A DNA stretch of 41,372 bases from the IMG/VR virus record IMGVR_UViG_3300009154_000101, positions 1 to 41,372 of that record. One strand, given 5' to 3'. The notes under the pieces are model-generated. The model worked only from the letters and a program-made list of their open reading frames with translations. It was not told where the DNA came from and ran no database searches. Position numbers and translations under genes: made by a program. Origin of the DNA: a virus. Shown here piece by piece: positions 1 through 41,372 of the stretch. How positions within the stretch are numbered: position 1 is the first letter of the stretch; every line of letters begins with the position of its first letter.

Positions 1-1613
1 GGTTGCGTTCCAATTGAAAGTGAATCCGGCTTAAACTGTCCATCTCCTGGCACGTAGTCGTACTGAACGATGTCGGGGTTATACAGCCCTGATTGAGTAG
101 AAGTGTAGCTGTTCCCCACAACCCATGAAGAGTAGGTTTTAGCGTCGGATATTTTTCCCTCAATGATTAATAGTGGGATGACAGATTGAGTTCCGATGTT
201 TAAATTGTCCAGTATAACGTGAAGTTCGCCGTCGCCACCATCATTCACGCTCCACAGAACGACATCCCCTTGAAGATAACTGCCCAGTTGCAAGTTTTGA
301 ATCTGCCGCATTTGCAGATTTCCGTACACCGTTTGATCCTTTTTCTCAGCTGAATAAGGTGTGAAAGAACTCAGGACTGGATAGAAAATATTGCTGGGAA
401 TAGTTTGCAATACCAAGTCATCCTCAGACAGAAGTTGCTCAGTTGGCTCAAATGCGTACACCTGCGTGTAAAGGGCAGCTGGGGCAGCAAGTTGAGGGGG
501 TGTATTGAATGCTTTCGCCGTCAAAATATGGGGGTCGGTATAACGTGTTGCTGCATCAAACGTTAAGTTAAAGGCAGAATCCACGTCACTAACGCTTGGG
601 TCAGTGTTTGAGGGAAAAACTGACCCTGGTTGAAATATCCCGAAAAGCCGGTTCCGGAAATTAAGCGACGTGTTCCGAAGATTAGTACCGAACGAGCTGT
701 TTGCGTCAACTTCCAGAGTAATATCATACTGCACCTGACTTAGCGTCAACGGGTACAGATGACCAGTCATTCCCACAGGGACTGAGAAATTGACGACGTT
801 TTGACCCCTTTGAAGTTGTTCTTGAGTTAATTCAACTCCGTTGGGACCCAGAACGAAAAATGCGACTTGACCTGTAGGCAGGATATAATCTGTTAGGTAA
901 TTGTAAGAGTACTCTGATCCCCGGTTCGGCAAAACGGATGTTTGTGTACCAGCCCCGTAAAAGTCGATGAAGAAGTCAGTCCAATCTTGGGAACTTACTG
1001 GGTTCTTTCTGCGGATCAGGGTGAAGAAACGTTCTTGAACATCTTGATACGTTTCTACATCCGAACCGCCCGTAGCCGGTTGCGGGTTTGTTGCGGACAA
1101 GCCATCCACGTTAATCGCGGAGGCGCCGACAATTGAATTAGCAGGGACGTTGTACTGAACTCCCACAAATTGGGAGTATACTGGCACATAAAGTGTGCTC
1201 TCTCCCGGTGAAAAGGTGAAAGAGTCAGCGGTTACGAACGTGTAAACCTCGCCACCAGTGAGATTGGCGTCTGTTGTGAAAGCCGCACCGGCAGGAACAG
1301 TGACTGAAGTGTTGGCGGGAGGTATTGTAAGAACTAGACGGGCGATAGATGCCGTCCCAAGGCGCCTCATTGCGCCAAGAAAAGGGCCAATCCACTCAAG
1401 AAGGATTTTGTCCGGAAGTTGATTTAACCAAAACAAAAGTTCGCCTTGGGCGAATACTTGACCCTCAAGAAGAGCTGCAAGAGGATTCCCAGAGCTGAAA
1501 TCATTAAGGGTCTGATTCGACGCTTGGTACACCCTTTGAGAAGCGGCTTGAACAAGCTGCGCTTCGTTGCGAGGGTCGATGGGAATAGATGGTAGCGGTG
1601 CGTATCTAGGCAC
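1..1613 (-). CDS. Baseplate J-like protein (3' end cut by window edge)
   Basis: Open reading frame of more than 537 codons on the minus strand, running off the left edge without a stop. It begins at a GTG (1613-1611) shortly after the TGA of the upstream gene, with a GAGG ribosome-binding sequence 8 nt away. The N-terminus reads MPRYAPLPSIPIDPRNEAQL, followed by a helical region (ALLEGQVFAQGELLFWLNQL) and a beta-rich middle with VPAGAAFTT and the phrase NVDGLSATNPQPATGGSDVE. The order helical N-terminus, 'vPAGt.f' strand, then a '.N..pa.GG.d.Es' segment is typical of baseplate J (Mu gp47/P2 gpJ) proteins, which join tail tube and baseplate periphery. It follows capsid and tube genes, as expected for a tail gene. 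The family call is from recognised patterns; the C-terminus is not visible. Confidence 0.8.
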   Translation of the reverse strand, partial: MPRYAPLPSIPIDPRNEAQLVQAASQRVYQASNQTLNDFSSGNPLAALLEGQVFAQGELLFWLNQLPDKILLEWIGPFLGAMRRLGTASIARLVLTIPPANTSVTVPAGAAFTTDANLTGGEVYTFVTADSFTFSPGESTLYVPVYSQFVGVQYNVPANSIVGASAINVDGLSATNPQPATGGSDVETYQDVQERFFTLIRRKNPVSSQDWTDFFIDFYGAGTQTSVLPNRGSEYSYNYLTDYILPTGQVAFFVLGPNGVELTQEQLQRGQNVVNFSVPVGMTGHLYPLTLSQVQYDITLEVDANSSFGTNLRNTSLNFRNRLFGIFQPGSVFPSNTDPSVSDVDSAFNLTFDAATRYTDPHILTAKAFNTPPQLAAPAALYTQVYAFEPTEQLLSEDDLVLQTIPSNIFYPVLSSFTPYSAEKKDQTVYGNLQMRQIQNLQLGSYLQGDVVLWSVNDGGDGELHVILDNLNIGTQSVIPLLIIEGKISDAKTYSSWVVGNSYTSTQSGLYNPDIVQYDYVPGDGQFKPDSLSIGTQ

Positions 1614-1625
1614 AGAAGAACCTCA

Positions 1626-2201
1626 TCACTCTGGGCAAACGGTTAAGCTACCGCCCGAAGACGAATAGTTATAGCAAGATGGAACAGTCTCGGAGTAGTA
1701 TACACCGTTATCGATGACCAGATTCTCGATCAGGTAATCAATCTGATCCTTAAGGATGAGTTTGGTAATTAAATCTTCAGGACTAAGACTGTTGAACTTT
1801 TGCGGAATGGTTGGGGTTGGGTAACCCTCTGGGTTGTTATATTTATCGTTCGTTGTAAAACTTTTCGGTGCGTTTAACTTGATATTTTCAGGGTTAATTC
1901 CTCCCGGGTCATAACCGAAATTCCAGACCCCTGTGACAACTTTTGAACCGGATATTGCAATACCGCTAACAAGTTGACCACCCTCCAAGTTTGGTTGCGG
2001 AGTAGTTAGGGTAATATACCTGGAATCCAGGCCGTTTGGGCCAGCCGTGACGAATGAGTTGAGGCCAAGAGGTGGATAATGCCAATCTAAATCCTGGCCA
2101 TCGAACGAAATCTGTTTGGCACCGTTAAGCCACTGGCTCGTGACAATAACACCGCTAGAAAAAGTTGTCTTCATGAATCCTGCTGGACTACCTTCTTGCA
2201 T
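1626..2201 (-). CDS. Unknown virion-associated protein, 191 aa
   Basis: I do not recognise this protein. It starts at ATG 2201-2199, which follows a GGAAGGG sequence and a GGGTAAAA motif; a longer frame exists upstream (to 2231) but would place the start inside the preceding terminator. Another possible start is the ATG encoding MKTTFSS, ten codons in. The protein is rich in Gly, Asn, Pro and Ser with short beta-like stretches (GVIVTSQWLNGAKQISFDGQ; SGIAISGSKVVTGVWNFGYD), a composition common in tail fibre, spike and baseplate proteins. The C-terminus has two Cys (PSCYNYSSSGGSLTVCPE). It sits between tail tube and baseplate J, so a tail or baseplate role is likely by context only. Confidence 0.7.
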   Translation of the reverse strand: MQEGSPAGFMKTTFSSGVIVTSQWLNGAKQISFDGQDLDWHYPPLGLNSFVTAGPNGLDSRYITLTTPQPNLEGGQLVSGIAISGSKVVTGVWNFGYDPGGINPENIKLNAPKSFTTNDKYNNPEGYPTPTIPQKFNSLSPEDLITKLILKDQIDYLIENLVIDNGVYYSETVPSCYNYSSSGGSLTVCPE

Positions 2202-2204
2202 TGG

Positions 2205-2212
2205 TTTTACCC
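2205..2212 (-). promoter_or_regulatory. GGGTAAAA motif (site 1)
   Basis: Minus-strand GGGTAAAA, 3 nt before the ATG of the 191-aa gene and just downstream of a strong terminator. One of nine exact copies in the virion/replication half. Because this copy lies so close to the ATG, part of it (GGAAGGG) may also serve as the ribosome-binding site. A promoter role is inferred from recurrence and position. Confidence 0.45.
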
Positions 2213-2218
2213 TTCCAC

Positions 2219-2245
2219 AAAAAATCCCCAACCGAAGTCAGGGAT
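2219..2245 (-). terminator. Rho-independent terminator after the tail tube gene
   Basis: In the minus-strand RNA a 9-bp stem (ATCCCTGAC paired with GTTGGGGAT, two G-U wobbles) closes a C(UUCG)G tetraloop and is followed directly by six U. This is a textbook intrinsic terminator. It should end the capsid-tail tube transcript about 25 nt after the tube stop codon, before the next structural gene. Confidence 0.85.
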
Positions 2246-2270
2246 AAAGAGTTTATCGAAAGGAAACGAA

Positions 2271-2714
2271 TCAAGTACGCTCCCAGTAATTTACAGTGAA
2301 CACACATTCAATAGTCTGAACGTTTCCACTCTCACGATCAACGTCGGCAGTTGTAACCGACTTGTATTGACAACCGTACATAATGTACTGACCGCCTGCA
2401 GGAGCAGATCCGGAGCCAGTGCAATCTTTAGGCGTGACAGTCACTGTGATTGGCTCACAGTTGTAATTCAGCCAGAATTGCTCCAGTTGTTTGAAGATGG
2501 TAGGGTCGTATGGTGCAGTTAAAGTTACGTCGTCAGCGGTGCGAGGGCCAATAACGTGGAACAGTCTGTTTCCAGAGCCGTTGGCGTATTTGCTCTCTTC
2601 GGCTGAGTCTTTTACACCGCTGAATTTGGTAAATACCGCTGTAAAAGTTGGTCCACCGAGGGCCGTGAAAGAAACTTCGTATTGCGACTTGGTAATTGGT
2701 CTTAAAATAGCCAT
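2271..2714 (-). CDS. Tail tube protein
   Basis: 147-aa protein with the size and strand-rich pattern of myovirus tail tube proteins (T4 gp19 / P2 FII class): it starts with a short strand segment (SQYEVSFTALGGPTFTAVFT) and contains RLFHVIGPRTADDVTLTAPY, resembling the 'p....d.Tlk..f' segment of tube proteins, then QLEQFWLNYN and a C-terminal strand IECVFTVNYWERT. The start ATG is preceded by a near-perfect Shine-Dalgarno AAGGAGGT (2721-2728), the strongest in the window, fitting a protein made in many copies. It lies directly after the major capsid gene (28 nt) and before a strong terminator, so the two may share one abundant mRNA. The family call is by pattern; another abundant virion protein is the alternative. 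Confidence 0.7.
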   Translation of the reverse strand: MAILRPITKSQYEVSFTALGGPTFTAVFTKFSGVKDSAEESKYANGSGNRLFHVIGPRTADDVTLTAPYDPTIFKQLEQFWLNYNCEPITVTVTPKDCTGSGSAPAGGQYIMYGCQYKSVTTADVDRESGNVQTIECVFTVNYWERT

Positions 2715-2742
2715 GATGACACCTCCTTATAGTACTCTTGGA

Positions 2743-3795
2743 TCAACCAAGAATGTTGGAGATCATAGCGCCAGAACCGATAAGACCCGTGGCGCCAAGG
2801 CCCACAAGGTTTACAACACGCTCAACAGTGATTTCAGCACGAACCACACGACGCTCACGAATGTAGTACTCGGGGCGAACGGCGGGGGTGCCGGTCAACT
2901 GGTAGGTGTAAGCGAATGCGGGAGTAGCGGCGTTAGCGCCACCGGCAGGCATCACGCTGTCGGAAGGACCATTGGGGCTGTAGAACAGCAGGATTCCGTT
3001 TGAAGGGAACACAGGCTGCAGAGTACCGTCTTCAGCCAGATAACGGCCTTCGGCAACGCGCAGGCCACGCTCAAGACCGAAGTAGCGAGCAAGCATGTCG
3101 GTGTCGATTGAATCGGCACTGGTGTACTTGATACGCTCAAGGATAGCCTGGTTGGTCAGCAGTTGGTCAAACACGGCGGTTCCAAGAACCATCGAGTTCG
3201 GACGAATACCGATTTGGTTGGCAACTGAACGCTTCAGGCTCAGAACGTCTTCGATCGGGTTAGAAGTCAGTGACGACCAAGCCGAAGGGCCAGCAGCGGA
3301 ACTGTAGGCAGTCTTGAAAGCAGCCCAGTCAACGAAACCGAGACCGGTTTGAGTGCCGGCGCCAGTGTTCGGCTCGTACGGGTTGTAACCGCCGGTCACA
3401 GTGATAGCCTGGCTCACGGTATATTCGTAAGCATTCATCAGGCGGCTCATCGCGTTGCGTGTTTCAATCGCACGCAGATCAACCTGAGCAGGACCTTCGC
3501 CAGCGTTCTCGATCACTTCTTCAGGAAGTTCCCAAGCCACGACTTCTTGCTCAAGAGCATAAGGCTCCGAGTCGTAACGGCTTTGAACGTACGGAATGTT
3601 GGTTCCGTAAGCGCGGCGGAAGTCGTTGATAGCGAACTGCTCTTTGCCGAAGCGCAGAATGCGGCCAGCACGAGTAGGGGTGTCAACGACGGGAGCGATA
3701 AAGTTGGCGATATTTGTCGCCGGAAGCATGAAACCTTGTGCAAGCGTAGTCAGAATCGGATCTACGCCAGCATAGGTTTGCTGGAGGTTCATCAT
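2743..3795 (-). CDS. Major capsid protein
   Basis: 350-aa protein, right size for an HK97-fold capsid subunit. It begins with a segment on residues 20-45 (FMLPATNIANFIAPVVDTPT) of the kind seen in Mu-like and 'cyanophage-type' capsid proteins ('..ia..v.P.v.v....g.i..f'), then the E-loop/spine-like region (FGKEQFAINDFRRAYG), helices around AMSRLMNAYEYTVSQAIT, and 'PNSMVLGTAVFDQLLTNQAI', the typical 'rpNt.vlg..v...L..hp.i' phrase. The ATG lies 8 nt after AAGGAGAC; MM at the start leaves 3795 or 3792 as initiator. No cleaved N-terminal scaffold domain is visible. Scaffold and protease are in the upstream gene 5634-8087. The 5' leader is structured (3845-3907). Confidence 0.9.
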   Translation of the reverse strand: MMNLQQTYAGVDPILTTLAQGFMLPATNIANFIAPVVDTPTRAGRILRFGKEQFAINDFRRAYGTNIPYVQSRYDSEPYALEQEVVAWELPEEVIENAGEGPAQVDLRAIETRNAMSRLMNAYEYTVSQAITVTGGYNPYEPNTGAGTQTGLGFVDWAAFKTAYSSAAGPSAWSSLTSNPIEDVLSLKRSVANQIGIRPNSMVLGTAVFDQLLTNQAILERIKYTSADSIDTDMLARYFGLERGLRVAEGRYLAEDGTLQPVFPSNGILLFYSPNGPSDSVMPAGGANAATPAFAYTYQLTGTPAVRPEYYIRERRVVRAEITVERVVNLVGLGATGLIGSGAMISNILG

Positions 3796-3844
3796 GGGAG
3801 GGAGTCTCCTTAATTAAAAAACGACTTCAAATGGTTGAAAACCA

Positions 3845-3907
3845 CAGTTGGGACTTACTCCGCGTCTTTCTAGGCTATGAGCCTAACGACTATCGGACGC
3901 CCAACTG
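3845..3907 (-). other. Nested stem-loop in the capsid mRNA leader
   Basis: In the 123-nt gap before the capsid gene the minus-strand RNA can form three nested helices: outer 8 bp CAGTTGGG/CCCAACTG (3900-3907 with 3845-3852), middle 4 bp CGTC/GACG (3896-3899 with 3863-3866), and inner TAGGCT-cat-AGCCTA (3880-3885 with 3871-3876). No U-run follows, so it is not an intrinsic terminator. It ends about 30 nt before the Shine-Dalgarno sequence. It could be an mRNA-stabilising or processing structure, or a translational control element; the function is unknown. Confidence 0.6.
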
Positions 3908-3917
3908 AGGCTATTTA

Positions 3918-4394
3918 TCAGGCGAAGCTGACAAGAACAAGGCTACGTCCGCCGATGTTTACGATTTCGCGAATACGGGGAGTAGTGCCGTCAAGAGTGA
4001 CGGTAACGCCTGTCTTGGAGGCTTGACCAAGAGCGTTGATCTTCAGGGGAACGTTGAGGTCGCCGGGAGTCACGAAAGGATGCGCGGGGTCGTTCTCGAT
4101 CAACAGCAGACCGGAGGTAGCAACGGTCAGTTGACGAGCGGTATAAGGCTGAGCCAGCGCGGTAGGCATGTAAGCCTGGTTAATACCAACGATGGTTGTA
4201 ACGCCACTCGGGGTGGTGAAAGCATCGGGGGCGGCGGCGAAGTTGGGGCCAGCCCAGGTGGCGTAAGAAACGGCGCGAAGTTCGCCGATTTCAACTACAC
4301 CGACGTCGCCGTCTTGATTGTCAGCAGGAGCTTCGAAAGTTTCTGCGTAACGGATGTACTGGCGTCCGTAAATCGGACCTGAATTAGTGCTCAT
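3918..4394 (-). CDS. Probable capsid decoration/stabilisation protein
   Basis: 158-aa protein directly upstream of the capsid gene. It is rich in Ala, Thr, Val and Gly, without charged helices, and alternates strands and turns: VVEIGELRAVSYATWAG, TTPSGVTTIVGINQAYMP, LTVATSGLLLIENDPAHPF, then VTPGDLNVPLKINALGQA. The 'G...tvatsG...v......f...gd.v' arrangement resembles small head proteins of the DUF2190 or lambda gpD type, which sit on or close to the capsid surface. Position between minor head protein and capsid gene supports this. The start ATG follows a GATAAAAT sequence similar to the GGGTAAAAT motif. The exact family is not certain. Confidence 0.6.
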   Translation of the reverse strand: MSTNSGPIYGRQYIRYAETFEAPADNQDGDVGVVEIGELRAVSYATWAGPNFAAAPDAFTTPSGVTTIVGINQAYMPTALAQPYTARQLTVATSGLLLIENDPAHPFVTPGDLNVPLKINALGQASKTGVTVTLDGTTPRIREIVNIGGRSLVLVSFA

Positions 4395-4417
4395 GATTTT
4401 ATCTTAGAGGGTGGACT

Positions 4418-4957
4418 TCAATGTTTCGCCAAAATGTGACGAGTAAGATTGTTGGACGAAATCATCAGATCACAGTGAGGGCACTGTTTATAGGTTCTGT
4501 TAATTTTTCCGACGGGTAGTTTGCCTAAAACGTAATCCTCACCAGGACACGTATGAGACCTTTTGTTGTTTAGTCCGTTGTTCCAGTAAGGTTTTTTACC
4601 GGCTATTTTACCGCCTTTGGCTTTGTCCTCAAGGGATTGATTAAGGCTACCCAATCTTGAGGTTTCTTTGTGACGATCGGTTTTGCTGTAGTTTTGCCAG
4701 TTTTGCCTCGCGGCGGCCTTCGCTTTTTTGCTCCTGCGAATACCCTCAGCGGCGGCGGCTTTTCTTGCTTCGTCTGCTGTCCAACTTCCGGAGAGAAGAT
4801 TAGCAGCACAACAATCCAGGTAATCCCCGGTTTCCAGGTAGCGCAGCCTATGCATAAAAGCATGCATTGCTTTGTTCACTTTAACCAAGTTACTGGGATC
4901 GTTACTTCCCCCAAAATGTTTGGGGACGAGGTGGTGTACATGGTAGTTGATTTTCAT
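4418..4957 (-). CDS. HNH homing endonuclease with C-terminal zinc finger
   Basis: 179-aa protein inserted between two head genes. The N-terminal HNH core is visible at residues 5-32: YHVHHLVPKHFGGSNDPSNL followed by VKVNKAMHAFMH, that is H-H, N and H in the spacing of HNH nucleases that read 'vHHi.p..~G.~.~.NLv.l....H...H'. The middle is Lys/Ala-rich and basic, as in DNA-binding regions of mobile nucleases (NUMOD-like). A KPYWNNG block follows, and the C-terminus holds a C2H2-like finger, CPHCDLMISSNNLTRHILAKH in two parts (C-x2-C...H-x4-H). It is free-standing, preceded by a GGGTAAAAT motif 8 nt from the ATG. It probably moves between phage genomes and contributes nothing to the virion. Confidence 0.85.
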   Translation of the reverse strand: MKINYHVHHLVPKHFGGSNDPSNLVKVNKAMHAFMHRLRYLETGDYLDCCAANLLSGSWTADEARKAAAAEGIRRSKKAKAAARQNWQNYSKTDRHKETSRLGSLNQSLEDKAKGGKIAGKKPYWNNGLNNKRSHTCPGEDYVLGKLPVGKINRTYKQCPHCDLMISSNNLTRHILAKH

Positions 4958-4964
4958 GTTTTTA

Positions 4965-4972
4965 TTTTACCC
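4965..4972 (-). promoter_or_regulatory. GGGTAAAAT motif (site 2)
   Basis: Minus-strand GGGTAAAA(T), overlapping the stop codon region of the minor head gene and ending 7 nt before the ATG of the HNH gene at 4957. Same core as the other copies; no conserved -35 box can be seen upstream. Confidence 0.5.
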
Positions 4973-5625
4973 TATCGGTAGTCAATACGACACCGACAAC
5001 GATCGTAGCATTGGCAATCTTGACCTGGCATCGGGAGAGTTCCCAGAGGTTGCCAACCAAGTTGCCCAAAGTTCACACAATCGGGGCAAGTTTTTCTATC
5101 TAAAACTGGAACTCGACGCATCTCGCGATAACCCTGGTCTTCGCGAACGTAGTACTGACCAAGGTTGAAGAAAGAGTAAGACGGGTTTGCCAAATAACGA
5201 ATTACACGAGTGAGTAACCCAGGCCAACTTGAAACTTCTCCGAAATCTTCAGTTTTATTGCCAAGAAGAATACTTCCGTCGTCAATCGAGTTTTTTGTTT
5301 CAACCAAAAATTCATGTAAAGGGGGGAGCATCTGACCAACAATAGTTGGCCAGGCTCGTTCCATCTTCCCTCGAGGGTTGATGTCTTCGGCACCGAGGTT
5401 GACAGCGGCGAGCGCAGAAATGAGAGTTTTATCAAGAATCGATCTCTCGTACTCTTCCCACCTCATTTGCTTATCCCGAAGACCTTTCACCAAAACTTTG
5501 GCTTCGGTTGCCATTTGCTCCTCAAGTTCAGGTTGAGAAGCAACTTTCTTCCGGAGAGCCTCGGCCTGGGTGAAATAATCTCCCCTCCTTTTCGTGGCCA
5601 TGCCAATCAGCGAGAGGAGATCCAT
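4972..5625 (-). CDS. Minor head protein, Mu gpF-like (head morphogenesis)
   Basis: 217-aa protein. The C-terminal half has the hallmark of phage head morphogenesis proteins of the Mu gpF/SPP1 gp7 superfamily: a Cys-rich ending CPDCVNFGQLGWQPLGTLPM followed by PGQDCQCYDRCRCRIDYR, which matches the 'C..C....g..yPlg.lp.~p..~C.CrC.~.' signature. The N-terminal half is helical (QAEALRKKVASQPELEEQMA). These proteins bind the portal and are packaged inside the head in few copies. Order portal - protease/scaffold - gpF-like protein - capsid is close to that of Mu-like head modules. The ATG follows GAGG by 9 nt, and lies 8 nt after the previous stop. Confidence 0.8.
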   Translation of the reverse strand: MDLLSLIGMATKRRGDYFTQAEALRKKVASQPELEEQMATEAKVLVKGLRDKQMRWEEYERSILDKTLISALAAVNLGAEDINPRGKMERAWPTIVGQMLPPLHEFLVETKNSIDDGSILLGNKTEDFGEVSSWPGLLTRVIRYLANPSYSFFNLGQYYVREDQGYREMRRVPVLDRKTCPDCVNFGQLGWQPLGTLPMPGQDCQCYDRCRCRIDYR

Positions 5626-5633
5626 TTCAAACC

Positions 5634-8087
5634 TCAGCTGTACATCGTGCGCTTGATAGCTTCGACGTAGTCAATTCCCTCAGACTCGACCATCTTCAGG
5701 GCTTTTGAGTGGGGGTCCAGGTCTTCCTCGGAGTATTGGAAAGTTCCGCCAGCGACTTCGCCGTAAGTAACCATCGGGGGCAATTTGCTCAGCAGACCAA
5801 GAAGTTTGCTGGCAGCGGTTTCGCCTTCCGAGAACTCAAGGGTTCCGAAGTCCAGACCTTCGCAGTAACTTTGAAGTTCCGACTGAGGCATGATACCGTC
5901 TGTAAGACGACCTTCGTCGTAAAGTGACTCAACGAAAGAAGCAATCTTCTCTCTACGGGCACTCATCTTACCTTCTGCGTAACGGCGCTGAAGCTCCGCG
6001 TGCTCTTTCTTGAGGCGGTCGAGTTCCGCATAGATGGCTTCCGGGAAACCCTGCGGGTTCTTCTGAGCCATTGAACCCATGCCGTAGTTCATGTTGCAAT
6101 GATCTGACGAGAGTTCGTTGTACTCTTCTTCGTCCGAATCATCGCCGTCGTCTTCTTCGTAGGTTGAACCGAAGCCGGTCTTGGTGTAGGGATTTTTCTT
6201 TTCGCCGTGCTCTTCAGCGAAAACACCTCCGGAACGCTTGGTGGTTTGGTTCGGACCACCTTCAAAATCACCACTCAGATTGTCCTCCGAGAAAGCACCG
6301 TCGGGACCGACAGTTTGATTTGCTTCGTCAGTGACGTCCATGGCGCCAGGTGTGAGTTGCTTGCCTTTGGCTTTCTTCTCACCCTTGTATCCTTCGGAGA
6401 AAACACCATCGGGTCCGGTGATTTCAGCGACACCGCCCTCAAACTGACCGGGAACCAGCTGACCTTTCTTCTGTTTGGCTTTGCCTTGAACCAGATCGTC
6501 GTCAACTTCACCCATGGCGGTAACGCCGAGTTCGGAAGTTGTCTCGGCAGGCTGAGGCTCGGCATGGTCAATCTTACCACCTTTGACAGCTTGACGGCCG
6601 TCGGTGCTCTTTTGACGCATGACGCGCATACTTCCGTCAGACATCACGTTAATCGTGCTGACTGCGAAAACTTCATTGTCAGGAGACTCTTCGGTTTCGG
6701 TAGGAATCCGAGTGTCGGAATCTTCCCGTCCAGCGGGGTTAGCGCCAGAGGCAGTCTTAGGCTGATTCGGTTCGGGGTAGCTCTTGGCATCAGTGTCGTA
6801 CTGATCCATGTTTTCTACACGCTCTTCCGCTTCAGCCTGGCCTGCCCAACGAGATTCGCCGGTTGCGTTGTCAGAACTGTCTTTCGCAGTTTTCTTACGA
6901 TCTGCGTCTTGAGCAGCGTTTTTCGGTGTGTTCAGACGATCGGTATCTTGCTCACTGCTCTTGGCAGTGTTCATACGGTCTTCGCCAACTCCACCAGCTC
7001 CTTCTTTACCAACTTTCATGCGGTCAGCATAACCGTTGTCAGTAGAACGAGCAGTCTCGTAACGACCCGTGTCGTCATCTTCGTCGCTCTCTTTCTTTGT
7101 TCCGAACTTTACAACGCCAGGCGAAGGATTGGACTTGTAGGAAACTTCGTCGTAACTCATTTCCTCCATCTCAACTTTCTCCCCTGGTTTGAGTTTTTTG
7201 GCTTTGGCTTTCATTTCTTCGGCCTTTGCTCTGAGGGCAGGGGGGAGTTCCCCGTGCTGTTCGTCGTAGACATTCTCCACGACTTGAACTACTTGGCCAT
7301 GAGCACCCTTTGCGCGCTTACGGCTGATTTTTCCGTCTTCCATAAATTGTTCCTCTGGGAATTGGTCTTCAAGGTCAGCCGTCTGCTGAGTGATTTCGTT
7401 GGTTTTGATCTTTTCGTTAAATTGTTGACTCGCTTCGGGACTAGCGATTTCAGCTGCTGCCTTTGGGCCAGCCGCTTCGTCAACTTGAGTCTCTTTTTGA
7501 TTCTGCGAAGAATCTTGAAGGTCTTGAACGGCAGACGAGACGTCTTGCCGCACTTCCTCGAGTTTTTCGCGAAGAATCTCAAGAGGACTTTTCTCAACAA
7601 TCAATGTTGGTCCGAGTTCGGTGTCGAAGATTTGATCCGGGGAGAGTTCCACGGCAAAATCAAAACAACCATCCTCCTCGGTGAATGAGAAAGGTTCAAG
7701 CCCCTTGACTGCCGGGGGGGACGCCCCAAGCAAGGCAAGATGCCTCGCGCTCCATTGACCCTGGTGAGGGTTTATCTGGCTATCGGGTGAATAGAATGAG
7801 ATGGAAACTTTGCGGTAATGTCCATCCTTCACCAAATCTTTAGCTGTGTCGGTAAAAGCGACATCTGCGTAAAGGTTTGCCCCATCCCGCTTAAACCCTT
7901 GGATCCAACCGAATGAGGGCAAACTATCGTTGTCACCCTGATGCCCAAGAACAAGAGGAGCCTCGTGAACTTTGGGGTCGTAGGTGTCAACTACCTGCTG
8001 AAGATCAGTAGGCGAAAAGGTTCGTTGAACCCCTTGAGCGGAGGTTTGGTCACCCGCTTTGAAAACGTGAATTCTTTTCGTAAACAC
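5634..8087 (-). CDS. Fused prohead protease (Mu gpI-like) and scaffolding protein
   Basis: 817 aa. Residues 1-135 match Mu gpI-type prohead proteases: RTFSPTDLQQVVDTYDP, APLVLGHQGDNDSLPSFGWI, 'LYADVAF', DGHYRKVSISFY, and the closing HLALLGASPPAVKGL. The likely catalytic His is in VLGHQ and the Ser in KVSISF. The remaining ~680 residues are highly charged and low in complexity, with imperfect repeats: DR-(M/L)-x-TAK/GK blocks around residues 355-405 and three GPDG-(V/A)-FSE-like blocks around 555-640. The last 140 residues are helical (LDRLKKEHAELQRRYAEG) like a capsid scaffold. Protease and scaffold are joined in one chain, as in Mu where a nested scaffold is made from the same frame. Start is GTG at 8087; no good ribosome-binding site is visible. 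Confidence 0.8.
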   Translation of the reverse strand: MFTKRIHVFKAGDQTSAQGVQRTFSPTDLQQVVDTYDPKVHEAPLVLGHQGDNDSLPSFGWIQGFKRDGANLYADVAFTDTAKDLVKDGHYRKVSISFYSPDSQINPHQGQWSARHLALLGASPPAVKGLEPFSFTEEDGCFDFAVELSPDQIFDTELGPTLIVEKSPLEILREKLEEVRQDVSSAVQDLQDSSQNQKETQVDEAAGPKAAAEIASPEASQQFNEKIKTNEITQQTADLEDQFPEEQFMEDGKISRKRAKGAHGQVVQVVENVYDEQHGELPPALRAKAEEMKAKAKKLKPGEKVEMEEMSYDEVSYKSNPSPGVVKFGTKKESDEDDDTGRYETARSTDNGYADRMKVGKEGAGGVGEDRMNTAKSSEQDTDRLNTPKNAAQDADRKKTAKDSSDNATGESRWAGQAEAEERVENMDQYDTDAKSYPEPNQPKTASGANPAGREDSDTRIPTETEESPDNEVFAVSTINVMSDGSMRVMRQKSTDGRQAVKGGKIDHAEPQPAETTSELGVTAMGEVDDDLVQGKAKQKKGQLVPGQFEGGVAEITGPDGVFSEGYKGEKKAKGKQLTPGAMDVTDEANQTVGPDGAFSEDNLSGDFEGGPNQTTKRSGGVFAEEHGEKKNPYTKTGFGSTYEEDDGDDSDEEEYNELSSDHCNMNYGMGSMAQKNPQGFPEAIYAELDRLKKEHAELQRRYAEGKMSARREKIASFVESLYDEGRLTDGIMPQSELQSYCEGLDFGTLEFSEGETAASKLLGLLSKLPPMVTYGEVAGGTFQYSEEDLDPHSKALKMVESEGIDYVEAIKRTMYS

Positions 8088-8113
8088 AGTCTAAAAAGGG
8101 ATCTGATAATACT

Positions 8114-8121
8114 TTTTACCC
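8114..8121 (-). promoter_or_regulatory. GGGTAAAA motif (site 3)
   Basis: Minus-strand GGGTAAAA in the 38-nt gap between the portal stop and the GTG start of the protease-scaffold gene, 26 nt before the start codon. Exact copy of the eight-base core. Confidence 0.5.
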
Positions 8122-8125
8122 TTGC

Positions 8126-9550
8126 TCACAGTTCTTCCCCCGGAACACCTTGATCAGTTCCGCTTTCGGTTTCTGCACCAGTTTGATCCGGAGGAATTCC
8201 GGCATCCTCCGCAGAAACATCCGGCGAAGTTTGCTCATCCCCGACGCCGAAAATCGAGCCGTATAAATCTGCGTCTTGGGCCGGGTCGTAAGTAGTTGCG
8301 GCAGCTTCAGCAGGTGCGCCACCACTAGCCTTCTTGTCATCCAACTCCACCCGGAAATGACGCTCCAGCCACTCTTTCTTGGGCGTAAAACCTGACTGAA
8401 TAAGCAGAGAAACGTCAGGCATCGTCAATGTTGACTCCTCAATCCGAAACTCGCGAGTCAGAACGGGAGCTGCAATATCTGTGCCAAAATTCAGGTCAAC
8501 AATCCAACGAACGAGCGTTTGCGTCAGGGTCTGAGAAATGATCTCAGAGAGTTCTGACGCTCGCACAACACGAACAACATTGGCAACTTGAGACGAAGCA
8601 CGAGAACCAGCCTCAGCTTGACCCGCCTCGTTCTCCCCGCAAATCAGAACACTGATTTCTTTGTCAATATAGTCAATCAGATTCTTAAAGACGTCTGGAC
8701 TACCGGACGGTGTAACAAACTCTAGCTCGTAACCTTCGGGCAAGATCATTGCCGTTTCTTGACTCAAGTTAGAAAGGTGATCGTACAGAGTATCAATCTC
8801 TTTCGTACTTGCGCTCAACGGTGCTTTCGCGACAGCAGTTGGGGTTGCGTAACGATCCCCGTAAAGAACGTAGGATTCAATCGCTCTACGACGAAACTTC
8901 ACGAGCGGGTACAGAATTCTGCCCAAGGAAGACCCATACGGGTCGCCGTTGTGGGAAACCCAATATCGGTTGACAATGAATTTCCGGTTGGGAAGGTCCA
9001 CACCTTCAAACATTCGGTTGAATGTTAAGCAACGCATTGTGAAACCCGTTTGAGCGTCTTCGCGCTCCTGGAACACAAATCTGCGTTGATCTCTCATCCG
9101 AATATCGTACGGAATTACTCCCCGTTTTGTCTTCTTCCACATCACCTCCCCTACGGAGAATCCGGCGATGATTGCTTCCGCTAAACCTCTGTAGATGTCG
9201 TCTAAGGCAATCTCTTGAAGAGCCTCAGTTACGAAATCTCTGACAGCTATATCCCCCGGTTTCTCGCTATATTGCTCTACGTACCAAGGTCGTGAAGTAA
9301 TTTCTTGAACAAGTTTGGAGAAACACCCTTGAACTTGTTCGTCAAAAAGAAGTCTTTGGTAAACAACGAGCGCACGATTTCCACCTTTCTGAATGAGAAG
9401 ATCGTCGTTCGGTCTGACAATCGTATTTCCGCCTCCCGTGAAAGGAGAGCTGGAGCCGAACATGTAAATGCTCGACAGATTGTAAGGATCTGAGGTGTAA
9501 CGAGCGACTTCACCCGATGGCACTGGGGCTGTTTTGAATCTTTGAGCCAT
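8126..9550 (-). CDS. Portal protein, Mu gp29-like (DUF935)
   Basis: 474 aa, usual length for a portal. It matches the Mu gp29 portal family: DLLIQKGGNRALVVYQRLLF, an early 'D.~v.g~~~~~...~~~~~w~v' region (VQEITSRPWYVEQY), GLAEAIIAGFSVGEVMWKKT, PNRKFIVNRYWVSHNGDPYG then SSLGRILYPLVKFRR, YGDRYATPTAVAKAP and a C-terminal segment LTQTLVRWIVDLNFG. The 'G.S~~E~~W', 'G.p~G.gl.r.~~~~~.fK' and 'yG.P...gk' elements are diagnostic. The acidic C-terminal tail (from ~residue 415) is flexible. The portal forms the ring at the unique vertex through which DNA is packaged. ATG is preceded by AGAGGA at good spacing. Terminase is not in the window. Confidence 0.9.
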   Translation of the reverse strand: MAQRFKTAPVPSGEVARYTSDPYNLSSIYMFGSSSPFTGGGNTIVRPNDDLLIQKGGNRALVVYQRLLFDEQVQGCFSKLVQEITSRPWYVEQYSEKPGDIAVRDFVTEALQEIALDDIYRGLAEAIIAGFSVGEVMWKKTKRGVIPYDIRMRDQRRFVFQEREDAQTGFTMRCLTFNRMFEGVDLPNRKFIVNRYWVSHNGDPYGSSLGRILYPLVKFRRRAIESYVLYGDRYATPTAVAKAPLSASTKEIDTLYDHLSNLSQETAMILPEGYELEFVTPSGSPDVFKNLIDYIDKEISVLICGENEAGQAEAGSRASSQVANVVRVVRASELSEIISQTLTQTLVRWIVDLNFGTDIAAPVLTREFRIEESTLTMPDVSLLIQSGFTPKKEWLERHFRVELDDKKASGGAPAEAAATTYDPAQDADLYGSIFGVGDEQTSPDVSAEDAGIPPDQTGAETESGTDQGVPGEEL

Positions 9551-9584
9551 CCAATCCTCTAACGGTCTTAGGTCTTATTGTCTA

Positions 9585-9592
9585 TTTTACCC
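9585..9592 (-). promoter_or_regulatory. GGGTAAAAT motif (site 4)
   Basis: Minus-strand GGGTAAAAT immediately after the TAA of the gp25-like gene and 34 nt before the portal start codon. This gap contains no other obvious signal besides the portal Shine-Dalgarno sequence. Confidence 0.5.
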
Positions 9593-9970
9593 TTAGTTGG
9601 CCAAAGTAAATTGCATCGCTGGTTGAGGAACACCGTTCACAGAGTATTGAATGAAAACGTAATAAATCCCGTCGTCTCCACCCGTTTTCCAGTCCCCTGT
9701 CACACTTAAATCACTCAAACTTGGAACATTGGCGATAATCGACGCTTGAATCGCAGAGTTTATTTGACCGGGATCAAGAATGTCGAGAATAAACTCACCG
9801 ATACCGTAATCGGCTCGCATCACCCTGCCGTAATAGCGAGTGTCAACAACACTTCTAATCTGCTGAGAAACATTAGCGTAATCTACAGCGGTCGCTAAAT
9901 TGCCATTCTCGATTGTAAGCGGGTATCTAAGACCCCGTATGCTCGGTGATAAAGGCTCAGTTACGTTCAT
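9593..9970 (-). CDS. Baseplate wedge protein, gp25/GpW-like
   Basis: 125 aa, usual size for the family. The first half reads 'GLRYPLTIENGNLATAVDY' then VSQQIRSVVDTRYYGRVMRA DYGIGEF split over residues 30-55; this is the gp25-like pattern ('~g.~~P~~~..g.~~~~....~~~.~~.iL.T..GeR~~.p.~G...~'). Here the usual GeR is GRV, with Arg retained. The rest is a strand region ending in a hydrophobic C-terminus. gp25-like proteins connect baseplate wedges to the sheath. It overlaps the upstream RHH gene by 4 nt (ATGA), so the two are translationally coupled. Confidence 0.85.
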   Translation of the reverse strand: MNVTEPLSPSIRGLRYPLTIENGNLATAVDYANVSQQIRSVVDTRYYGRVMRADYGIGEFILDILDPGQINSAIQASIIANVPSLSDLSVTGDWKTGGDDGIYYVFIQYSVNGVPQPAMQFTLAN

Positions 9971-10245
9971 CGATACCTTCGAGAAATTTCAAACTCTAAC
10001 TTGTTAAGCCTTTTCCTAACTTCCTGAGATGGCAACGAGCTTCCGATCACTTTCGTAACTTCGTGTCGCATTCTAACATGGTCCAAAGACTGATAAAACA
10101 GCGGGTCCACCAAACCTCCTTCTTCACTTAGGCCCGAAAGAAGAGAGAGGCAAAGGGTTTCAAGCGAAACCCCCTGCTCTCGTGCTTGATTTTCGAGGCG
10201 AAGTAGAAGAGAGTCAGGAATTTGTAACGTTAATTCCGTGTTCAT
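9967..10245 (-). CDS. Small ribbon-helix-helix-like protein in the tail operon
   Basis: 92 aa. Residues 4-38 have the CopG/Arc-type ribbon-helix-helix pattern: a short strand ELTLQIPDSL, helix LLRLENQAREQG, the turn VS, and second helix LETLCLSLLSG. The C-terminal part is helical and basic (EVRKRLNKLEFEISRRYR). RHH proteins bind DNA as dimers and often repress their own operon. Here it lies between the sheath gene and the gp25-like gene and shares an ATGA overlap with the latter. A regulator of late transcription is possible, but a structural or chaperone role cannot be excluded; the fold call rests on the N-terminal 35 residues only. Confidence 0.55.
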   Translation of the reverse strand: MNTELTLQIPDSLLLRLENQAREQGVSLETLCLSLLSGLSEEGGLVDPLFYQSLDHVRMRHEVTKVIGSSLPSQEVRKRLNKLEFEISRRYR

Positions 10246-10262
10246 TTTGACTCTCAGTTGAC

Positions 10263-13200
10263 TCAGATGATGGTGTTATTTGTTCCTAAACCTTGAGCGT
10301 TCAGCTCATTTTGCATCTGACCGATTGCGACGCGAATCAGATCGATCTGGATTCTTTCGAGGGTTGGGACAGGAGTCACGAACACTTTCGAGTTGATGAT
10401 TCCGTTCTCGAGGGAAGCCGGAGGATTGATGCGATTGTCGCAAATGACTTGGAAAGCGTCACTCGGGCGAGCACCGAAAAGTGCGCCGCGAGTGTACAGC
10501 TGGTTCAAGACACTGTTACCAACGGAGATGATCTGGTTGAATGCCACACCGAATCCGTCAATCACGTTGAAGATTTGGTTGTCGTAAGCATTACGCAGCG
10601 AGCCGTAGACCACGTTCAGAATCACGCGAGTGTTAACGAACTGGTACAAACGCTGCTGAGCATCGCTTGTATTGACCCGAGTGCGACCACCCCAGATGAA
10701 CACGGCGCTGGCAGGATAGCCGGGCAGAGACCGGATAGCGTTGCAACCTTGTGGGTTCAGAAGGTTTTGCTGAGCCGAGTTGATCGGGATTTGAGTAGCG
10801 ATTGCATCAGCGAGCTGATACTTAACGCCAGCAGGCGGGAACTGGTAACCTTCAGCACGGTAACGGCGAACAGCCACACCGGTCACATAAGGTGAAGGGG
10901 GAATCCACTGACCAGACGCGTTCTGGATGTAAGGTCCGTAGTACGCGATAAAGCCGAACGGATTGAAGTAGTTCTGGCTATCGGTGGATAGACGATTCAC
11001 GTTATCCACACCGGCTTCAATGAAGACGGCTTGGGGAATGCCGTTGAAACCAACACCACGAAGAGCATCGTTGATGATCTCAGTTGAGGTGATCGGATCA
11101 AAGCGCCACAGGATTGACGGAGGAGTCGTTTCCGGAGTGAAGTCGAGACCCACTTGTGAGCCGTAGCAGGGCTGACCCACGGTAGAAAGGTCACCACCGG
11201 CAGAAACTACAGCCCAAGAGTAGGAGCTTCCGTTGTAAACAACGGCGATTCTGTCGTTTTCAACGACCTCAGTTGTACCGTCGGGGGCGTAACCGTCCGC
11301 AGTAACATTGAAATAAACGCCAACAAGTTGACTGATCTTCGCTTGAACCTGAGCCCCAGTGTCTCCGTTGTTTATACCCGTAGCTTCCACGTAATCTGTA
11401 ACAGACGTAACAGTGGTGGGTAAAGAAGCGTCGTAGGACCCCCCGGCAATCGGATTGATCGAGGGGACCAAGAAAGCCTGAGACGCAAAGTTTTGATCAA
11501 CCGTAGGCGTACAGTACAAGTTCTCAAGCGTGGTAGAAGTTGAACCTGGGTTCGAAAGAACCAATTTCGGTAACCAGCCAGCCGTGACTGTCTCACCGTA
11601 AGGTGAAATCAGGGTCGTGCCCAGGGCAGTTGCGCTGTTATTAAAGAAGATCGAAACGTTGGGATCGGCCACATCAACCCCGGCAGGCGCTGAGGCTGCG
11701 GCAGATGCCTGAGACGAAATAATTCCACTGTTCAAGCCGTACTTTCTTGCGCGAACAAACGGGATAACCGAGAGTTCGGCGAGGGTCGCCGAGGTCTCCT
11801 CGCCACCGAGTACGCGGCTGTAGAAGATGGTCGGAGTGGACTGAATTGTTCCGCTCGGAAATCCGATGAAAGATCCCGCAGTAAAAGCAGTCAAACTCTG
11901 CGAGAGAACGAAAGAATCGGCATCTACGACTGTGACGTAGTAGATTGTGCTGGATGTCTTCGTAGTGGCGCGGAGAAGTGTAGCCGGGGCGTTGGTGGTT
12001 ACGGGCTGTGTGAAGTGAAGCTTCTGTCCATTTACCAAGCCGTGCTCAACGCAACCAACGAGAGCAGCTCCCGAGTAGGTCCCAGTTCCAGCTGTAATTG
12101 ATGTTTCAGGGTCAAAGATTGTCCTAGAAACAAAGTTCAGACGGTAGTTTGCAGTGGCATCCTGCAGAGTCGCGGGAAGGTGCAGGGTGTTAACATACTG
12201 AGCAGCGTCAGTGATGTTCTGAATCAGGTTAGAAGTCTGACCGTTGATTGTCTGAGGGAAGTTGTAGAAGGGGGCAAAGTAAGTGAAGTTGCATGTCCCG
12301 CTAGTTCCACCGAAATCAATTGCGTCAGCCGGGGCTGCGAGGTTGTCTGAACCACCGGCCGCAGTAACTTCGTTCAGAACGGAGACCGCTTCAGATGCAG
12401 AGGCTGCGAAGAAAACGTTGTTGAAAGAGTAATCTCCTGTTTCAGAGACAACAAAAGGCGGTGCAACAACAAAAACAGTTCCGCTGGAACCGATTGTGTT
12501 TTCAATATCGCCTGTGGCCCCGCTGAATGCAACTTCTTGAATCTGGTAAGAAACGGGCCAATAGTTCGTTGTGTTCAGTACAAGAAGTTTGTCCGATACT
12601 ATGGAGTCAACACTGAACGTGGCTGTATCCAAAATACCAACTTTCTCCCCGGCTGCTACAGCGGTGGGTGTGGCAGATTCATTAACTGCGGTTTCCGCCG
12701 TAGGGGAAGCAATCAGAGCCTGATAAGCCAGTCTATCGTAAGTTACGTCGGCTCCAGTCCACTCGTAAATGGCGTTATCAACCAGATACTTCATTCCAGT
12801 TACCAGGTCAGCAGCTGCCTGATGCGGAGTGTAGAGGCTGTACTTGTTAACGTCGGTTATAAGGAAGGGACCAGGATCAGCAAGGGCCAGCCACTTGAAG
12901 TTGTTGCTTGCGCAAAGTGCAGCAGCAGCAGCACCTACGGCAGTGCGGCCCGCTTCATCAAACTGGGCGTACGCAGTAGGAGTGATCAAGTAGCCTTGGT
13001 CTTGCTGACCATCAAAAGCAGTGTCAATACACTGAATGTAATCTTGATAAACGCGAACAAGGTTCTGTTGTTGACCGACGATGTTCTGAACGTTGTAAAC
13101 GTTCTGCATGAACACGTATTCAGCGCCAACAGGGACTACGGTAGTAACAACGCTGACGTTTCCGTCGAAAGTTGTAGCAGCGAGGCTGATGAAGCCGTTC

Positions 13201-13874
13201 TCAGAGTTTGAGAGAGGGTCAACAGAGGCTACAAGACCGTATTCACGGACGTAGACTGAACTACGAACACTGGGGTTGCTTTCAATTGCCTCAGCAATAG
13301 CCGTTGCAATCGCAGCGGAGATTTTGCGGTTATTAGCCTCATCTCCTGAGATGTAATCTACAGGAATTGTAACGGGAACCCCAAGCCACTCGCCCTCGGA
13401 AGTGTAACCCGTGGAGCCGTCACCGGCAACCAAACGGTTTCCGTTCAGAATGAGCTGAGCATAGACCGTGTTTCCAGCCTCCAAGTTGGAAGGAAGACCC
13501 GCATTGCTCTGCTTAGTTCCGCTTGGCAGAATCTCGATCTCTACGATTTGATCGGGAGTGCCAACGCGAACAACGCGAAGATCACCAACTTGAGCGTTCT
13601 GGAAGAATTCGTTGACGCAGTTGTAGCTCAGAAGGGGAATACGACCATCCGGAACGACACTGCCGGTTAGGGCAAAGTAGTCATTCAGGGTGGTAACGGG
13701 GATGGGAGTATTGAACGGGAAAACTGTGACGGGCACGGCTTCTGGTGCTTCGACCAGCATGTAAACCGTGCTAAAGTTGGCGATGTCGGCATTTGCGACA
13801 ACTCCAGCTTGCTCGTTGATATAAACGCCAGGAGCGCCAGGAGTTACTCCGCCGCCAAGGGAAAAAGTGGCCAT
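10263..13874 (-). CDS. Tail sheath protein (unusually long, 1203 aa)
   Basis: The N-terminus (VTPGAPGVYINEQ) and the C-terminal domain identify a contractile tail sheath: RVNTSDAQQRLYQFVNTRVI, then VIDGFGVAFNQIISVGNSVL, a 'GAL.G..~~~af.V.cD..~N' segment (GALFGARPSDAFQVICDNRI) and a final 'v.~~P~~~~e~I.i.i' stretch. I place the start at ATG 13874 (MATFSLGGG); a longer frame from TTG 13919 lacks a normal start. AAGGAA lies 14 nt upstream, which is distant. Sheaths are commonly 400-700 aa; this one carries several hundred extra residues, roughly 390-880, rich in Ala, Ser, Thr and Gly, which probably form surface domains on the tail. It contracts to drive the tube through the host envelope. Confidence 0.9.
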   Translation of the reverse strand: MATFSLGGGVTPGAPGVYINEQAGVVANADIANFSTVYMLVEAPEAVPVTVFPFNTPIPVTTLNDYFALTGSVVPDGRIPLLSYNCVNEFFQNAQVGDLRVVRVGTPDQIVEIEILPSGTKQSNAGLPSNLEAGNTVYAQLILNGNRLVAGDGSTGYTSEGEWLGVPVTIPVDYISGDEANNRKISAAIATAIAEAIESNPSVRSSVYVREYGLVASVDPLSNSENGFISLAATTFDGNVSVVTTVVPVGAEYVFMQNVYNVQNIVGQQQNLVRVYQDYIQCIDTAFDGQQDQGYLITPTAYAQFDEAGRTAVGAAAAALCASNNFKWLALADPGPFLITDVNKYSLYTPHQAAADLVTGMKYLVDNAIYEWTGADVTYDRLAYQALIASPTAETAVNESATPTAVAAGEKVGILDTATFSVDSIVSDKLLVLNTTNYWPVSYQIQEVAFSGATGDIENTIGSSGTVFVVAPPFVVSETGDYSFNNVFFAASASEAVSVLNEVTAAGGSDNLAAPADAIDFGGTSGTCNFTYFAPFYNFPQTINGQTSNLIQNITDAAQYVNTLHLPATLQDATANYRLNFVSRTIFDPETSITAGTGTYSGAALVGCVEHGLVNGQKLHFTQPVTTNAPATLLRATTKTSSTIYYVTVVDADSFVLSQSLTAFTAGSFIGFPSGTIQSTPTIFYSRVLGGEETSATLAELSVIPFVRARKYGLNSGIISSQASAAASAPAGVDVADPNVSIFFNNSATALGTTLISPYGETVTAGWLPKLVLSNPGSTSTTLENLYCTPTVDQNFASQAFLVPSINPIAGGSYDASLPTTVTSVTDYVEATGINNGDTGAQVQAKISQLVGVYFNVTADGYAPDGTTEVVENDRIAVVYNGSSYSWAVVSAGGDLSTVGQPCYGSQVGLDFTPETTPPSILWRFDPITSTEIINDALRGVGFNGIPQAVFIEAGVDNVNRLSTDSQNYFNPFGFIAYYGPYIQNASGQWIPPSPYVTGVAVRRYRAEGYQFPPAGVKYQLADAIATQIPINSAQQNLLNPQGCNAIRSLPGYPASAVFIWGGRTRVNTSDAQQRLYQFVNTRVILNVVYGSLRNAYDNQIFNVIDGFGVAFNQIISVGNSVLNQLYTRGALFGARPSDAFQVICDNRINPPASLENGIINSKVFVTPVPTLERIQIDLIRVAIGQMQNELNAQGLGTNNTII

Positions 13875-13956
13875 TTTGTTAAGAGAATGTTCCTTCTTTC
13901 CCGTCGATAGTGTAGGCAAGGATGACTCCTACGTGGTCTCCGCAGAGCTACTTTCG

Positions 13957-13972
13957 GGACACAAATGTGTCC
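13957..13972 (-). other. Perfect hairpin in the sheath mRNA leader
   Basis: GGACACA-TT-TGTGTCC, a 16-base perfect inverted repeat, lies between a GGGTAAAAT motif (13977-13984) and the sheath gene. If the motif is a promoter, the hairpin would fall at or very near the 5' end of the mRNA, where it could protect against decay. There is no U-run, so it is unlikely to be a terminator. It could equally be a binding site for a dimeric protein. Confidence 0.5.
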
Positions 13973-13976
13973 TTAA

Positions 13977-13984
13977 TTTTACCC
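13977..13984 (-). promoter_or_regulatory. GGGTAAAAT motif (site 5)
   Basis: Minus-strand GGGTAAAAT directly after the TAA of the LysM-like gene, about 100 nt upstream of the sheath ATG. It heads the longest leader (about 100 nt) in the window together with the capsid leader. Confidence 0.5.
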
Positions 13985-14347
13985 TTACTGTATGCCTGTT
14001 ACTGCGACCGCGCTGTCTGAGGAGTAACCATTGAATTTTTCCCGCAGAACTACGCCCTGTACGGTATATTTGTTAAGGGAAGTTACGTAATCTGCCGTGG
14101 CGTTAAACGGGTAAATAGCATCTAAAGAACTTTCGGTCGGTGTCCCTGAAATGAAGGAAGCTTGTTGCAAACTTCCAGAGGTTGTGTTTGGGCTCGGAAG
14201 AAGGATCTGAGCACCCAAGGGGGGAAGTTCCGTGACTTCCCACTGCGGGTTTAGCTCCAGAATAGACCGGTAGTCTAATGAGTTTGTGTGATACTGATAC
14301 CCTAGTTTCCTCCAGGTAAATTGCTGTTGAAAAGGAAGGGTAATCAT
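13985..14347 (-). CDS. LysM-like small tail protein
   Basis: 120 aa. Residues 10-52 read FTWRKLGYQYHTNSLDYRSI then LELNPQWEVTELPPLGAQIL, ending LPSP: the 'Y..i...N......l..G..i.lP' pattern of LysM and P2 gpX-like tail proteins, which sit in the baseplate hub or tail interior and can contact peptidoglycan. The remaining 70 residues are Ser/Thr-rich and strand-like. It starts 2 nt after the stop of the previous gene and precedes the sheath gene. P2-type phages have the same gene in their tail cluster, which supports the call; the match is by pattern only. Confidence 0.6.
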   Translation of the reverse strand: MITLPFQQQFTWRKLGYQYHTNSLDYRSILELNPQWEVTELPPLGAQILLPSPNTTSGSLQQASFISGTPTESSLDAIYPFNATADYVTSLNKYTVQGVVLREKFNGYSSDSAVAVTGIQ

Positions 14348-14349
14348 GT

Positions 14350-14745
14350 TCAGACCATTTTCCGTGAACGGGCGATAAGACGAGCACCAATTGAAGTTCC
14401 ACGAGTCAGGTCAAAACCACCCTGCTTTGCTACTTCTTTGGCGGCATTCTCCAGAACTGCGGGGCTTGTGGGAATGAAGACGTTTTCTTCTACGGAACGG
14501 TTTGACAGTTTCGTGCGAATGTCAGTTTCAATCGCCTCTTTAAGAGGCGCAGCGGGAGCTGGAACTGGCTCGCTCGAGGGCGTAATTGTCTCAATGTTGA
14601 CCGGCTCCGATTGCTTTGCTTCAACGGTTTCGGTTTCTTTCGGTGCTTCTTCGCTCACTTCTGCCCAAGCCTCGTTGATAGCTGGTGTGGAAGGATTGTC
14701 AGAGGCGAAAGTTCCGTCCGTGTCGTGAGATCTTTTTCTAGCCAT
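14350..14745 (-). CDS. Unknown acidic protein in the tail cluster, 131 aa
   Basis: Not recognised. I start it at ATG 14745 (MARKRSHDTDGTFASDN), 8 nt after the stop of the tail-completion gene; an upstream in-frame start at 14778 would overlap that gene. Residues 1-75 are low in complexity and rich in Glu, Pro, Thr and Ser, apparently disordered; residues 80-131 look helical and end in a basic tail (GARLIARSRKMV). Such disordered-plus-helical small proteins are frequent in tail clusters as connectors or chaperones. Position between tail-completion and LysM-like genes suggests a role in tail assembly, without direct evidence. Confidence 0.65.
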   Translation of the reverse strand: MARKRSHDTDGTFASDNPSTPAINEAWAEVSEEAPKETETVEAKQSEPVNIETITPSSEPVPAPAAPLKEAIETDIRTKLSNRSVEENVFIPTSPAVLENAAKEVAKQGGFDLTRGTSIGARLIARSRKMV

Positions 14746-14753
14746 GGTTGAAT

Positions 14754-15161
14754 CTATCGTGAGAGGATATTTTTCCACGCAATTGGTGGAAGTTGTTGAA
14801 GGGACTTGTCTGGAATTCCGACCCAGGGTCGGGCAACCATCTTGGAAGTTCCGGTCTGATGGTATTGACCGTAACTAGTAGTTTTTACCTCAAATCCGCG
14901 ACCACTCGGAAGAATTTCAGTTGTGTCCAACATTGTCCCGGTGGCCCTTAAGATTGGTTGACCCGGATATTTTCGAAGTTTCGCCGTAGCGTATTTCGGA
15001 GTTAGAGCCAACCAAGGTTTTCCGGTTGTAGGGTCTGATTGCTGCCTCCAGGGAGCCGCATGATCTTTCAAAAGTATGGGAGCCCACTCAACTTGCGTTG
15101 GTTTCCACCATTGCAGGTTGAATTTAAGGAAGCTGTCTTTCGCGAGTTTGAACTTAATCAT
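14754..15161 (-). CDS. Tail completion/virion morphogenesis protein (P2 gpS/Mu gpG-like)
   Basis: 135 aa. It shows the signature of the phage virion morphogenesis family: WKPTQVEWAPILLKDHAAPW, 'GKPWLALTPKYATAKLRK', ILRATGTMLDTTEI and YGQYHQTGTSKMVARPWVGI, corresponding to 'W.pl...T...k......iL..tG.L..s......~~y...hq~G......ipaR.flg'. These proteins finish the tail end or join head and tail. It overlaps the tail chaperone frame at TAATGA, so expression is coupled to it. Confidence 0.8.
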   Translation of the reverse strand: MIKFKLAKDSFLKFNLQWWKPTQVEWAPILLKDHAAPWRQQSDPTTGKPWLALTPKYATAKLRKYPGQPILRATGTMLDTTEILPSGRGFEVKTTSYGQYHQTGTSKMVARPWVGIPDKSLQQLPPIAWKNILSR

Positions 15162-15903
15162 TACCGTCTTGAAGATTTTTTCATCTCGTCTTCCTGTTTC
15201 TGAGCAAATTTCTCAACAACATCGATCATTGCGGTTATTTTGCTCATTGGCTGGTTCTCTAACCAGTCGACGGAACTATCCCATCTTTGTTTGCAAAGAT
15301 GAAAAGAAATCTCAAGCCAATTTTCAATCGACATGATCTTCTCATTGATCAGCTGGTCGGACGCCCAAGTGAAGATCTTTCGAGTCTGACTTATGGTTAA
15401 AAGATCCAGACTCTCGGGATTTAACAAAAGACGAAACATTAGAGGAGCCAGTCCGGACTCGTTGTTTCGAAGTATCTGCGCCAGATAAAAATCTTTCGGG
15501 CAGATTTCGCGAATGTGCAAACAAACGCTATCGTCAACGCTCACTAAATAAGTGAAATCCTCAAGGTCCTCAACGGTTAGTTTGGGTCCGAACCCTCGTC
15601 CGTTCCGTTGGCTTGTGCGACAAGATCGCTGAGTTTTTTGAAGTCGCGAACACCGAGATCAAGAATCTCATCGTACGTGATTTTATCCGCACCTACAATC
15701 AGACGCTCGATAATCTTCATACCCCTTTCTACATCTCCTGCTTTTCCGAGCTCTTTCTCCATATACAGGAGGTCACGACCGGTCATCTCTCGAATCTTGA
15801 TTTCACGACCGTCGGAGATAGTAGTCGAAAAACTCTCAAGTTCTTTCTTAGTTGATTTAACGGTGGGCATCGACTGCTCAACGTCGCTTGAAATCGTTCG
15901 CAT
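15161..15903 (-). CDS. Tail assembly chaperone, -1 frameshift fusion product (247 aa)
   Basis: After a -1 slip on C CCA AAC (15586-15580), translation continues as LTVEDLEDFTYLVSVDDSVC and ends at 15161, adding 139 residues to the first 108. The downstream frame has no credible start: its first candidate, a GTG at 15544, has no ribosome-binding site, and the frame is open upstream across the slippery site. The fused part contains YLAQILRNNESGLAPLMFRL and a charged C-terminus (FAQKQEDEMKKSSRR). A short and a frameshifted long form of the tail chaperone are a conserved feature of long-tailed phages. Confidence 0.75.
15577..15903 (-). CDS. Tail assembly chaperone, short (zero-frame) product
   Basis: 108 aa. 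The sequence fits tail assembly chaperones that bind the tape measure during tail growth (lambda gpG, P2 gpE class): ISDGREIKIREMTGRDLLYM then EKELGKAGDVERGMKIIERL, 'ITYDEILDLGVRDFKKLSDL'. The 'lreptv~Dl~~~e' start and the 'p...l..L...D...l~..~' end are typical of gpE-like proteins. The frame stops at TAA 15579-15577, with a slippery heptamer immediately before the stop. It starts 26 nt after a GGGTAAAA motif. No tape measure gene is visible next to it, which is unusual; it must lie outside the window. Confidence 0.75.
   Translation of the reverse strand: MRTISSDVEQSMPTVKSTKKELESFSTTISDGREIKIREMTGRDLLYMEKELGKAGDVERGMKIIERLIVGADKITYDEILDLGVRDFKKLSDLVAQANGTDEGSDPN
15580..15586 (-). promoter_or_regulatory. 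Slippery heptamer for -1 ribosomal frameshift
   Basis: Minus strand C-CCA-AAC, followed at once by TAA in the zero frame. It satisfies the X-XXY-YYZ rule, both tRNAs can re-pair after a -1 slip, and the stop codon next to it can enhance slippage. I see no strong downstream stem-loop. Confidence 0.75.
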
Positions 15904-15911
15904 AGTAATTG

Positions 15912-16133
15912 CTAAGTGAATCTGTCTAGTTTTACCCTAGCTTCAACAAGTTGCTTCTCAATAGCCTCAGACCCGTTGCCAGGAGGCAAAGAAAGGTAGA
16001 TTTCTTGGGCAGTTTTCCAACTTAATTTTGCGCCCTCTAGGTCGCCTATTTTTAGGCGATCGCCAATGTCACAGATCCATAAGAAAACAATCTCTTTCCG
16101 AAAGTATGGGTCAAGGGGAAGAGGAAAGGGCAT
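15912..16133 (-). CDS. Unknown helical protein, 73 aa
   Basis: Not recognised. It begins at ATG 16133, which overlaps the stop of the preceding small gene as TGATG; a longer frame to 16196 would overlap that gene. The protein is helical: FRKEIVFLWICDIGDRLKIG, AKLSWKTAQEIYLSLPPGNG and EAIEKQLVEARVKLDRF. The first part resembles bacterial small tetratricopeptide-type helices, but one repeat is too little to call. It precedes the tail chaperone by 8 nt; a GGGTAAAA motif lies inside its last codons. Confidence 0.6.
   Translation of the reverse strand: MPFPLPLDPYFRKEIVFLWICDIGDRLKIGDLEGAKLSWKTAQEIYLSLPPGNGSEAIEKQLVEARVKLDRFT
15930..15937 (-). promoter_or_regulatory. GGGTAAAA motif (site 6)
   Basis: Minus-strand GGGTAAAA(C) within the last codons of the 73-aa gene, 26 nt before the ATG of the tail chaperone. 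This is the only copy inside a coding sequence, but its distance to the next start equals that of site 3. Confidence 0.45.
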
Positions 16134-16321
16134 CAGAGAGCTTGAGCGATTGTAAAAAGTTGTTGAGGGCTGAAGTAATCCGCGTTGTAGGCGCATTGAA
16201 CGGAAGAAGGGATTTCTCTTCCCTTTTTATCATAGGGCGTCACAAGATAGTAAACTCCTGCTGAACCTAGCATAGTTTCAACTGCGGCAGACACGACACG
16301 GGATTTGCGAGTTTTCTTCAT
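16133..16321 (-). CDS. Unknown small protein, 62 aa
   Basis: Not recognised. Basic N-terminus (MKKTRKSRVV), then SAAVETMLGSAGVYYLVTPY and a polar second half with PQQLFTIAQAL at the end. It overlaps the end of the polymerase C-terminal gene (ATGA at 16321-16318) and couples to the next gene through TGATG, so it is translated as part of the polymerase operon. Confidence 0.6.
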   Translation of the reverse strand: MKKTRKSRVVSAAVETMLGSAGVYYLVTPYDKKGREIPSSVQCAYNADYFSPQQLFTIAQAL

Positions 16322-17187
16322 TTGATGAGACCTTTCTGGATTGCAGTGTAACGAGTTTTGAGTTTGTCGATTGCCCCGATCTCACAGAGTTCTTGCATCG
16401 AGTACTCTACGCCGGATGGCTCATTGATTCCGCCAGGGTTAGACGGAGTTACAGTTTTTTCCTTCGGGGACTTCCGAATGCGGTTGTCAATCGCAACGCT
16501 CGAGAAGAACGCACGGGACAATGGAAGCTCGGGGATACCCACAGCCGAGTGGAACAAGGACCACGTGTACATGTGAGCGATTTGAAATAGGACCGCAAAC
16601 TGCTCAGCGTATTTGTCTGGAGTCATGAACCAGATCTCGTCATGAATGCTGAGAACGAACCTTGCTGGAATCTTGTACTCATTCGCAAGCCAGTGTACCG
16701 AGGTCAAGAAGATCGAGAGGATTTCGGCACCGGAGGATTGAATGGTCCAGTTCACTCGGCCCGTCTTGAAGTCGTCGCCAACTGCGGCGGGACGCATCGC
16801 GGTCGAGATCTTAGTGCCGAGGCAAGGAAGCTGGGGGACACGAGTTCGCATTGCGATCTCCTCCATATAGTTGAAACATCCTGAGTCGGAGCCGCCTTCA
16901 TACAAACCTGACCGCTGCTTGCCCTTCTTACTACTCAGAGCGTTTTGAGCGAACCTCTTGACTTCTGCCTCGGTTTTCCCTGGATAAACTTTTCGAATGT
17001 AGGTTTGAATTGCCCTGGACCCCCCTCCGTACAGGGTGGTGAACCCTACAACTTTGGACAGATCCCGAGCTTTCTTCAATTCATTCTCTAATTCTTTGCT
17101 TATTGGAACGAGCCACTTTCCATTTTTCTTGAAAGCAGTTCTACCATCGGATAAAACTCTTTTTTCAACTCTTTTTGAATCTTCCAT
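16318..17187 (-). CDS. DNA polymerase, Pol gamma-like family A, C-terminal part (motifs B and C)
   Basis: 289 aa with the second half of a mitochondrial-type polymerase. Motif B is ARDLSKVVGFTTLYGGG (residues 40-56): R41, K45 and F49 align with human POLG R943, K947 and Y951, so the site that decides dideoxynucleotide discrimination holds Phe. The block GRVNWTIQSSGAEILSIFLT follows, and motif C is ARFVLSIHDEIWFM with H182-D183-E184. Even the C-terminus resembles POLG: SRAFFSSVAIDNRIRK and the TPSNPGG motif. It cannot work without the N-terminal protein (17914-20016), which holds the exonuclease and motif A. It has its own ATG (17187), overlapping the homing endonuclease frame by 23 nt, so translation restarts there. 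The first ~35 residues (MEDSKRVEKRVLSDG) lack a clear family counterpart. Confidence 0.9.
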   Translation of the reverse strand: MEDSKRVEKRVLSDGRTAFKKNGKWLVPISKELENELKKARDLSKVVGFTTLYGGGSRAIQTYIRKVYPGKTEAEVKRFAQNALSSKKGKQRSGLYEGGSDSGCFNYMEEIAMRTRVPQLPCLGTKISTAMRPAAVGDDFKTGRVNWTIQSSGAEILSIFLTSVHWLANEYKIPARFVLSIHDEIWFMTPDKYAEQFAVLFQIAHMYTWSLFHSAVGIPELPLSRAFFSSVAIDNRIRKSPKEKTVTPSNPGGINEPSGVEYSMQELCEIGAIDKLKTRYTAIQKGLIK

Positions 17188-17891
17188 TTTTTTCGTCTCG
17201 AATTGTTTTAGCTTTGGAACCGTTTTTTCTTGCCCTTTGACTTTTCAGTTCAGGGGTTTCCGAATTAAGTATAGCAAACCCTGGGCCATTGATTCGCCCA
17301 GGGATATAACCAAGCGGGATCCCCAACTTCGGGTTATACCGTTTATCCTCTTTCCCGTTATTGCACCAAGAGAAAGAACCGTGGTTTCTGGACTCGCTTT
17401 TAAGCATTCCGTAAAACCAACCTTCAGGAAGAGGTTCCCCAGGGTGGATCCTGACGTTTCTGGTTCCGTCATTGGCCATTCTGCTTCCTTTGCACCTTTT
17501 TCTCGTTGCTTCTCGAGCTTTAGCTGTTCTTGAGTTTTTTCTCCCATTGATGATTTTTCCGTACCCTATCTCAGAAGCTTGAAACCACCACTCAGAACCC
17601 ATGAACTCGCATAAAACCCAATCCCCGTCCACAAGAAACTCGCAAAAGTCCCCAGGTTTTTTAGGGGCTTCATATTTGTTTATACGGTAAGGAACAAAAG
17701 CATCGCACTTTTTCGTATTTTCAGAGGCTGTAAGTTCGCAAAGGTTTTGTAAACACTTCCACCCGCAGACTAACTGATAGTTTTTGCAACCTTTCTGCCA
17801 GGAGTAAGGTGGGTATTCTGGGTCTATGTGGTCAAATTCCAGGTTAAAAGGGGTGATTGTTTGGCTTATTTGGCATTGGGTCCGGCTCCAT
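17165..17891 (-). pseudogene. HNH homing endonuclease inside the polymerase split, probably frameshifted
   Basis: The main frame reads NLEFDHIDPEYPPYSWQKGC then KNYQLVCGWKCLQNL, an HNH core (DH, N, then C-x-N) followed by YRINKYEAPKKPGDFCEFL, a basic linker, and the block FSWCNNGKEDKRYNP, close to the KPYWNNG block of the HNH at 4418-4957. This frame has no ATG or GTG before the HNH core; its first GTG (17632) is too late. A different frame starts at ATG 17891 (MEPDPMPNKPNNHPF) and hits TAA at 17844-17846. Moving by one base at the TTTT run (17846-17849) joins the two frames smoothly into '...NNHPFNLEFDHID...'. So the gene is either broken by a one-base indel, uses a programmed +1 shift, or contains a sequencing error. 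No room exists for a group I intron core. Confidence 0.65.
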
Positions 17892-17899
17892 ACAGTTTA

Positions 17900-17907
17900 T
17901 TTTACCC
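17900..17907 (-). promoter_or_regulatory. GGGTAAAAT motif (site 7)
   Basis: Minus-strand GGGTAAAAT between the stop of the polymerase N-terminal gene and the ATG at 17891 of the homing endonuclease, 8 nt from that ATG. The spacing is the same as at the HNH gene at 4418-4957, suggesting both mobile genes use or carry the same signal. Confidence 0.5.
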
Positions 17908-17913
17908 CCCGTA

Positions 17914-20016
17914 CTAAACAATTTCTTCGCAGATACCTAACTCCTCGTCCCAGATCAAACCGCCATAAAGCTCTGGCAAAATAGCTCTCGCCAGAGCACT
18001 GTGGGGGTCCGTGCCGGCCTCTTTCGATCCACTCAGAACGTTGTAACCGAAGGGGGAACAACCGACGTGACCGCCCTCCCAGCTATCGCTATAAATTGCT
18101 GCGATTTGCATTTCCTGACCGTCAAAGTCAGCACCCACAATCTTCCAGCCATCCGGAGCTTTGACCCGAGTCTTCAACTCGGTTCCGATGCGCCAGTTTT
18201 TCGTGGAGCACATCGTTACCATCAACGATTCAACGGTTCTCCGAGTAACTGTCCCGTGACAAAGAATCTCCGGCAGGGTCACCAAAGCGTCTTCGCCGTA
18301 GGGATTGTTGGCCTTCAGGAAGATTCGGTCCATTACCCGTTTCCGTACAGAAGTCCAGTATGAAACAGAGTTGGCAATCTCAAGAGCTCGTTTCGCTTCT
18401 GGTAGGTCACTACTGAGGCGCCCAACAGCCATATCTTCTACGAAATCTTTGCTCAGCACCCCGCCAACATTGTCGCCATTCCCTTTCGGGTGCGGAATTT
18501 TCGTTAGATTAGCACCTTCGTCATGGAAACACCAGCCGTCACCTTTCGTGAAGATCATCGGGCTCCCTTCGTACTTAAGCTTCAGCATCAAGTGAGCAAG
18601 GTTTGATTTGACACCGATGTGCTGATTTTCATCCTTGATGAAGGGACGAATCCAGTTGGGGATGTGAGCGTATTTACCTTTCTCAGTCTTGATCCCCCAA
18701 TCAAGTTGGGAAACCCACGGGTCTTTTCTCACCCACTGCTCTGCTTTCGCAGGGTCGTTCAAGTAAAGAACCCGCCAATCCTCATAAGTTTTCCAAACAA
18801 GTTGACGGCAAAGATCCGTCATCTCGTAATTGTGTTCTTGGTAGACTTTCTCAACATTCTCAATCCAGTCCGACCAGTTATCCACAAGGGGAACAATCGA
18901 TCCGTTTAGGTGGTAGTGGCCACACAGCGCCACCATTGAAGGCGTGCTGTCGAGATACTTCGGCCACAGAGCCTGGAACAGCTCGGCGGTGTAGTAAGCA
19001 TCCTTCAGAGCGTAATCCACCGCATCGGTCAGAACCTGACGAATCTGGGAAAGGTGCGTAGCGTCTACGAAGATATTACGAACCTTCTTGTCAATGTCGC
19101 CAAGCTCTTTTACGTCTTCTCCGAAATACTGTCGGACCGCAGCTACGTGGAAGTTGTAACATTGCACAAGGCTATTCGTTGCGCCTTTGTCAAGCCACTT
19201 TGGTGCATATCGCAGCTTTCGTTTTTCGTCCGGAGTGAGGCTCTCAGGGTCTTTCCCAGCAAGAACGTATAGCCACCGTTGACCACTTGCCAGGCCAGAA
19301 ACGCCGATGTGAGCTGAGAGAGTATCGAAGTAAAAGTTCTCGGGCACAGTATGATCAAGACGATAACCTTCGCGAGCGCGAACACGGTCATAGCTGATGT
19401 TGTGACCAGGGATGAACCGATTGGTTCCAACGGGAATCAACTCATACTGATCCCACTGATCCTCTGGGATTGTAGGATCGATCAGTTCAGCGGCAAGCCA
19501 CACATACGCCGCTTTGGCACTCAGTGCCGTTCCGATGATCGGAAAAGACCCGCCGTGAACGTAAGTCTCGGTGTCAAACGTAAACGCTTCTTCTTCAGGG
19601 AATTCCACTCGCTCGATGTACCACCCACCCGCAGCGTCATTCTCAACCCACTCGTATCGGGTCCAACCCGCTTCAAAGCGAAACTGGTCGGGAGGAGGTA
19701 GGGCGGGAAGTTTGCACTTCGAGAACTCGTCGCCCAGTTCCTTGTAACGACCGATTTGTTCACCGGCAATCTTTTCGAAATGTTCGCGTAAAAAATCACC
19801 CTTCAAATCTGGCAACGGCAAAGGACCATCGTACAGATTCGCAGGGTGATCAACGGGAACAGAGATATTGAACTCTTTCAGAAGGTTTTCAGCCTTCTGG
19901 ATTGACAAACGAGTCATCTTGTTGGCCTTTTCAGACCCAAAGATTTTGCTGTGCAGCTCGTCTGACAGGACGGGGTATCCAAGTTGGTTTTTCTTCACGG
20001 ACGTTAGATTTTTCAC
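17914..20016 (-). CDS. DNA polymerase, Pol gamma-like family A, N-terminal part (3'-5' exonuclease and motif A)
   Basis: 700 aa. The proofreading exonuclease is complete: Exo I FTFDTETYVHGG (D148, E150), Exo II FIPGHNISYDRVRAREGY (D210) with YFDTLSAH after it, and Exo III DYALKDAYYTAELF (Y335, D339). A spacer of ~270 residues follows, as in POLG. Motif A is VGADFDGQEMQIAA, with catalytic D630 in DFDGQE where human POLG has DVDGQE; then CSPFGYNVLSGSKEAGTDPH matches the POLG 'gctafGwmtLqG.k..gTDlHs' block. The protein stops at 17914, before motif B. Motifs B and C are encoded by a second gene (16318-17187), so the enzyme must assemble from two chains. S-TIM5 is a known cyanophage with a mitochondrial-like polymerase. 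This is the replicative polymerase. Confidence 0.92.
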   Translation of the reverse strand: MKNLTSVKKNQLGYPVLSDELHSKIFGSEKANKMTRLSIQKAENLLKEFNISVPVDHPANLYDGPLPLPDLKGDFLREHFEKIAGEQIGRYKELGDEFSKCKLPALPPPDQFRFEAGWTRYEWVENDAAGGWYIERVEFPEEEAFTFDTETYVHGGSFPIIGTALSAKAAYVWLAAELIDPTIPEDQWDQYELIPVGTNRFIPGHNISYDRVRAREGYRLDHTVPENFYFDTLSAHIGVSGLASGQRWLYVLAGKDPESLTPDEKRKLRYAPKWLDKGATNSLVQCYNFHVAAVRQYFGEDVKELGDIDKKVRNIFVDATHLSQIRQVLTDAVDYALKDAYYTAELFQALWPKYLDSTPSMVALCGHYHLNGSIVPLVDNWSDWIENVEKVYQEHNYEMTDLCRQLVWKTYEDWRVLYLNDPAKAEQWVRKDPWVSQLDWGIKTEKGKYAHIPNWIRPFIKDENQHIGVKSNLAHLMLKLKYEGSPMIFTKGDGWCFHDEGANLTKIPHPKGNGDNVGGVLSKDFVEDMAVGRLSSDLPEAKRALEIANSVSYWTSVRKRVMDRIFLKANNPYGEDALVTLPEILCHGTVTRRTVESLMVTMCSTKNWRIGTELKTRVKAPDGWKIVGADFDGQEMQIAAIYSDSWEGGHVGCSPFGYNVLSGSKEAGTDPHSALARAILPELYGGLIWDEELGICEEIV

Positions 20017-20048
20017 GGTTTAGTATAGCGAGGGGAGGCAGCTGTAAA

Positions 20049-20417
20049 TCAGACTACGTGAGGGGCCAAGGTGTCGATCGGCGGGGGGGAGGGAGTTCCG
20101 GATAATAAGCTGGGTACGATACCACGAACAGGCTGGATAGTGAGCGTGAAGGCTTGGGGCCAAACGTTAGACGGGCGAACCGGAAACCACCTATAAAGGC
20201 TCTGTCCTTCTACGTACCCGTAGACGCAGGGTTGAGCCATAAACGGCGTTCCCGGGTTCCAGAGGGGACTACCTCCAGTCTCAGTGTAATAATTCACGCT
20301 GTTGTTTGTCCAACCTCTGTATTGAGGGGCAAGGATATTACCTAGAAGCGCGGTGTCGATTGATCCAGAGTCGTACTCTGTAACGGCTTTTGCCATCCGA
20401 ACAGCACGGGGATTCAT
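20049..20417 (-). CDS. Unknown protein, 122 aa
   Basis: Not recognised. The start is ATG 20417, or an internal ATG that gives MAKAVTEYDSGS; neither has a good Shine-Dalgarno sequence. It lies 24 nt after a GGGTAAAAT motif. The protein is rich in Pro, aromatic residues and Gly: APQYRGWTNNSVNYYTETGG, GYVEGQSLYRWFPVRPSNVW, and a Pro-rich end (SGTPSPPPIDTLAPHVV). Such a composition, with few charges and many Tyr/Trp, is common in small virion proteins. It precedes the polymerase by 32 nt. Confidence 0.6.
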   Translation of the reverse strand: MNPRAVRMAKAVTEYDSGSIDTALLGNILAPQYRGWTNNSVNYYTETGGSPLWNPGTPFMAQPCVYGYVEGQSLYRWFPVRPSNVWPQAFTLTIQPVRGIVPSLLSGTPSPPPIDTLAPHVV

Positions 20418-20440
20418 ACATTTTCATCGTAGTTGACAGA

Positions 20441-20448
20441 TTTTACCC
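20441..20448 (-). promoter_or_regulatory. GGGTAAAAT motif (site 8)
   Basis: Minus-strand GGGTAAAAT partly overlapping the stop codon of the 85-aa gene and 23 nt before the ATG of the 122-aa gene upstream of the polymerase. Confidence 0.5.
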
Positions 20449-20705
20449 TAAAACGAGCAATCCCAACAAAGTTTCCCAGGGTTCTCATCAAAGAGGCCAA
20501 GATTCCTCGCTTCGTTAATCGCGTTCAATATTTCAACGTCGTTCTTGAGGCGACGGTGCAATCGAAGGCGCCAAAGGGAGTATTCTTTCGCGTTTCTTTC
20601 GCTTGGGTCGGACAGGTACTTTTGATACTTGTTCTCAACTGTTTGAACGATGCCGATTCCAACTTTCTCGATCAGGTGATCAACTTTGCGTAGAGCTTTT
20701 GCCAT
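20448..20705 (-). CDS. Unknown helical protein, 85 aa
   Basis: Not recognised. Helical throughout: MAKALRKVDHLIEKVGIGIV, NKYQKYLSDPSERNAKEYSL, WRLRLHRRLKNDVEILNAIN, ending with a hydrophobic CWDCSF where two Cys could bind metal or form a disulfide. The ATG shares bases with the TAA of the upstream gene (TAATG), so both are co-translated. Confidence 0.65.
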   Translation of the reverse strand: MAKALRKVDHLIEKVGIGIVQTVENKYQKYLSDPSERNAKEYSLWRLRLHRRLKNDVEILNAINEARNLGLFDENPGKLCWDCSF

Positions 20706-21511
20706 TAGTTTACCGAGTTGAAGGAGAACATTTTCAGCTCAAAGTTGCGAACCCCTGAGCTCTCATAAACCAAGTCTTTGTTCTTCTTGTAAATCTCATA
20801 GGCATCAAATATCGACGAGAAGTGCAGGGGCCTGTCAGCTGGACTATCTCGCCAAATTAACATCTCTTGGAGAGATAGCGGCACATCAATATCCCACTGC
20901 TCGTCCCTTGACGAGTAGAGTAAGGGCAGGGCGTCATTTCTCCACCAATCGCAGATCAGTGGGCTGTATTCACTCCAGGCCATTGGATCTGTCAGGTGGG
21001 TTTCACAATTCTCTCGCACCCACTTCACGTATTTGCGACCGCGATCAACAACCAGAGTTGCACTCGCGGGAACTTCATCAAGGAAGTATGCATCCTCATT
21101 ACCCTGGACCACCCGCTCAACTACGGCAGGAAAGAAGAAAGATTCTGAAATCAATCGGAAATCCTCGGCTCCTTCACTCACAGACCTCAGAATAACCTCA
21201 AGGATTGACATCGTTGTCGCGATGCGAAGTTCCTGACCCGAAACAACAGCTCTGGGTTTTTCATCGGTGATTCCTTTCCGAAGGATTGAAAGTTCGCGTT
21301 CCAGGCGCCGAACCTCGCGACCCATTTCCCTCTCGAGTTTATTCTTGTAGATCTCCGACTGAGTAACCAAGCTATCAAACTTGGTGTCCAGCTTTTCTAC
21401 CTCCGCGTCAAAGTGCTCGATCGAAACTTTGAGGTTGGATAGTTTCTTCTTCAGAGAAGTGACTGAAGACCGGATCGAGTTGGTTGCATAGAGTAGGTTG
21501 TCAGATGTCAT
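20705..21511 (-). CDS. Coiled-coil protein of unknown function, 268 aa
   Basis: Residues 10-80 are a long coiled coil (SSVTSLKKKLSNLKVSIEHF, then LEREMGREVRRLERELSILR). The rest is mixed, with a motif-free globular part: TMSILEVILRSVSEGAEDFR, VDRGRKYVKWVRENCETHLT and CDWWRNDALPLLYSSRDEQW. I recognise no enzyme motif. ATGA overlap with the upstream gene and TAATG overlap with the downstream gene make it the centre of a three-gene translational unit between topoisomerase and polymerase. A replication-accessory or structural role are both possible. Confidence 0.65.
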   Translation of the reverse strand: MTSDNLLYATNSIRSSVTSLKKKLSNLKVSIEHFDAEVEKLDTKFDSLVTQSEIYKNKLEREMGREVRRLERELSILRKGITDEKPRAVVSGQELRIATTMSILEVILRSVSEGAEDFRLISESFFFPAVVERVVQGNEDAYFLDEVPASATLVVDRGRKYVKWVRENCETHLTDPMAWSEYSPLICDWWRNDALPLLYSSRDEQWDIDVPLSLQEMLIWRDSPADRPLHFSSIFDAYEIYKKNKDLVYESSGVRNFELKMFSFNSVN

Positions 21512-22065
21512 TGAATTCGTTGGGTTGTCGCTACAAGTTGGTCAGTGTTGACGTCGATGACCTCGACATTAAACGAGTATAATCTCTCAGGGTCACTCAG
21601 TAAATGAAAACTACCTTCAAACCGGTCGCCGTCGATAGAGCGAAGATAAGAGTTTCCAGGAGTTGGCGGGGAGCAGAGGGCAATGTCACCGGAAAAATCG
21701 GGATTGCTCTCTTCAATCGCCAGAACCAATCGCTGATAGATTGCAGACGCAGCTGCCATCTCACTGTCATTCGTTATATGGGCTCGTACCTCCCCTTCGA
21801 TCGCCTCGAGATTTGCAGCGATGCCAACATCAAGAACAATCTCGAAAGAAGCACCACAATCCCTGGATATAAAGCAGACCTCTTCCGAGTCAAAGGAACA
21901 ATCTGACGGATCTTCCTGACTCTGAAAGTTGTGCTCAAGAAGTTCGTAGAAAGTTTCCTTGATTATTTCTGCGTCAGGCCCATCTAAATAGTTTGCTATC
22001 GCGTAGAAAATTCGGGGGTTGGCGAGCAGGCGCTCGACAGGGTAAATCAACTGTTGTTCGTCCAT
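21508..22065 (-). CDS. Unknown acidic protein, 185 aa
   Basis: Not recognised. It is acidic, with an N-terminal helix region (QQLIYPVERLLANPRIFYAI) and a second half with alternating strands: SYLRSIDGDRFEGSFHLLSD and YSFNVEVIDVNTDQLVATTQ. Three Cys occur within residues 55-70 (DCSFDSEEVCFISRDCGASF), which could be a metal site. It follows the topoisomerase gene by 73 nt, with a GGGTAAAAT motif in the gap, and is coupled to the next gene through ATGA. Confidence 0.65.
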   Translation of the reverse strand: MDEQQLIYPVERLLANPRIFYAIANYLDGPDAEIIKETFYELLEHNFQSQEDPSDCSFDSEEVCFISRDCGASFEIVLDVGIAANLEAIEGEVRAHITNDSEMAAASAIYQRLVLAIEESNPDFSGDIALCSPPTPGNSYLRSIDGDRFEGSFHLLSDPERLYSFNVEVIDVNTDQLVATTQRIQ

Positions 22066-22123
22066 CAGAGTTCTCCGCTGAAGCAGTATAGCAATCGGGT
22101 TGTTTGGTATTCTTCCGACCTGA

Positions 22124-22131
22124 TTTTACCC
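22124..22131 (-). promoter_or_regulatory. GGGTAAAAT motif (site 9)
   Basis: Minus-strand GGGTAAAAT 7 nt after the TGA of the topoisomerase gene and 58 nt upstream of the ATG at 22065. It is the copy furthest upstream in transcription order; none occurs to the right of it except a variant (GGGTAGAAT) before the dioxygenase gene at 31090-31098. Confidence 0.5.
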
Positions 22132-22138
22132 GGTTGCC

Positions 22139-24139
22139 TCACAGTGAGACTTCCTCAAGGTTTCCCACCTTGATTCCTTTCGAACCTGGACGTCCCTGTT
22201 TGACGCTAGACAAGCTCAATTCCACTTTCTTCTTCCGAGAGGAAGACCAGGGAACCGTGTAACTGCCTTCACCGAAATAAACGAATTCGGCCTGCTCTGG
22301 AAGCCACCGTTTTCCCTTACTGGTTGCTTTGCATAGATCCAGACCACTGAGGGTGAATGCTTTCAGTTGGCCGTCGAGCTTAAACACAACAAGGAACTTT
22401 CGCTCAGTCACGTCAACTTCTCGCTTCGCAAGAACGACTGGCTCGTAACCTGTTGAGATCGGACCTTTGAACGTCGCAGCGACTTTCTTGAGAAGACCGT
22501 CTTCTGTCATCAGAATCACTTTATCTTTGGAATCAACCACCAAAGCACCTCGTGGACCCTTCGCTTGCTCAACAAGTCCTTTCTTCAAATCAATCTTCAG
22601 AAAGCGTGGCCGTGGGGCAGCAGGCACCCGCTTCTGCCTGGAGCCCGAGGTAGAAGGACCACCGCCCGCCGGAGGATCCACCAGGGCGCTCCTGCGGACC
22701 TCACCGTGGCGTTTAGCCAGCTCAGTGATTTGCTTGTAGACCCAGCTCTGACGCGTCTCCGGATTGTTCACCAGCTCGGTCAGTTTCTTGAGCAGCTCTT
22801 CTAGAGTTTGCTTCTCTTCTTCCAGACCGGACTGATCGAGACCAGTTAGTTGCCGAAGTCTCATCTCCAGGATGGCTTCAGCTTGGTCGGAAGTGAATTT
22901 GAATGGGCGATCAACAAGCGCAATCAGAGCCTCTTTCTTGGAGGAAGATGCTCGAACTATTTTGATAATTGCGTCGATCTTCTCGATAGCTTTTAGGAAA
23001 CCCATCACGATTTCCAGGCGTTGTTCAGCTTCGTCTAGTTCTTGGGAGAACTTTCGGCCCAGGCGATCCATTCGCCACGAGAACCATTTCTGACAAATCT
23101 CAACTGGGCTGAGCTCAACGGGTCGCGAACCGTCAATAACCAACGTCTTTGCTGAATAACGAGAGTCAAGATCGGTGCAGACGAAAAGTTGTTGAGAAAG
23201 CTGCTCAGCTTGGACACCGGGCTTCGCAATAACTGTGAAACGATCTCCGGTGAGATCAGACTCATCGATGACTTCGGCGATTCCATCAATCTTTCCTTTT
23301 TCAAGAGCGTCGCGAACCTGCTCACCGAGTTTCTCCGGATTGACGCCAGGCGGAAGATTCGTGAAAGTCAGGGTGACGCGATCTTTGGCTTTGCCTGCTC
23401 GCTGTTGAATACCCGACTCAAACTTGGCACGGCAACGGATATTACCAGAACCTGTTTGTTTATACTTCTTCAGCTCGTCGTCGTTTACGATGTCGCAACC
23501 GGTTGGAAAGTCGGGAACAAGCTCGTTCTGTGCTTTCTCTAGTTCGGCGGGTTTGGCTCCGACTTTGCACGCAAGTTTCGTAGCTTCGACAATCGAGCGA
23601 AGGCTGTGAGGAGCGAGTTTTGTAGCAAACCCCACAGCAATACCAGTGTCGCCGTTAAGTAACACCGAAGGCACAGCAGTATTAAACCGCACTGCTTCTT
23701 GTCGAGATCCGTCATAGTTACCCCTGGTTTCCCAAGTAGATTTATCCTGTAGAAGCAGGTCAACTGCGGATGGTCGAAGCTTACACTCTGTGTATCTTGC
23801 CGCCGCTGGGCCGTCAACTGTGCTACCGAAGTTACCGTGGCCATCAACCCAGGGAACGTTGTTGTTCCAGGTTGTTGCCATGTTTACGAGTGTGCCGTAG
23901 CAATCGCCGTGGGGGTGGTAGTAACCCATCGCAAGTCCAGTTACACGAGCGCACTTCACATAGCGTTTCTCTGGCATCAACCCCTCCTCAAACATCGTCT
24001 GAAGGACTCGGCGCTGAGCTGGCTTCAAACCGTCATACATGTCTGGGATGGCTCGCCCAAGTAGGACGGCCATCGAGTACGCCATATAATCCTCAGTGAG
24101 CTGAGAAGTAAGGCTGGTCGTGGTTAGATTCTCTGTCAT
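22139..24139 (-). CDS. Type IIA DNA topoisomerase, A subunit (GyrA/ParC-like)
   Basis: 666 aa. The N-terminal breakage-reunion domain is well conserved: DYMAYSMAVLLGRAIPDMYD then GLKPAQRRVLQTMFEEGLMP, YYHPHGDCYGTLVNMA, GHGNFGSTVDGPAAARYTEC with the catalytic Tyr at position 116 next to Arg, and DGSRQEAVRFNTAVPSVLLN. Further on, NLPPGVNP and FTSDQAEAILEMRLRQLTGL, then a coiled coil and a shortened C-terminal domain (FLKIDLKKGLVEQAKGPRGA; ALVVDSKDKVILMTEDG) with fewer blades than GyrA and no GyrA box. Together with a B subunit (not in the window) it would relieve supercoils or untangle phage DNA during replication. It overlaps the upstream gene at ATGA (24136-24139). ParC-like or T4-like topoisomerase function cannot be separated by eye. 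Confidence 0.92.
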   Translation of the reverse strand: MTENLTTTSLTSQLTEDYMAYSMAVLLGRAIPDMYDGLKPAQRRVLQTMFEEGLMPEKRYVKCARVTGLAMGYYHPHGDCYGTLVNMATTWNNNVPWVDGHGNFGSTVDGPAAARYTECKLRPSAVDLLLQDKSTWETRGNYDGSRQEAVRFNTAVPSVLLNGDTGIAVGFATKLAPHSLRSIVEATKLACKVGAKPAELEKAQNELVPDFPTGCDIVNDDELKKYKQTGSGNIRCRAKFESGIQQRAGKAKDRVTLTFTNLPPGVNPEKLGEQVRDALEKGKIDGIAEVIDESDLTGDRFTVIAKPGVQAEQLSQQLFVCTDLDSRYSAKTLVIDGSRPVELSPVEICQKWFSWRMDRLGRKFSQELDEAEQRLEIVMGFLKAIEKIDAIIKIVRASSSKKEALIALVDRPFKFTSDQAEAILEMRLRQLTGLDQSGLEEEKQTLEELLKKLTELVNNPETRQSWVYKQITELAKRHGEVRRSALVDPPAGGGPSTSGSRQKRVPAAPRPRFLKIDLKKGLVEQAKGPRGALVVDSKDKVILMTEDGLLKKVAATFKGPISTGYEPVVLAKREVDVTERKFLVVFKLDGQLKAFTLSGLDLCKATSKGKRWLPEQAEFVYFGEGSYTVPWSSSRKKKVELSLSSVKQGRPGSKGIKVGNLEEVSL

Positions 24140-24597
24140 ACCACCTCGCGAACAAATTGAGTCCAGCGTCCGAACTGAGGACCACGTTTGCAGTCAGTAA
24201 TTGTAATGTAACGTTGATTCATGTGTTCCTTGAAAGGGATGTAGGCCTCATAGGTTTTTCCTGTCGACGGGCGATTGAAAATAGCTCTGACATCCCCCGT
24301 GCAATTCGTCACTTTGATTGTCCAACCGTAAGACGTTTGCTGACCGTTAACCGGTCCGTAACTTGCCGTGAGTTTGCAGTTGGAACCGTCTGCGAGATCT
24401 CGACCCTGAACGCTATCGAGAGGAATACCGTGGCGAAGAGAGGATACAACCTCGTACAGCCGAGAAGCATCGATGCACCCTGTCTTCACCAGGTTGTCAA
24501 GGAGATTGGGAGAATCGTCGATCAGGCGGGTGTACTCCGCCAGGAGTTCTCTACAGAGCGGCTCGTGAAGTTCTGCCGCTCGATCAGTTGTGGCCAT
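24136..24597 (-). CDS. Unknown protein, 153 aa (possible nuclease fold)
   Basis: N-terminal helical half (LHEPLCRELLAEYTRLIDDS), then a mixed second half: VQGRDLADGSNCKLTASYGP, GWTIKVTNCTGDVRAIFNRP and TGKTYEAYIPFKEHMNQRYI. The arrangement 'GrDl.DGS..K', a strand, 'i.n..G..ra...~~~~~~y~~~~P' recalls a group of small plasmid and phage type II restriction-like proteins. I cannot confirm a PD-(D/E)XK site. AAAGGAA precedes the ATG by 9 nt, and the stop overlaps the topoisomerase start at ATGA, so the two are made together. Confidence 0.65.
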   Translation of the reverse strand: MATTDRAAELHEPLCRELLAEYTRLIDDSPNLLDNLVKTGCIDASRLYEVVSSLRHGIPLDSVQGRDLADGSNCKLTASYGPVNGQQTSYGWTIKVTNCTGDVRAIFNRPSTGKTYEAYIPFKEHMNQRYITITDCKRGPQFGRWTQFVREVV

Positions 24598-24599
24598 CT

Positions 24600-24872
24600 T
24601 CAGGTTCCTTTGGCGGGTAGGGTGGAAATCCGCAAAATAAGTTCGTCTACCGAACTTTCGGTGCAGTGGTTGATAACGTCGTTAGTAATTCCGGAATCAT
24701 GAGTGATACGGGCGTACCTGCCGCTATTATGGGTGAGCACAGCCACTTCGTAAAGCAGTTCCTCACTCTGTGTTACTTCGGGGATCACCGAGATACCGTA
24801 GCCGTTTTCAAACAGCTCTTTGCGCCGAAGTCCGGCAGGGTGCGGGAAAGTCATCAGGTCGTTAAACTTCAT
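24600..24872 (-). CDS. Unknown protein, 90 aa
   Basis: Not recognised. Mixed strand/helix pattern: LRRKELFENGYGISVIPEVT, EELLYEVAVLTHNSGRYARI, ESSVDELILRISTLP. The phrase 'NGYGISVI....s..~~yEvAVl' resembles small cyanophage proteins seen near the replication genes, but no function is known to me. ATGA overlap with the upstream gene; 2 nt from its stop to the next ATG. Confidence 0.65.
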   Translation of the reverse strand: MKFNDLMTFPHPAGLRRKELFENGYGISVIPEVTQSEELLYEVAVLTHNSGRYARITHDSGITNDVINHCTESSVDELILRISTLPAKGT

Positions 24873-25081
24873 TCCTCACCATCAAGAATTTGGGCGTACA
24901 TTGCTGTATCAGTAAGATCGTCAAGCTCTACAAGAAGCTCACCATCGCTGTAACCGCTGAGATTCTCGACAGTCACCTCAAGGAAACACCTTTCAAGATC
25001 TTTTAGGCTCATGCTCTCAAGGAAGCGGTACGCGAGGAAGGGGACTATACGCTCGCGTTGCTCGTACGTGAGGTCAGTCAT
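24869..25081 (-). CDS. Unknown protein, 70 aa
   Basis: Start chosen at ATG 25081 (MTDLTYEQRERIVPFLAYRF), since a longer frame to 25135 would run through the upstream 49-aa gene. The protein is acidic and helical with LKDLERCFLEVTVENLSGYS and LLVELDDLTDTAMYAQILDG. The style, an aromatic-Glu-Gln start and repeated short acidic helices, is common for small marine cyanobacterial and cyanophage proteins; function unknown. The ATG overlaps the preceding stop region by 8 nt. Confidence 0.65.
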   Translation of the reverse strand: MTDLTYEQRERIVPFLAYRFLESMSLKDLERCFLEVTVENLSGYSDGELLVELDDLTDTAMYAQILDGEE

Positions 25082-25223
25082 TGTTTGAAAGGTTGGGGAT
25101 TTTGTCGGATTCACTGGAGATATCATCGTTGTCAAAAAGATTGTCGAAGAGTTCGTCGAGGAAAGCGTTCCTCTCTTCGTCTGAGAGGGTAACGTTTCGG
25201 AACGTAGGATCGGTTCGGTCCAT
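25074..25223 (-). CDS. Very small acidic protein, 49 aa
   Basis: Short frame from ATG 25223 (MDRTDPTFRNVTLSDEERNA...) to TGA 25076-25074. It fits exactly between its neighbours: its ATG shares bases with the stop of the upstream gene (TGATG) and its end overlaps the next ATG. Two FDN repeats occur in ELFDNLFDNDDISSESDKIP. Such exact stop-start coupling on both sides is good evidence for a real gene despite its size. Function unknown. Confidence 0.6.
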   Translation of the reverse strand: MDRTDPTFRNVTLSDEERNAFLDELFDNLFDNDDISSESDKIPNLSNND

Positions 25224-25396
25224 CAGTTGCCGTTCAAGAAATCGTGGATTGCCTCCTGGTACGCTTCGTAGGTAGGAAAACGGTCGCGCATGTTAGCGGG
25301 AACTCGCTTGTCCGCAGGAGTTGCAGTTTGCCGAATCTCGGACACAGTGTAACCCTTCTCGAGGAGGGTCTGGACGTAGGGGTTGGAGTTTTTCAT
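25223..25396 (-). CDS. Unknown small protein, first gene of a cassette-driven operon, 57 aa
   Basis: Starts at ATG 25396 (MKNSNPYVQTLLEKGYTVSE), 6 nt after the -10 box of promoter cassette 1; the frame is open further upstream through the promoter, but those codons are promoter sequence. It contains a possible helix-turn-helix-like stretch 'LLEKGYTVSEIRQTAT' and ends AYQEAIHDFLNGN. Function unknown. No Shine-Dalgarno sequence, as expected for a leaderless mRNA. Confidence 0.65.
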   Translation of the reverse strand: MKNSNPYVQTLLEKGYTVSEIRQTATPADKRVPANMRDRFPTYEAYQEAIHDFLNGN

Positions 25397-25469
25397 GACT
25401 TTATTATGGCTCATTTTGGGGAAAAAGTAAAGGGGGTAAACCGGTCAACAAGGTACGGTTAACCGCCCT
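25397..25469 (-). promoter_or_regulatory. Terminator-promoter cassette 1
   Basis: Minus strand: GGGCGGTTAACCGTACC hairpin, second hairpin ending in CCCCCTTT, then -35 TTTACT (25426-25431), 17-nt spacer, -10 CATAAT (25403-25408), 6 nt, ATG (25396). The predicted transcription start is the A of the ATG. Confidence 0.75.
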
Positions 25470-25737
25470 CCAGCATTGCCTGGGCGTCAGGGGAAAGGTT
25501 AGCCATTCGCTTTGTGGGGGTAGCTTGACGTATACGGCTGCGGATACGGCGGCTCCAGACCCAGGCGCCACCAACGGCAGCGACAGGCAGGGGACCAGGT
25601 ACGGATTGTAAAGGAAAACCGCAGCGGTCAACAGGGCCAGTATAGCCAGCAACTACGGAATAGCGGGGGCAAGTCTGAAAAGATACAGGTGGTGGTGAGC
25701 CTGGGGGACTAAGGAACGAAATGGCAGCAATGATCAT
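25459..25737 (-). CDS. Uncertain small membrane-type protein (two overlapping frames)
   Basis: One frame (ATG 25737, 92 aa) ends PVAAVGGAWVWSRRIRSRIR then MANLSPDAQAMLEGG, with its TAA inside cassette 1, as for other genes that end at cassettes. A second frame over 25404-25652 encodes LAILALLTAAVFLYNPYLVP, an ideal membrane segment. A -1 step at GTCCCC would join the second frame to the end of the first (..YLVPLPVAAVGGAWVW..), giving a two-helix membrane protein. Which version is made is unclear; a sequence error or frameshift is possible. The ATG at 25737 has no visible Shine-Dalgarno sequence. Confidence 0.35.
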   Translation of the reverse strand: MIIAAISFLSPPGSPPPVSFQTCPRYSVVAGYTGPVDRCGFPLQSVPGPLPVAAVGGAWVWSRRIRSRIRQATPTKRMANLSPDAQAMLEGG

Positions 25738-25763
25738 GGTTTTGTTAATGAAATCTGTGTGTT

Positions 25764-26069
25764 TTAGGCGGCAACCTTAGCGTCAACTTGGGCCATCTCG
25801 ATCCACTGCTCAAGCCAGCACTTGGTGGTAGTGAATTTTACGGTTTTGGTTTGCTTGAGCTTTCCGAAGATCCTGGAGAAGATGCTGAACGTAACGTCGT
25901 AACAGTGGTTTGCGACTTTAACCGCACACATTTCGGTCGCACCGTTGAAGTGTGTAATTTCCGCCGTGATGGTGTCGCCGTCACGAATGACGCTCAAGGA
26001 CCAAAGGTTGTTTGGGATGGCGACCAGGCAGCGGTCGGTGGTGGAGAGGGTGGAGTAGCTTTGATTCAT
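25764..26069 (-). CDS. Unknown protein, 101 aa
   Basis: Start at ATG 26069 (MNQSYSTLSTTDRCLVAIPN) directly after promoter cassette 2. A beta-rich first half, NNLWSLSVIRDGDTITAEIT and MCAVKVANHCYDVTFSIFSR, followed by a basic helix (FGKLKQTKTVKFTTTKCWLE). Not recognised. Next gene, if real, starts 26 nt downstream. Confidence 0.65.
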   Translation of the reverse strand: MNQSYSTLSTTDRCLVAIPNNLWSLSVIRDGDTITAEITHFNGATEMCAVKVANHCYDVTFSIFSRIFGKLKQTKTVKFTTTKCWLEQWIEMAQVDAKVAA

Positions 26070-26142
26070 GACTTTATTATGGCTCATTTTGTCTGGGAAG
26101 TAAAGGGGGTAAACCGCCCAGAAAAGGGCGGGAAACCGCCCT
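26070..26142 (-). promoter_or_regulatory. Terminator-promoter cassette 2
   Basis: Minus strand: perfect terminator (26121-26142), second hairpin, -35 TTTACT (26099-26104), 17-nt spacer, -10 CATAAT (26076-26081), 6 nt, ATG 26069. The -35 to ATG part is almost identical to cassette 1. Confidence 0.78.
26121..26142 (-). terminator. Rho-independent terminator of the 79-aa gene
   Basis: Minus-strand RNA stem GGGCGG/CCGCCC (26136-26141 with 26126-26131), loop of 4 nt, then UUUU. It lies 6 nt after the stop of the winged-helix gene. Confidence 0.8.
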
Positions 26143-26147
26143 GAGCT

Positions 26148-26387
26148 TCAGGCCAGGGTGACCCAGTAGGCGGCAGGTTCGCCTTTCTCCTTGAACTTGG
26201 TGCTAACAACCAGTCCTTTCTTGACCAGGCTTCCGAGGACTGCATTGGTGCTCAGGCTCTCGTCAGCGAGCTCGTTGAGCCAGCCGCAACCGGGCTCGTC
26301 CATGCCCTCGGCGATGGCGTTGTAGAGGGCCTGCTCCTTCTGGGTGAGGGTGAGGGCGGCGGGACGGGGGAGGGTGATTTCGTTCAT
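26148..26387 (-). CDS. Winged-helix-like small protein (possible regulator), 79 aa
   Basis: Residues 13-79 look like a winged helix-turn-helix: LTQKEQALYNAIAEGMD (helix 1), WLNELADESLSTNAVLGSLV (helices 2 and 3, with 'sl..~~v~~~l..L~~kGlv'), KKGLVVSTKFKEKGEPAAYW (wing and final strand) and VTLA. That is the usual 'L...g.v......y.lT' ending. It is the only gene of its transcription unit, with its own cassette promoter. Proteins of this kind in phages often control early transcription; DNA target unknown. Confidence 0.65.
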   Translation of the reverse strand: MNEITLPRPAALTLTQKEQALYNAIAEGMDEPGCGWLNELADESLSTNAVLGSLVKKGLVVSTKFKEKGEPAAYWVTLA

Positions 26388-26449
26388 GCTATTATTATAG
26401 GTCAGCTTGGGGGTCAGCGGTCAGAAAGGTAGGCGGTTTGAGAACCGGC
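26388..26449 (-). promoter_or_regulatory. Terminator-promoter cassette 3 (divergent copy)
   Basis: Minus strand: degenerate hairpin around CCGGTT...AACCGCC, -35 candidate TGACCG (26418-26423; 18-nt spacer), perfect -10 TATAAT (26394-26399), 6 nt, ATG 26387. It lacks the CCCCCTTTCG block, but keeps the ATG spacing and has a consensus -10, so it may be the strongest or least dependent on the -35. Confidence 0.65.
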
Positions 26450-26638
26450 CTACTCGGCGGCCATCCAGGCGTCGATGGCGTGCTCGGCGATCTCCTCGTC
26501 AGATACTCCGGCGAACCGGGGATCGTTCAGGATAAAGTTCACCTCGGCTATGGCCTCGTCGCGGCAGTCCCATCCAGCGCCGTGCTCGGCCCAGGCGTCG
26601 ACCATATCCATAATCAGTTCAAATCGGTTCATTTCCAT
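26450..26638 (-). CDS. Unknown acidic protein, 62 aa
   Basis: Starts at ATG 26638 (MEMNRFELIMDMVDAWAEHG) right after cassette 4, or two codons later. Acidic and helical, with GWDCRDEAIAEVNFILNDPR and GVSDEEIAEHAIDAWMAAE, where the 'AWAE..~ / ~~D~~IaE~a~d.W' repetition suggests two similar helices. Function unknown. Single-gene transcription unit. Confidence 0.65.
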   Translation of the reverse strand: MEMNRFELIMDMVDAWAEHGAGWDCRDEAIAEVNFILNDPRFAGVSDEEIAEHAIDAWMAAE

Positions 26639-26711
26639 GCTATAAGCATAACTCACTTTGCCGGTTTTCGAAAGGGGGTAGACCGCCCTAAAAGGTACGG
26701 TTAACCGCCCT
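26639..26711 (-). promoter_or_regulatory. Terminator-promoter cassette 4
   Basis: Minus strand: GGGCGGTTAACCGTACC hairpin, GGGCGG...CCCCCTTT hairpin, -35 TTTCGA (26668-26673), 17-nt spacer, -10 TATGCT (26645-26650), 6 nt, ATG 26638. Confidence 0.75.
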
Positions 26712-26935
26712 CAGTGAAGGACGGATTCGGTGATCATGACGCCGCCGTACACGTACACAACCGTGTCCTCGAAAAGGCGCTCATCCACCGGAACTTCGAG
26801 CGACTGAAGGTGAGAAACCATTTCCTCAGCAAGCTCACGGTCGGTATAGACCGAGTGGAACTCGTAGCTGTCGTAGAAGTCGGTACCCTTGGTCAGGACG
26901 ACGTAGACGGTCATGGAAGCGGTTTCGTTTTTCAT
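26711..26935 (-). CDS. Unknown protein, 74 aa
   Basis: Starts at ATG 26935 (MKNETASMTVYVVLTKGTDF) after cassette 5. It has a ferredoxin-like or split strand-helix-strand pattern: TVYVVLTKGTDFYDSYEFHS, VYTDRELAEEMVSHLQSLEV, TVVYVYGGVMITESVLH. The 'vyvVl....~y.~~~v~~vy.d.e.Ae~~~~~l' pattern is common in small phage proteins of unknown function. Its stop lies at the first base of cassette 4. Confidence 0.65.
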   Translation of the reverse strand: MKNETASMTVYVVLTKGTDFYDSYEFHSVYTDRELAEEMVSHLQSLEVPVDERLFEDTVVYVYGGVMITESVLH

Positions 26936-27008
26936 ACCTTTATTATGGCGCGTTTTGCCGGTTTTCGAAAGGGGGCGAACCGCCCTTTAAGGTACGGTTA
27001 ACCGCCCT
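26936..27008 (-). promoter_or_regulatory. Terminator-promoter cassette 5
   Basis: Minus strand: GGGCGGTTAACCGTACC hairpin (the TAA of the kinase gene is part of it), second hairpin, -35 TTTCGA (26965-26970), 17-nt spacer, -10 CATAAT (26942-26947), 6 nt, ATG 26935. Confidence 0.75.
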
Positions 27009-27744
27009 GGGCCTCAGCCAGTAGGCGGGCCAGGAGCTGGTCCACCGCCGGGTGTTGGGCGCCGGGTCGGTACTTGCGCAGGCGGACCACGTGCGACATC
27101 TCAGCTGCCAGGGCCTGGTTCCACAGGGGTTCGCCCAGCCTTTGGCGGAGGTGGGCGCAGAGAGGCGCAGGGTCGCCCCCAGGGTGTGAGTTAAACAATC
27201 GGTGGTAATCGCTGTGCACAGACTGAAGCAGTTTGCCCAAGTCAAGAACGTATGACTGGAACAAATTCTGCTTGAAGTTGGGGTCGATCAGAACGATTCC
27301 CCCATTATTTTCCACGATTACGTTTTCCAGGGTCAGATCACCGTGCGAGAACGAGGAAGGGGGATCAGAAGTATTATCGAGGAATTCGAAAATCCGTCGA
27401 ACTATTTGACTGTCAGTTTGGGAAACATGCTCTGAATATAAACGCTTTATGTAGGACTCCCAATTTGATTCTCGTATGGGTGGAACCTTCGACCACACCA
27501 GAATTTGATCGACGAGAGTGTCGATTAGTCGAGTGGATTCAGTCTGAGTTCCGCAATTTCCTTCGACAAATTCAATGTCGTACTCCTCGTCTGAAATGCA
27601 AATGGTTTGGGGGAGACGAATTCCTGGCGCCAGAAGATACCGAGAAGCAATGCGAAACCAATCACATTGCTCAGCGGCATCTTTGCACTTCTTGCGAATG
27701 AAATCCCCTGAGAAATCCAGGGTCGCTCCACTACTTCCCTTCAC
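26998..27744 (-). CDS. APH/choline-kinase-like small-molecule kinase
   Basis: 248 aa from GTG 27744 (an upstream ATG at 27780 is possible but overlaps the nucleotidyltransferase by 50 nt; GGGAG precedes the GTG). The N-terminus carries a glycine loop KGSSGATL and FIRKK with the likely nucleotide-binding Lys. The catalytic loop is FSHGDLTLENVIVENNGGIV (HGDxxxxN) and the metal-binding Asp follows in LIDPNFK. This is the aminoglycoside phosphotransferase/choline kinase fold; it phosphorylates a small molecule, often a sugar, choline or ethanolamine. It overlaps the nucleotidyltransferase gene, and with the HAD gene forms a set seen in capsule gene clusters. The substrate cannot be told. The last codons are GC-rich, unlike the first half. 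Confidence 0.8.
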   Translation of the reverse strand: MKGSSGATLDFSGDFIRKKCKDAAEQCDWFRIASRYLLAPGIRLPQTICISDEEYDIEFVEGNCGTQTESTRLIDTLVDQILVWSKVPPIRESNWESYIKRLYSEHVSQTDSQIVRRIFEFLDNTSDPPSSFSHGDLTLENVIVENNGGIVLIDPNFKQNLFQSYVLDLGKLLQSVHSDYHRLFNSHPGGDPAPLCAHLRQRLGEPLWNQALAAEMSHVVRLRKYRPGAQHPAVDQLLARLLAEAQGG

Positions 27745-28444
27745 GAACAAGCTCCCGAATCCGAGCGCAATCGGCCTCATAAGTTAGGTCGCCCCAGGAA
27801 ATCCCCAACTTGTATAAGTCCAGTGAACATCGGCAATGCGACATGTTGATCATGTCGGTGATTTCGATTTCGCCGCGATCGCTCTTCCGGAGTTCACCAA
27901 TCGTGTTTAAGTAGTTTCGGGGAAAACACACAAAACCGCAGAAGTATTTACCCTCAAGCTGACCGTGAGGTTTTTCCACAACGTAGTCTTCAACCACTGC
28001 CGCAAGCTGGAGGTTGCGTGGATTCAACCCTTTGTCTAGAGTTGTGAACCACACGTCCCTGTCGTGCTCCGAGCCAATGACTGCCCGAACTGACATCGGA
28101 AGTTTCCCCGAGTAAAAGTTGTCGCCAAACAAGACTGTAAACGGATCGTTGATTACGCCAGCCCACGTGGTAATAGCCGCCCCAGGCCCGTAAGTATCCT
28201 CACTTTGAAAACGAACAATCGGGTCACAAATCTTTGACACTTCGTCAAGAACAGGGTGGTAGATTCGTGCCCCATCGGTCTTCACCGCCGAGCGTGAAAG
28301 AGTCAAGTAGATGTTTTCTGCCCCGTTGTCCAAGGCGAACAGTGCCGCCAGGTAGGGAAGTGACATGCCGTCAAACTTTTCCTCAAGTTTGTTTCGGCCG
28401 AACCGGGTGCTACGACCGGCTGCTAGAATCAGTGCGTTCTTCAT
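27731..28444 (-). CDS. Sugar-type nucleotidyltransferase
   Basis: 237 aa from ATG 28444 (MKNALILAAGRSTRFGRNKL), which overlaps the HAD stop at ATGA. The N-terminal LILAAGRSTRFGRNKLEEKF is the nucleotide-binding signature of the RmlA/GlmU/LicC superfamily ('~iLAAG.g.R~g..K~~~~~~G'). Further on, TYGPGAAITTWAGV with a GPG..~~~~ loop, then VLFGDNFYSG with the metal-binding Asp, VVEDYVVEKP, and FCGFVCFPRNY ('~.G~~~f'). It should transfer NMP from an NTP to a phosphorylated sugar or alcohol, for example to the product of the adjacent kinase. Context (BcbF-like HAD before, kinase after) resembles bacterial capsule modules. Confidence 0.82.
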   Translation of the reverse strand: MKNALILAAGRSTRFGRNKLEEKFDGMSLPYLAALFALDNGAENIYLTLSRSAVKTDGARIYHPVLDEVSKICDPIVRFQSEDTYGPGAAITTWAGVINDPFTVLFGDNFYSGKLPMSVRAVIGSEHDRDVWFTTLDKGLNPRNLQLAAVVEDYVVEKPHGQLEGKYFCGFVCFPRNYLNTIGELRKSDRGEIEITDMINMSHCRCSLDLYKLGISWGDLTYEADCARIRELVREGK

Positions 28445-28797
28445 TGTGCGATTTCTTTGTATTTTGCAGCGAACTGACCGGGAGTCATTGCTTTGTCGTC
28501 CACGTAATATGCCGCCCAAGTCTTTCCAATCTGGATAGAGTCGTAGGGCACATCGAATTTAGTGCAGAACTTTTCGATTTCCTCGATAACTTCTTCGCGC
28601 ACACTTTCGATATCTCCGCTTGATCGACCCATACCACGGGCGGTATGAAGTACGATCGTCCACCCTTTTTCTTTCAGTGCTCGCATACCAACGATTACTT
28701 CCATCATTGGTCGCGAATTATCATAGTCACGATTCTGAGTCTTAAGGATCGTGTCGTCAACATCAAAGACGATTGTTTTCTTCGGGTCGGAAATCAT
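28441..28797 (-). CDS. HAD phosphatase, BcbF/EcbF capsule-biosynthesis type
   Basis: 118 aa from ATG 28797. Motif I is KKTIVFDVDDTIL (D12, D14); motif II is WTIVLHTARGMGRSSGDIES with Thr in HTAR; the later part has FDVPYDSIQIGKTWAAYYVD then DKAMTPGQFAAKY. The order 'R.m....g.i......~~~~l~~~~ipYDei~~gKPw~.~yVDDkai.p~ef' is the hallmark of BcbF/EcbF phosphatases from Pasteurella-type capsule clusters. It would dephosphorylate a sugar-phosphate intermediate. First gene of a three-gene operon (HAD, nucleotidyltransferase, kinase), each overlapping the next. Confidence 0.85.
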   Translation of the reverse strand: MISDPKKTIVFDVDDTILKTQNRDYDNSRPMMEVIVGMRALKEKGWTIVLHTARGMGRSSGDIESVREEVIEEIEKFCTKFDVPYDSIQIGKTWAAYYVDDKAMTPGQFAAKYKEIAQ

Positions 28798-28818
28798 TGG
28801 TAAGAGCGATCTGCAACA

Positions 28819-28846
28819 AACATAGCCAGCCAAACGTTACGGTAAA
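28819..28846 (-). promoter_or_regulatory. Promoter of the HAD-nucleotidyltransferase-kinase operon
   Basis: Minus strand -35 TTTACC (28841-28846), 16-nt spacer, -10 TATGTT (28819-28824). It sits directly after a terminator hairpin as in the other cassettes, but here the ATG is 21 nt downstream of the -10 box, so the mRNA would have a short leader. Confidence 0.55.
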
Positions 28847-28862
28847 GGGCGGAAAACCGCCC
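28844..28862 (-). terminator. Terminator of the dioxygenase-glycosyltransferase operon
   Basis: Minus-strand RNA stem GGGCGG-UUUU-CCGCCC (28857-28862 with 28847-28852), then UUU. It begins 12 nt after the glycosyltransferase stop. The U-run is short, so termination may be partial. Confidence 0.7.
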
Positions 28863-28874
28863 CAAACCTTAACT

Positions 28875-29705
28875 TCACTTGTTCACCGAAATCGTTTCGT
28901 AAGTAGTTGGCTTGAGTCGAATCTCAGAATACCGGGACAACCATTCGTCTTTCGTCCTTCGCGATTTGGGACTTGCCAGCTCGGGGAACTCGGCGCAAAT
29001 CTTTTCAACGGTCTTGTTGTTCACGTCAAGTTTTCGCTCGAGATCCTCACACGTTCCGCCTACACCCGTGTGCTGTTTTGCTTTCACACAAACGTGATCA
29101 AACCGAAGCGTTCCGTTTCCGTGTACAGTGTGGTAAAGCGACAGGAAATAGTCATCCTTCATACTGTACTCCGTAATTCGCTCAAAGGCAGGGTCGCCCG
29201 CATAAAAACCAAAAGCGTGACCCATGACAAACTTCAAACCAGTGGTGATCTTCGGGTGTAGAAAACCTTTATTGCGAACTGCGTAGAAACCAAACAAACC
29301 GATATTGCGCCGACTGCTCAATCGGAATCCCCTCTCAATTAGGTCCGAAAGATCATCCACGGTTTTCAGGCGGCAGGGGTGGTCAAGCGGTTTCTGAGTG
29401 CCCTCCAGCTCTTTCAGGAGTTCAAGTTCCTCGACGGCGCTAACATCGTCGTCAAAGGAGAAAACAGGGGTTCCTTTGTCGTAATAGTTGGAAATGAAGT
29501 GGCGTTGATTGGTCAAACCCTTTTCACCAACGACGATATTGTACGCGGGGTTTGAACTTTGATATTTTTCCTTTTCCTCGCTGTTGGCGACGAACAAAGT
29601 CACGCGGGACAGGTCCACATCAGTTTTTTCAAGATAATTCAGAGTCAGTTTCTTTACTCCGTCCGGCCTTCCGTAAGTTGGGATAGCAATCTGATAATCA
29701 GGCAT
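28875..29705 (-). CDS. TET/JBP-associated DNA glycosyltransferase (TAGT-like, GT-A fold)
   Basis: 276 aa from ATG 29705, overlapping the dioxygenase stop by 8 nt. The N-terminus YQIAIPTYGRPDGVKKLTLN is a GT-A start; VVGEKGLTNQRHFISNYYDK then GTPVFSFDDDVSAVEEL contains the 'G...~R~.i~......~~~~~DDD~' block with DDD at residues 85-87, which binds metal and the sugar-nucleotide. Further conserved parts are NIGLFGFYAVRNKGFL and SMKDDYFLSLYHTVHGNG. These features match the glycosyltransferases found beside TET/JBP enzymes in phages, which add sugars to hydroxymethyl-pyrimidines in DNA. Co-translation with the dioxygenase supports this. Sugar donor unknown. Confidence 0.82.
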   Translation of the reverse strand: MPDYQIAIPTYGRPDGVKKLTLNYLEKTDVDLSRVTLFVANSEEKEKYQSSNPAYNIVVGEKGLTNQRHFISNYYDKGTPVFSFDDDVSAVEELELLKELEGTQKPLDHPCRLKTVDDLSDLIERGFRLSSRRNIGLFGFYAVRNKGFLHPKITTGLKFVMGHAFGFYAGDPAFERITEYSMKDDYFLSLYHTVHGNGTLRFDHVCVKAKQHTGVGGTCEDLERKLDVNNKTVEKICAEFPELASPKSRRTKDEWLSRYSEIRLKPTTYETISVNK

Positions 29706-31062
29706 TGGTTGTGTCCAGGGATCCTTTGATGTTTGTATTGGAACAACGTTCCATGTTTTGCTTTTCCTTGTAGGCCATCCATTCGGGGCTGGACCACATG
29801 CCGGGAAAAGATCCGGCCCATTTCGCTTCACCATTTCCCCGATCGGGGTGGTTGTCGCGAACGTAATCCAGGAACTTTCTGCGACAGATTTCGCACTCTA
29901 GATCATCCAGCAGAATGATTGAGTCCCGCTGATAGAACACCAGAGTCAGGTTCTCTGCGCCCTCTTCCTGGGCTACGAACTCAGTTTGTCCGTGAACGTA
30001 CCCTTGATTATCCCCGATCAGAATGTCGCCGTGACGCATATGAAAAGCGTAACCAAGTTCAGGCATTACGAAATCCATGCCTTCGTAGTTTCCGCTCTCG
30101 AATGTAACCAGGGCGGCTACTGCGTCCTTGGCGTTGTTTCCGTCAAGGTGGTAGAAAGTGGGGAAGTTATAGTTGCAGGTGATCGAGGTGTAAATGGTTC
30201 CGAACAAGTTGTAACGCTCGTCCTTCACTTTCTGGAACCGATCGGAAAGAACTTTGCCTTCTGCCGGAAAGAGTTGTTTCACCAGGCCGTCCACCTCTTT
30301 GTAGAAGTCGGCGAAAGATGCGAAGTCTTCGTAACGCTCCATGGTCGGGGAAGTTAGTCGTCCGAACGGGGTTCGCCCGCTCCGGTCAATCGTTCCAAGA
30401 ACAGCGGAGAAAGTTTTGTTTGAGCGCGGCTGCTTCGTAATGAAAATCTTCTTGAACTCTTTGGTAGCAGGAATCTTCGCCTCGGTAACCGCCCACACAG
30501 TGCGTAGCCACTTCTCAAACCACGCGAGTTTGGCTTTGTTGCGATTGGCAATTGCCTCTTTACGAGCGTCGAACGGTGTGCTCTTCTTGCGAACAATGGA
30601 GTCCCACCTCTCAACCTCTTCCAGATCAACGTAACCAGCTTTCTCGGCTTTGCCGACGTAGTAGGTTGTGCGAGATGGGCGAGTGTCAGAGTTAAGGATC
30701 TCGAGGGCTTCATCAAGAGTTGAGACCAACCCTTTCAGAGCACGCCTCAGAAACTCGTTCTGACCGTAAGTTGTGCGGATTTCAACGTTCGTGTAGATTT
30801 CTTTACCGGATGCCATACCCCTCTGGTCGGACAGAAGGGAGCGGCAAGCCCAACGCCAGTACTCATAATCTTTCGTGCCAGGGGTGATTTTTTTCGCTGC
30901 TTCCACTGCATTCTTTCGGAAGGCTACCACAAGAGTGCCATCGGGAGCAAACACGTCGCAATCCTCGTCGATCAACTCGTGGCAATCTGAGAGGGTTGGG
31001 CGCTCGCCGAGTCGGTCTTTGTCGAAAGGCAGAAGCTCAGTTAATCGTATAGTTCTTACCAT
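29698..31062 (-). CDS. TET/JBP-family 2-oxoglutarate/Fe(II) dioxygenase (DNA pyrimidine hydroxylase)
   Basis: 454 aa. The double-stranded beta-helix core is at ~290-382: YTSITCNYNFPTFYHLDGNN with the iron ligands H305 and D307, AAVALVTFESGNYEGM-type segment (AVAALVTFESGNYEGMDFVM), PELGYAFHMRHGDILIGDNQ and GYVHGQTEF with the distal iron ligand H357; R379 in LVFYQRD probably binds 2-oxoglutarate. The order 'f.~h.D..n......~~t~..G.~.G.~~~~Pelg.a~.~..GD~l~~.~...HG' is that of TET/JBP enzymes, which oxidise the methyl group of 5-methylcytosine or thymine in DNA. The N-terminal ~280 residues are helical; the C-terminus has a Cys pair in LECEICRRKF. Followed by the TAGT-type glycosyltransferase in the same operon. 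Whether cytosine or thymine is the substrate is open. Confidence 0.88.
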   Translation of the reverse strand: MVRTIRLTELLPFDKDRLGERPTLSDCHELIDEDCDVFAPDGTLVVAFRKNAVEAAKKITPGTKDYEYWRWACRSLLSDQRGMASGKEIYTNVEIRTTYGQNEFLRRALKGLVSTLDEALEILNSDTRPSRTTYYVGKAEKAGYVDLEEVERWDSIVRKKSTPFDARKEAIANRNKAKLAWFEKWLRTVWAVTEAKIPATKEFKKIFITKQPRSNKTFSAVLGTIDRSGRTPFGRLTSPTMERYEDFASFADFYKEVDGLVKQLFPAEGKVLSDRFQKVKDERYNLFGTIYTSITCNYNFPTFYHLDGNNAKDAVAALVTFESGNYEGMDFVMPELGYAFHMRHGDILIGDNQGYVHGQTEFVAQEEGAENLTLVFYQRDSIILLDDLECEICRRKFLDYVRDNHPDRGNGEAKWAGSFPGMWSSPEWMAYKEKQNMERCSNTNIKGSLDTTNA

Positions 31063-31083
31063 GGTTTCAAGTTTGGGTGTTCA

Positions 31084-31095
31084 ATCATAATTCTA
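31084..31095 (-). promoter_or_regulatory. Candidate promoter/motif variant before the dioxygenase operon
   Basis: Minus strand GGGTAGAATTATGAT lies 20 nt upstream of the ATG at 31062, after the strong terminator at 31137-31158. It holds TAGAAT (31090-31095) and TATGAT (31084-31089) as possible -10 boxes, and differs from the GGGTAAAAT motif by one base. No good -35 box. The dioxygenase operon thus lacks the standard cassette. Confidence 0.35.
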
Positions 31096-31136
31096 CCCAC
31101 GTTCCAGGATAGCCCAACAAGCGGAAACGTATACGC

Positions 31137-31158
31137 AAAAAAGAGCGGTTTCCCGCCC
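31137..31158 (-). terminator. Rho-independent terminator after the SprT-like gene
   Basis: Minus-strand RNA stem GGGCGG-GAAA-CCGCUC (31153-31158 with 31143-31148, one G-U pair), GNRA-type loop, then six U. It starts right after the TGA of the SprT-like gene. Confidence 0.85.
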
Positions 31159-31758
31159 TCACTGCTCGTATTCGTAAGTTTCAAAAGCGGAGTTCAAGAT
31201 CGCCTTCATCCTGTGAGCAATATCGAGGTCTTTACCGCAGTAGATCGTGGTCTTGAGCATGTCGCAGTAGACTTCCGGCTCTTCTTTGGTAACGGCAACA
31301 TCGTGGAAGTTGACTCGGTACTTCATACCAGTCTCTTCGCAAAGCTGGTTGATTTGTCGAGCTTTCTCGATGAAGTTTTGACCGTGACCTTTGATGCCGT
31401 CGTCCTGACCGATCTGATCCAACCATTTGTGAACCATTTCGTGAAGCAAGGTGCTTCGGACTTGGGTTGGATCGACCGCCGCTACTTTGGCGATCTTGAT
31501 CATTCCTGCGCCCCGTGTCCGGGAAGGCTTGTATTGCCCCCACAGTTTGCGAAACCGGCCTTCCCATTTCAGCTCAGGGTAAATATTGCGCTTATCCCCG
31601 TTCGCGTCAGTCTTCTCGATTACTCGAAGAACTCGAAGTTTTCCGTCGAAGTACTTGGCGTTGAACTCTGCGTACAACTCACCGAGGTCATAGATCGACG
31701 TGGTGTTTGGGCAGAATGCTTGAAAGAAAGAGGCTGAGACAGTTGTTTTGAATTGCAT
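31159..31758 (-). CDS. SprT-like zinc metallopeptidase
   Basis: 199 aa. The N-terminal IYDLGELYAEFNAKYFDGKL is the usual SprT start ('l..ly..~N..~F.g.L'), then KWEGRFRKLWGQYK. The zinc site is VRSTLLHEMVHKWLDQIG (H106, E107, H110) and DGIKGHGQNFIEKARQINQL with the third ligand near H125. SprT/Spartan-type proteases act on DNA-bound proteins in eukaryotes; phage homologues are common and mostly uncharacterised. GAGGAGA precedes the ATG at good spacing, so unlike the cassette-driven first genes this one uses a normal ribosome-binding site. Second gene of the cassette 6 operon, 12 nt after the 70-aa gene. Confidence 0.85.
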   Translation of the reverse strand: MQFKTTVSASFFQAFCPNTTSIYDLGELYAEFNAKYFDGKLRVLRVIEKTDANGDKRNIYPELKWEGRFRKLWGQYKPSRTRGAGMIKIAKVAAVDPTQVRSTLLHEMVHKWLDQIGQDDGIKGHGQNFIEKARQINQLCEETGMKYRVNFHDVAVTKEEPEVYCDMLKTTIYCGKDLDIAHRMKAILNSAFETYEYEQ

Positions 31759-31770
31759 GTTATTTTCTCC

Positions 31771-31983
31771 TCAGTCGAAACGGGAACCAAGATGCGGGCC
31801 GGGAACCTCAAGGAACTTAATCGTAGAGGCGATTTCACCTTCCGTGAGAGCAAACTGAACCCATGTGCGGGTTTCCCCGTCAATGCGGAAGATGTCCCAA
31901 CGTGAAAACCCACGGTGGTCAAGAACGGCTTCGTAAGTTCGCCCTGTTCGGGGGGAGGTGTAGGAGTGGGTGAGTTCGTTCAT
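31771..31983 (-). CDS. Unknown protein, 70 aa
   Basis: Starts at ATG 31983 (MNELTHSYTSPRTGRTYEAV) directly behind cassette 6; the upstream in-frame extension to 32196 runs through the terminator and another gene and is rejected. The pattern 'sPrtgr.yeavLdhrGfsrwdiFRIDGE' and TWVQFALTEGEIASTIKFLE is strand-rich with a final helix. Not recognised. Confidence 0.65.
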   Translation of the reverse strand: MNELTHSYTSPRTGRTYEAVLDHRGFSRWDIFRIDGETRTWVQFALTEGEIASTIKFLEVPGPHLGSRFD

Positions 31984-32054
31984 GCCTTTATTATGCCTCA
32001 TTTTGCCAGAAAAGCAAAGGGGGCAGACCGCCCAAAAAGGGCGGGAAACCGCCC
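31984..32054 (-). promoter_or_regulatory. Terminator-promoter cassette 6
   Basis: Minus strand: perfect terminator, second hairpin, -35 TTTGCT (32013-32018), 17-nt spacer, -10 CATAAT (31990-31995), 6 nt, ATG 31983. Confidence 0.78.
32034..32054 (-). terminator. Rho-independent terminator of the ten-gene small-protein operon
   Basis: Minus-strand RNA stem GGGCGG/CCGCCC (32049-32054 with 32039-32044), 4-nt loop, then UUUUU. The stop codon of the 75-aa gene overlaps its first base. Confidence 0.85.
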
Positions 32055-32281
32055 TAGGCCAGCTTGGATTCCGGTTCGTTGAACCTATCCAACAATTCCG
32101 GCGCGTACTCCTCCGCGAGATCCCAGATTTCACGCCAAGTCTTCCAGACGATTTCTTCGTAATGCAAATCCCACACGATTTGCCGCATTCGCTCAAGAGT
32201 CATTTCAGAGACGAGTCCGTCAACGATCGTGGCCGCGATCTCTCCGCGATCTTCTTCAATCCACTGTTCCGGTTTGTTCAT
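32054..32281 (-). CDS. Unknown acidic protein, 75 aa
   Basis: Acidic helical protein: MNKPEQWIEEDRGEIAATIV, EMTLERMRQIVWDLHYEEIV, WREIWDLAEEYAPELLDRFN. The pattern '~l..Mr..vwd~~yeel~..~w.el...a~e~aPel' is familiar from small cyanobacterial/cyanophage proteins without known function. ATGA overlap with the upstream gene; last gene of its operon. Confidence 0.7.
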   Translation of the reverse strand: MNKPEQWIEEDRGEIAATIVDGLVSEMTLERMRQIVWDLHYEEIVWKTWREIWDLAEEYAPELLDRFNEPESKLA

Positions 32282-32433
32282 ATACCTTGATCCCGCATCG
32301 TTGTGTAAATGGTTTCGATTGAGATTTTCCCTTCTACATAATCGTGGTAGAGTCCGCTCTCTTTTAGCTCTTCAAGTTCAATACTTGAGAACAGGGAGTC
32401 GATGAAAGACTCACGAGATTCTTGGGGTGTCAT
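32278..32433 (-). CDS. Very small protein, 51 aa
   Basis: Frame from ATG 32433 (MTPQESRESFIDSLFSSIEL) to TGA 32280-32278, adjoining the stop of the upstream gene and overlapping the next start as ATGA. Acidic and helical (EELKESGLYHDYVEGKISIE). Coupling on both sides makes it a credible gene. Function unknown. Its start resembles that of the 51-aa gene at 33842-33997 (MTPEEYRHLYQQ). Confidence 0.65.
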   Translation of the reverse strand: MTPQESRESFIDSLFSSIELEELKESGLYHDYVEGKISIETIYTTMRDQGI

Positions 32434-32724
32434 TTAAGTGATTACGAAGTTGTCAGCACGGCGTTGCTGCATTTGCGCCACTTTAAACAGGATTAAATAA
32501 CCAACGAGGTCAGAGATGACATCTTCGTCCTCATCGTCTTGAGCATTTCGCAGACGACTAAGTTTGTCATCGAGGCGAACTTTCAGCTGTTCAAGGGTGT
32601 TCGCTTTGCTGAAGATTCGAACTGGGTTCAAGGCAGAATCTCCGTACTTTCGATTCTTTTCAAGGAGCATATCCTTGATTTCTAGGCAGACCTGGGCTAT
32701 GTCTTGTTGAGATTGGTTTTCCAT
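32434..32724 (-). CDS. Nucleotide-modification-associated domain 1 (DUF1599/Nmad1)-like protein
   Basis: 96 aa. CLEIKDMLLEKNRKYGDSAL, NPVRIFSKANTLEQLKVRLD, DKLSRLRNAQDDEDEDVISD and LVGYLILFKVAQ give the pattern 'k..~Yg.~~l.p.~~~......gi..Rl.dK~~Rl.~......~ES~.Dt~~Dl~~Y~~~~', that of the DUF1599 family (Nmad1). These MazG-like all-alpha proteins occur with predicted DNA-modification genes and may act on nucleotides or modified bases. With TET, TAGT and sugar genes in the same window, the match is notable. Starts at the ATG overlapping the previous TAA (TAATG). Catalytic details are not visible. Confidence 0.65.
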   Translation of the reverse strand: MENQSQQDIAQVCLEIKDMLLEKNRKYGDSALNPVRIFSKANTLEQLKVRLDDKLSRLRNAQDDEDEDVISDLVGYLILFKVAQMQQRRADNFVIT

Positions 32725-32861
32725 TAACGGTTGAAATAGGAACGGTAGAAGGCTTGGTACCGTGCGAATTTATGGACGGAAGGTTCGACTCCGAGCGACC
32801 AGCAACATTCACAATACGACAGAAACTCGTACCACGGGGTTGTCGGGTCTAATGCAGGCAT
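32724..32861 (-). CDS. Very small protein, 45 aa
   Basis: Frame from ATG 32861 (MPALDPTTPWYEFLSYCECC) to TAA 32726-32724; the start overlaps the upstream stop (TGATG) and the stop overlaps the next ATG (TAATG). Rich in aromatic residues and Cys (three Cys in CECC; FARYQAFYRSYFNR at the end). Not recognised; accepted because of the exact coupling. Confidence 0.6.
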   Translation of the reverse strand: MPALDPTTPWYEFLSYCECCWSLGVEPSVHKFARYQAFYRSYFNR

Positions 32862-33055
32862 CACAGCTTACTTTCCACTGCACCAGTATAACTGTTTCCA
32901 CCTGTGGGGAAACCGTCTTGCTGAGCTTTCAGATACCATCGCGTGCTAGATATACACTCCTCTTCCGTAAGGGAAGTTACCAGAAAAGTGCCGTCTTTGT
33001 TGACCGAGACATAAGTTCCTCGTTGGTTATTTACGTAGAAACAGTCATCAATCAC
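32861..33055 (-). CDS. Unknown small beta-type protein, 64 aa
   Basis: I place the start at GTG 33055, overlapping the TGA of the upstream gene; a longer frame from 33205 would overlap nearly the whole upstream gene. The product is strand-rich: DDCFYVNNQRGTYVSVNKDG, FLVTSLTEEECISSTRWYLK. The '.v.dg.~~v~slteeE...~t~wyL' segment resembles small phage proteins of unknown role. The start codon is the weak point of this call. Confidence 0.55.
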   Translation of the reverse strand: MIDDCFYVNNQRGTYVSVNKDGTFLVTSLTEEECISSTRWYLKAQQDGFPTGGNSYTGAVESKL

Positions 33056-33248
33056 TGCAGCGTTGTCCGGCTTCCCAACCCATTCGGAAGGCTGTTCGGA
33101 GCCATTCAAACAACTCCCCGCTTTCTGCTCGTCTACAAGCATCCCAGAATCGCTCTTCTCGGAAACCGTACCCTTCTTCTTCATCAAACCACCTGTAAAA
33201 TTCATTGACTTGCTGGATTCGGGTTGAAACGTCTTTGTCTTCTGTCAT
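33048..33248 (-). CDS. Unknown protein, 66 aa
   Basis: From ATG 33248 (MTEDKDVSTRIQQVNEFYRW). Helical with two similar segments, FYRWFDEEEGYGFREERFWD and ESGELFEWLRTAFRMGWEAG. The second is common in small phage proteins ('~~eWL..AfraGweag'). Starts 5 nt after the upstream stop. Confidence 0.65.
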   Translation of the reverse strand: MTEDKDVSTRIQQVNEFYRWFDEEEGYGFREERFWDACRRAESGELFEWLRTAFRMGWEAGQRCSD

Positions 33249-33253
33249 AGATC

Positions 33254-33502
33254 TCACCTTTGGGCAAGAAGTGCCTCGAAAAAAGCAATTCGGGCGGTTT
33301 TATTTTTGCCGTCTACACTGAAACGCGCACAGAAATCTACGATCCTCTGATCTTCAGGTAAGAGAAAACCGGATTCAAGATTGGCGTACGCAATGTAAGC
33401 CGTAAACCGATCATTTACGATTTGCCGGAAGTCGCTAAGGTCGTCCGAGTTAAGTTCAACAGTCTGAGTGGAGGGGGCGTATCCCTGGAAATCAACTTTC
33501 AT
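33254..33502 (-). CDS. Unknown protein, 82 aa
   Basis: Begins MKVDFQGYAPSTQTVELNSD, then a helical middle (LSDFRQIVNDRFTAYIAYAN) and RIVDFCARFSVDGKNKTARI at the end. Not recognised. The gap of 31 nt to the upstream gene holds no obvious ribosome-binding site; the ATG may rely on A/T-rich context. Confidence 0.65.
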   Translation of the reverse strand: MKVDFQGYAPSTQTVELNSDDLSDFRQIVNDRFTAYIAYANLESGFLLPEDQRIVDFCARFSVDGKNKTARIAFFEALLAQR

Positions 33503-33533
33503 TGTTTTGTTTGTGTAAGTGTTTATCAGTAGG

Positions 33534-33851
33534 TTAGTGCAGATTTTGCATCATTTCGAAAGCGTCGCGAAAACCTTCCCATCGTGCCCAGTCCTCCGAA
33601 TCGTTGTGACCCCAAGTGCCATACTTTTGGTTATAAGCCCCCAAGGCAGGAGAGAGACTATACTTTACGCAATAATCATCGTGCAAAGCCGTGAGTTTTT
33701 GCGCAGCGGAGGCGAAAGAGTCTGTGGGAGTTGTGGGCTCAAAGTCGTCTAGCACATCGCACAGTGCATCAATTTCAGCCTCGGTGAAGAAACATTTGAT
33801 TTCCCCTCGCTCGTAGACAGGGGTTTCTTCGCATAGCGAACTCAACGGCAT
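33534..33851 (-). CDS. Unknown protein, 105 aa
   Basis: Not recognised. Residues 10-40 are acidic (YERGEIKCFFTEAEIDALCD), then a helical domain with FASAAQKLTALHDDYCVKYS and a Gly/Tyr/Trp-rich end (GAYNQKYGTWGHNDSEDWAR, WEGFRDAFEMMQNLH). Its ATG overlaps the 51-aa gene by 10 nt. Confidence 0.65.
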   Translation of the reverse strand: MPLSSLCEETPVYERGEIKCFFTEAEIDALCDVLDDFEPTTPTDSFASAAQKLTALHDDYCVKYSLSPALGAYNQKYGTWGHNDSEDWARWEGFRDAFEMMQNLH

Positions 33852-33997
33852 TGTTCTTGTTTCTGAGTGTAGGAGTAAGGAAACAGCTCTTGAAGCAGGA
33901 CATCGCAGGCAGAGTAAGATTTGCCGCTAATCCTTGTGTCTTCCAGCTGATATTTCCGAATCTGCTGGTATAGGTGGCGGTATTCTTCAGGTGTCAT
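33842..33997 (-). CDS. Very small protein, 51 aa
   Basis: Frame from ATG 33997 (MTPEEYRHLYQQIRKYQLED) to TGA 33844-33842, ATGA-coupled to the upstream gene and overlapping the next start. Basic and helical in its first half, with SYSACDVLLQELFPYSYTQK after it. Unknown function; accepted because of coupling. Confidence 0.65.
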   Translation of the reverse strand: MTPEEYRHLYQQIRKYQLEDTRISGKSYSACDVLLQELFPYSYTQKQEQCR

Positions 33998-34200
33998 TCG
34001 GGTAGCTCAAGGTCAATGTAATCGGCAAGGTTGTTAAGAGTCGCAGTTTCATTCCACAAAAAAGTTCCGTACTCAAGAGCACCTTTCTCGCAAGCTCGGT
34101 CACTTTCCTGAGTAAGCTGAAACGCTTCATTGCGAAGAGCCTGCACAATGTTGCGAGCATCGTGAAGGCTGAGTGTGAAGGTGAAGGTGTCGTTTTCCAT
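33994..34200 (-). CDS. Unknown protein, 68 aa, first gene of a large operon
   Basis: Starts at ATG 34200 (MENDTFTFTLSLHDARNIVQ), 6 nt after the -10 of cassette 7. A strand-helix start, then ALRNEAFQLTQESDRACEKG and a final helix with LNNLADYIDLELPE. Heads a ten-gene operon of small, mostly overlapping genes that ends at the terminator at 32034-32054. Function unknown. Confidence 0.65.
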   Translation of the reverse strand: MENDTFTFTLSLHDARNIVQALRNEAFQLTQESDRACEKGALEYGTFLWNETATLNNLADYIDLELPE

Positions 34201-34273
34201 GCTTTAATCATAGCTCATTTCCCCCTCGACGAAAGGGGGGCAAACCGCTCTGACGGGGCGGGGAAGCCGCCCT
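34201..34273 (-). promoter_or_regulatory. Terminator-promoter cassette 7
   Basis: Minus strand: hairpin GGGCGG/CCGCCC (34267-34272 with 34256-34261), second hairpin, -35 TTTCGT (34229-34234), 16-nt spacer, -10 TATGAT (34207-34212), 6 nt, ATG 34200. The first hairpin is strong but lacks a U-run. Confidence 0.72.
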
Positions 34274-34414
34274 CACCGGTTGGTCCCCTTTGCCCCTCAG
34301 AGATTTCACCAGGAGCTCGGTATATTTTGCTTGAGTTTTATGGTCAAGAGCCATCAGATGATTATTCATCTCATCTCGTAAAATTAGCAGCTGGTCCCAC
34401 TCTTCCCGCTTCAT
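34208..34414 (-). CDS. Unknown protein that reads through cassette 7, 68 aa
   Basis: From ATG 34414 (MKREEWDQLLILRDEMNNHL), a helical protein. Unlike its equivalents, it has no stop before the cassette: the frame continues through both hairpins and the -35 box, ending with TGA in the -10 region. The last ~20 residues (RAASPPRQSGLPPFRRGG) are therefore encoded by regulatory DNA. Either a stop was lost when the cassette arrived, or the tail is tolerated. Starts 4 nt after the HAD gene stop. Confidence 0.55.
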   Translation of the reverse strand: MKREEWDQLLILRDEMNNHLMALDHKTQAKYTELLVKSLRGKGDQPVRAASPPRQSGLPPFRRGGNEL

Positions 34415-34418
34415 AACT

Positions 34419-34808
34419 TTACCTGTTAACTTGAATCACTGGAACCCCGTTTTCCCTCAACATTATGATGTTGTATCTATTGTCGTCAACCCACGCCAGC
34501 GGATCACCAAAGGTTTGGCGAATGCTTTGCAAATGTTCGTATTTCACAACGTGGTCGGGAAGTCCCTCGTCTTCATCGTTTCTCATGAAGACATGGGAGG
34601 GATTCAAGCCGTGGCTTGATAACCACTGTTCGGTTTGCTCTCGGAATCGCTCGGGCCTTGCAGTTGAGATCACAAGGGGACGCTCCTTTTGAAGCGCAAG
34701 CGCAACAAGAACCATAGCCGAATTCTCTCTTAGAGTGAGAAGGTTATCCTCACTATAAGGCTCTGCGGTAAGAGTTCCGTCAACATCGAAGATTACGGGT
34801 TTATTCAT
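34419..34808 (-). CDS. HAD phosphatase resembling the T4 Pnk 3'-phosphatase domain
   Basis: 129 aa. Motif I: PVIFDVDGTLT with D8 and D10. Motif II: RPLVISTARPERFREQTEQW with Ser-Thr-Ala-Arg. Later HVFMRNDEDEGLPDHVVKYE and FGDPLAWVDDNRYNIIMLRE with the acidic motif (DD). The sequence 'mR...d...D..vK.e.l' after the second motif is characteristic of polynucleotide 3'-phosphatase domains (T4 PseT). It may heal 3' ends in tRNA or DNA repair. The kinase half, if it is its partner, is a separate gene at 40354-40818. Overlaps the upstream gene at ATGA. Confidence 0.8.
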   Translation of the reverse strand: MNKPVIFDVDGTLTAEPYSEDNLLTLRENSAMVLVALALQKERPLVISTARPERFREQTEQWLSSHGLNPSHVFMRNDEDEGLPDHVVKYEHLQSIRQTFGDPLAWVDDNRYNIIMLRENGVPVIQVNR

Positions 34809-35062
34809 AGAAGTTTTGCCTGCAGAGTGTCGAGCTGTTGAAGCAATGTGTTCATCTTTTCTGCCGCTTGAACTGCGTTTTCAAGCTGATTCCGAGTTAC
34901 ATAGGTCGTTACAATCTGCGACTGTTTCGTCCGGAAAGTGTCCGCATAGGAATCTACGCACATCGCCAGGATTGACCACTGTTCGTTCGTAAGATTTACG
35001 GAACGACGAATCTCTTCGTCAGGTTGATCGGCTAAAACTACAATTTCTGATTCAGAGATCAT
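34805..35062 (-). CDS. Unknown protein, 85 aa
   Basis: Acidic N-terminus (MISESEIVVLADQPDEEIRR), then LTNEQWSILAMCVDSYADTF and a C-terminal coiled coil (ENAVQAAEKMNTLLQQLDTL). Not recognised. Overlaps the upstream gene by 11 nt and the next gene by 4 nt. Confidence 0.65.
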   Translation of the reverse strand: MISESEIVVLADQPDEEIRRSVNLTNEQWSILAMCVDSYADTFRTKQSQIVTTYVTRNQLENAVQAAEKMNTLLQQLDTLQAKLL

Positions 35063-35297
35063 TATTCGATTCCATTTCTTGGATGAGTTTTCTTGCGAGT
35101 TTTCGGGAATTCCGATGAGTCTCGAAACGTACCCACGGGCTTCCAGGGTGAAAGCGAATTAGATAGTATAGTCTCGCAAAGAAAATACCACCCAACTTGA
35201 TCTTCATTGTTAACCAGTCGTAAACGTTAGCGTCTTGCGCAATCACGTATGCTAGAAATGAAAACAAAGTCAACCAAACCAAAGTTGCCAGAGTCAC
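35052..35297 (-). CDS. Small membrane protein, 81 aa
   Basis: Starts at GTG 35297. One clear N-terminal membrane segment, TLATLVWLTLFSFLAYVIAQ, then a second amphipathic stretch (IKLGGIFFARLYYLIRF) and a charged tail (RNSRKLARKLIQEM). It would sit in the host inner membrane. No known family visible; possible roles are lysis accessory or superinfection exclusion, without evidence for either. Confidence 0.6.
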   Translation of the reverse strand: MTLATLVWLTLFSFLAYVIAQDANVYDWLTMKIKLGGIFFARLYYLIRFHPGSPWVRFETHRNSRKLARKLIQEMESNNDL

Positions 35298-35315
35298 GGG
35301 ATATTAACGCTCAGA

Positions 35316-35588
35316 TCAATGTTCATGATTTTGTTTATGAAGAGTGTTAAGTAGAAAAAAGCCTTCAATCTTGTTGAAGACTTCAACGGGAATTCGGTTG
35401 TAGAAGATGGTAGTTAACCACCACCGCCCATCGTCTGATCGATAAACTTTGCCAACGTATTCCCGCGTGAGCCCGCACTTGTATGTTACCACGGAAGGGT
35501 AACACTTGTCAACTAGGAGGGGGGATTGGTATTCCGCTTTATCGTACGTTACGCACCATCTCCCAGAACTCAGCTCTTGGACGTTCAT
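35316..35588 (-). CDS. Unknown protein, 90 aa
   Basis: I start it at ATG 35588 (MNVQELSSGRWCVTYDKAEY), within the end of the upstream gene (50-nt overlap); the longer frame to 35711 would overlap far more. The product is strand-rich: CGLTREYVGKVYRSDDGRWW, LTTIFYNRIPVEVFNKIEGF. Not recognised. The overlap is longer than usual here, so the start is not certain. Confidence 0.55.
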   Translation of the reverse strand: MNVQELSSGRWCVTYDKAEYQSPLLVDKCYPSVVTYKCGLTREYVGKVYRSDDGRWWLTTIFYNRIPVEVFNKIEGFFLLNTLHKQNHEH

Positions 35589-35856
35589 TTGGTTTGACTT
35601 TAACTGGGTTGAGGGTGGCACGGCGCTGGCGCAACATTTCCCAAAGAGTTTTACGCATTTTGGGATCAGTGGTTTTATTATACGCCTCAATGAGGAGAGT
35701 AAACGCTGCATCGCGGTTGGGGATCCTAAGGTTTTCCTTGCTGAGGATCTCCTTCGTAAGATCTAGTGTTTCTTTTTTGGCCTGGATTTTGTTACGTCCG
35801 AAGTTGCCGGTTGGCCTACCCGTGGTGCGTAATCCGTGGTTGGTTTTGTTTTCCAT
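35539..35856 (-). CDS. Basic unknown protein, first gene of cassette 8 operon, 105 aa
   Basis: Starts at ATG 35856 (MENKTNHGLRTTGRPTGNFG), 6 nt from the -10 of cassette 8. Basic N-terminus likely to bind nucleic acid, then helical: LDLTKEILSKENLRIPNRDA, AFTLLIEAYNKTTDPKMRKT and MLRQRRATLNPVKVKPNERP. It heads an operon that includes the HAD phosphatase. Function unknown. Confidence 0.65.
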   Translation of the reverse strand: MENKTNHGLRTTGRPTGNFGRNKIQAKKETLDLTKEILSKENLRIPNRDAAFTLLIEAYNKTTDPKMRKTLWEMLRQRRATLNPVKVKPNERPRAEFWEMVRNVR

Positions 35857-35929
35857 GAGTTAAGCATAGCTCATTTTCGCCGCAGGCGAAAGGGGGTAAA
35901 CCGCCCTCACGAGTACGGGAAACCGTCCT
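35857..35929 (-). promoter_or_regulatory. Terminator-promoter cassette 8
   Basis: Minus strand: hairpin remnant around CGGTTTCCCGTAC, second hairpin ending CCCCCTTT, -35 TTTCGC (35886-35891), 17-nt spacer, -10 TATGCT (35863-35868), 6 nt, ATG 35856. The spacer contains the inverted repeat TTTCGCC/GGCGAAA, also seen in cassette 10 as TTTCGC/GCGAAA. Confidence 0.75.
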
Positions 35930-36155
35930 CAGCTTGATCTTTCATTTTCTTTGCAACTTCTTTGCTTTGCTCTTGAATTCGGAGTCGGCGCTGGTGCTCA
36001 GCTTCGTCCCTAACAGGGCCGGAATAGGGACGACCTTTTTTCTTTTCCTCGTTGAAGATGTCGAACAGTTGGTCGGTCAGTTCGTCGCAGGCGATTCCGT
36101 ATCCAACTGCCTTGCCGCACCTTTCCCGGATGCGGTCGTATAGGGTGTCAGTCAT
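35907..36155 (-). CDS. Unknown charged protein, 82 aa
   Basis: MTDTLYDRIRERCGKAVGYG then ELTDQLFDIFNEEKKKGRPY and a charged coiled coil (EHQRRLRIQEQSKEVAKKMK). Not recognised. ATGA overlap with the upstream gene. It is the last gene of the cassette 9 operon; its stop lies inside the first hairpin of cassette 8. Confidence 0.65.
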   Translation of the reverse strand: MTDTLYDRIRERCGKAVGYGIACDELTDQLFDIFNEEKKKGRPYSGPVRDEAEHQRRLRIQEQSKEVAKKMKDQAEDGFPYS

Positions 36156-36379
36156 TGTAAGTTAAAATTTTTGATGTTTGGGACAGGTCCGCAGATTTGG
36201 TCGGCTTGAACTGGGCTAAGCTTACTCTGCCTGCAAGCCAGAACATTGGCCTGAGCAGTGGCAAATGCCTGGTATTTCATGCGGCTAGAGATAGTATCCG
36301 TTATCCCAGTTACAAACAGATGCGCCAGAATAAACGCACCGAATGAGACCAAGGCGGGTACAACTTCAGTGTCTTTCAT
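36152..36379 (-). CDS. Small protein with N-terminal membrane segment, 75 aa
   Basis: Residues 7-28 (VPALVSFGAFILAHLFVTGI) form a membrane helix. The rest is polar with two Cys (NVLACRQSKLSPVQADQICG), possibly a disulfide in the periplasm. ATGA overlap with the upstream gene. Function unknown. Confidence 0.6.
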   Translation of the reverse strand: MKDTEVVPALVSFGAFILAHLFVTGITDTISSRMKYQAFATAQANVLACRQSKLSPVQADQICGPVPNIKNFNLQ

Positions 36380-36696
36380 TCGGGGAGTGCCTCCAGTGCT
36401 TTGCGGATGGTTTCTATCTCATCGTCATTCAAGTAAGGTCCCTTACTGTTGACCAGTGCAAGTGCCTGCTCCTTCAAACTCGGTGGCTGAGGGCGGCGCC
36501 ATCGCTGTAACTCTAACGCAAAGCCCCCGCCACGAATTTCGGCCAGACACTTAAGGCAAACCTCAAGTTCCTGATCGGCGCCCCAACACGCAGCCAAGAT
36601 GGCAGCCTGTGGGAACATTTTCTCGTTGTGATTTGCCTCCTTTATCCACTCCTCTATTAGCTCAGGGGGTAGGGTGATTGGGTGTTGGTCAGTCAT
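36376..36696 (-). CDS. Cyanobacterial/cyanophage-type small protein, 106 aa
   Basis: From ATG 36696 (MTDQHPITLPPELIEEWIKE). The sequence has three segments I associate with many small proteins of marine Synechococcus and their phages: the 'PIT.PPELv..W' start, QAAILAACWGADQELEVCLK ('A..~aA.wGADqELeacc~w') and DDEIETIRKALEALPE at the C-terminus. Function unknown. Its presence is a useful pointer to the host. The ATG overlaps the end of the upstream gene. Confidence 0.7.
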   Translation of the reverse strand: MTDQHPITLPPELIEEWIKEANHNEKMFPQAAILAACWGADQELEVCLKCLAEIRGGGFALELQRWRRPQPPSLKEQALALVNSKGPYLNDDEIETIRKALEALPE

Positions 36697-36898
36697 AACT
36701 CTCAATTTCCTCTTCAAGTTTGTTCACAACAGTTCGGCGGGTCGGAATGCCAAGGGCCATCCTCAGGGTGTCCACCTCGTGAATGAGCAGTCGCACCATG
36801 TCTAAAGTAGCAACTTCGCACTCGGGGTAAACCTTGCCGACTTCCATTGCGATGCGGAGGTATTCGGCCTTGTAGTCGATTTCGTTTAGGGTTGTCAT
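36689..36898 (-). CDS. Unknown protein, 69 aa
   Basis: From ATG 36898 ([20 protein letters not shown]). Helical, with VATLDMVRLLIHEVDTLRMA and a final acidic coil (VVNKLEEEIESYD). ATGA overlap with the upstream gene. Not recognised. Confidence 0.65.
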   Translation of the reverse strand: MTTLNEIDYKAEYLRIAMEVGKVYPECEVATLDMVRLLIHEVDTLRMALGIPTRRTVVNKLEEEIESYD

Positions 36899-37116
36899 TG
36901 GTTCCCCCATTTGGCGAGGACGGCGCGAGCTGCCACGCAGAAACGACCGGGCGACAAGACCTTTTCTTTGCAGAAGTCGCGGGCATAGTCATGAAATACT
37001 CGGTGCAGCTCGTCGGTGGTCGGCCCCTCCTGCCCCGGCTGCGGCGCCAGGCGCTCCAGGAGATCGGCGGCGCGAGCTTGCGCTTCTGACGGCCCCATAA
37101 AATGGAACCGTTTCAC
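36895..37116 (-). CDS. Unknown protein, 73 aa
   Basis: I start it at GTG 37116, overlapping the pentapeptide gene stop (GTGA). [60 protein letters not shown] and a helical end ([14 protein letters not shown]). GC-richer than its neighbours. The '...LHr~fhdyar...' part resembles small cyanobacterial hypothetical proteins. Function unknown. Confidence 0.6.
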
Positions 37117-37805
37117 GCTGCCACCTCTGCTTCTGTTGACGCTGGGGAACCCCACGGTGTCGCGGGTGACGCTACGACTAAAGCCAGTAGGATTGCACCA
37201 TATTTATCCCACCAAGCGATGGCGCTGGGGTCAAGGTTGGTGATCCATTCTGTATCAGCAGTTTGCCAACGGTTCAGATCGTGGGCCTGGCATCCAATGC
37301 GCAGAGTTGTTTCACCTTCGGGTGAGCAACTCCAGGTGCATGACCATGTATCAAACTCTGCAGTTTTAATCTCTCGCATATTTCCAGTGCTGTCCTGCAG
37401 ATTGGCGCCCCGCAGATTGGCGCCATACAGCTTGGCGCCCCGCAGATTGGCGCCCCGCAGATTGGCATCCCGCAGATCGGCGAACCGCAGATCGGCGCCC
37501 CGCAGATTGGCGCCCCGCAGATCGGCGCCATACAGATTGGCGCCATACAGATAAGCGTCCCACAGATCGGCGCCCCGCAGATTGGCATCCCGCAGATCGG
37601 CGCCATACAGATTGGCGCCCCGCAAAATGGCATCCATCAGATCGGCGCCCCGCAGATTGGCATCCCGCAGATCGGCGCATTTGCCCTCGATCGCTCGGTT
37701 TAGATATAGTAGATGTAAACGTAAAATCTCCTTAAGTTGAAGAGCGGGTCCGTCGTCGCTGTTGACGAGGGAAACGGGGTGAAGGGTGGTGTCGTTGTAT
37801 TCCAT
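37113..37805 (-). CDS. Pentapeptide-repeat protein with C-terminal membrane segment
   Basis: 230 aa from ATG 37805 ([14 protein letters not shown]) behind cassette 9. Residues ~43-140 consist of about 19 tandem A(D/N)Lxx units ([20 protein letters not shown], then [20 protein letters not shown] and so on), which fold into a right-handed beta-helix. The C-terminal part contains [17 protein letters not shown] with three Cys and a membrane segment [20 protein letters not shown]. Pentapeptide proteins are abundant in cyanobacteria; some mimic DNA and inhibit gyrase (MfpA/Qnr), others sit at membranes. The membrane segment argues against a soluble gyrase inhibitor. Confidence 0.85.
37396..37680 (-). 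repeat. Tandem 15-bp repeat array encoding the pentapeptide repeats
   Basis: Imperfect 15-bp units (plus-strand core CGCAGATYGGCGYC with variants such as CATACAG and CATCCCG) repeated about 19 times. The strong nucleotide identity between units means the array can expand or shrink by slippage or recombination. Confidence 0.8.
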
Positions 37806-37877
37806 GCTATAAGCATAGCTCATTTCGCCGACTTTCGAAAGGGGGTAAACCCCCCCGCAAGGTACGGGAAACCGCCC
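37806..37877 (-). promoter_or_regulatory. Terminator-promoter cassette 9
   Basis: Minus strand: GGGCGGTTTCCCGTACC hairpin, GGGGGGTTTACCCCC hairpin followed by TTT, -35 TTTCGA (37835-37840), 17-nt spacer, -10 TATGCT (37812-37817), 6 nt, ATG 37805. It separates the exonuclease operon from the pentapeptide operon. Confidence 0.75.
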
Positions 37878-37881
37878 AAAA

Positions 37882-38760
37882 TCACGAGCACCCCAGGGTT
37901 TGAAGGATCTTGTCTTTGCGTTTCAACATTTGCTTAAACTCAAGACCCTCCAATAGAGCTTCAACGTGAGTCGGTATCGGCGGACTTGAAGAGAACCATT
38001 TGCAATCTGGCAAGTCATTCTCAAGCGTTACCAACCGAAGATTGGCCAGAAAAGTTCCCGCATCGTTCTTAACTTTCGGGTGCAGGGCAATTCGGTCAGC
38101 CCCAGTAAATTCGGGGTTAACTTCACTCGGGCGGCATTCGTGAATAATTTTTACGGCAGTCTTCGGGCCAAGACCTTTTATGCCCAAAACGTTATCAGAT
38201 TTGTCTCCACAGATACTTTTAAAAAAACGAATTTCGCTGGGGTAAACCTCGTATTTCTCTAGAACTTCGTCAATTCCGTAGACTTTCGTATTTTTAACGC
38301 TGTTGAAAAGAATCACTTTGACTTTATTAGACACTAACTGTAAAAGGTCTGAATCGCAAGAATAAACGTGAATTTCATCATACGCTGGGGAGTTTCTTGA
38401 AATGTGGGCAATCACATCGTCCGCCTCAAATCCGGTGACCTTGGCAACGTTCATGCCAAGTGTCGGTAAAACTTCATCCAGCAAAAGATTCTGGTCCGCA
38501 TAATGGGCAGCACCTGCCGAATCCCGGTTTGCCTTGTACTCCCCGGACTCTTTTTTCCGCCAGTTGCTTCCCCCTTCTGCGCAGGGTACTACGCAAGAGT
38601 AATCGTTTTTTGCCATAATAGCAAAGAGTGCGTTAAGGAACCCCAGGGTTCCTGTCACGGGGATTCCAGCAGAAGTCGTAAGTTCCCCGCAACTACGTAT
38701 CAGTGCAGAGCGAGAACGGTGGAAGAGAGCACTACAATCTAAAATGAGGAGTCGTTTCAT
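37882..38760 (-). CDS. 5'-3' exonuclease (FEN/PIN family, T4 RNase H/T5 D15-like)
   Basis: 292 aa. [18 protein letters not shown] with the first metal-binding Asp (D8), then [27 protein letters not shown] (two metal ligands), [14 protein letters not shown] and [20 protein letters not shown] then PKTAVKI, the helix-hairpin-helix that grips DNA. All the acidic clusters of the family are present. It removes RNA primers or trims 5' flaps during phage replication, work that complements the polymerase, which lacks a 5'-3' domain. Its ATG overlaps the HNH gene stop (ATGA). Confidence 0.9.
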
Positions 38761-39578
38761 GAGTCTTGAAGTTTGATTTTGTCTTTACCCGATCCCCCGA
38801 TCGAGCGATTATGGGAGGTCACGCCGGCAGCAGTGCTAACGAACCCGTCTAAAGTTGACATCCATTTTTGCTTATTTGATGTTTCTCCCCCTTTTCTCTG
38901 TCCCCCCTTAACTCTGTCAGCATTCGCTGGATCCAGAATCCCTATTTTAAACTCAACCACTTTTGCACCAGTGACTTTACCACCAATTTTGCCAGCATTA
39001 CTTGCCCATTCTTTCCTTGACCCGTCGTATTTTTTGTCGAACAGGGCAATCTTGTTCTTGAAGCTGGTGTGACCGTTTTTGAGTCCGTTTTCAGCGTAGG
39101 TGTCCGCCCATTCTTTCCTTCTTTCAAGGTCGTGGATTCCTACTCCTCCCTCTACCTGAGTTTTTATACCTTTCCTACACCACTCGGATTTTAGGTCCTT
39201 ATAGTCAGGGTTGAACAACCCTTTATTTTCTTCGTAGAGTTTTGCTCCTACCGACGGTCCGTATTTTCTTCCATTTTCCGCCGCGTGATTTTTCCTTTCA
39301 GTTAAAACCTCTTCACAAACAAGCTCCCACAGATTTCCCGGTACGGATTTCTTGTGCCACCCGCAATGGCACAGAGTTTGAAATGCTAGTGTTTGAAGGC
39401 AAGAAGCAATAGCATGCTGCTCAATAGTCAACCATTGTCCAAAGGGTAAATCCCCAAAAATGCACTGCGGAAGAGTATGATTCCACTCCATGTAGTCGTG
39501 GTTCGGGTCACGAATGTTCAACCAGTTCTCCCGCTCACACTGTGCTAAATATGCGTAGTAAAGATCAAAATAGTCCAT
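38757..39578 (-). CDS. HNH-type homing endonuclease (third copy, divergent)
   Basis: 273 aa. The N-terminus has an HNH-like core: YMEWNHTLPQCIFGDLPFGQ then WLTIEQHAIASCLQTLAFQT, where NH, then H, and a Cys-His stretch (LCHCGWHKKS) correspond to 'e.HHilP......~~~l~.~eH~~l~~~~~~'. The first His is replaced by Asn, as in some HNH variants. The rest is a long Lys/Gly/Asn-rich chain of short repeats (NAGKIGGKVTGAKVVEFKIG; RKEWADTYAENGLKNGHTSF), each resembling NUMOD or basic repeat units of cyanophage HNH proteins. A free-standing mobile gene; it sits ahead of the exonuclease gene and is coupled to it through ATGA. Confidence 0.7.
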   Translation of the reverse strand: MDYFDLYYAYLAQCERENWLNIRDPNHDYMEWNHTLPQCIFGDLPFGQWLTIEQHAIASCLQTLAFQTLCHCGWHKKSVPGNLWELVCEEVLTERKNHAAENGRKYGPSVGAKLYEENKGLFNPDYKDLKSEWCRKGIKTQVEGGVGIHDLERRKEWADTYAENGLKNGHTSFKNKIALFDKKYDGSRKEWASNAGKIGGKVTGAKVVEFKIGILDPANADRVKGGQRKGGETSNKQKWMSTLDGFVSTAAGVTSHNRSIGGSGKDKIKLQDS

Positions 39579-39600
39579 GACAGATTTTGGGTGATTTTTA

Positions 39601-39641
39601 GGGAGCAGCGGTGAGAATCACCACAAAACTCGCTTACTCCC
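39601..39641 (-). other. Nested stem-loop at the predicted 5' end of the HNH-exonuclease mRNA
   Basis: Minus-strand RNA: GGGAG/CTCCC (39637-39641 with 39601-39605), AGCG/CGCT (39631-39634 with 39607-39610) and an inner GTGA-ttc-TCAC. The first G of GGGAG is the predicted +1 of the promoter at 39648-39653. It is followed by TAAAAA, not a U-run, so it is not a terminator. Probably stabilises the mRNA 5' end. Confidence 0.5.
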
Positions 39642-39647
39642 AAATTT

Positions 39648-39653
39648 ATTATA
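39648..39653 (-). promoter_or_regulatory. Promoter -10 box (TATAAT) of the HNH-exonuclease operon
   Basis: Perfect TATAAT on the minus strand directly after the phosphatase stop codon, 69 nt upstream of the HNH ATG. The region 17 nt upstream reads GATTTA, a weak -35. The wider TATAATAAATT also resembles T4-type late promoter cores. Confidence 0.55.
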
Positions 39654-39655
39654 CC

Positions 39656-40348
39656 TTACTCAGCATCCGGTAAATCATATTGCCAAAATGTATCCCGAGT
39701 AACGTTGTAACTTGTAAGGACGCCAGTGTGATAGGCGGCGGTGTCAATGCAGATTCCACCGCCCGGAATCACGTAGGGCATTGCGCTTCTAGGAGTGTGC
39801 CCGAAAACCACACGTTTCAGGTTCGGGTTCCACTCTTCAAACAAAGGGCCAAGTTTAAGAAACGGTTCGCGCATCCAAAGAATTCCCTCAAGACGTCCTT
39901 GAGCCAAGGATTCCTCAGGATCGTGCCCCGGATAAAAACCGGCATGAATAAACATAGTTTCGCCTATGGTCAGGTAAACCGGCAGAGCTCTGATCCAGTC
40001 GGCGTGCTTAAAGATCTTATCCGTCTCTTCCATGTTTCCGCCATTTTTTGCCCATGTGACAAACGAGAAACCAAGGCCATCTGCTGCGTCAAGCATCATC
40101 TGCTCATGGTTTCCTTTCAGGCAGTGAAAGTTTGCGAGCCCGTTCTTTTGCGGGTCGTCTAGAAGTTCTTTGATTTTGTTGAGGACAGCGACGTCTTGAC
40201 CGCCACGGTCAATCAAATCGCCGAGCAAGATTACGGTGGTTTGCGAATCGCGGACGTGGTCGAGAAAGGCAGAGAAAAGGTCGTATCGACCGTGAATGTC
40301 GCCGACAGCGATGACGTCGCCGGGGTCGTAAGTAGGATTAAATAACAT
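39656..40348 (-). CDS. Calcineurin-type phosphatase (PPP/ApaH/Pnkp-phosphatase-like)
   Basis: 230 aa from ATG 40348, 5 nt after the kinase stop and behind GAAAG; the longer frame to 40486 overlaps the kinase by 130 nt and is rejected. All metallophosphoesterase motifs are present in order: VIAVGDIHGRYDLFSAF (D, H), VILLGDLIDRGGQDVAVL (GD, R), FHCLKGNHEQMML (GNHE), MFIHAGFYP (H) and VVFGHTPRSAMPYVIPGG (GH). The family dephosphorylates proteins, Ap4A or, in bacterial Pnkp, 2',3'-phosphates of RNA. Coupling to a Pnk-like kinase gene favours an end-healing role; an ApaH-like or protein phosphatase role remains possible. Confidence 0.88.
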   Translation of the reverse strand: MLFNPTYDPGDVIAVGDIHGRYDLFSAFLDHVRDSQTTVILLGDLIDRGGQDVAVLNKIKELLDDPQKNGLANFHCLKGNHEQMMLDAADGLGFSFVTWAKNGGNMEETDKIFKHADWIRALPVYLTIGETMFIHAGFYPGHDPEESLAQGRLEGILWMREPFLKLGPLFEEWNPNLKRVVFGHTPRSAMPYVIPGGGICIDTAAYHTGVLTSYNVTRDTFWQYDLPDAE

Positions 40349-40353
40349 ATCTT

Positions 40354-40818
40354 TCAATAAATGTAGGTTATCCGGTCCCAATCTTCGGAGTCGATCGTTC
40401 GCAGGGAAGACTGCAACTTTTCGTGAATCGACTTGATCACATAGTCCGGAACGTGACGAGTTCGCTGAAAGTTTCGAGCCAGGCAAGTTGCCAGAGATGC
40501 GTCAACGACCACGGCTTCAACTTTGCCGTAGCCATAGGAACGCAACAGTGCTATAGCCTCTTTCCGGTAAGACGCTCGATAATGAGTGCCGTCCAGAATA
40601 ACAGGTTTGCCGCAAGCCTGAGCAACGAGTTCTTCGATGCGATCGTGAATTTCCTGCCAGACTCCTTGGATGTCTGCGGACCCGTACAGTTCAGCGCGGA
40701 TATCGTCACCGGAGATAATAACAGCATTCTCGATTTCAGCCAGCTTTGCGGCTTGAGTGGATTTGCCAGAGCCAGGGGCTCCAACCATAACGTAGGCGTA
40801 AGAGTCTTTCATTTCCAT
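40354..40818 (-). CDS. P-loop kinase resembling the polynucleotide 5'-kinase domain
   Basis: 154 aa. Walker A is VMVGAPGSGKSTQAAKLAE (residues 10-28); ISGDDIRAELYGSADIQGVW matches the 'S~D~.R......~....~' substrate segment of T4 Pnk kinases; VILDGTHYRASYRKEAIAL gives '~DaTn~....R' and LARNFQRTRHVPDYVIKSIH gives the lid with 'R..R.vPe.vi..~~..~'. These are the T4 Pnk/zeta-toxin-like AAA_33 kinases. It is the first gene of cassette 10; start at ATG 40818 or the ATG two codons later. The adjoining phosphatase gene starts 5 nt after its stop. A HAD 3'-phosphatase-like protein is encoded 6 kb away (34419-34808). Confidence 0.82.
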   Translation of the reverse strand: MEMKDSYAYVMVGAPGSGKSTQAAKLAEIENAVIISGDDIRAELYGSADIQGVWQEIHDRIEELVAQACGKPVILDGTHYRASYRKEAIALLRSYGYGKVEAVVVDASLATCLARNFQRTRHVPDYVIKSIHEKLQSSLRTIDSEDWDRITYIY

Positions 40819-40890
40819 GCTTTAAGCATACCTCATTTTCGCGTTTTGCGAAAGGGGGTAAACCGCCCGGTCAGGTACGGTTATCCGCCC
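40819..40890 (-). promoter_or_regulatory. Terminator-promoter cassette 10
   Basis: Minus strand: GGGCGGATAACCGTACC hairpin, GGGCGG...CCCCCTTT hairpin, -35 TTTCGC (40848-40853), 17-nt spacer, -10 TATGCT (40825-40830), 6 nt, ATG 40818. The stop codon of the upstream gene lies between the hairpins. Confidence 0.75.
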
Positions 40891-41372
40891 GGTTGCGTTC
40901 CTCTTGACGAAGGACCATTGCCAGAGTCGTGGCGAATTCGTCACCAGAGTAAAGGTCAATCAAATCTTCGCGAAAATCTTCTGCGTCGAGGAAGAAGCGC
41001 ATTTGCGTCGAGGAGTTGGTCCTACGATTGATGATCGTTGCGCAGTCATAAACCTCACCGAGTTTCCTCGCCATATCCTGCTGGTCAGAGCCGAGGACGA
41101 TCACGGCTTCTTGCCAAGGAGAGGATTCTACAGCGTTGGCAACTGCCTCAAACGGACTCTTGGTTTTGAGGAAGTGTATCCGGTTCATGTCGAGACCGGC
41201 TTCTCTGCACAGATGCCCAAGGAGGAGAACGCGGAGATCCCAGTCGTTGTTGCCCTTACCGTCTGACACGTAAACGTCGGCTTCGTCACCGTGCTCAAGC
41301 ATGAGCTTGATAAGTTCAATATGCCCTCCGTGAGGGATATTAAATCTGCCCATCGTCACAGAACGTTCGTAA
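40871..41372 (-). CDS. NMNAT-like nucleotidyltransferase (5' end cut by window edge)
   Basis: The frame is open to the right edge: ...YERSVTMGRFNIPHGGHIEL, so the start probably lies outside, although a GTG at 41359 is possible. GRFNIPHGGHIELIKLML is the (H/T)xGH nucleotide-binding motif of the cytidylyltransferase-like superfamily, and NSSTQMRFFLDAEDF gives the second signature (ISSTxxR-like). AVIVLGSDQQDMARKL is the '~v~GsDq' strand of NMN adenylyltransferases (NadM/NadR type). The likely reaction is NMN + ATP to NAD, which phages use to maintain NAD pools; other adenylyl- or cytidylyltransferase substrates are possible. The stop lies inside cassette 10. Confidence 0.78.
   Translation of the reverse strand, partial: YERSVTMGRFNIPHGGHIELIKLMLEHGDEADVYVSDGKGNNDWDLRVLLLGHLCREAGLDMNRIHFLKTKSPFEAVANAVESSPWQEAVIVLGSDQQDMARKLGEVYDCATIINRRTNSSTQMRFFLDAEDFREDLIDLYSGDEFATTLAMVLRQEERNRADNRT

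Follow-up and report, generated by a model that had tools for sequence, protein, structure and literature searches.

Hairpin leader of a major capsid gene and its relatives in freshwater cyanophages: a conserved core with an exchangeable arm

Genomic context and predicted fold of the leader

The window analysed here (the whole stretch of 41,372 nt of IMG/VR virus record IMGVR_UViG_3300009154_000101) encodes a major capsid protein sharing 67-69% identity with the major head protein of phage S-CBWM1, and the gap that separates the capsid ATG from the preceding gene's stop codon contains a 63-nt structure (Table 1). Because the capsid gene lies on the minus strand, the leader RNA is the reverse complement of positions 3845-3907, namely CAGUUGGG C G UCCG A UA GUC GU UAGGC UCAUA GCCUA GAAA GAC G CGGA GUAAGU CCCAACUG. 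Its predicted fold comprises helices of 8, 4, 3 and 7 bp (-25.9 kcal/mol; z -4.69), none of 200 shuffled sequences (mean -13.5 kcal/mol) being as good. An initial annotation made from the letters of the window had proposed three nested helices of 8, 4 and 6 bp, which match this fold except that the 3-bp helix was overlooked. The absence of a U-run, also stated there, was confirmed: there is no terminator call at the site, and P1 is followed by UGGUUUUCAACC instead of the direct U-run that completes the GC-rich hairpin of an intrinsic terminator. A promoter search of the window found no sigma-70-like promoter in the gap that contains the leader. No Rfam 15 family reached the gathering threshold anywhere in the window, and thresholds up to E = 10 gave just two matches, both sub-threshold and on the wrong strand. 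Neither a further copy of the core (P1, internal loop and P2) nor a processing enzyme was identified in the window.

A homing-endonuclease-like gene (phrog_655; 4418-4957, minus strand) adjoins the capsid region. The window also encodes a Tet_JBP oxygenase (29698-31062, minus strand) and a TET-associated glycosyltransferase (28875-29834, minus strand), and on the basis of these two genes the phage probably carries hypermodified DNA bases.

Table 1. Elements of the capsid leader and flanking genes, with positions in the window
Feature	Position	Strand	Basis or remark
Upstream gene	3918..4394	-	ORF list; no PHROG match; stop codon 10 nt before P1
P1, 5' strand, CAGUUGGG	3900..3907	-	Pairs with 3845-3852; fold and covariation
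Internal loop, 5' side (C, then a variable nucleotide)	3898..3899	-	Between P1 and P2; asymmetric, conserved
P2 and apical arm, module P2-UA-P3-GU-P4-NNAYA-P4'-GAAA-P3'-G-P2'	3859..3897	-	Match to model R1, 51 bits; covariation
Internal loop, 3' side, GUAAGU; consensus (G/A/U)UAAG(U/C/A)	3853..3858	-	Alignments
P1, 3' strand, CCCAACUG	3845..3852	-	Fold and covariation
Second hairpin H2, UGGUU-UUC-AACCA	3832..3844	-	Covariation
Conserved single strand UUUGAAGUC	3823..3831	-	Directly past the hairpins; alignment
Shine-Dalgarno GGAG (3809-3806) paired with CUCC (3800-3797)	3797..3809	-	Just 5' of the AUG; pairing probability
Major capsid protein gene, first cistron past the leader	2743..3795	-	ORF list; phrog_1005 (major head protein), E 2e-52

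Conservation of the leader in front of related capsid genes

Relatives of the capsid gene, mostly metagenomic contigs, were taken from IMG/VR and their leaders were aligned with MAFFT. Nearly all relatives for which upstream sequence is available have an equivalent leader, and about 50 distinct ones retain the fold with strong compensatory change, which together with the z score bears out the earlier claim of a folded leader before the capsid gene. Of the two lines of support, the evolutionary one is by far the stronger, ahead of folding energy. Indeed (i) P1 varies while its pairing is kept (CAGUUGGG/CCCAACUG, GGCUGGG/CCCAGCC, UCCUUGG/CCAAGGA and others), with 90% of its cells paired in 36 distinct leaders and two-sided changes at five of its eight pairs, (ii) H2, which is missing from one leader (L190), covaries between UGGUU/AACCA and UGUGU/ACACA, and (iii) the covariation score of P1 and H2 together is 0.352 in the 36 leaders, against 0.114 for shuffled alignments and at most 0.131 when the partners are slid. 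Compensatory base changes, on which the initial annotation had made its case depend, are thus present in P1 and H2, and the arm and the core described below covary as well. Among unpaired positions, UAAG is invariant in all 36 aligned leaders, the loop C preceding the arm is invariant in the same alignment (A2), and UUGAAG(A/U)C follows the aligned hairpins without exception.

The most distant relative, S-CBWM1, has at the same place a simple hairpin of 8-9 bp and UUUUUGAAC; this hairpin is unrecognised by the covariance models, and the leader of L163 is likewise divergent. The G-U pairs found in these leaders, including two in the S-CBWM1 hairpin, point to an element acting as RNA rather than DNA. 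Downstream of the hairpins, the Shine-Dalgarno GGAG is predicted to be paired in all 34 distinct leader ends, two clades achieving this in different ways, with a mean probability of 0.98 against 0.72 in shuffled sequences.

The core stays with the capsid gene where the upstream gene has changed (L039, L047 and L058, in which a different coding sequence is inserted directly 5' of the leader) and where an intron splits the capsid gene (L024 and L037). A group-I-intron-like insert (AUGAUAUAGUCUGACC...) is located after the first capsid codons in L024, L025, L026, L037, L071 and L160, the leader being upstream of the insert.

The arm as a portable 38-nt module

Some capsid leaders have a short P2 hairpin and others, including that of the window, a long arm; even sister leaders differ in this respect (L048, long; L075, short). 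Distribution of the long arm on the capsid gene tree needs eight changes, at least five of which are forced by well-supported branches, which puts the number of its gains or losses at five or more. In most capsid leaders ordinary hairpins take its place.

A pattern search for the arm recovered it outside capsid leaders as a stand-alone hairpin of 38 nt (UUGG-UA-GUC-GU-UAGGC-AGAUA-GCCUA-GAAA-GAC-G-CCAA), hereafter the module. The initial annotation had treated the element as one unit; its inner part is a separate portable module occurring mostly behind tRNA genes. Among 42 distinct non-capsid copies, 38 begin at most 2 nt from a tRNA 3' end, as called by ARAGORN with a variation of 1 nt, and one begins 11 nt away. 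The adjoining tRNAs belong to nine isotypes, and these copies include those of Synechococcus phages S-SZBM1 and DSL-LC02. There are one or two copies per genome, and within a module-bearing cluster one or few tRNAs carry it, simple hairpins following the others in the corresponding position. The closing frame can also enclose a different apical domain, of which there is at least one (L248 and others). The arm is thus interchangeable with ordinary hairpins in both leaders and tRNA trailers.

Covariation supports the nested P2-P3-P4 structure only (score 0.504, against 0.162 shuffled and at most 0.092 slid), with 97% of cells paired, two-sided changes at eight of 12 pairs and many conserved unpaired bases. 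Rfam gave no match to the module with the E threshold raised to 10, and its sequence was not found in open-access papers. One strict exact pattern, searched in 84,980 bacterial and archaeal genomes, gave a single match, a chance one inside a coding region of Lentimicrobium, so that no host copy is indicated in that strict form; plasmids gave partial chance matches only.

Other RNAs were observed besides the module. In brief, these include: a conserved 69-nt RNA (GGAAGUUAAGUCAAAGAAUC...CUGGUGUAAGUCCAGUAACUUCC; L126, L116, L138 and about 60 IMG/VR stretches), usually directly behind a tRNA and module, with a tRNA-like cloverleaf fold and T-arm loop UGUAAGU, yet no tRNA call; a conserved tRNA-trailer hairpin GCG-CUGG-AAAGAUAAA-CCAG-AAUGCCG with covarying closing stem (L116, about 7455-7494, minus strand; L122, 3356-3397; L084); and a trailer RNA GAUAGAGG-GUAAG-CCUCUGUUAUAUCC...GGUAUAUCAC (L103, L138, L254 and L122), in which GUAAG is in the loop or beside the stem.

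The core as a multi-copy intercistronic leader in relatives of S-EIVl

Two cores of the form P1-C-P2-RUAAGU-P1' were found in Synechococcus phage S-EIVl (hairpins at 40,728-40,785 and 41,438-41,476), each upstream of a small gene, with P1 and loop in common and different arms (one long arm, one short P2). A scan for the S-EIVl P1 with free P2 returned 107 stretches with 106 distinct copies, about 20 of which could, by our estimate, be due to chance. Because the search pattern fixes P1 and loop, the conservation of their letters in this set is by construction, and the independent evidence is provided by P2 folding, position, strand and spacing. Indeed, most of the 44 P2 arms, which are unrelated to one another in sequence, fold (mean z -3.3), and the core model detects 1-8 copies in a genome, which always share one strand. 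The core has a covariation score of 0.241 against 0.077 shuffled; UAAG is invariant in an alignment of 29 core sequences, and the loop C is likewise conserved in these multi-copy relatives.

The upstream stop codon is usually 2-20 nt before P1, and 97 copies are followed by an open frame of 30 codons or more, its ATG in most cases 25-34 nt away. In none of these 97 copies do the 22 nt preceding the ATG contain a Shine-Dalgarno-like motif, and the spacer from core to ATG is G-poor (5% G). Upstream of the leaders, no position-specific signal of a shared promoter was detected. The genes that follow represent about 20 unrelated protein families, the two core-led genes of S-EIVl being members of the two largest; their homologues carry the same core with different arms, and other contigs have genes in common with S-EIVl. 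Assignment to hosts rests on S-EIVl, S-SZBM1, DSL-LC02 and S-CBWM1. The core is therefore not specific to the capsid gene and is an intercistronic leader of many unrelated genes in S-EIVl-like phages. An autogenous operator bound by the capsid protein was rejected as a general role, because the same core fronts some 20 unrelated families.

Proposed function and alternatives

The evidence is comparative throughout and shows the structure of the element, its covariation, its distribution and the interchangeability of its arm. A cis-acting RNA signal that defines or shields the 5' end of the downstream mRNA is the best explanation of its location between co-directional genes, the lack of a promoter signal of its own, the fixed distance to the start codon, the many unrelated genes served and the consistent use of the coding strand; we give this reading an even chance. 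The core (P1, C/RUAAGU loop and P2) would most likely mark a cut point in a polycistronic transcript or a block to decay from the 5' side, and the gene behind it would be served by a separate, stable message whose start is at the hairpin or close to it. We infer that transcription passes through the element, that cleavage or stabilisation takes place there and that a factor recognises it, the asymmetric internal loop being the putative recognition site. P2 is a slot accepting many different hairpins, filled in the window by the 38-nt module, and leaders of the capsid clade additionally have the second hairpin, the conserved UUUGAAG strand and the paired Shine-Dalgarno site. The initial annotation, which had suggested a stabilising, processing or regulatory role in the capsid leader, is thus partly supported: such a role fits the evidence, and its restriction to the capsid gene was too narrow, the core preceding many unrelated genes.

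The early mRNA of phage T7 contains several intercistronic, irregular RNase III hairpins in which an asymmetric internal loop separates the lower from the upper stem. The core is similar in being multi-copy (1-8 copies per genome in S-EIVl relatives), in lying between genes of co-transcribed type and in its asymmetric loop, but it differs by its shorter helices, invariant UAAG loop, freely exchangeable upper stem and phage group. By analogy of anatomy, cleavage of the core is putative. Against cutting by RNase III, P1 and P2 together make 10-12 bp, which is short for a classical site. A T7-type site has about two turns of double-stranded RNA; most copies of the core have a P1 of 6-8 bp and a P2 of 3-7 bp, and more where the arm is long. 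Formation of an mRNA 5' end would not by itself account for the module at tRNA ends. Structured candidate cis-regulatory RNAs are known from cyanophage gene leaders (manA, wcaG and PhotoRC-II motifs; PMC2864571), but these are placed ahead of genes for metabolism or photosynthesis in marine phages, unlike the leader of the window, which gave no Rfam match.

The main rival, which we consider rather unlikely, is a translational operator: the conserved loop would be bound by the ribosome or by a protein of phage or host, and initiation at the following AUG would thereby be controlled. In the capsid clade the paired Shine-Dalgarno would be the means, and in S-EIVl-like phages the element would help genes lacking a Shine-Dalgarno to initiate. 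Conservation of the loop would also suit a protein-binding operator, and both the fixed AUG distance in S-EIVl-like leaders and their complete lack of Shine-Dalgarno sites are in its favour. The pairing of the Shine-Dalgarno in 34 of 34 capsid leader ends, achieved differently in two clades, suggests translational control in that clade in particular; however, this hairpin is a weak one of 4 bp, and 30% of shuffled controls pair equally well. Moreover, the conserved hairpin itself does not overlap the ribosome-binding site, and the variety of proteins encoded behind it speaks against autogenous control.

A further reading concerns the arm and not the core, and takes into account the antitoxin RNAs of these phages. 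The abiF RNA is the antitoxin of the Abi_2/AbiF toxin (PMC12373285; Rfam RF03085); in C. difficile it binds the toxin directly and so neutralises it (PMC12373285). A true abiF RNA (RF03085, 41-56 bits) was found in three cyanophage records: OL473597.1 (S-SZBM1; 31410-31446, minus strand; L290), L116 (7412-7448, minus strand) and G004:C1:185232-185268 (L292). The copies of S-SZBM1 and L116 are located in tRNA clusters that also contain the module, a few nt upstream of tRNA-Ala, and none of the three records has an Abi_2 toxin gene above threshold; an orphan RNA antitoxin used against a host AbiF is possible. The module resembles abiF RNA as a short structured RNA (about 37 nt for abiF) of the same clusters, but the two agree neither in sequence nor in structure, they are separate elements in L116, and the abiF covariance model has no match in G000.

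Because these three records carry true abiF RNA, it is possible that the module is a decoy or antitoxin-like RNA, acting in trans and borne on tRNA precursors and capsid mRNA, both abundant transcripts of the phage; it could for example mimic an RNA antitoxin against an RNA-controlled host defence. Its low copy number, its many conserved unpaired bases and the lack of a match in bacterial genomes other than the chance one are compatible with this, but neither a cognate toxin nor a bacterial copy was found, no link emerged between the module itself and any toxin, ordinary hairpins stand in for it in most capsid leaders, and its placement at exactly zero distance from tRNA ends suggests a role in cis. 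We hold it improbable. The same low probability is given to the broader proposal that interchangeable RNA cassettes move between tRNA 3' trailers and mRNA leaders, the 38-nt cassette disarming an RNA-controlled host defence as such a decoy or antitoxin-like RNA, beside the orphan abiF RNA.

The position of the module directly behind tRNAs of nine isotypes would also agree with a signal for the formation of tRNA 3' ends, cut by an endonuclease or by a self-cleaving ribozyme and re-used in leaders, which we rate a little lower still. Only one or few tRNAs per cluster carry the module, though, and simple hairpins are found elsewhere at the same place. HDV-like theta ribozymes reportedly are small structured RNAs near phage tRNAs, and the module is like them in adjoining phage tRNA genes, but the structure supported by covariation is a plain nested hairpin and not an HDV-like double pseudoknot; the Rfam HDV families do not match the module, nor does any Rfam ribozyme at any threshold tried. 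Finally, a DNA palindrome or small mobile repeat devoid of RNA function, to which the repeated gain or loss of the arm and the presence of one module in unrelated phages and places might point, is very improbable, as the closing stems covary independently at each site, G-U pairs occur, the coding strand is always used, unpaired loops are conserved and the distance to the next start codon is fixed.

Novelty and biological meaning

Checked against Rfam 15 and one open-access literature library, this hairpin-leader family of freshwater cyanophages is apparently undescribed. The occurrence of one module in both tRNA trailers and mRNA leaders, together with the orphan abiF RNA nearby, suggests that functional small RNAs of other kinds are also stored in the tRNA clusters of phages. 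In summary, the analysis revealed an RNA family that freshwater cyanophages use as repeated, gene-by-gene leaders, sometimes several per genome, and which bears on how the amounts of individual proteins encoded on shared transcripts are adjusted in these phages.

Follow-up and report, generated by a model that had tools for sequence, protein, structure and literature searches.

The window analysed here is the whole stretch of 41,372 nucleotides. Since its capsid, portal, DNA polymerase and gyrase A genes have counterparts in Synechococcus phage S-CBWM1, it is, judged by gene content, a relative of this cyanophage. On its minus strand lie three contiguous, mutually overlapping genes for a HAD phosphatase, a nucleotidyltransferase (NTase) and a kinase (the trio), as the sequence-only reading had described, and all three products matched their families. 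The trio is directly downstream of genes for a TET-associated glycosyltransferase (TAGT) and a TET/JBP dioxygenase, so that the biological unit extends beyond the interval 26998-28797 delimited by that reading. The features are as follows:

26998..27744, minus strand: APH-fold small-molecule (probably sugar) kinase (PF01636, motifs, predicted structure, PHROG families)
27731..28444, minus strand: RmlA/GlmU-like sugar-1-phosphate nucleotidyltransferase (PF12804, Arch_glmU, rmlA_long, motifs, predicted structure)
28441..28797, minus strand: EcbF/BcbF-like HAD phosphatase (TIGR01689, invariant catalytic residues, similarity to RB69ORF051c)
28875..29705, minus strand: TAGT (PF20691, phrog_842), with its start inferred at MPDYQIAIPTYG
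29698..31062, minus strand: TET/JBP dioxygenase (PF12851; HxD, second His and Arg conserved)
31159..31758, minus strand: SprT-like metalloprotease (PF10263, 6e-10; homologues in the L001-L011 and S-CBWM1 loci)

The HAD and NTase genes overlap by 4 nt, and the NTase and kinase genes by 14 nt when the corrected kinase start is used. In profile searches the HAD matched TIGR01689 (EcbF-BcbF) with an E-value of 3e-23 and 82 bits, below the curated cut-off of 162 bits; it is thus, by sequence, a relative of this family and not a curated member, and the earlier BcbF/EcbF-type label holds at the level of family relationship. Its active-site motifs (DVDDT, T52, K92 and DD) are intact, with catalytic residues invariant in an alignment of relatives. 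The NTase matched NTP_transf_3 (PF12804) above cut-off, as well as Arch_glmU (4e-10) and rmlA_long (6e-8), and carries the conserved motifs AAGRS.R.G.NK, FGDN, EKP and RGE.E.TD. Its predicted structure (pLDDT only 66) was closest to glucose-1-phosphate thymidylyltransferases and also matched inositol-1-P CTP transferase. By fold and signature motifs it is a predicted RmlA-like enzyme, scoring below every equivalog cut-off; of the earlier RmlA/LicC-like description, the RmlA/sugar part was borne out, while profiles and predicted structure were not specifically LicC-like. A LicC-type choline pathway as first choice was disfavoured by the NTase profile and fold.

The kinase, previously called APH-like, indeed matched APH (PF01636) above cut-off (E 1e-5), and its invariant HGDLTLEN and LIDPN motifs contain the APH HGD...N and IDP signatures. 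Its predicted structure resembled APH(2''), fructosamine kinase and RB69ORF052c, the two structure models being of moderate confidence (pLDDT 66 and 70), and it matched phrog_21938 and phrog_4098, the PHROG families of RB69ORF052c. For the kinase, GTG 27744 is the most likely start, in preference to ATG 27780: six aligned relatives have ACG in place of the upstream ATG, and every one of the seven clade members has GTG or ATG as codon 13, after a conserved GGGAG; the kinases of S-CBWM1 and of viral contig L098 begin at the same point (MKGSSGA). The GC-rich 3' end of the gene, taken by the sequence-only reading as a hint of mosaic origin, is real (70% GC in the last sixth). The rise is common to the clade (61-70% in relatives), and homology among these relatives extends to the stop codon; the end is therefore not a recent mosaic junction, and a recent mosaic origin of the kinase was rejected.

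Upstream of the trio, the TAGT matched PF20691 above cut-off (1.5e-9) and phrog_842, a beta-glucosyl-HMC-alpha-glucosyltransferase family (4e-11), and has an invariant DDD motif. Its start, inferred from the alignment, overlaps the end of the TET gene by 8 nt (29698-29705). The TET/JBP dioxygenase matched PF12851 above cut-off (2.3e-15), and H305, D307, H357 and R379 are invariant in seven relatives. Between TAGT and HAD lies a gap of 77 nt containing a GC-rich hairpin; a single transcript across it is not assured, a point against the sugar-supply reading given below. Most relatives also have the SprT-like metalloprotease gene upstream of TET (in S-CBWM1 one gene intervenes), and its link to the cassette is uncertain. 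Downstream of the kinase, a 78-nt intergenic repeat lies between small genes in four copies (25392-25469, 26065-26142, 26634-26711 and 26931-27008), one of which abuts the kinase stop; the repeat includes a stretch resembling a hairpin and a CATAATAAAG stretch immediately ahead of start codons.

The five genes from TET to kinase recur in S-CBWM1 in the same order (gp8-gp12), at 35-63% identity. Its gp8 (L016:3729-5165), annotated as an SNF2 DNA repair protein, is actually the TET/JBP dioxygenase, and gp9, annotated as hypothetical, is the TAGT. Searching with the NTase retrieved 15 IMG/VR contigs, to which a profile search contributed L098. TAGT, HAD, NTase and kinase were kept together in S-CBWM1 and in all 14 IMG/VR contigs covering the region, some of which are near duplicates, so that independent cases number fewer than 14; three clear levels of divergence were seen among the relatives (about 80%, 60-79% and 43-63%). 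In L005-L011 the TAGT-HAD-NTase-kinase block was 78-88% identical to that of the window, whereas TET was only about 40% identical and about 2 kb away, and these 20-kb loci had little else in common with the window. Given this conservation despite a divergent TET and backbone, TAGT and the trio behave as a unit. Two of these contigs, L009 and L010, each encode two TET paralogues (L009:3686-7048), and an R2K-clade ATP-grasp gene lies between TET and TAGT in L005 (7896-8660).

The trio was present next to TAGTs at least 58% identical to that of the window, and was not found in the available sequence around 11 TAGTs at 30-39% identity, of which only L120 and L126 have the full 6 kb on both sides. 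The trio does accompany TET/TAGT genes in other cyanophages, a point raised by the sequence-only reading, within one TAGT subfamily only. Another TET/TAGT cluster (L125:742-6523, TAGT 31% identical) contains a GFO/IDH/MocA oxidoreductase, an ADDT (amino acid:DNA transferase), an inositol-1-phosphate synthase, a HAD-like protein and a P-loop nucleotide kinase; by gene content, a cyclitol- or amino-acid-linked DNA modification is possible there.

The trio was also linked to an unrelated DNA glycosyltransferase. In L098, a single 8-kb contig, it lies (NTase 59% identical) directly after a T4-type DNA alpha-glucosyltransferase (AGT) that matched PF11440 just above cut-off, phrog_2888 (1.6e-34) and the T4 AGT structure 1xv5 (3e-10). 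A search with this transferase yielded 15 more contigs at about 50% identity, 13 of them with downstream sequence. The gene after AGT matched the HAD profile in 13 of 13, and the same frame matched the kinase profile as well in 12. In L133 and L143, the two that were scanned, the gene after this HAD-kinase encodes an RfaE-domain-II-like nucleotidyltransferase (adenylyltransferase), and this replacement NTase of the AGT phages scores best against heptose-1-P adenylyltransferase. The arrangement of AGT followed by a HAD-kinase fusion recurs in L131-L145 (e.g. L143:8001-12034). Judged by these gene neighbourhoods, two independent transferase swaps tie the trio to DNA glycosylation. Sugar-metabolism genes are frequent in phages (general knowledge; PMC7824862), and the trio might be unrelated cargo that lies beside TET/TAGT by chance; this is very improbable, as the linkage persists where proteins are 43-63% identical and where backbones differ, and has formed with more than one kind of transferase.

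Bacterial homologues were consistent with the capsule connection drawn by the sequence-only reading, as a matter of ancestry. Narrow NTase and HAD profiles found neither partner adjacent to 66 bacterial kinase loci, and reading of the long ORFs then showed single-chain NTase-HAD-kinase proteins in Prochlorococcus, an alphaproteobacterium, Actinomycetota and Bacteroidetes, some of whose HAD or NTase parts are weak matches or were assigned by eye. Such fusions lie at L069:6264-8450, L073:6231-8444, L066:5634-8429 and L083:3-1931, and the L073 fusion adjoins transaldolase and sugar-nucleotide-like genes. In viral sequences, the kinase profile picked up just two further relatives, both weak (L161 and L162). 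These homologues, with at least one fusion in a surface-sugar-like cluster, would fit a trio that makes an activated sugar for remodelling a host surface glycan (LPS or capsule), thereby blocking superinfection. Related kinase, NTase and HAD genes do occur in surface-sugar-like clusters, including viral contig L161, whose kinase relative has glycosyltransferase-like, epimerase-like and GHMP-like genes around it (assigned by eye). Clusters that modify capsular polysaccharides are carried by cyanophages (PMC7824862), and S-CBWM1 encodes further glycosyltransferases for which the NDP-sugar could be the donor; this last point counts, like the surface-sugar clusters, against a role in DNA modification. 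The constant neighbours of the trio, however, are DNA glycosyltransferases of two unrelated families and not surface glycosyltransferases or exporters, and the conserved block contains no tail-fibre or surface-glycan gene. We thus consider surface remodelling unlikely; it and the decoration of virion glycoproteins, both offered by the sequence-only reading, lacked positional support.

A second alternative concerns the product. Following LicC/TagD-like logic, the trio could make a CDP-alcohol or polyol phosphate, and the DNA would carry a phospho-alcohol or polyol instead of a simple sugar. The APH-fold kinases include relatives of choline kinase, the NTase model has its inositol-1-P CTP transferase match, and the L125 TET/TAGT cluster has its inositol-1-phosphate synthase. 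We nevertheless regard this product as improbable, since the NTase comes closest to the hexose-1-P thymidylyl/uridylyltransferases, the cassette showed no LicD-type phosphotransferase, and the replacement NTase of the AGT phages scores highest with the heptose-1-P adenylyltransferase profile.

The analysis showed what the genes encode, that their active-site motifs are intact, that their linkage is conserved, and that other phages have exchanged the partner transferase and the NTase. We consider it quite likely that the three genes form a nucleotide-sugar supply module dedicated to phage DNA glycosylation. The sequence-only reading had listed supply of the DNA glycosyltransferase among its options, and overall this option is strongly favoured by the conserved TAGT linkage, the linkage to an unrelated DNA alpha-glucosyltransferase and the RB69 arabinose precedent, unlike its surface, virion and mosaic suggestions. 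We infer the enzyme activities, step order, sugar identity, modified base and protective role from homology and gene context as follows. Once the DNA is replicated, TET would hydroxylate a 5-methylpyrimidine in it (5mC or T). Kinase and HAD together would convert a host sugar phosphate into a sugar-1-phosphate, the APH-fold kinase forming a bisphosphate (probably by anomeric phosphorylation) and the HAD removing the terminal phosphate, in an order modelled on heptose activation. The RmlA-like NTase would turn the sugar-1-phosphate into an NDP-sugar, from which TAGT would move the sugar onto the hydroxymethyl base, and the glycosylated DNA would be protected from host nucleases. No sugar isomerase lies in the cassette, which counts against this reading, and the SIS families (PF01380, PF13580) were absent from the window and the relatives searched; the starting compound is therefore probably a sugar phosphate of the host, for which ribose-5-phosphate or another Calvin-cycle sugar is a plausible guess.

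Comparison of the TET profile with solved structures gave no usable match on specificity for 5mC or T. A C5-methyltransferase (PF00145) was found in none of 16 records, including the complete S-CBWM1, the window record being a fragment, and a thymidylate-synthase-like hydroxy-dCMP synthase (PF00303) in none of 14. PF00303 is present in RB69 and in the AGT phages, with a thymidylate-synthase-like gene in all seven AGT contigs tested, and in L143 a C5-cytosine methylase follows the RfaE2-like nucleotidyltransferase. Since neither type of enzyme was found and S-CBWM1 is annotated with ThyX (and with dCMP deaminase), TET might hydroxylate thymine, and TAGT might attach an unusual sugar to the resulting 5-hydroxymethyluracil. 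The phage would then have a base-J-like pathway that includes a module for the sugar donor; we put this forward tentatively, with host-made 5mC as the alternative TET target.

The locus is best read as a TET/TAGT cassette for DNA modification that brings along a sugar-donor module of its own, a kind of phage DNA decoration already known. A literature search, conducted outside Burke 2021 (PNAS), Iyer 2013 (NAR) and Mahler 2025, did not return the five-gene set; the novelty of the gene combination is unproven. The cassette ties a "capsule" enzyme family to phage DNA decoration and predicts that the cultivated phage S-CBWM1 carries a glycosylated base. It also suggests a modular rule, in which an interchangeable oxygenase or synthase and an interchangeable DNA glycosyltransferase are combined with a shared HAD-kinase-NTase donor module, and which could predict the phages that synthesise the sugar donor themselves. 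Should thymine be the modified base, the pathway would parallel, in a phage, the base J of trypanosomes.

TET/TAGT clusters for phage DNA hypermodification, reportedly described by Burke and by Iyer, resemble the window in pairing a TET/JBP oxygenase with a TET-associated glycosyltransferase. According to Burke, a cytosine C5-methyltransferase is said to co-occur with them; the window differs in that none was found and in having the three-gene sugar-activation module. Activation of ADP- or GDP-heptose (HldE/GmhB, HddA/HddC) uses a kinase, a HAD-III phosphatase and a nucleotidyltransferase. The trio shares this logic, and the NTase of the AGT phages is RfaE-domain-II-like, whereas the window kinase is APH-fold and not PfkB or GHMP. 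With the bacterial capsule HADs of TIGR01689 (EcbF/BcbF) the window shares the HAD family, but it differs in its score below cut-off and its DNA-modification context.

The DNA of phage RB69 and its relative NP carries arabinose on cytosine, and an arabinose-donor role of the RB69 cluster has been proposed, not proven (PMC6024577, PMC13390438). In this proposed supply cluster, NTase and kinase are fused in one protein, accompanied by a HAD and a SIS isomerase. The window HAD is 36% identical to RB69ORF051c (phrog_1238), which itself scores 49.5 bits against TIGR01689. The window kinase is related to that of RB69 by BLAST (5e-5), PHROG families and fold, so that both HAD and kinase match PHROG families of RB69 proteins; the two NTases gave no direct BLAST match and belong to the same superfamily by profile. 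The RB69/Mosigvirus arabinosylation cluster (Thomas 2018, PMC6024577; PMC13390438) and the window thus have in common an EcbF-like HAD, an RmlA-superfamily NTase, an APH-fold kinase and, as predicted for the window, DNA glycosylation. RB69 differs by its SIS isomerase, fused NTase-kinase, hydroxylated dCMP precursor route and own transferase, whereas the window has no isomerase, TET together with TAGT, and its sugar-activating enzymes in separate genes.
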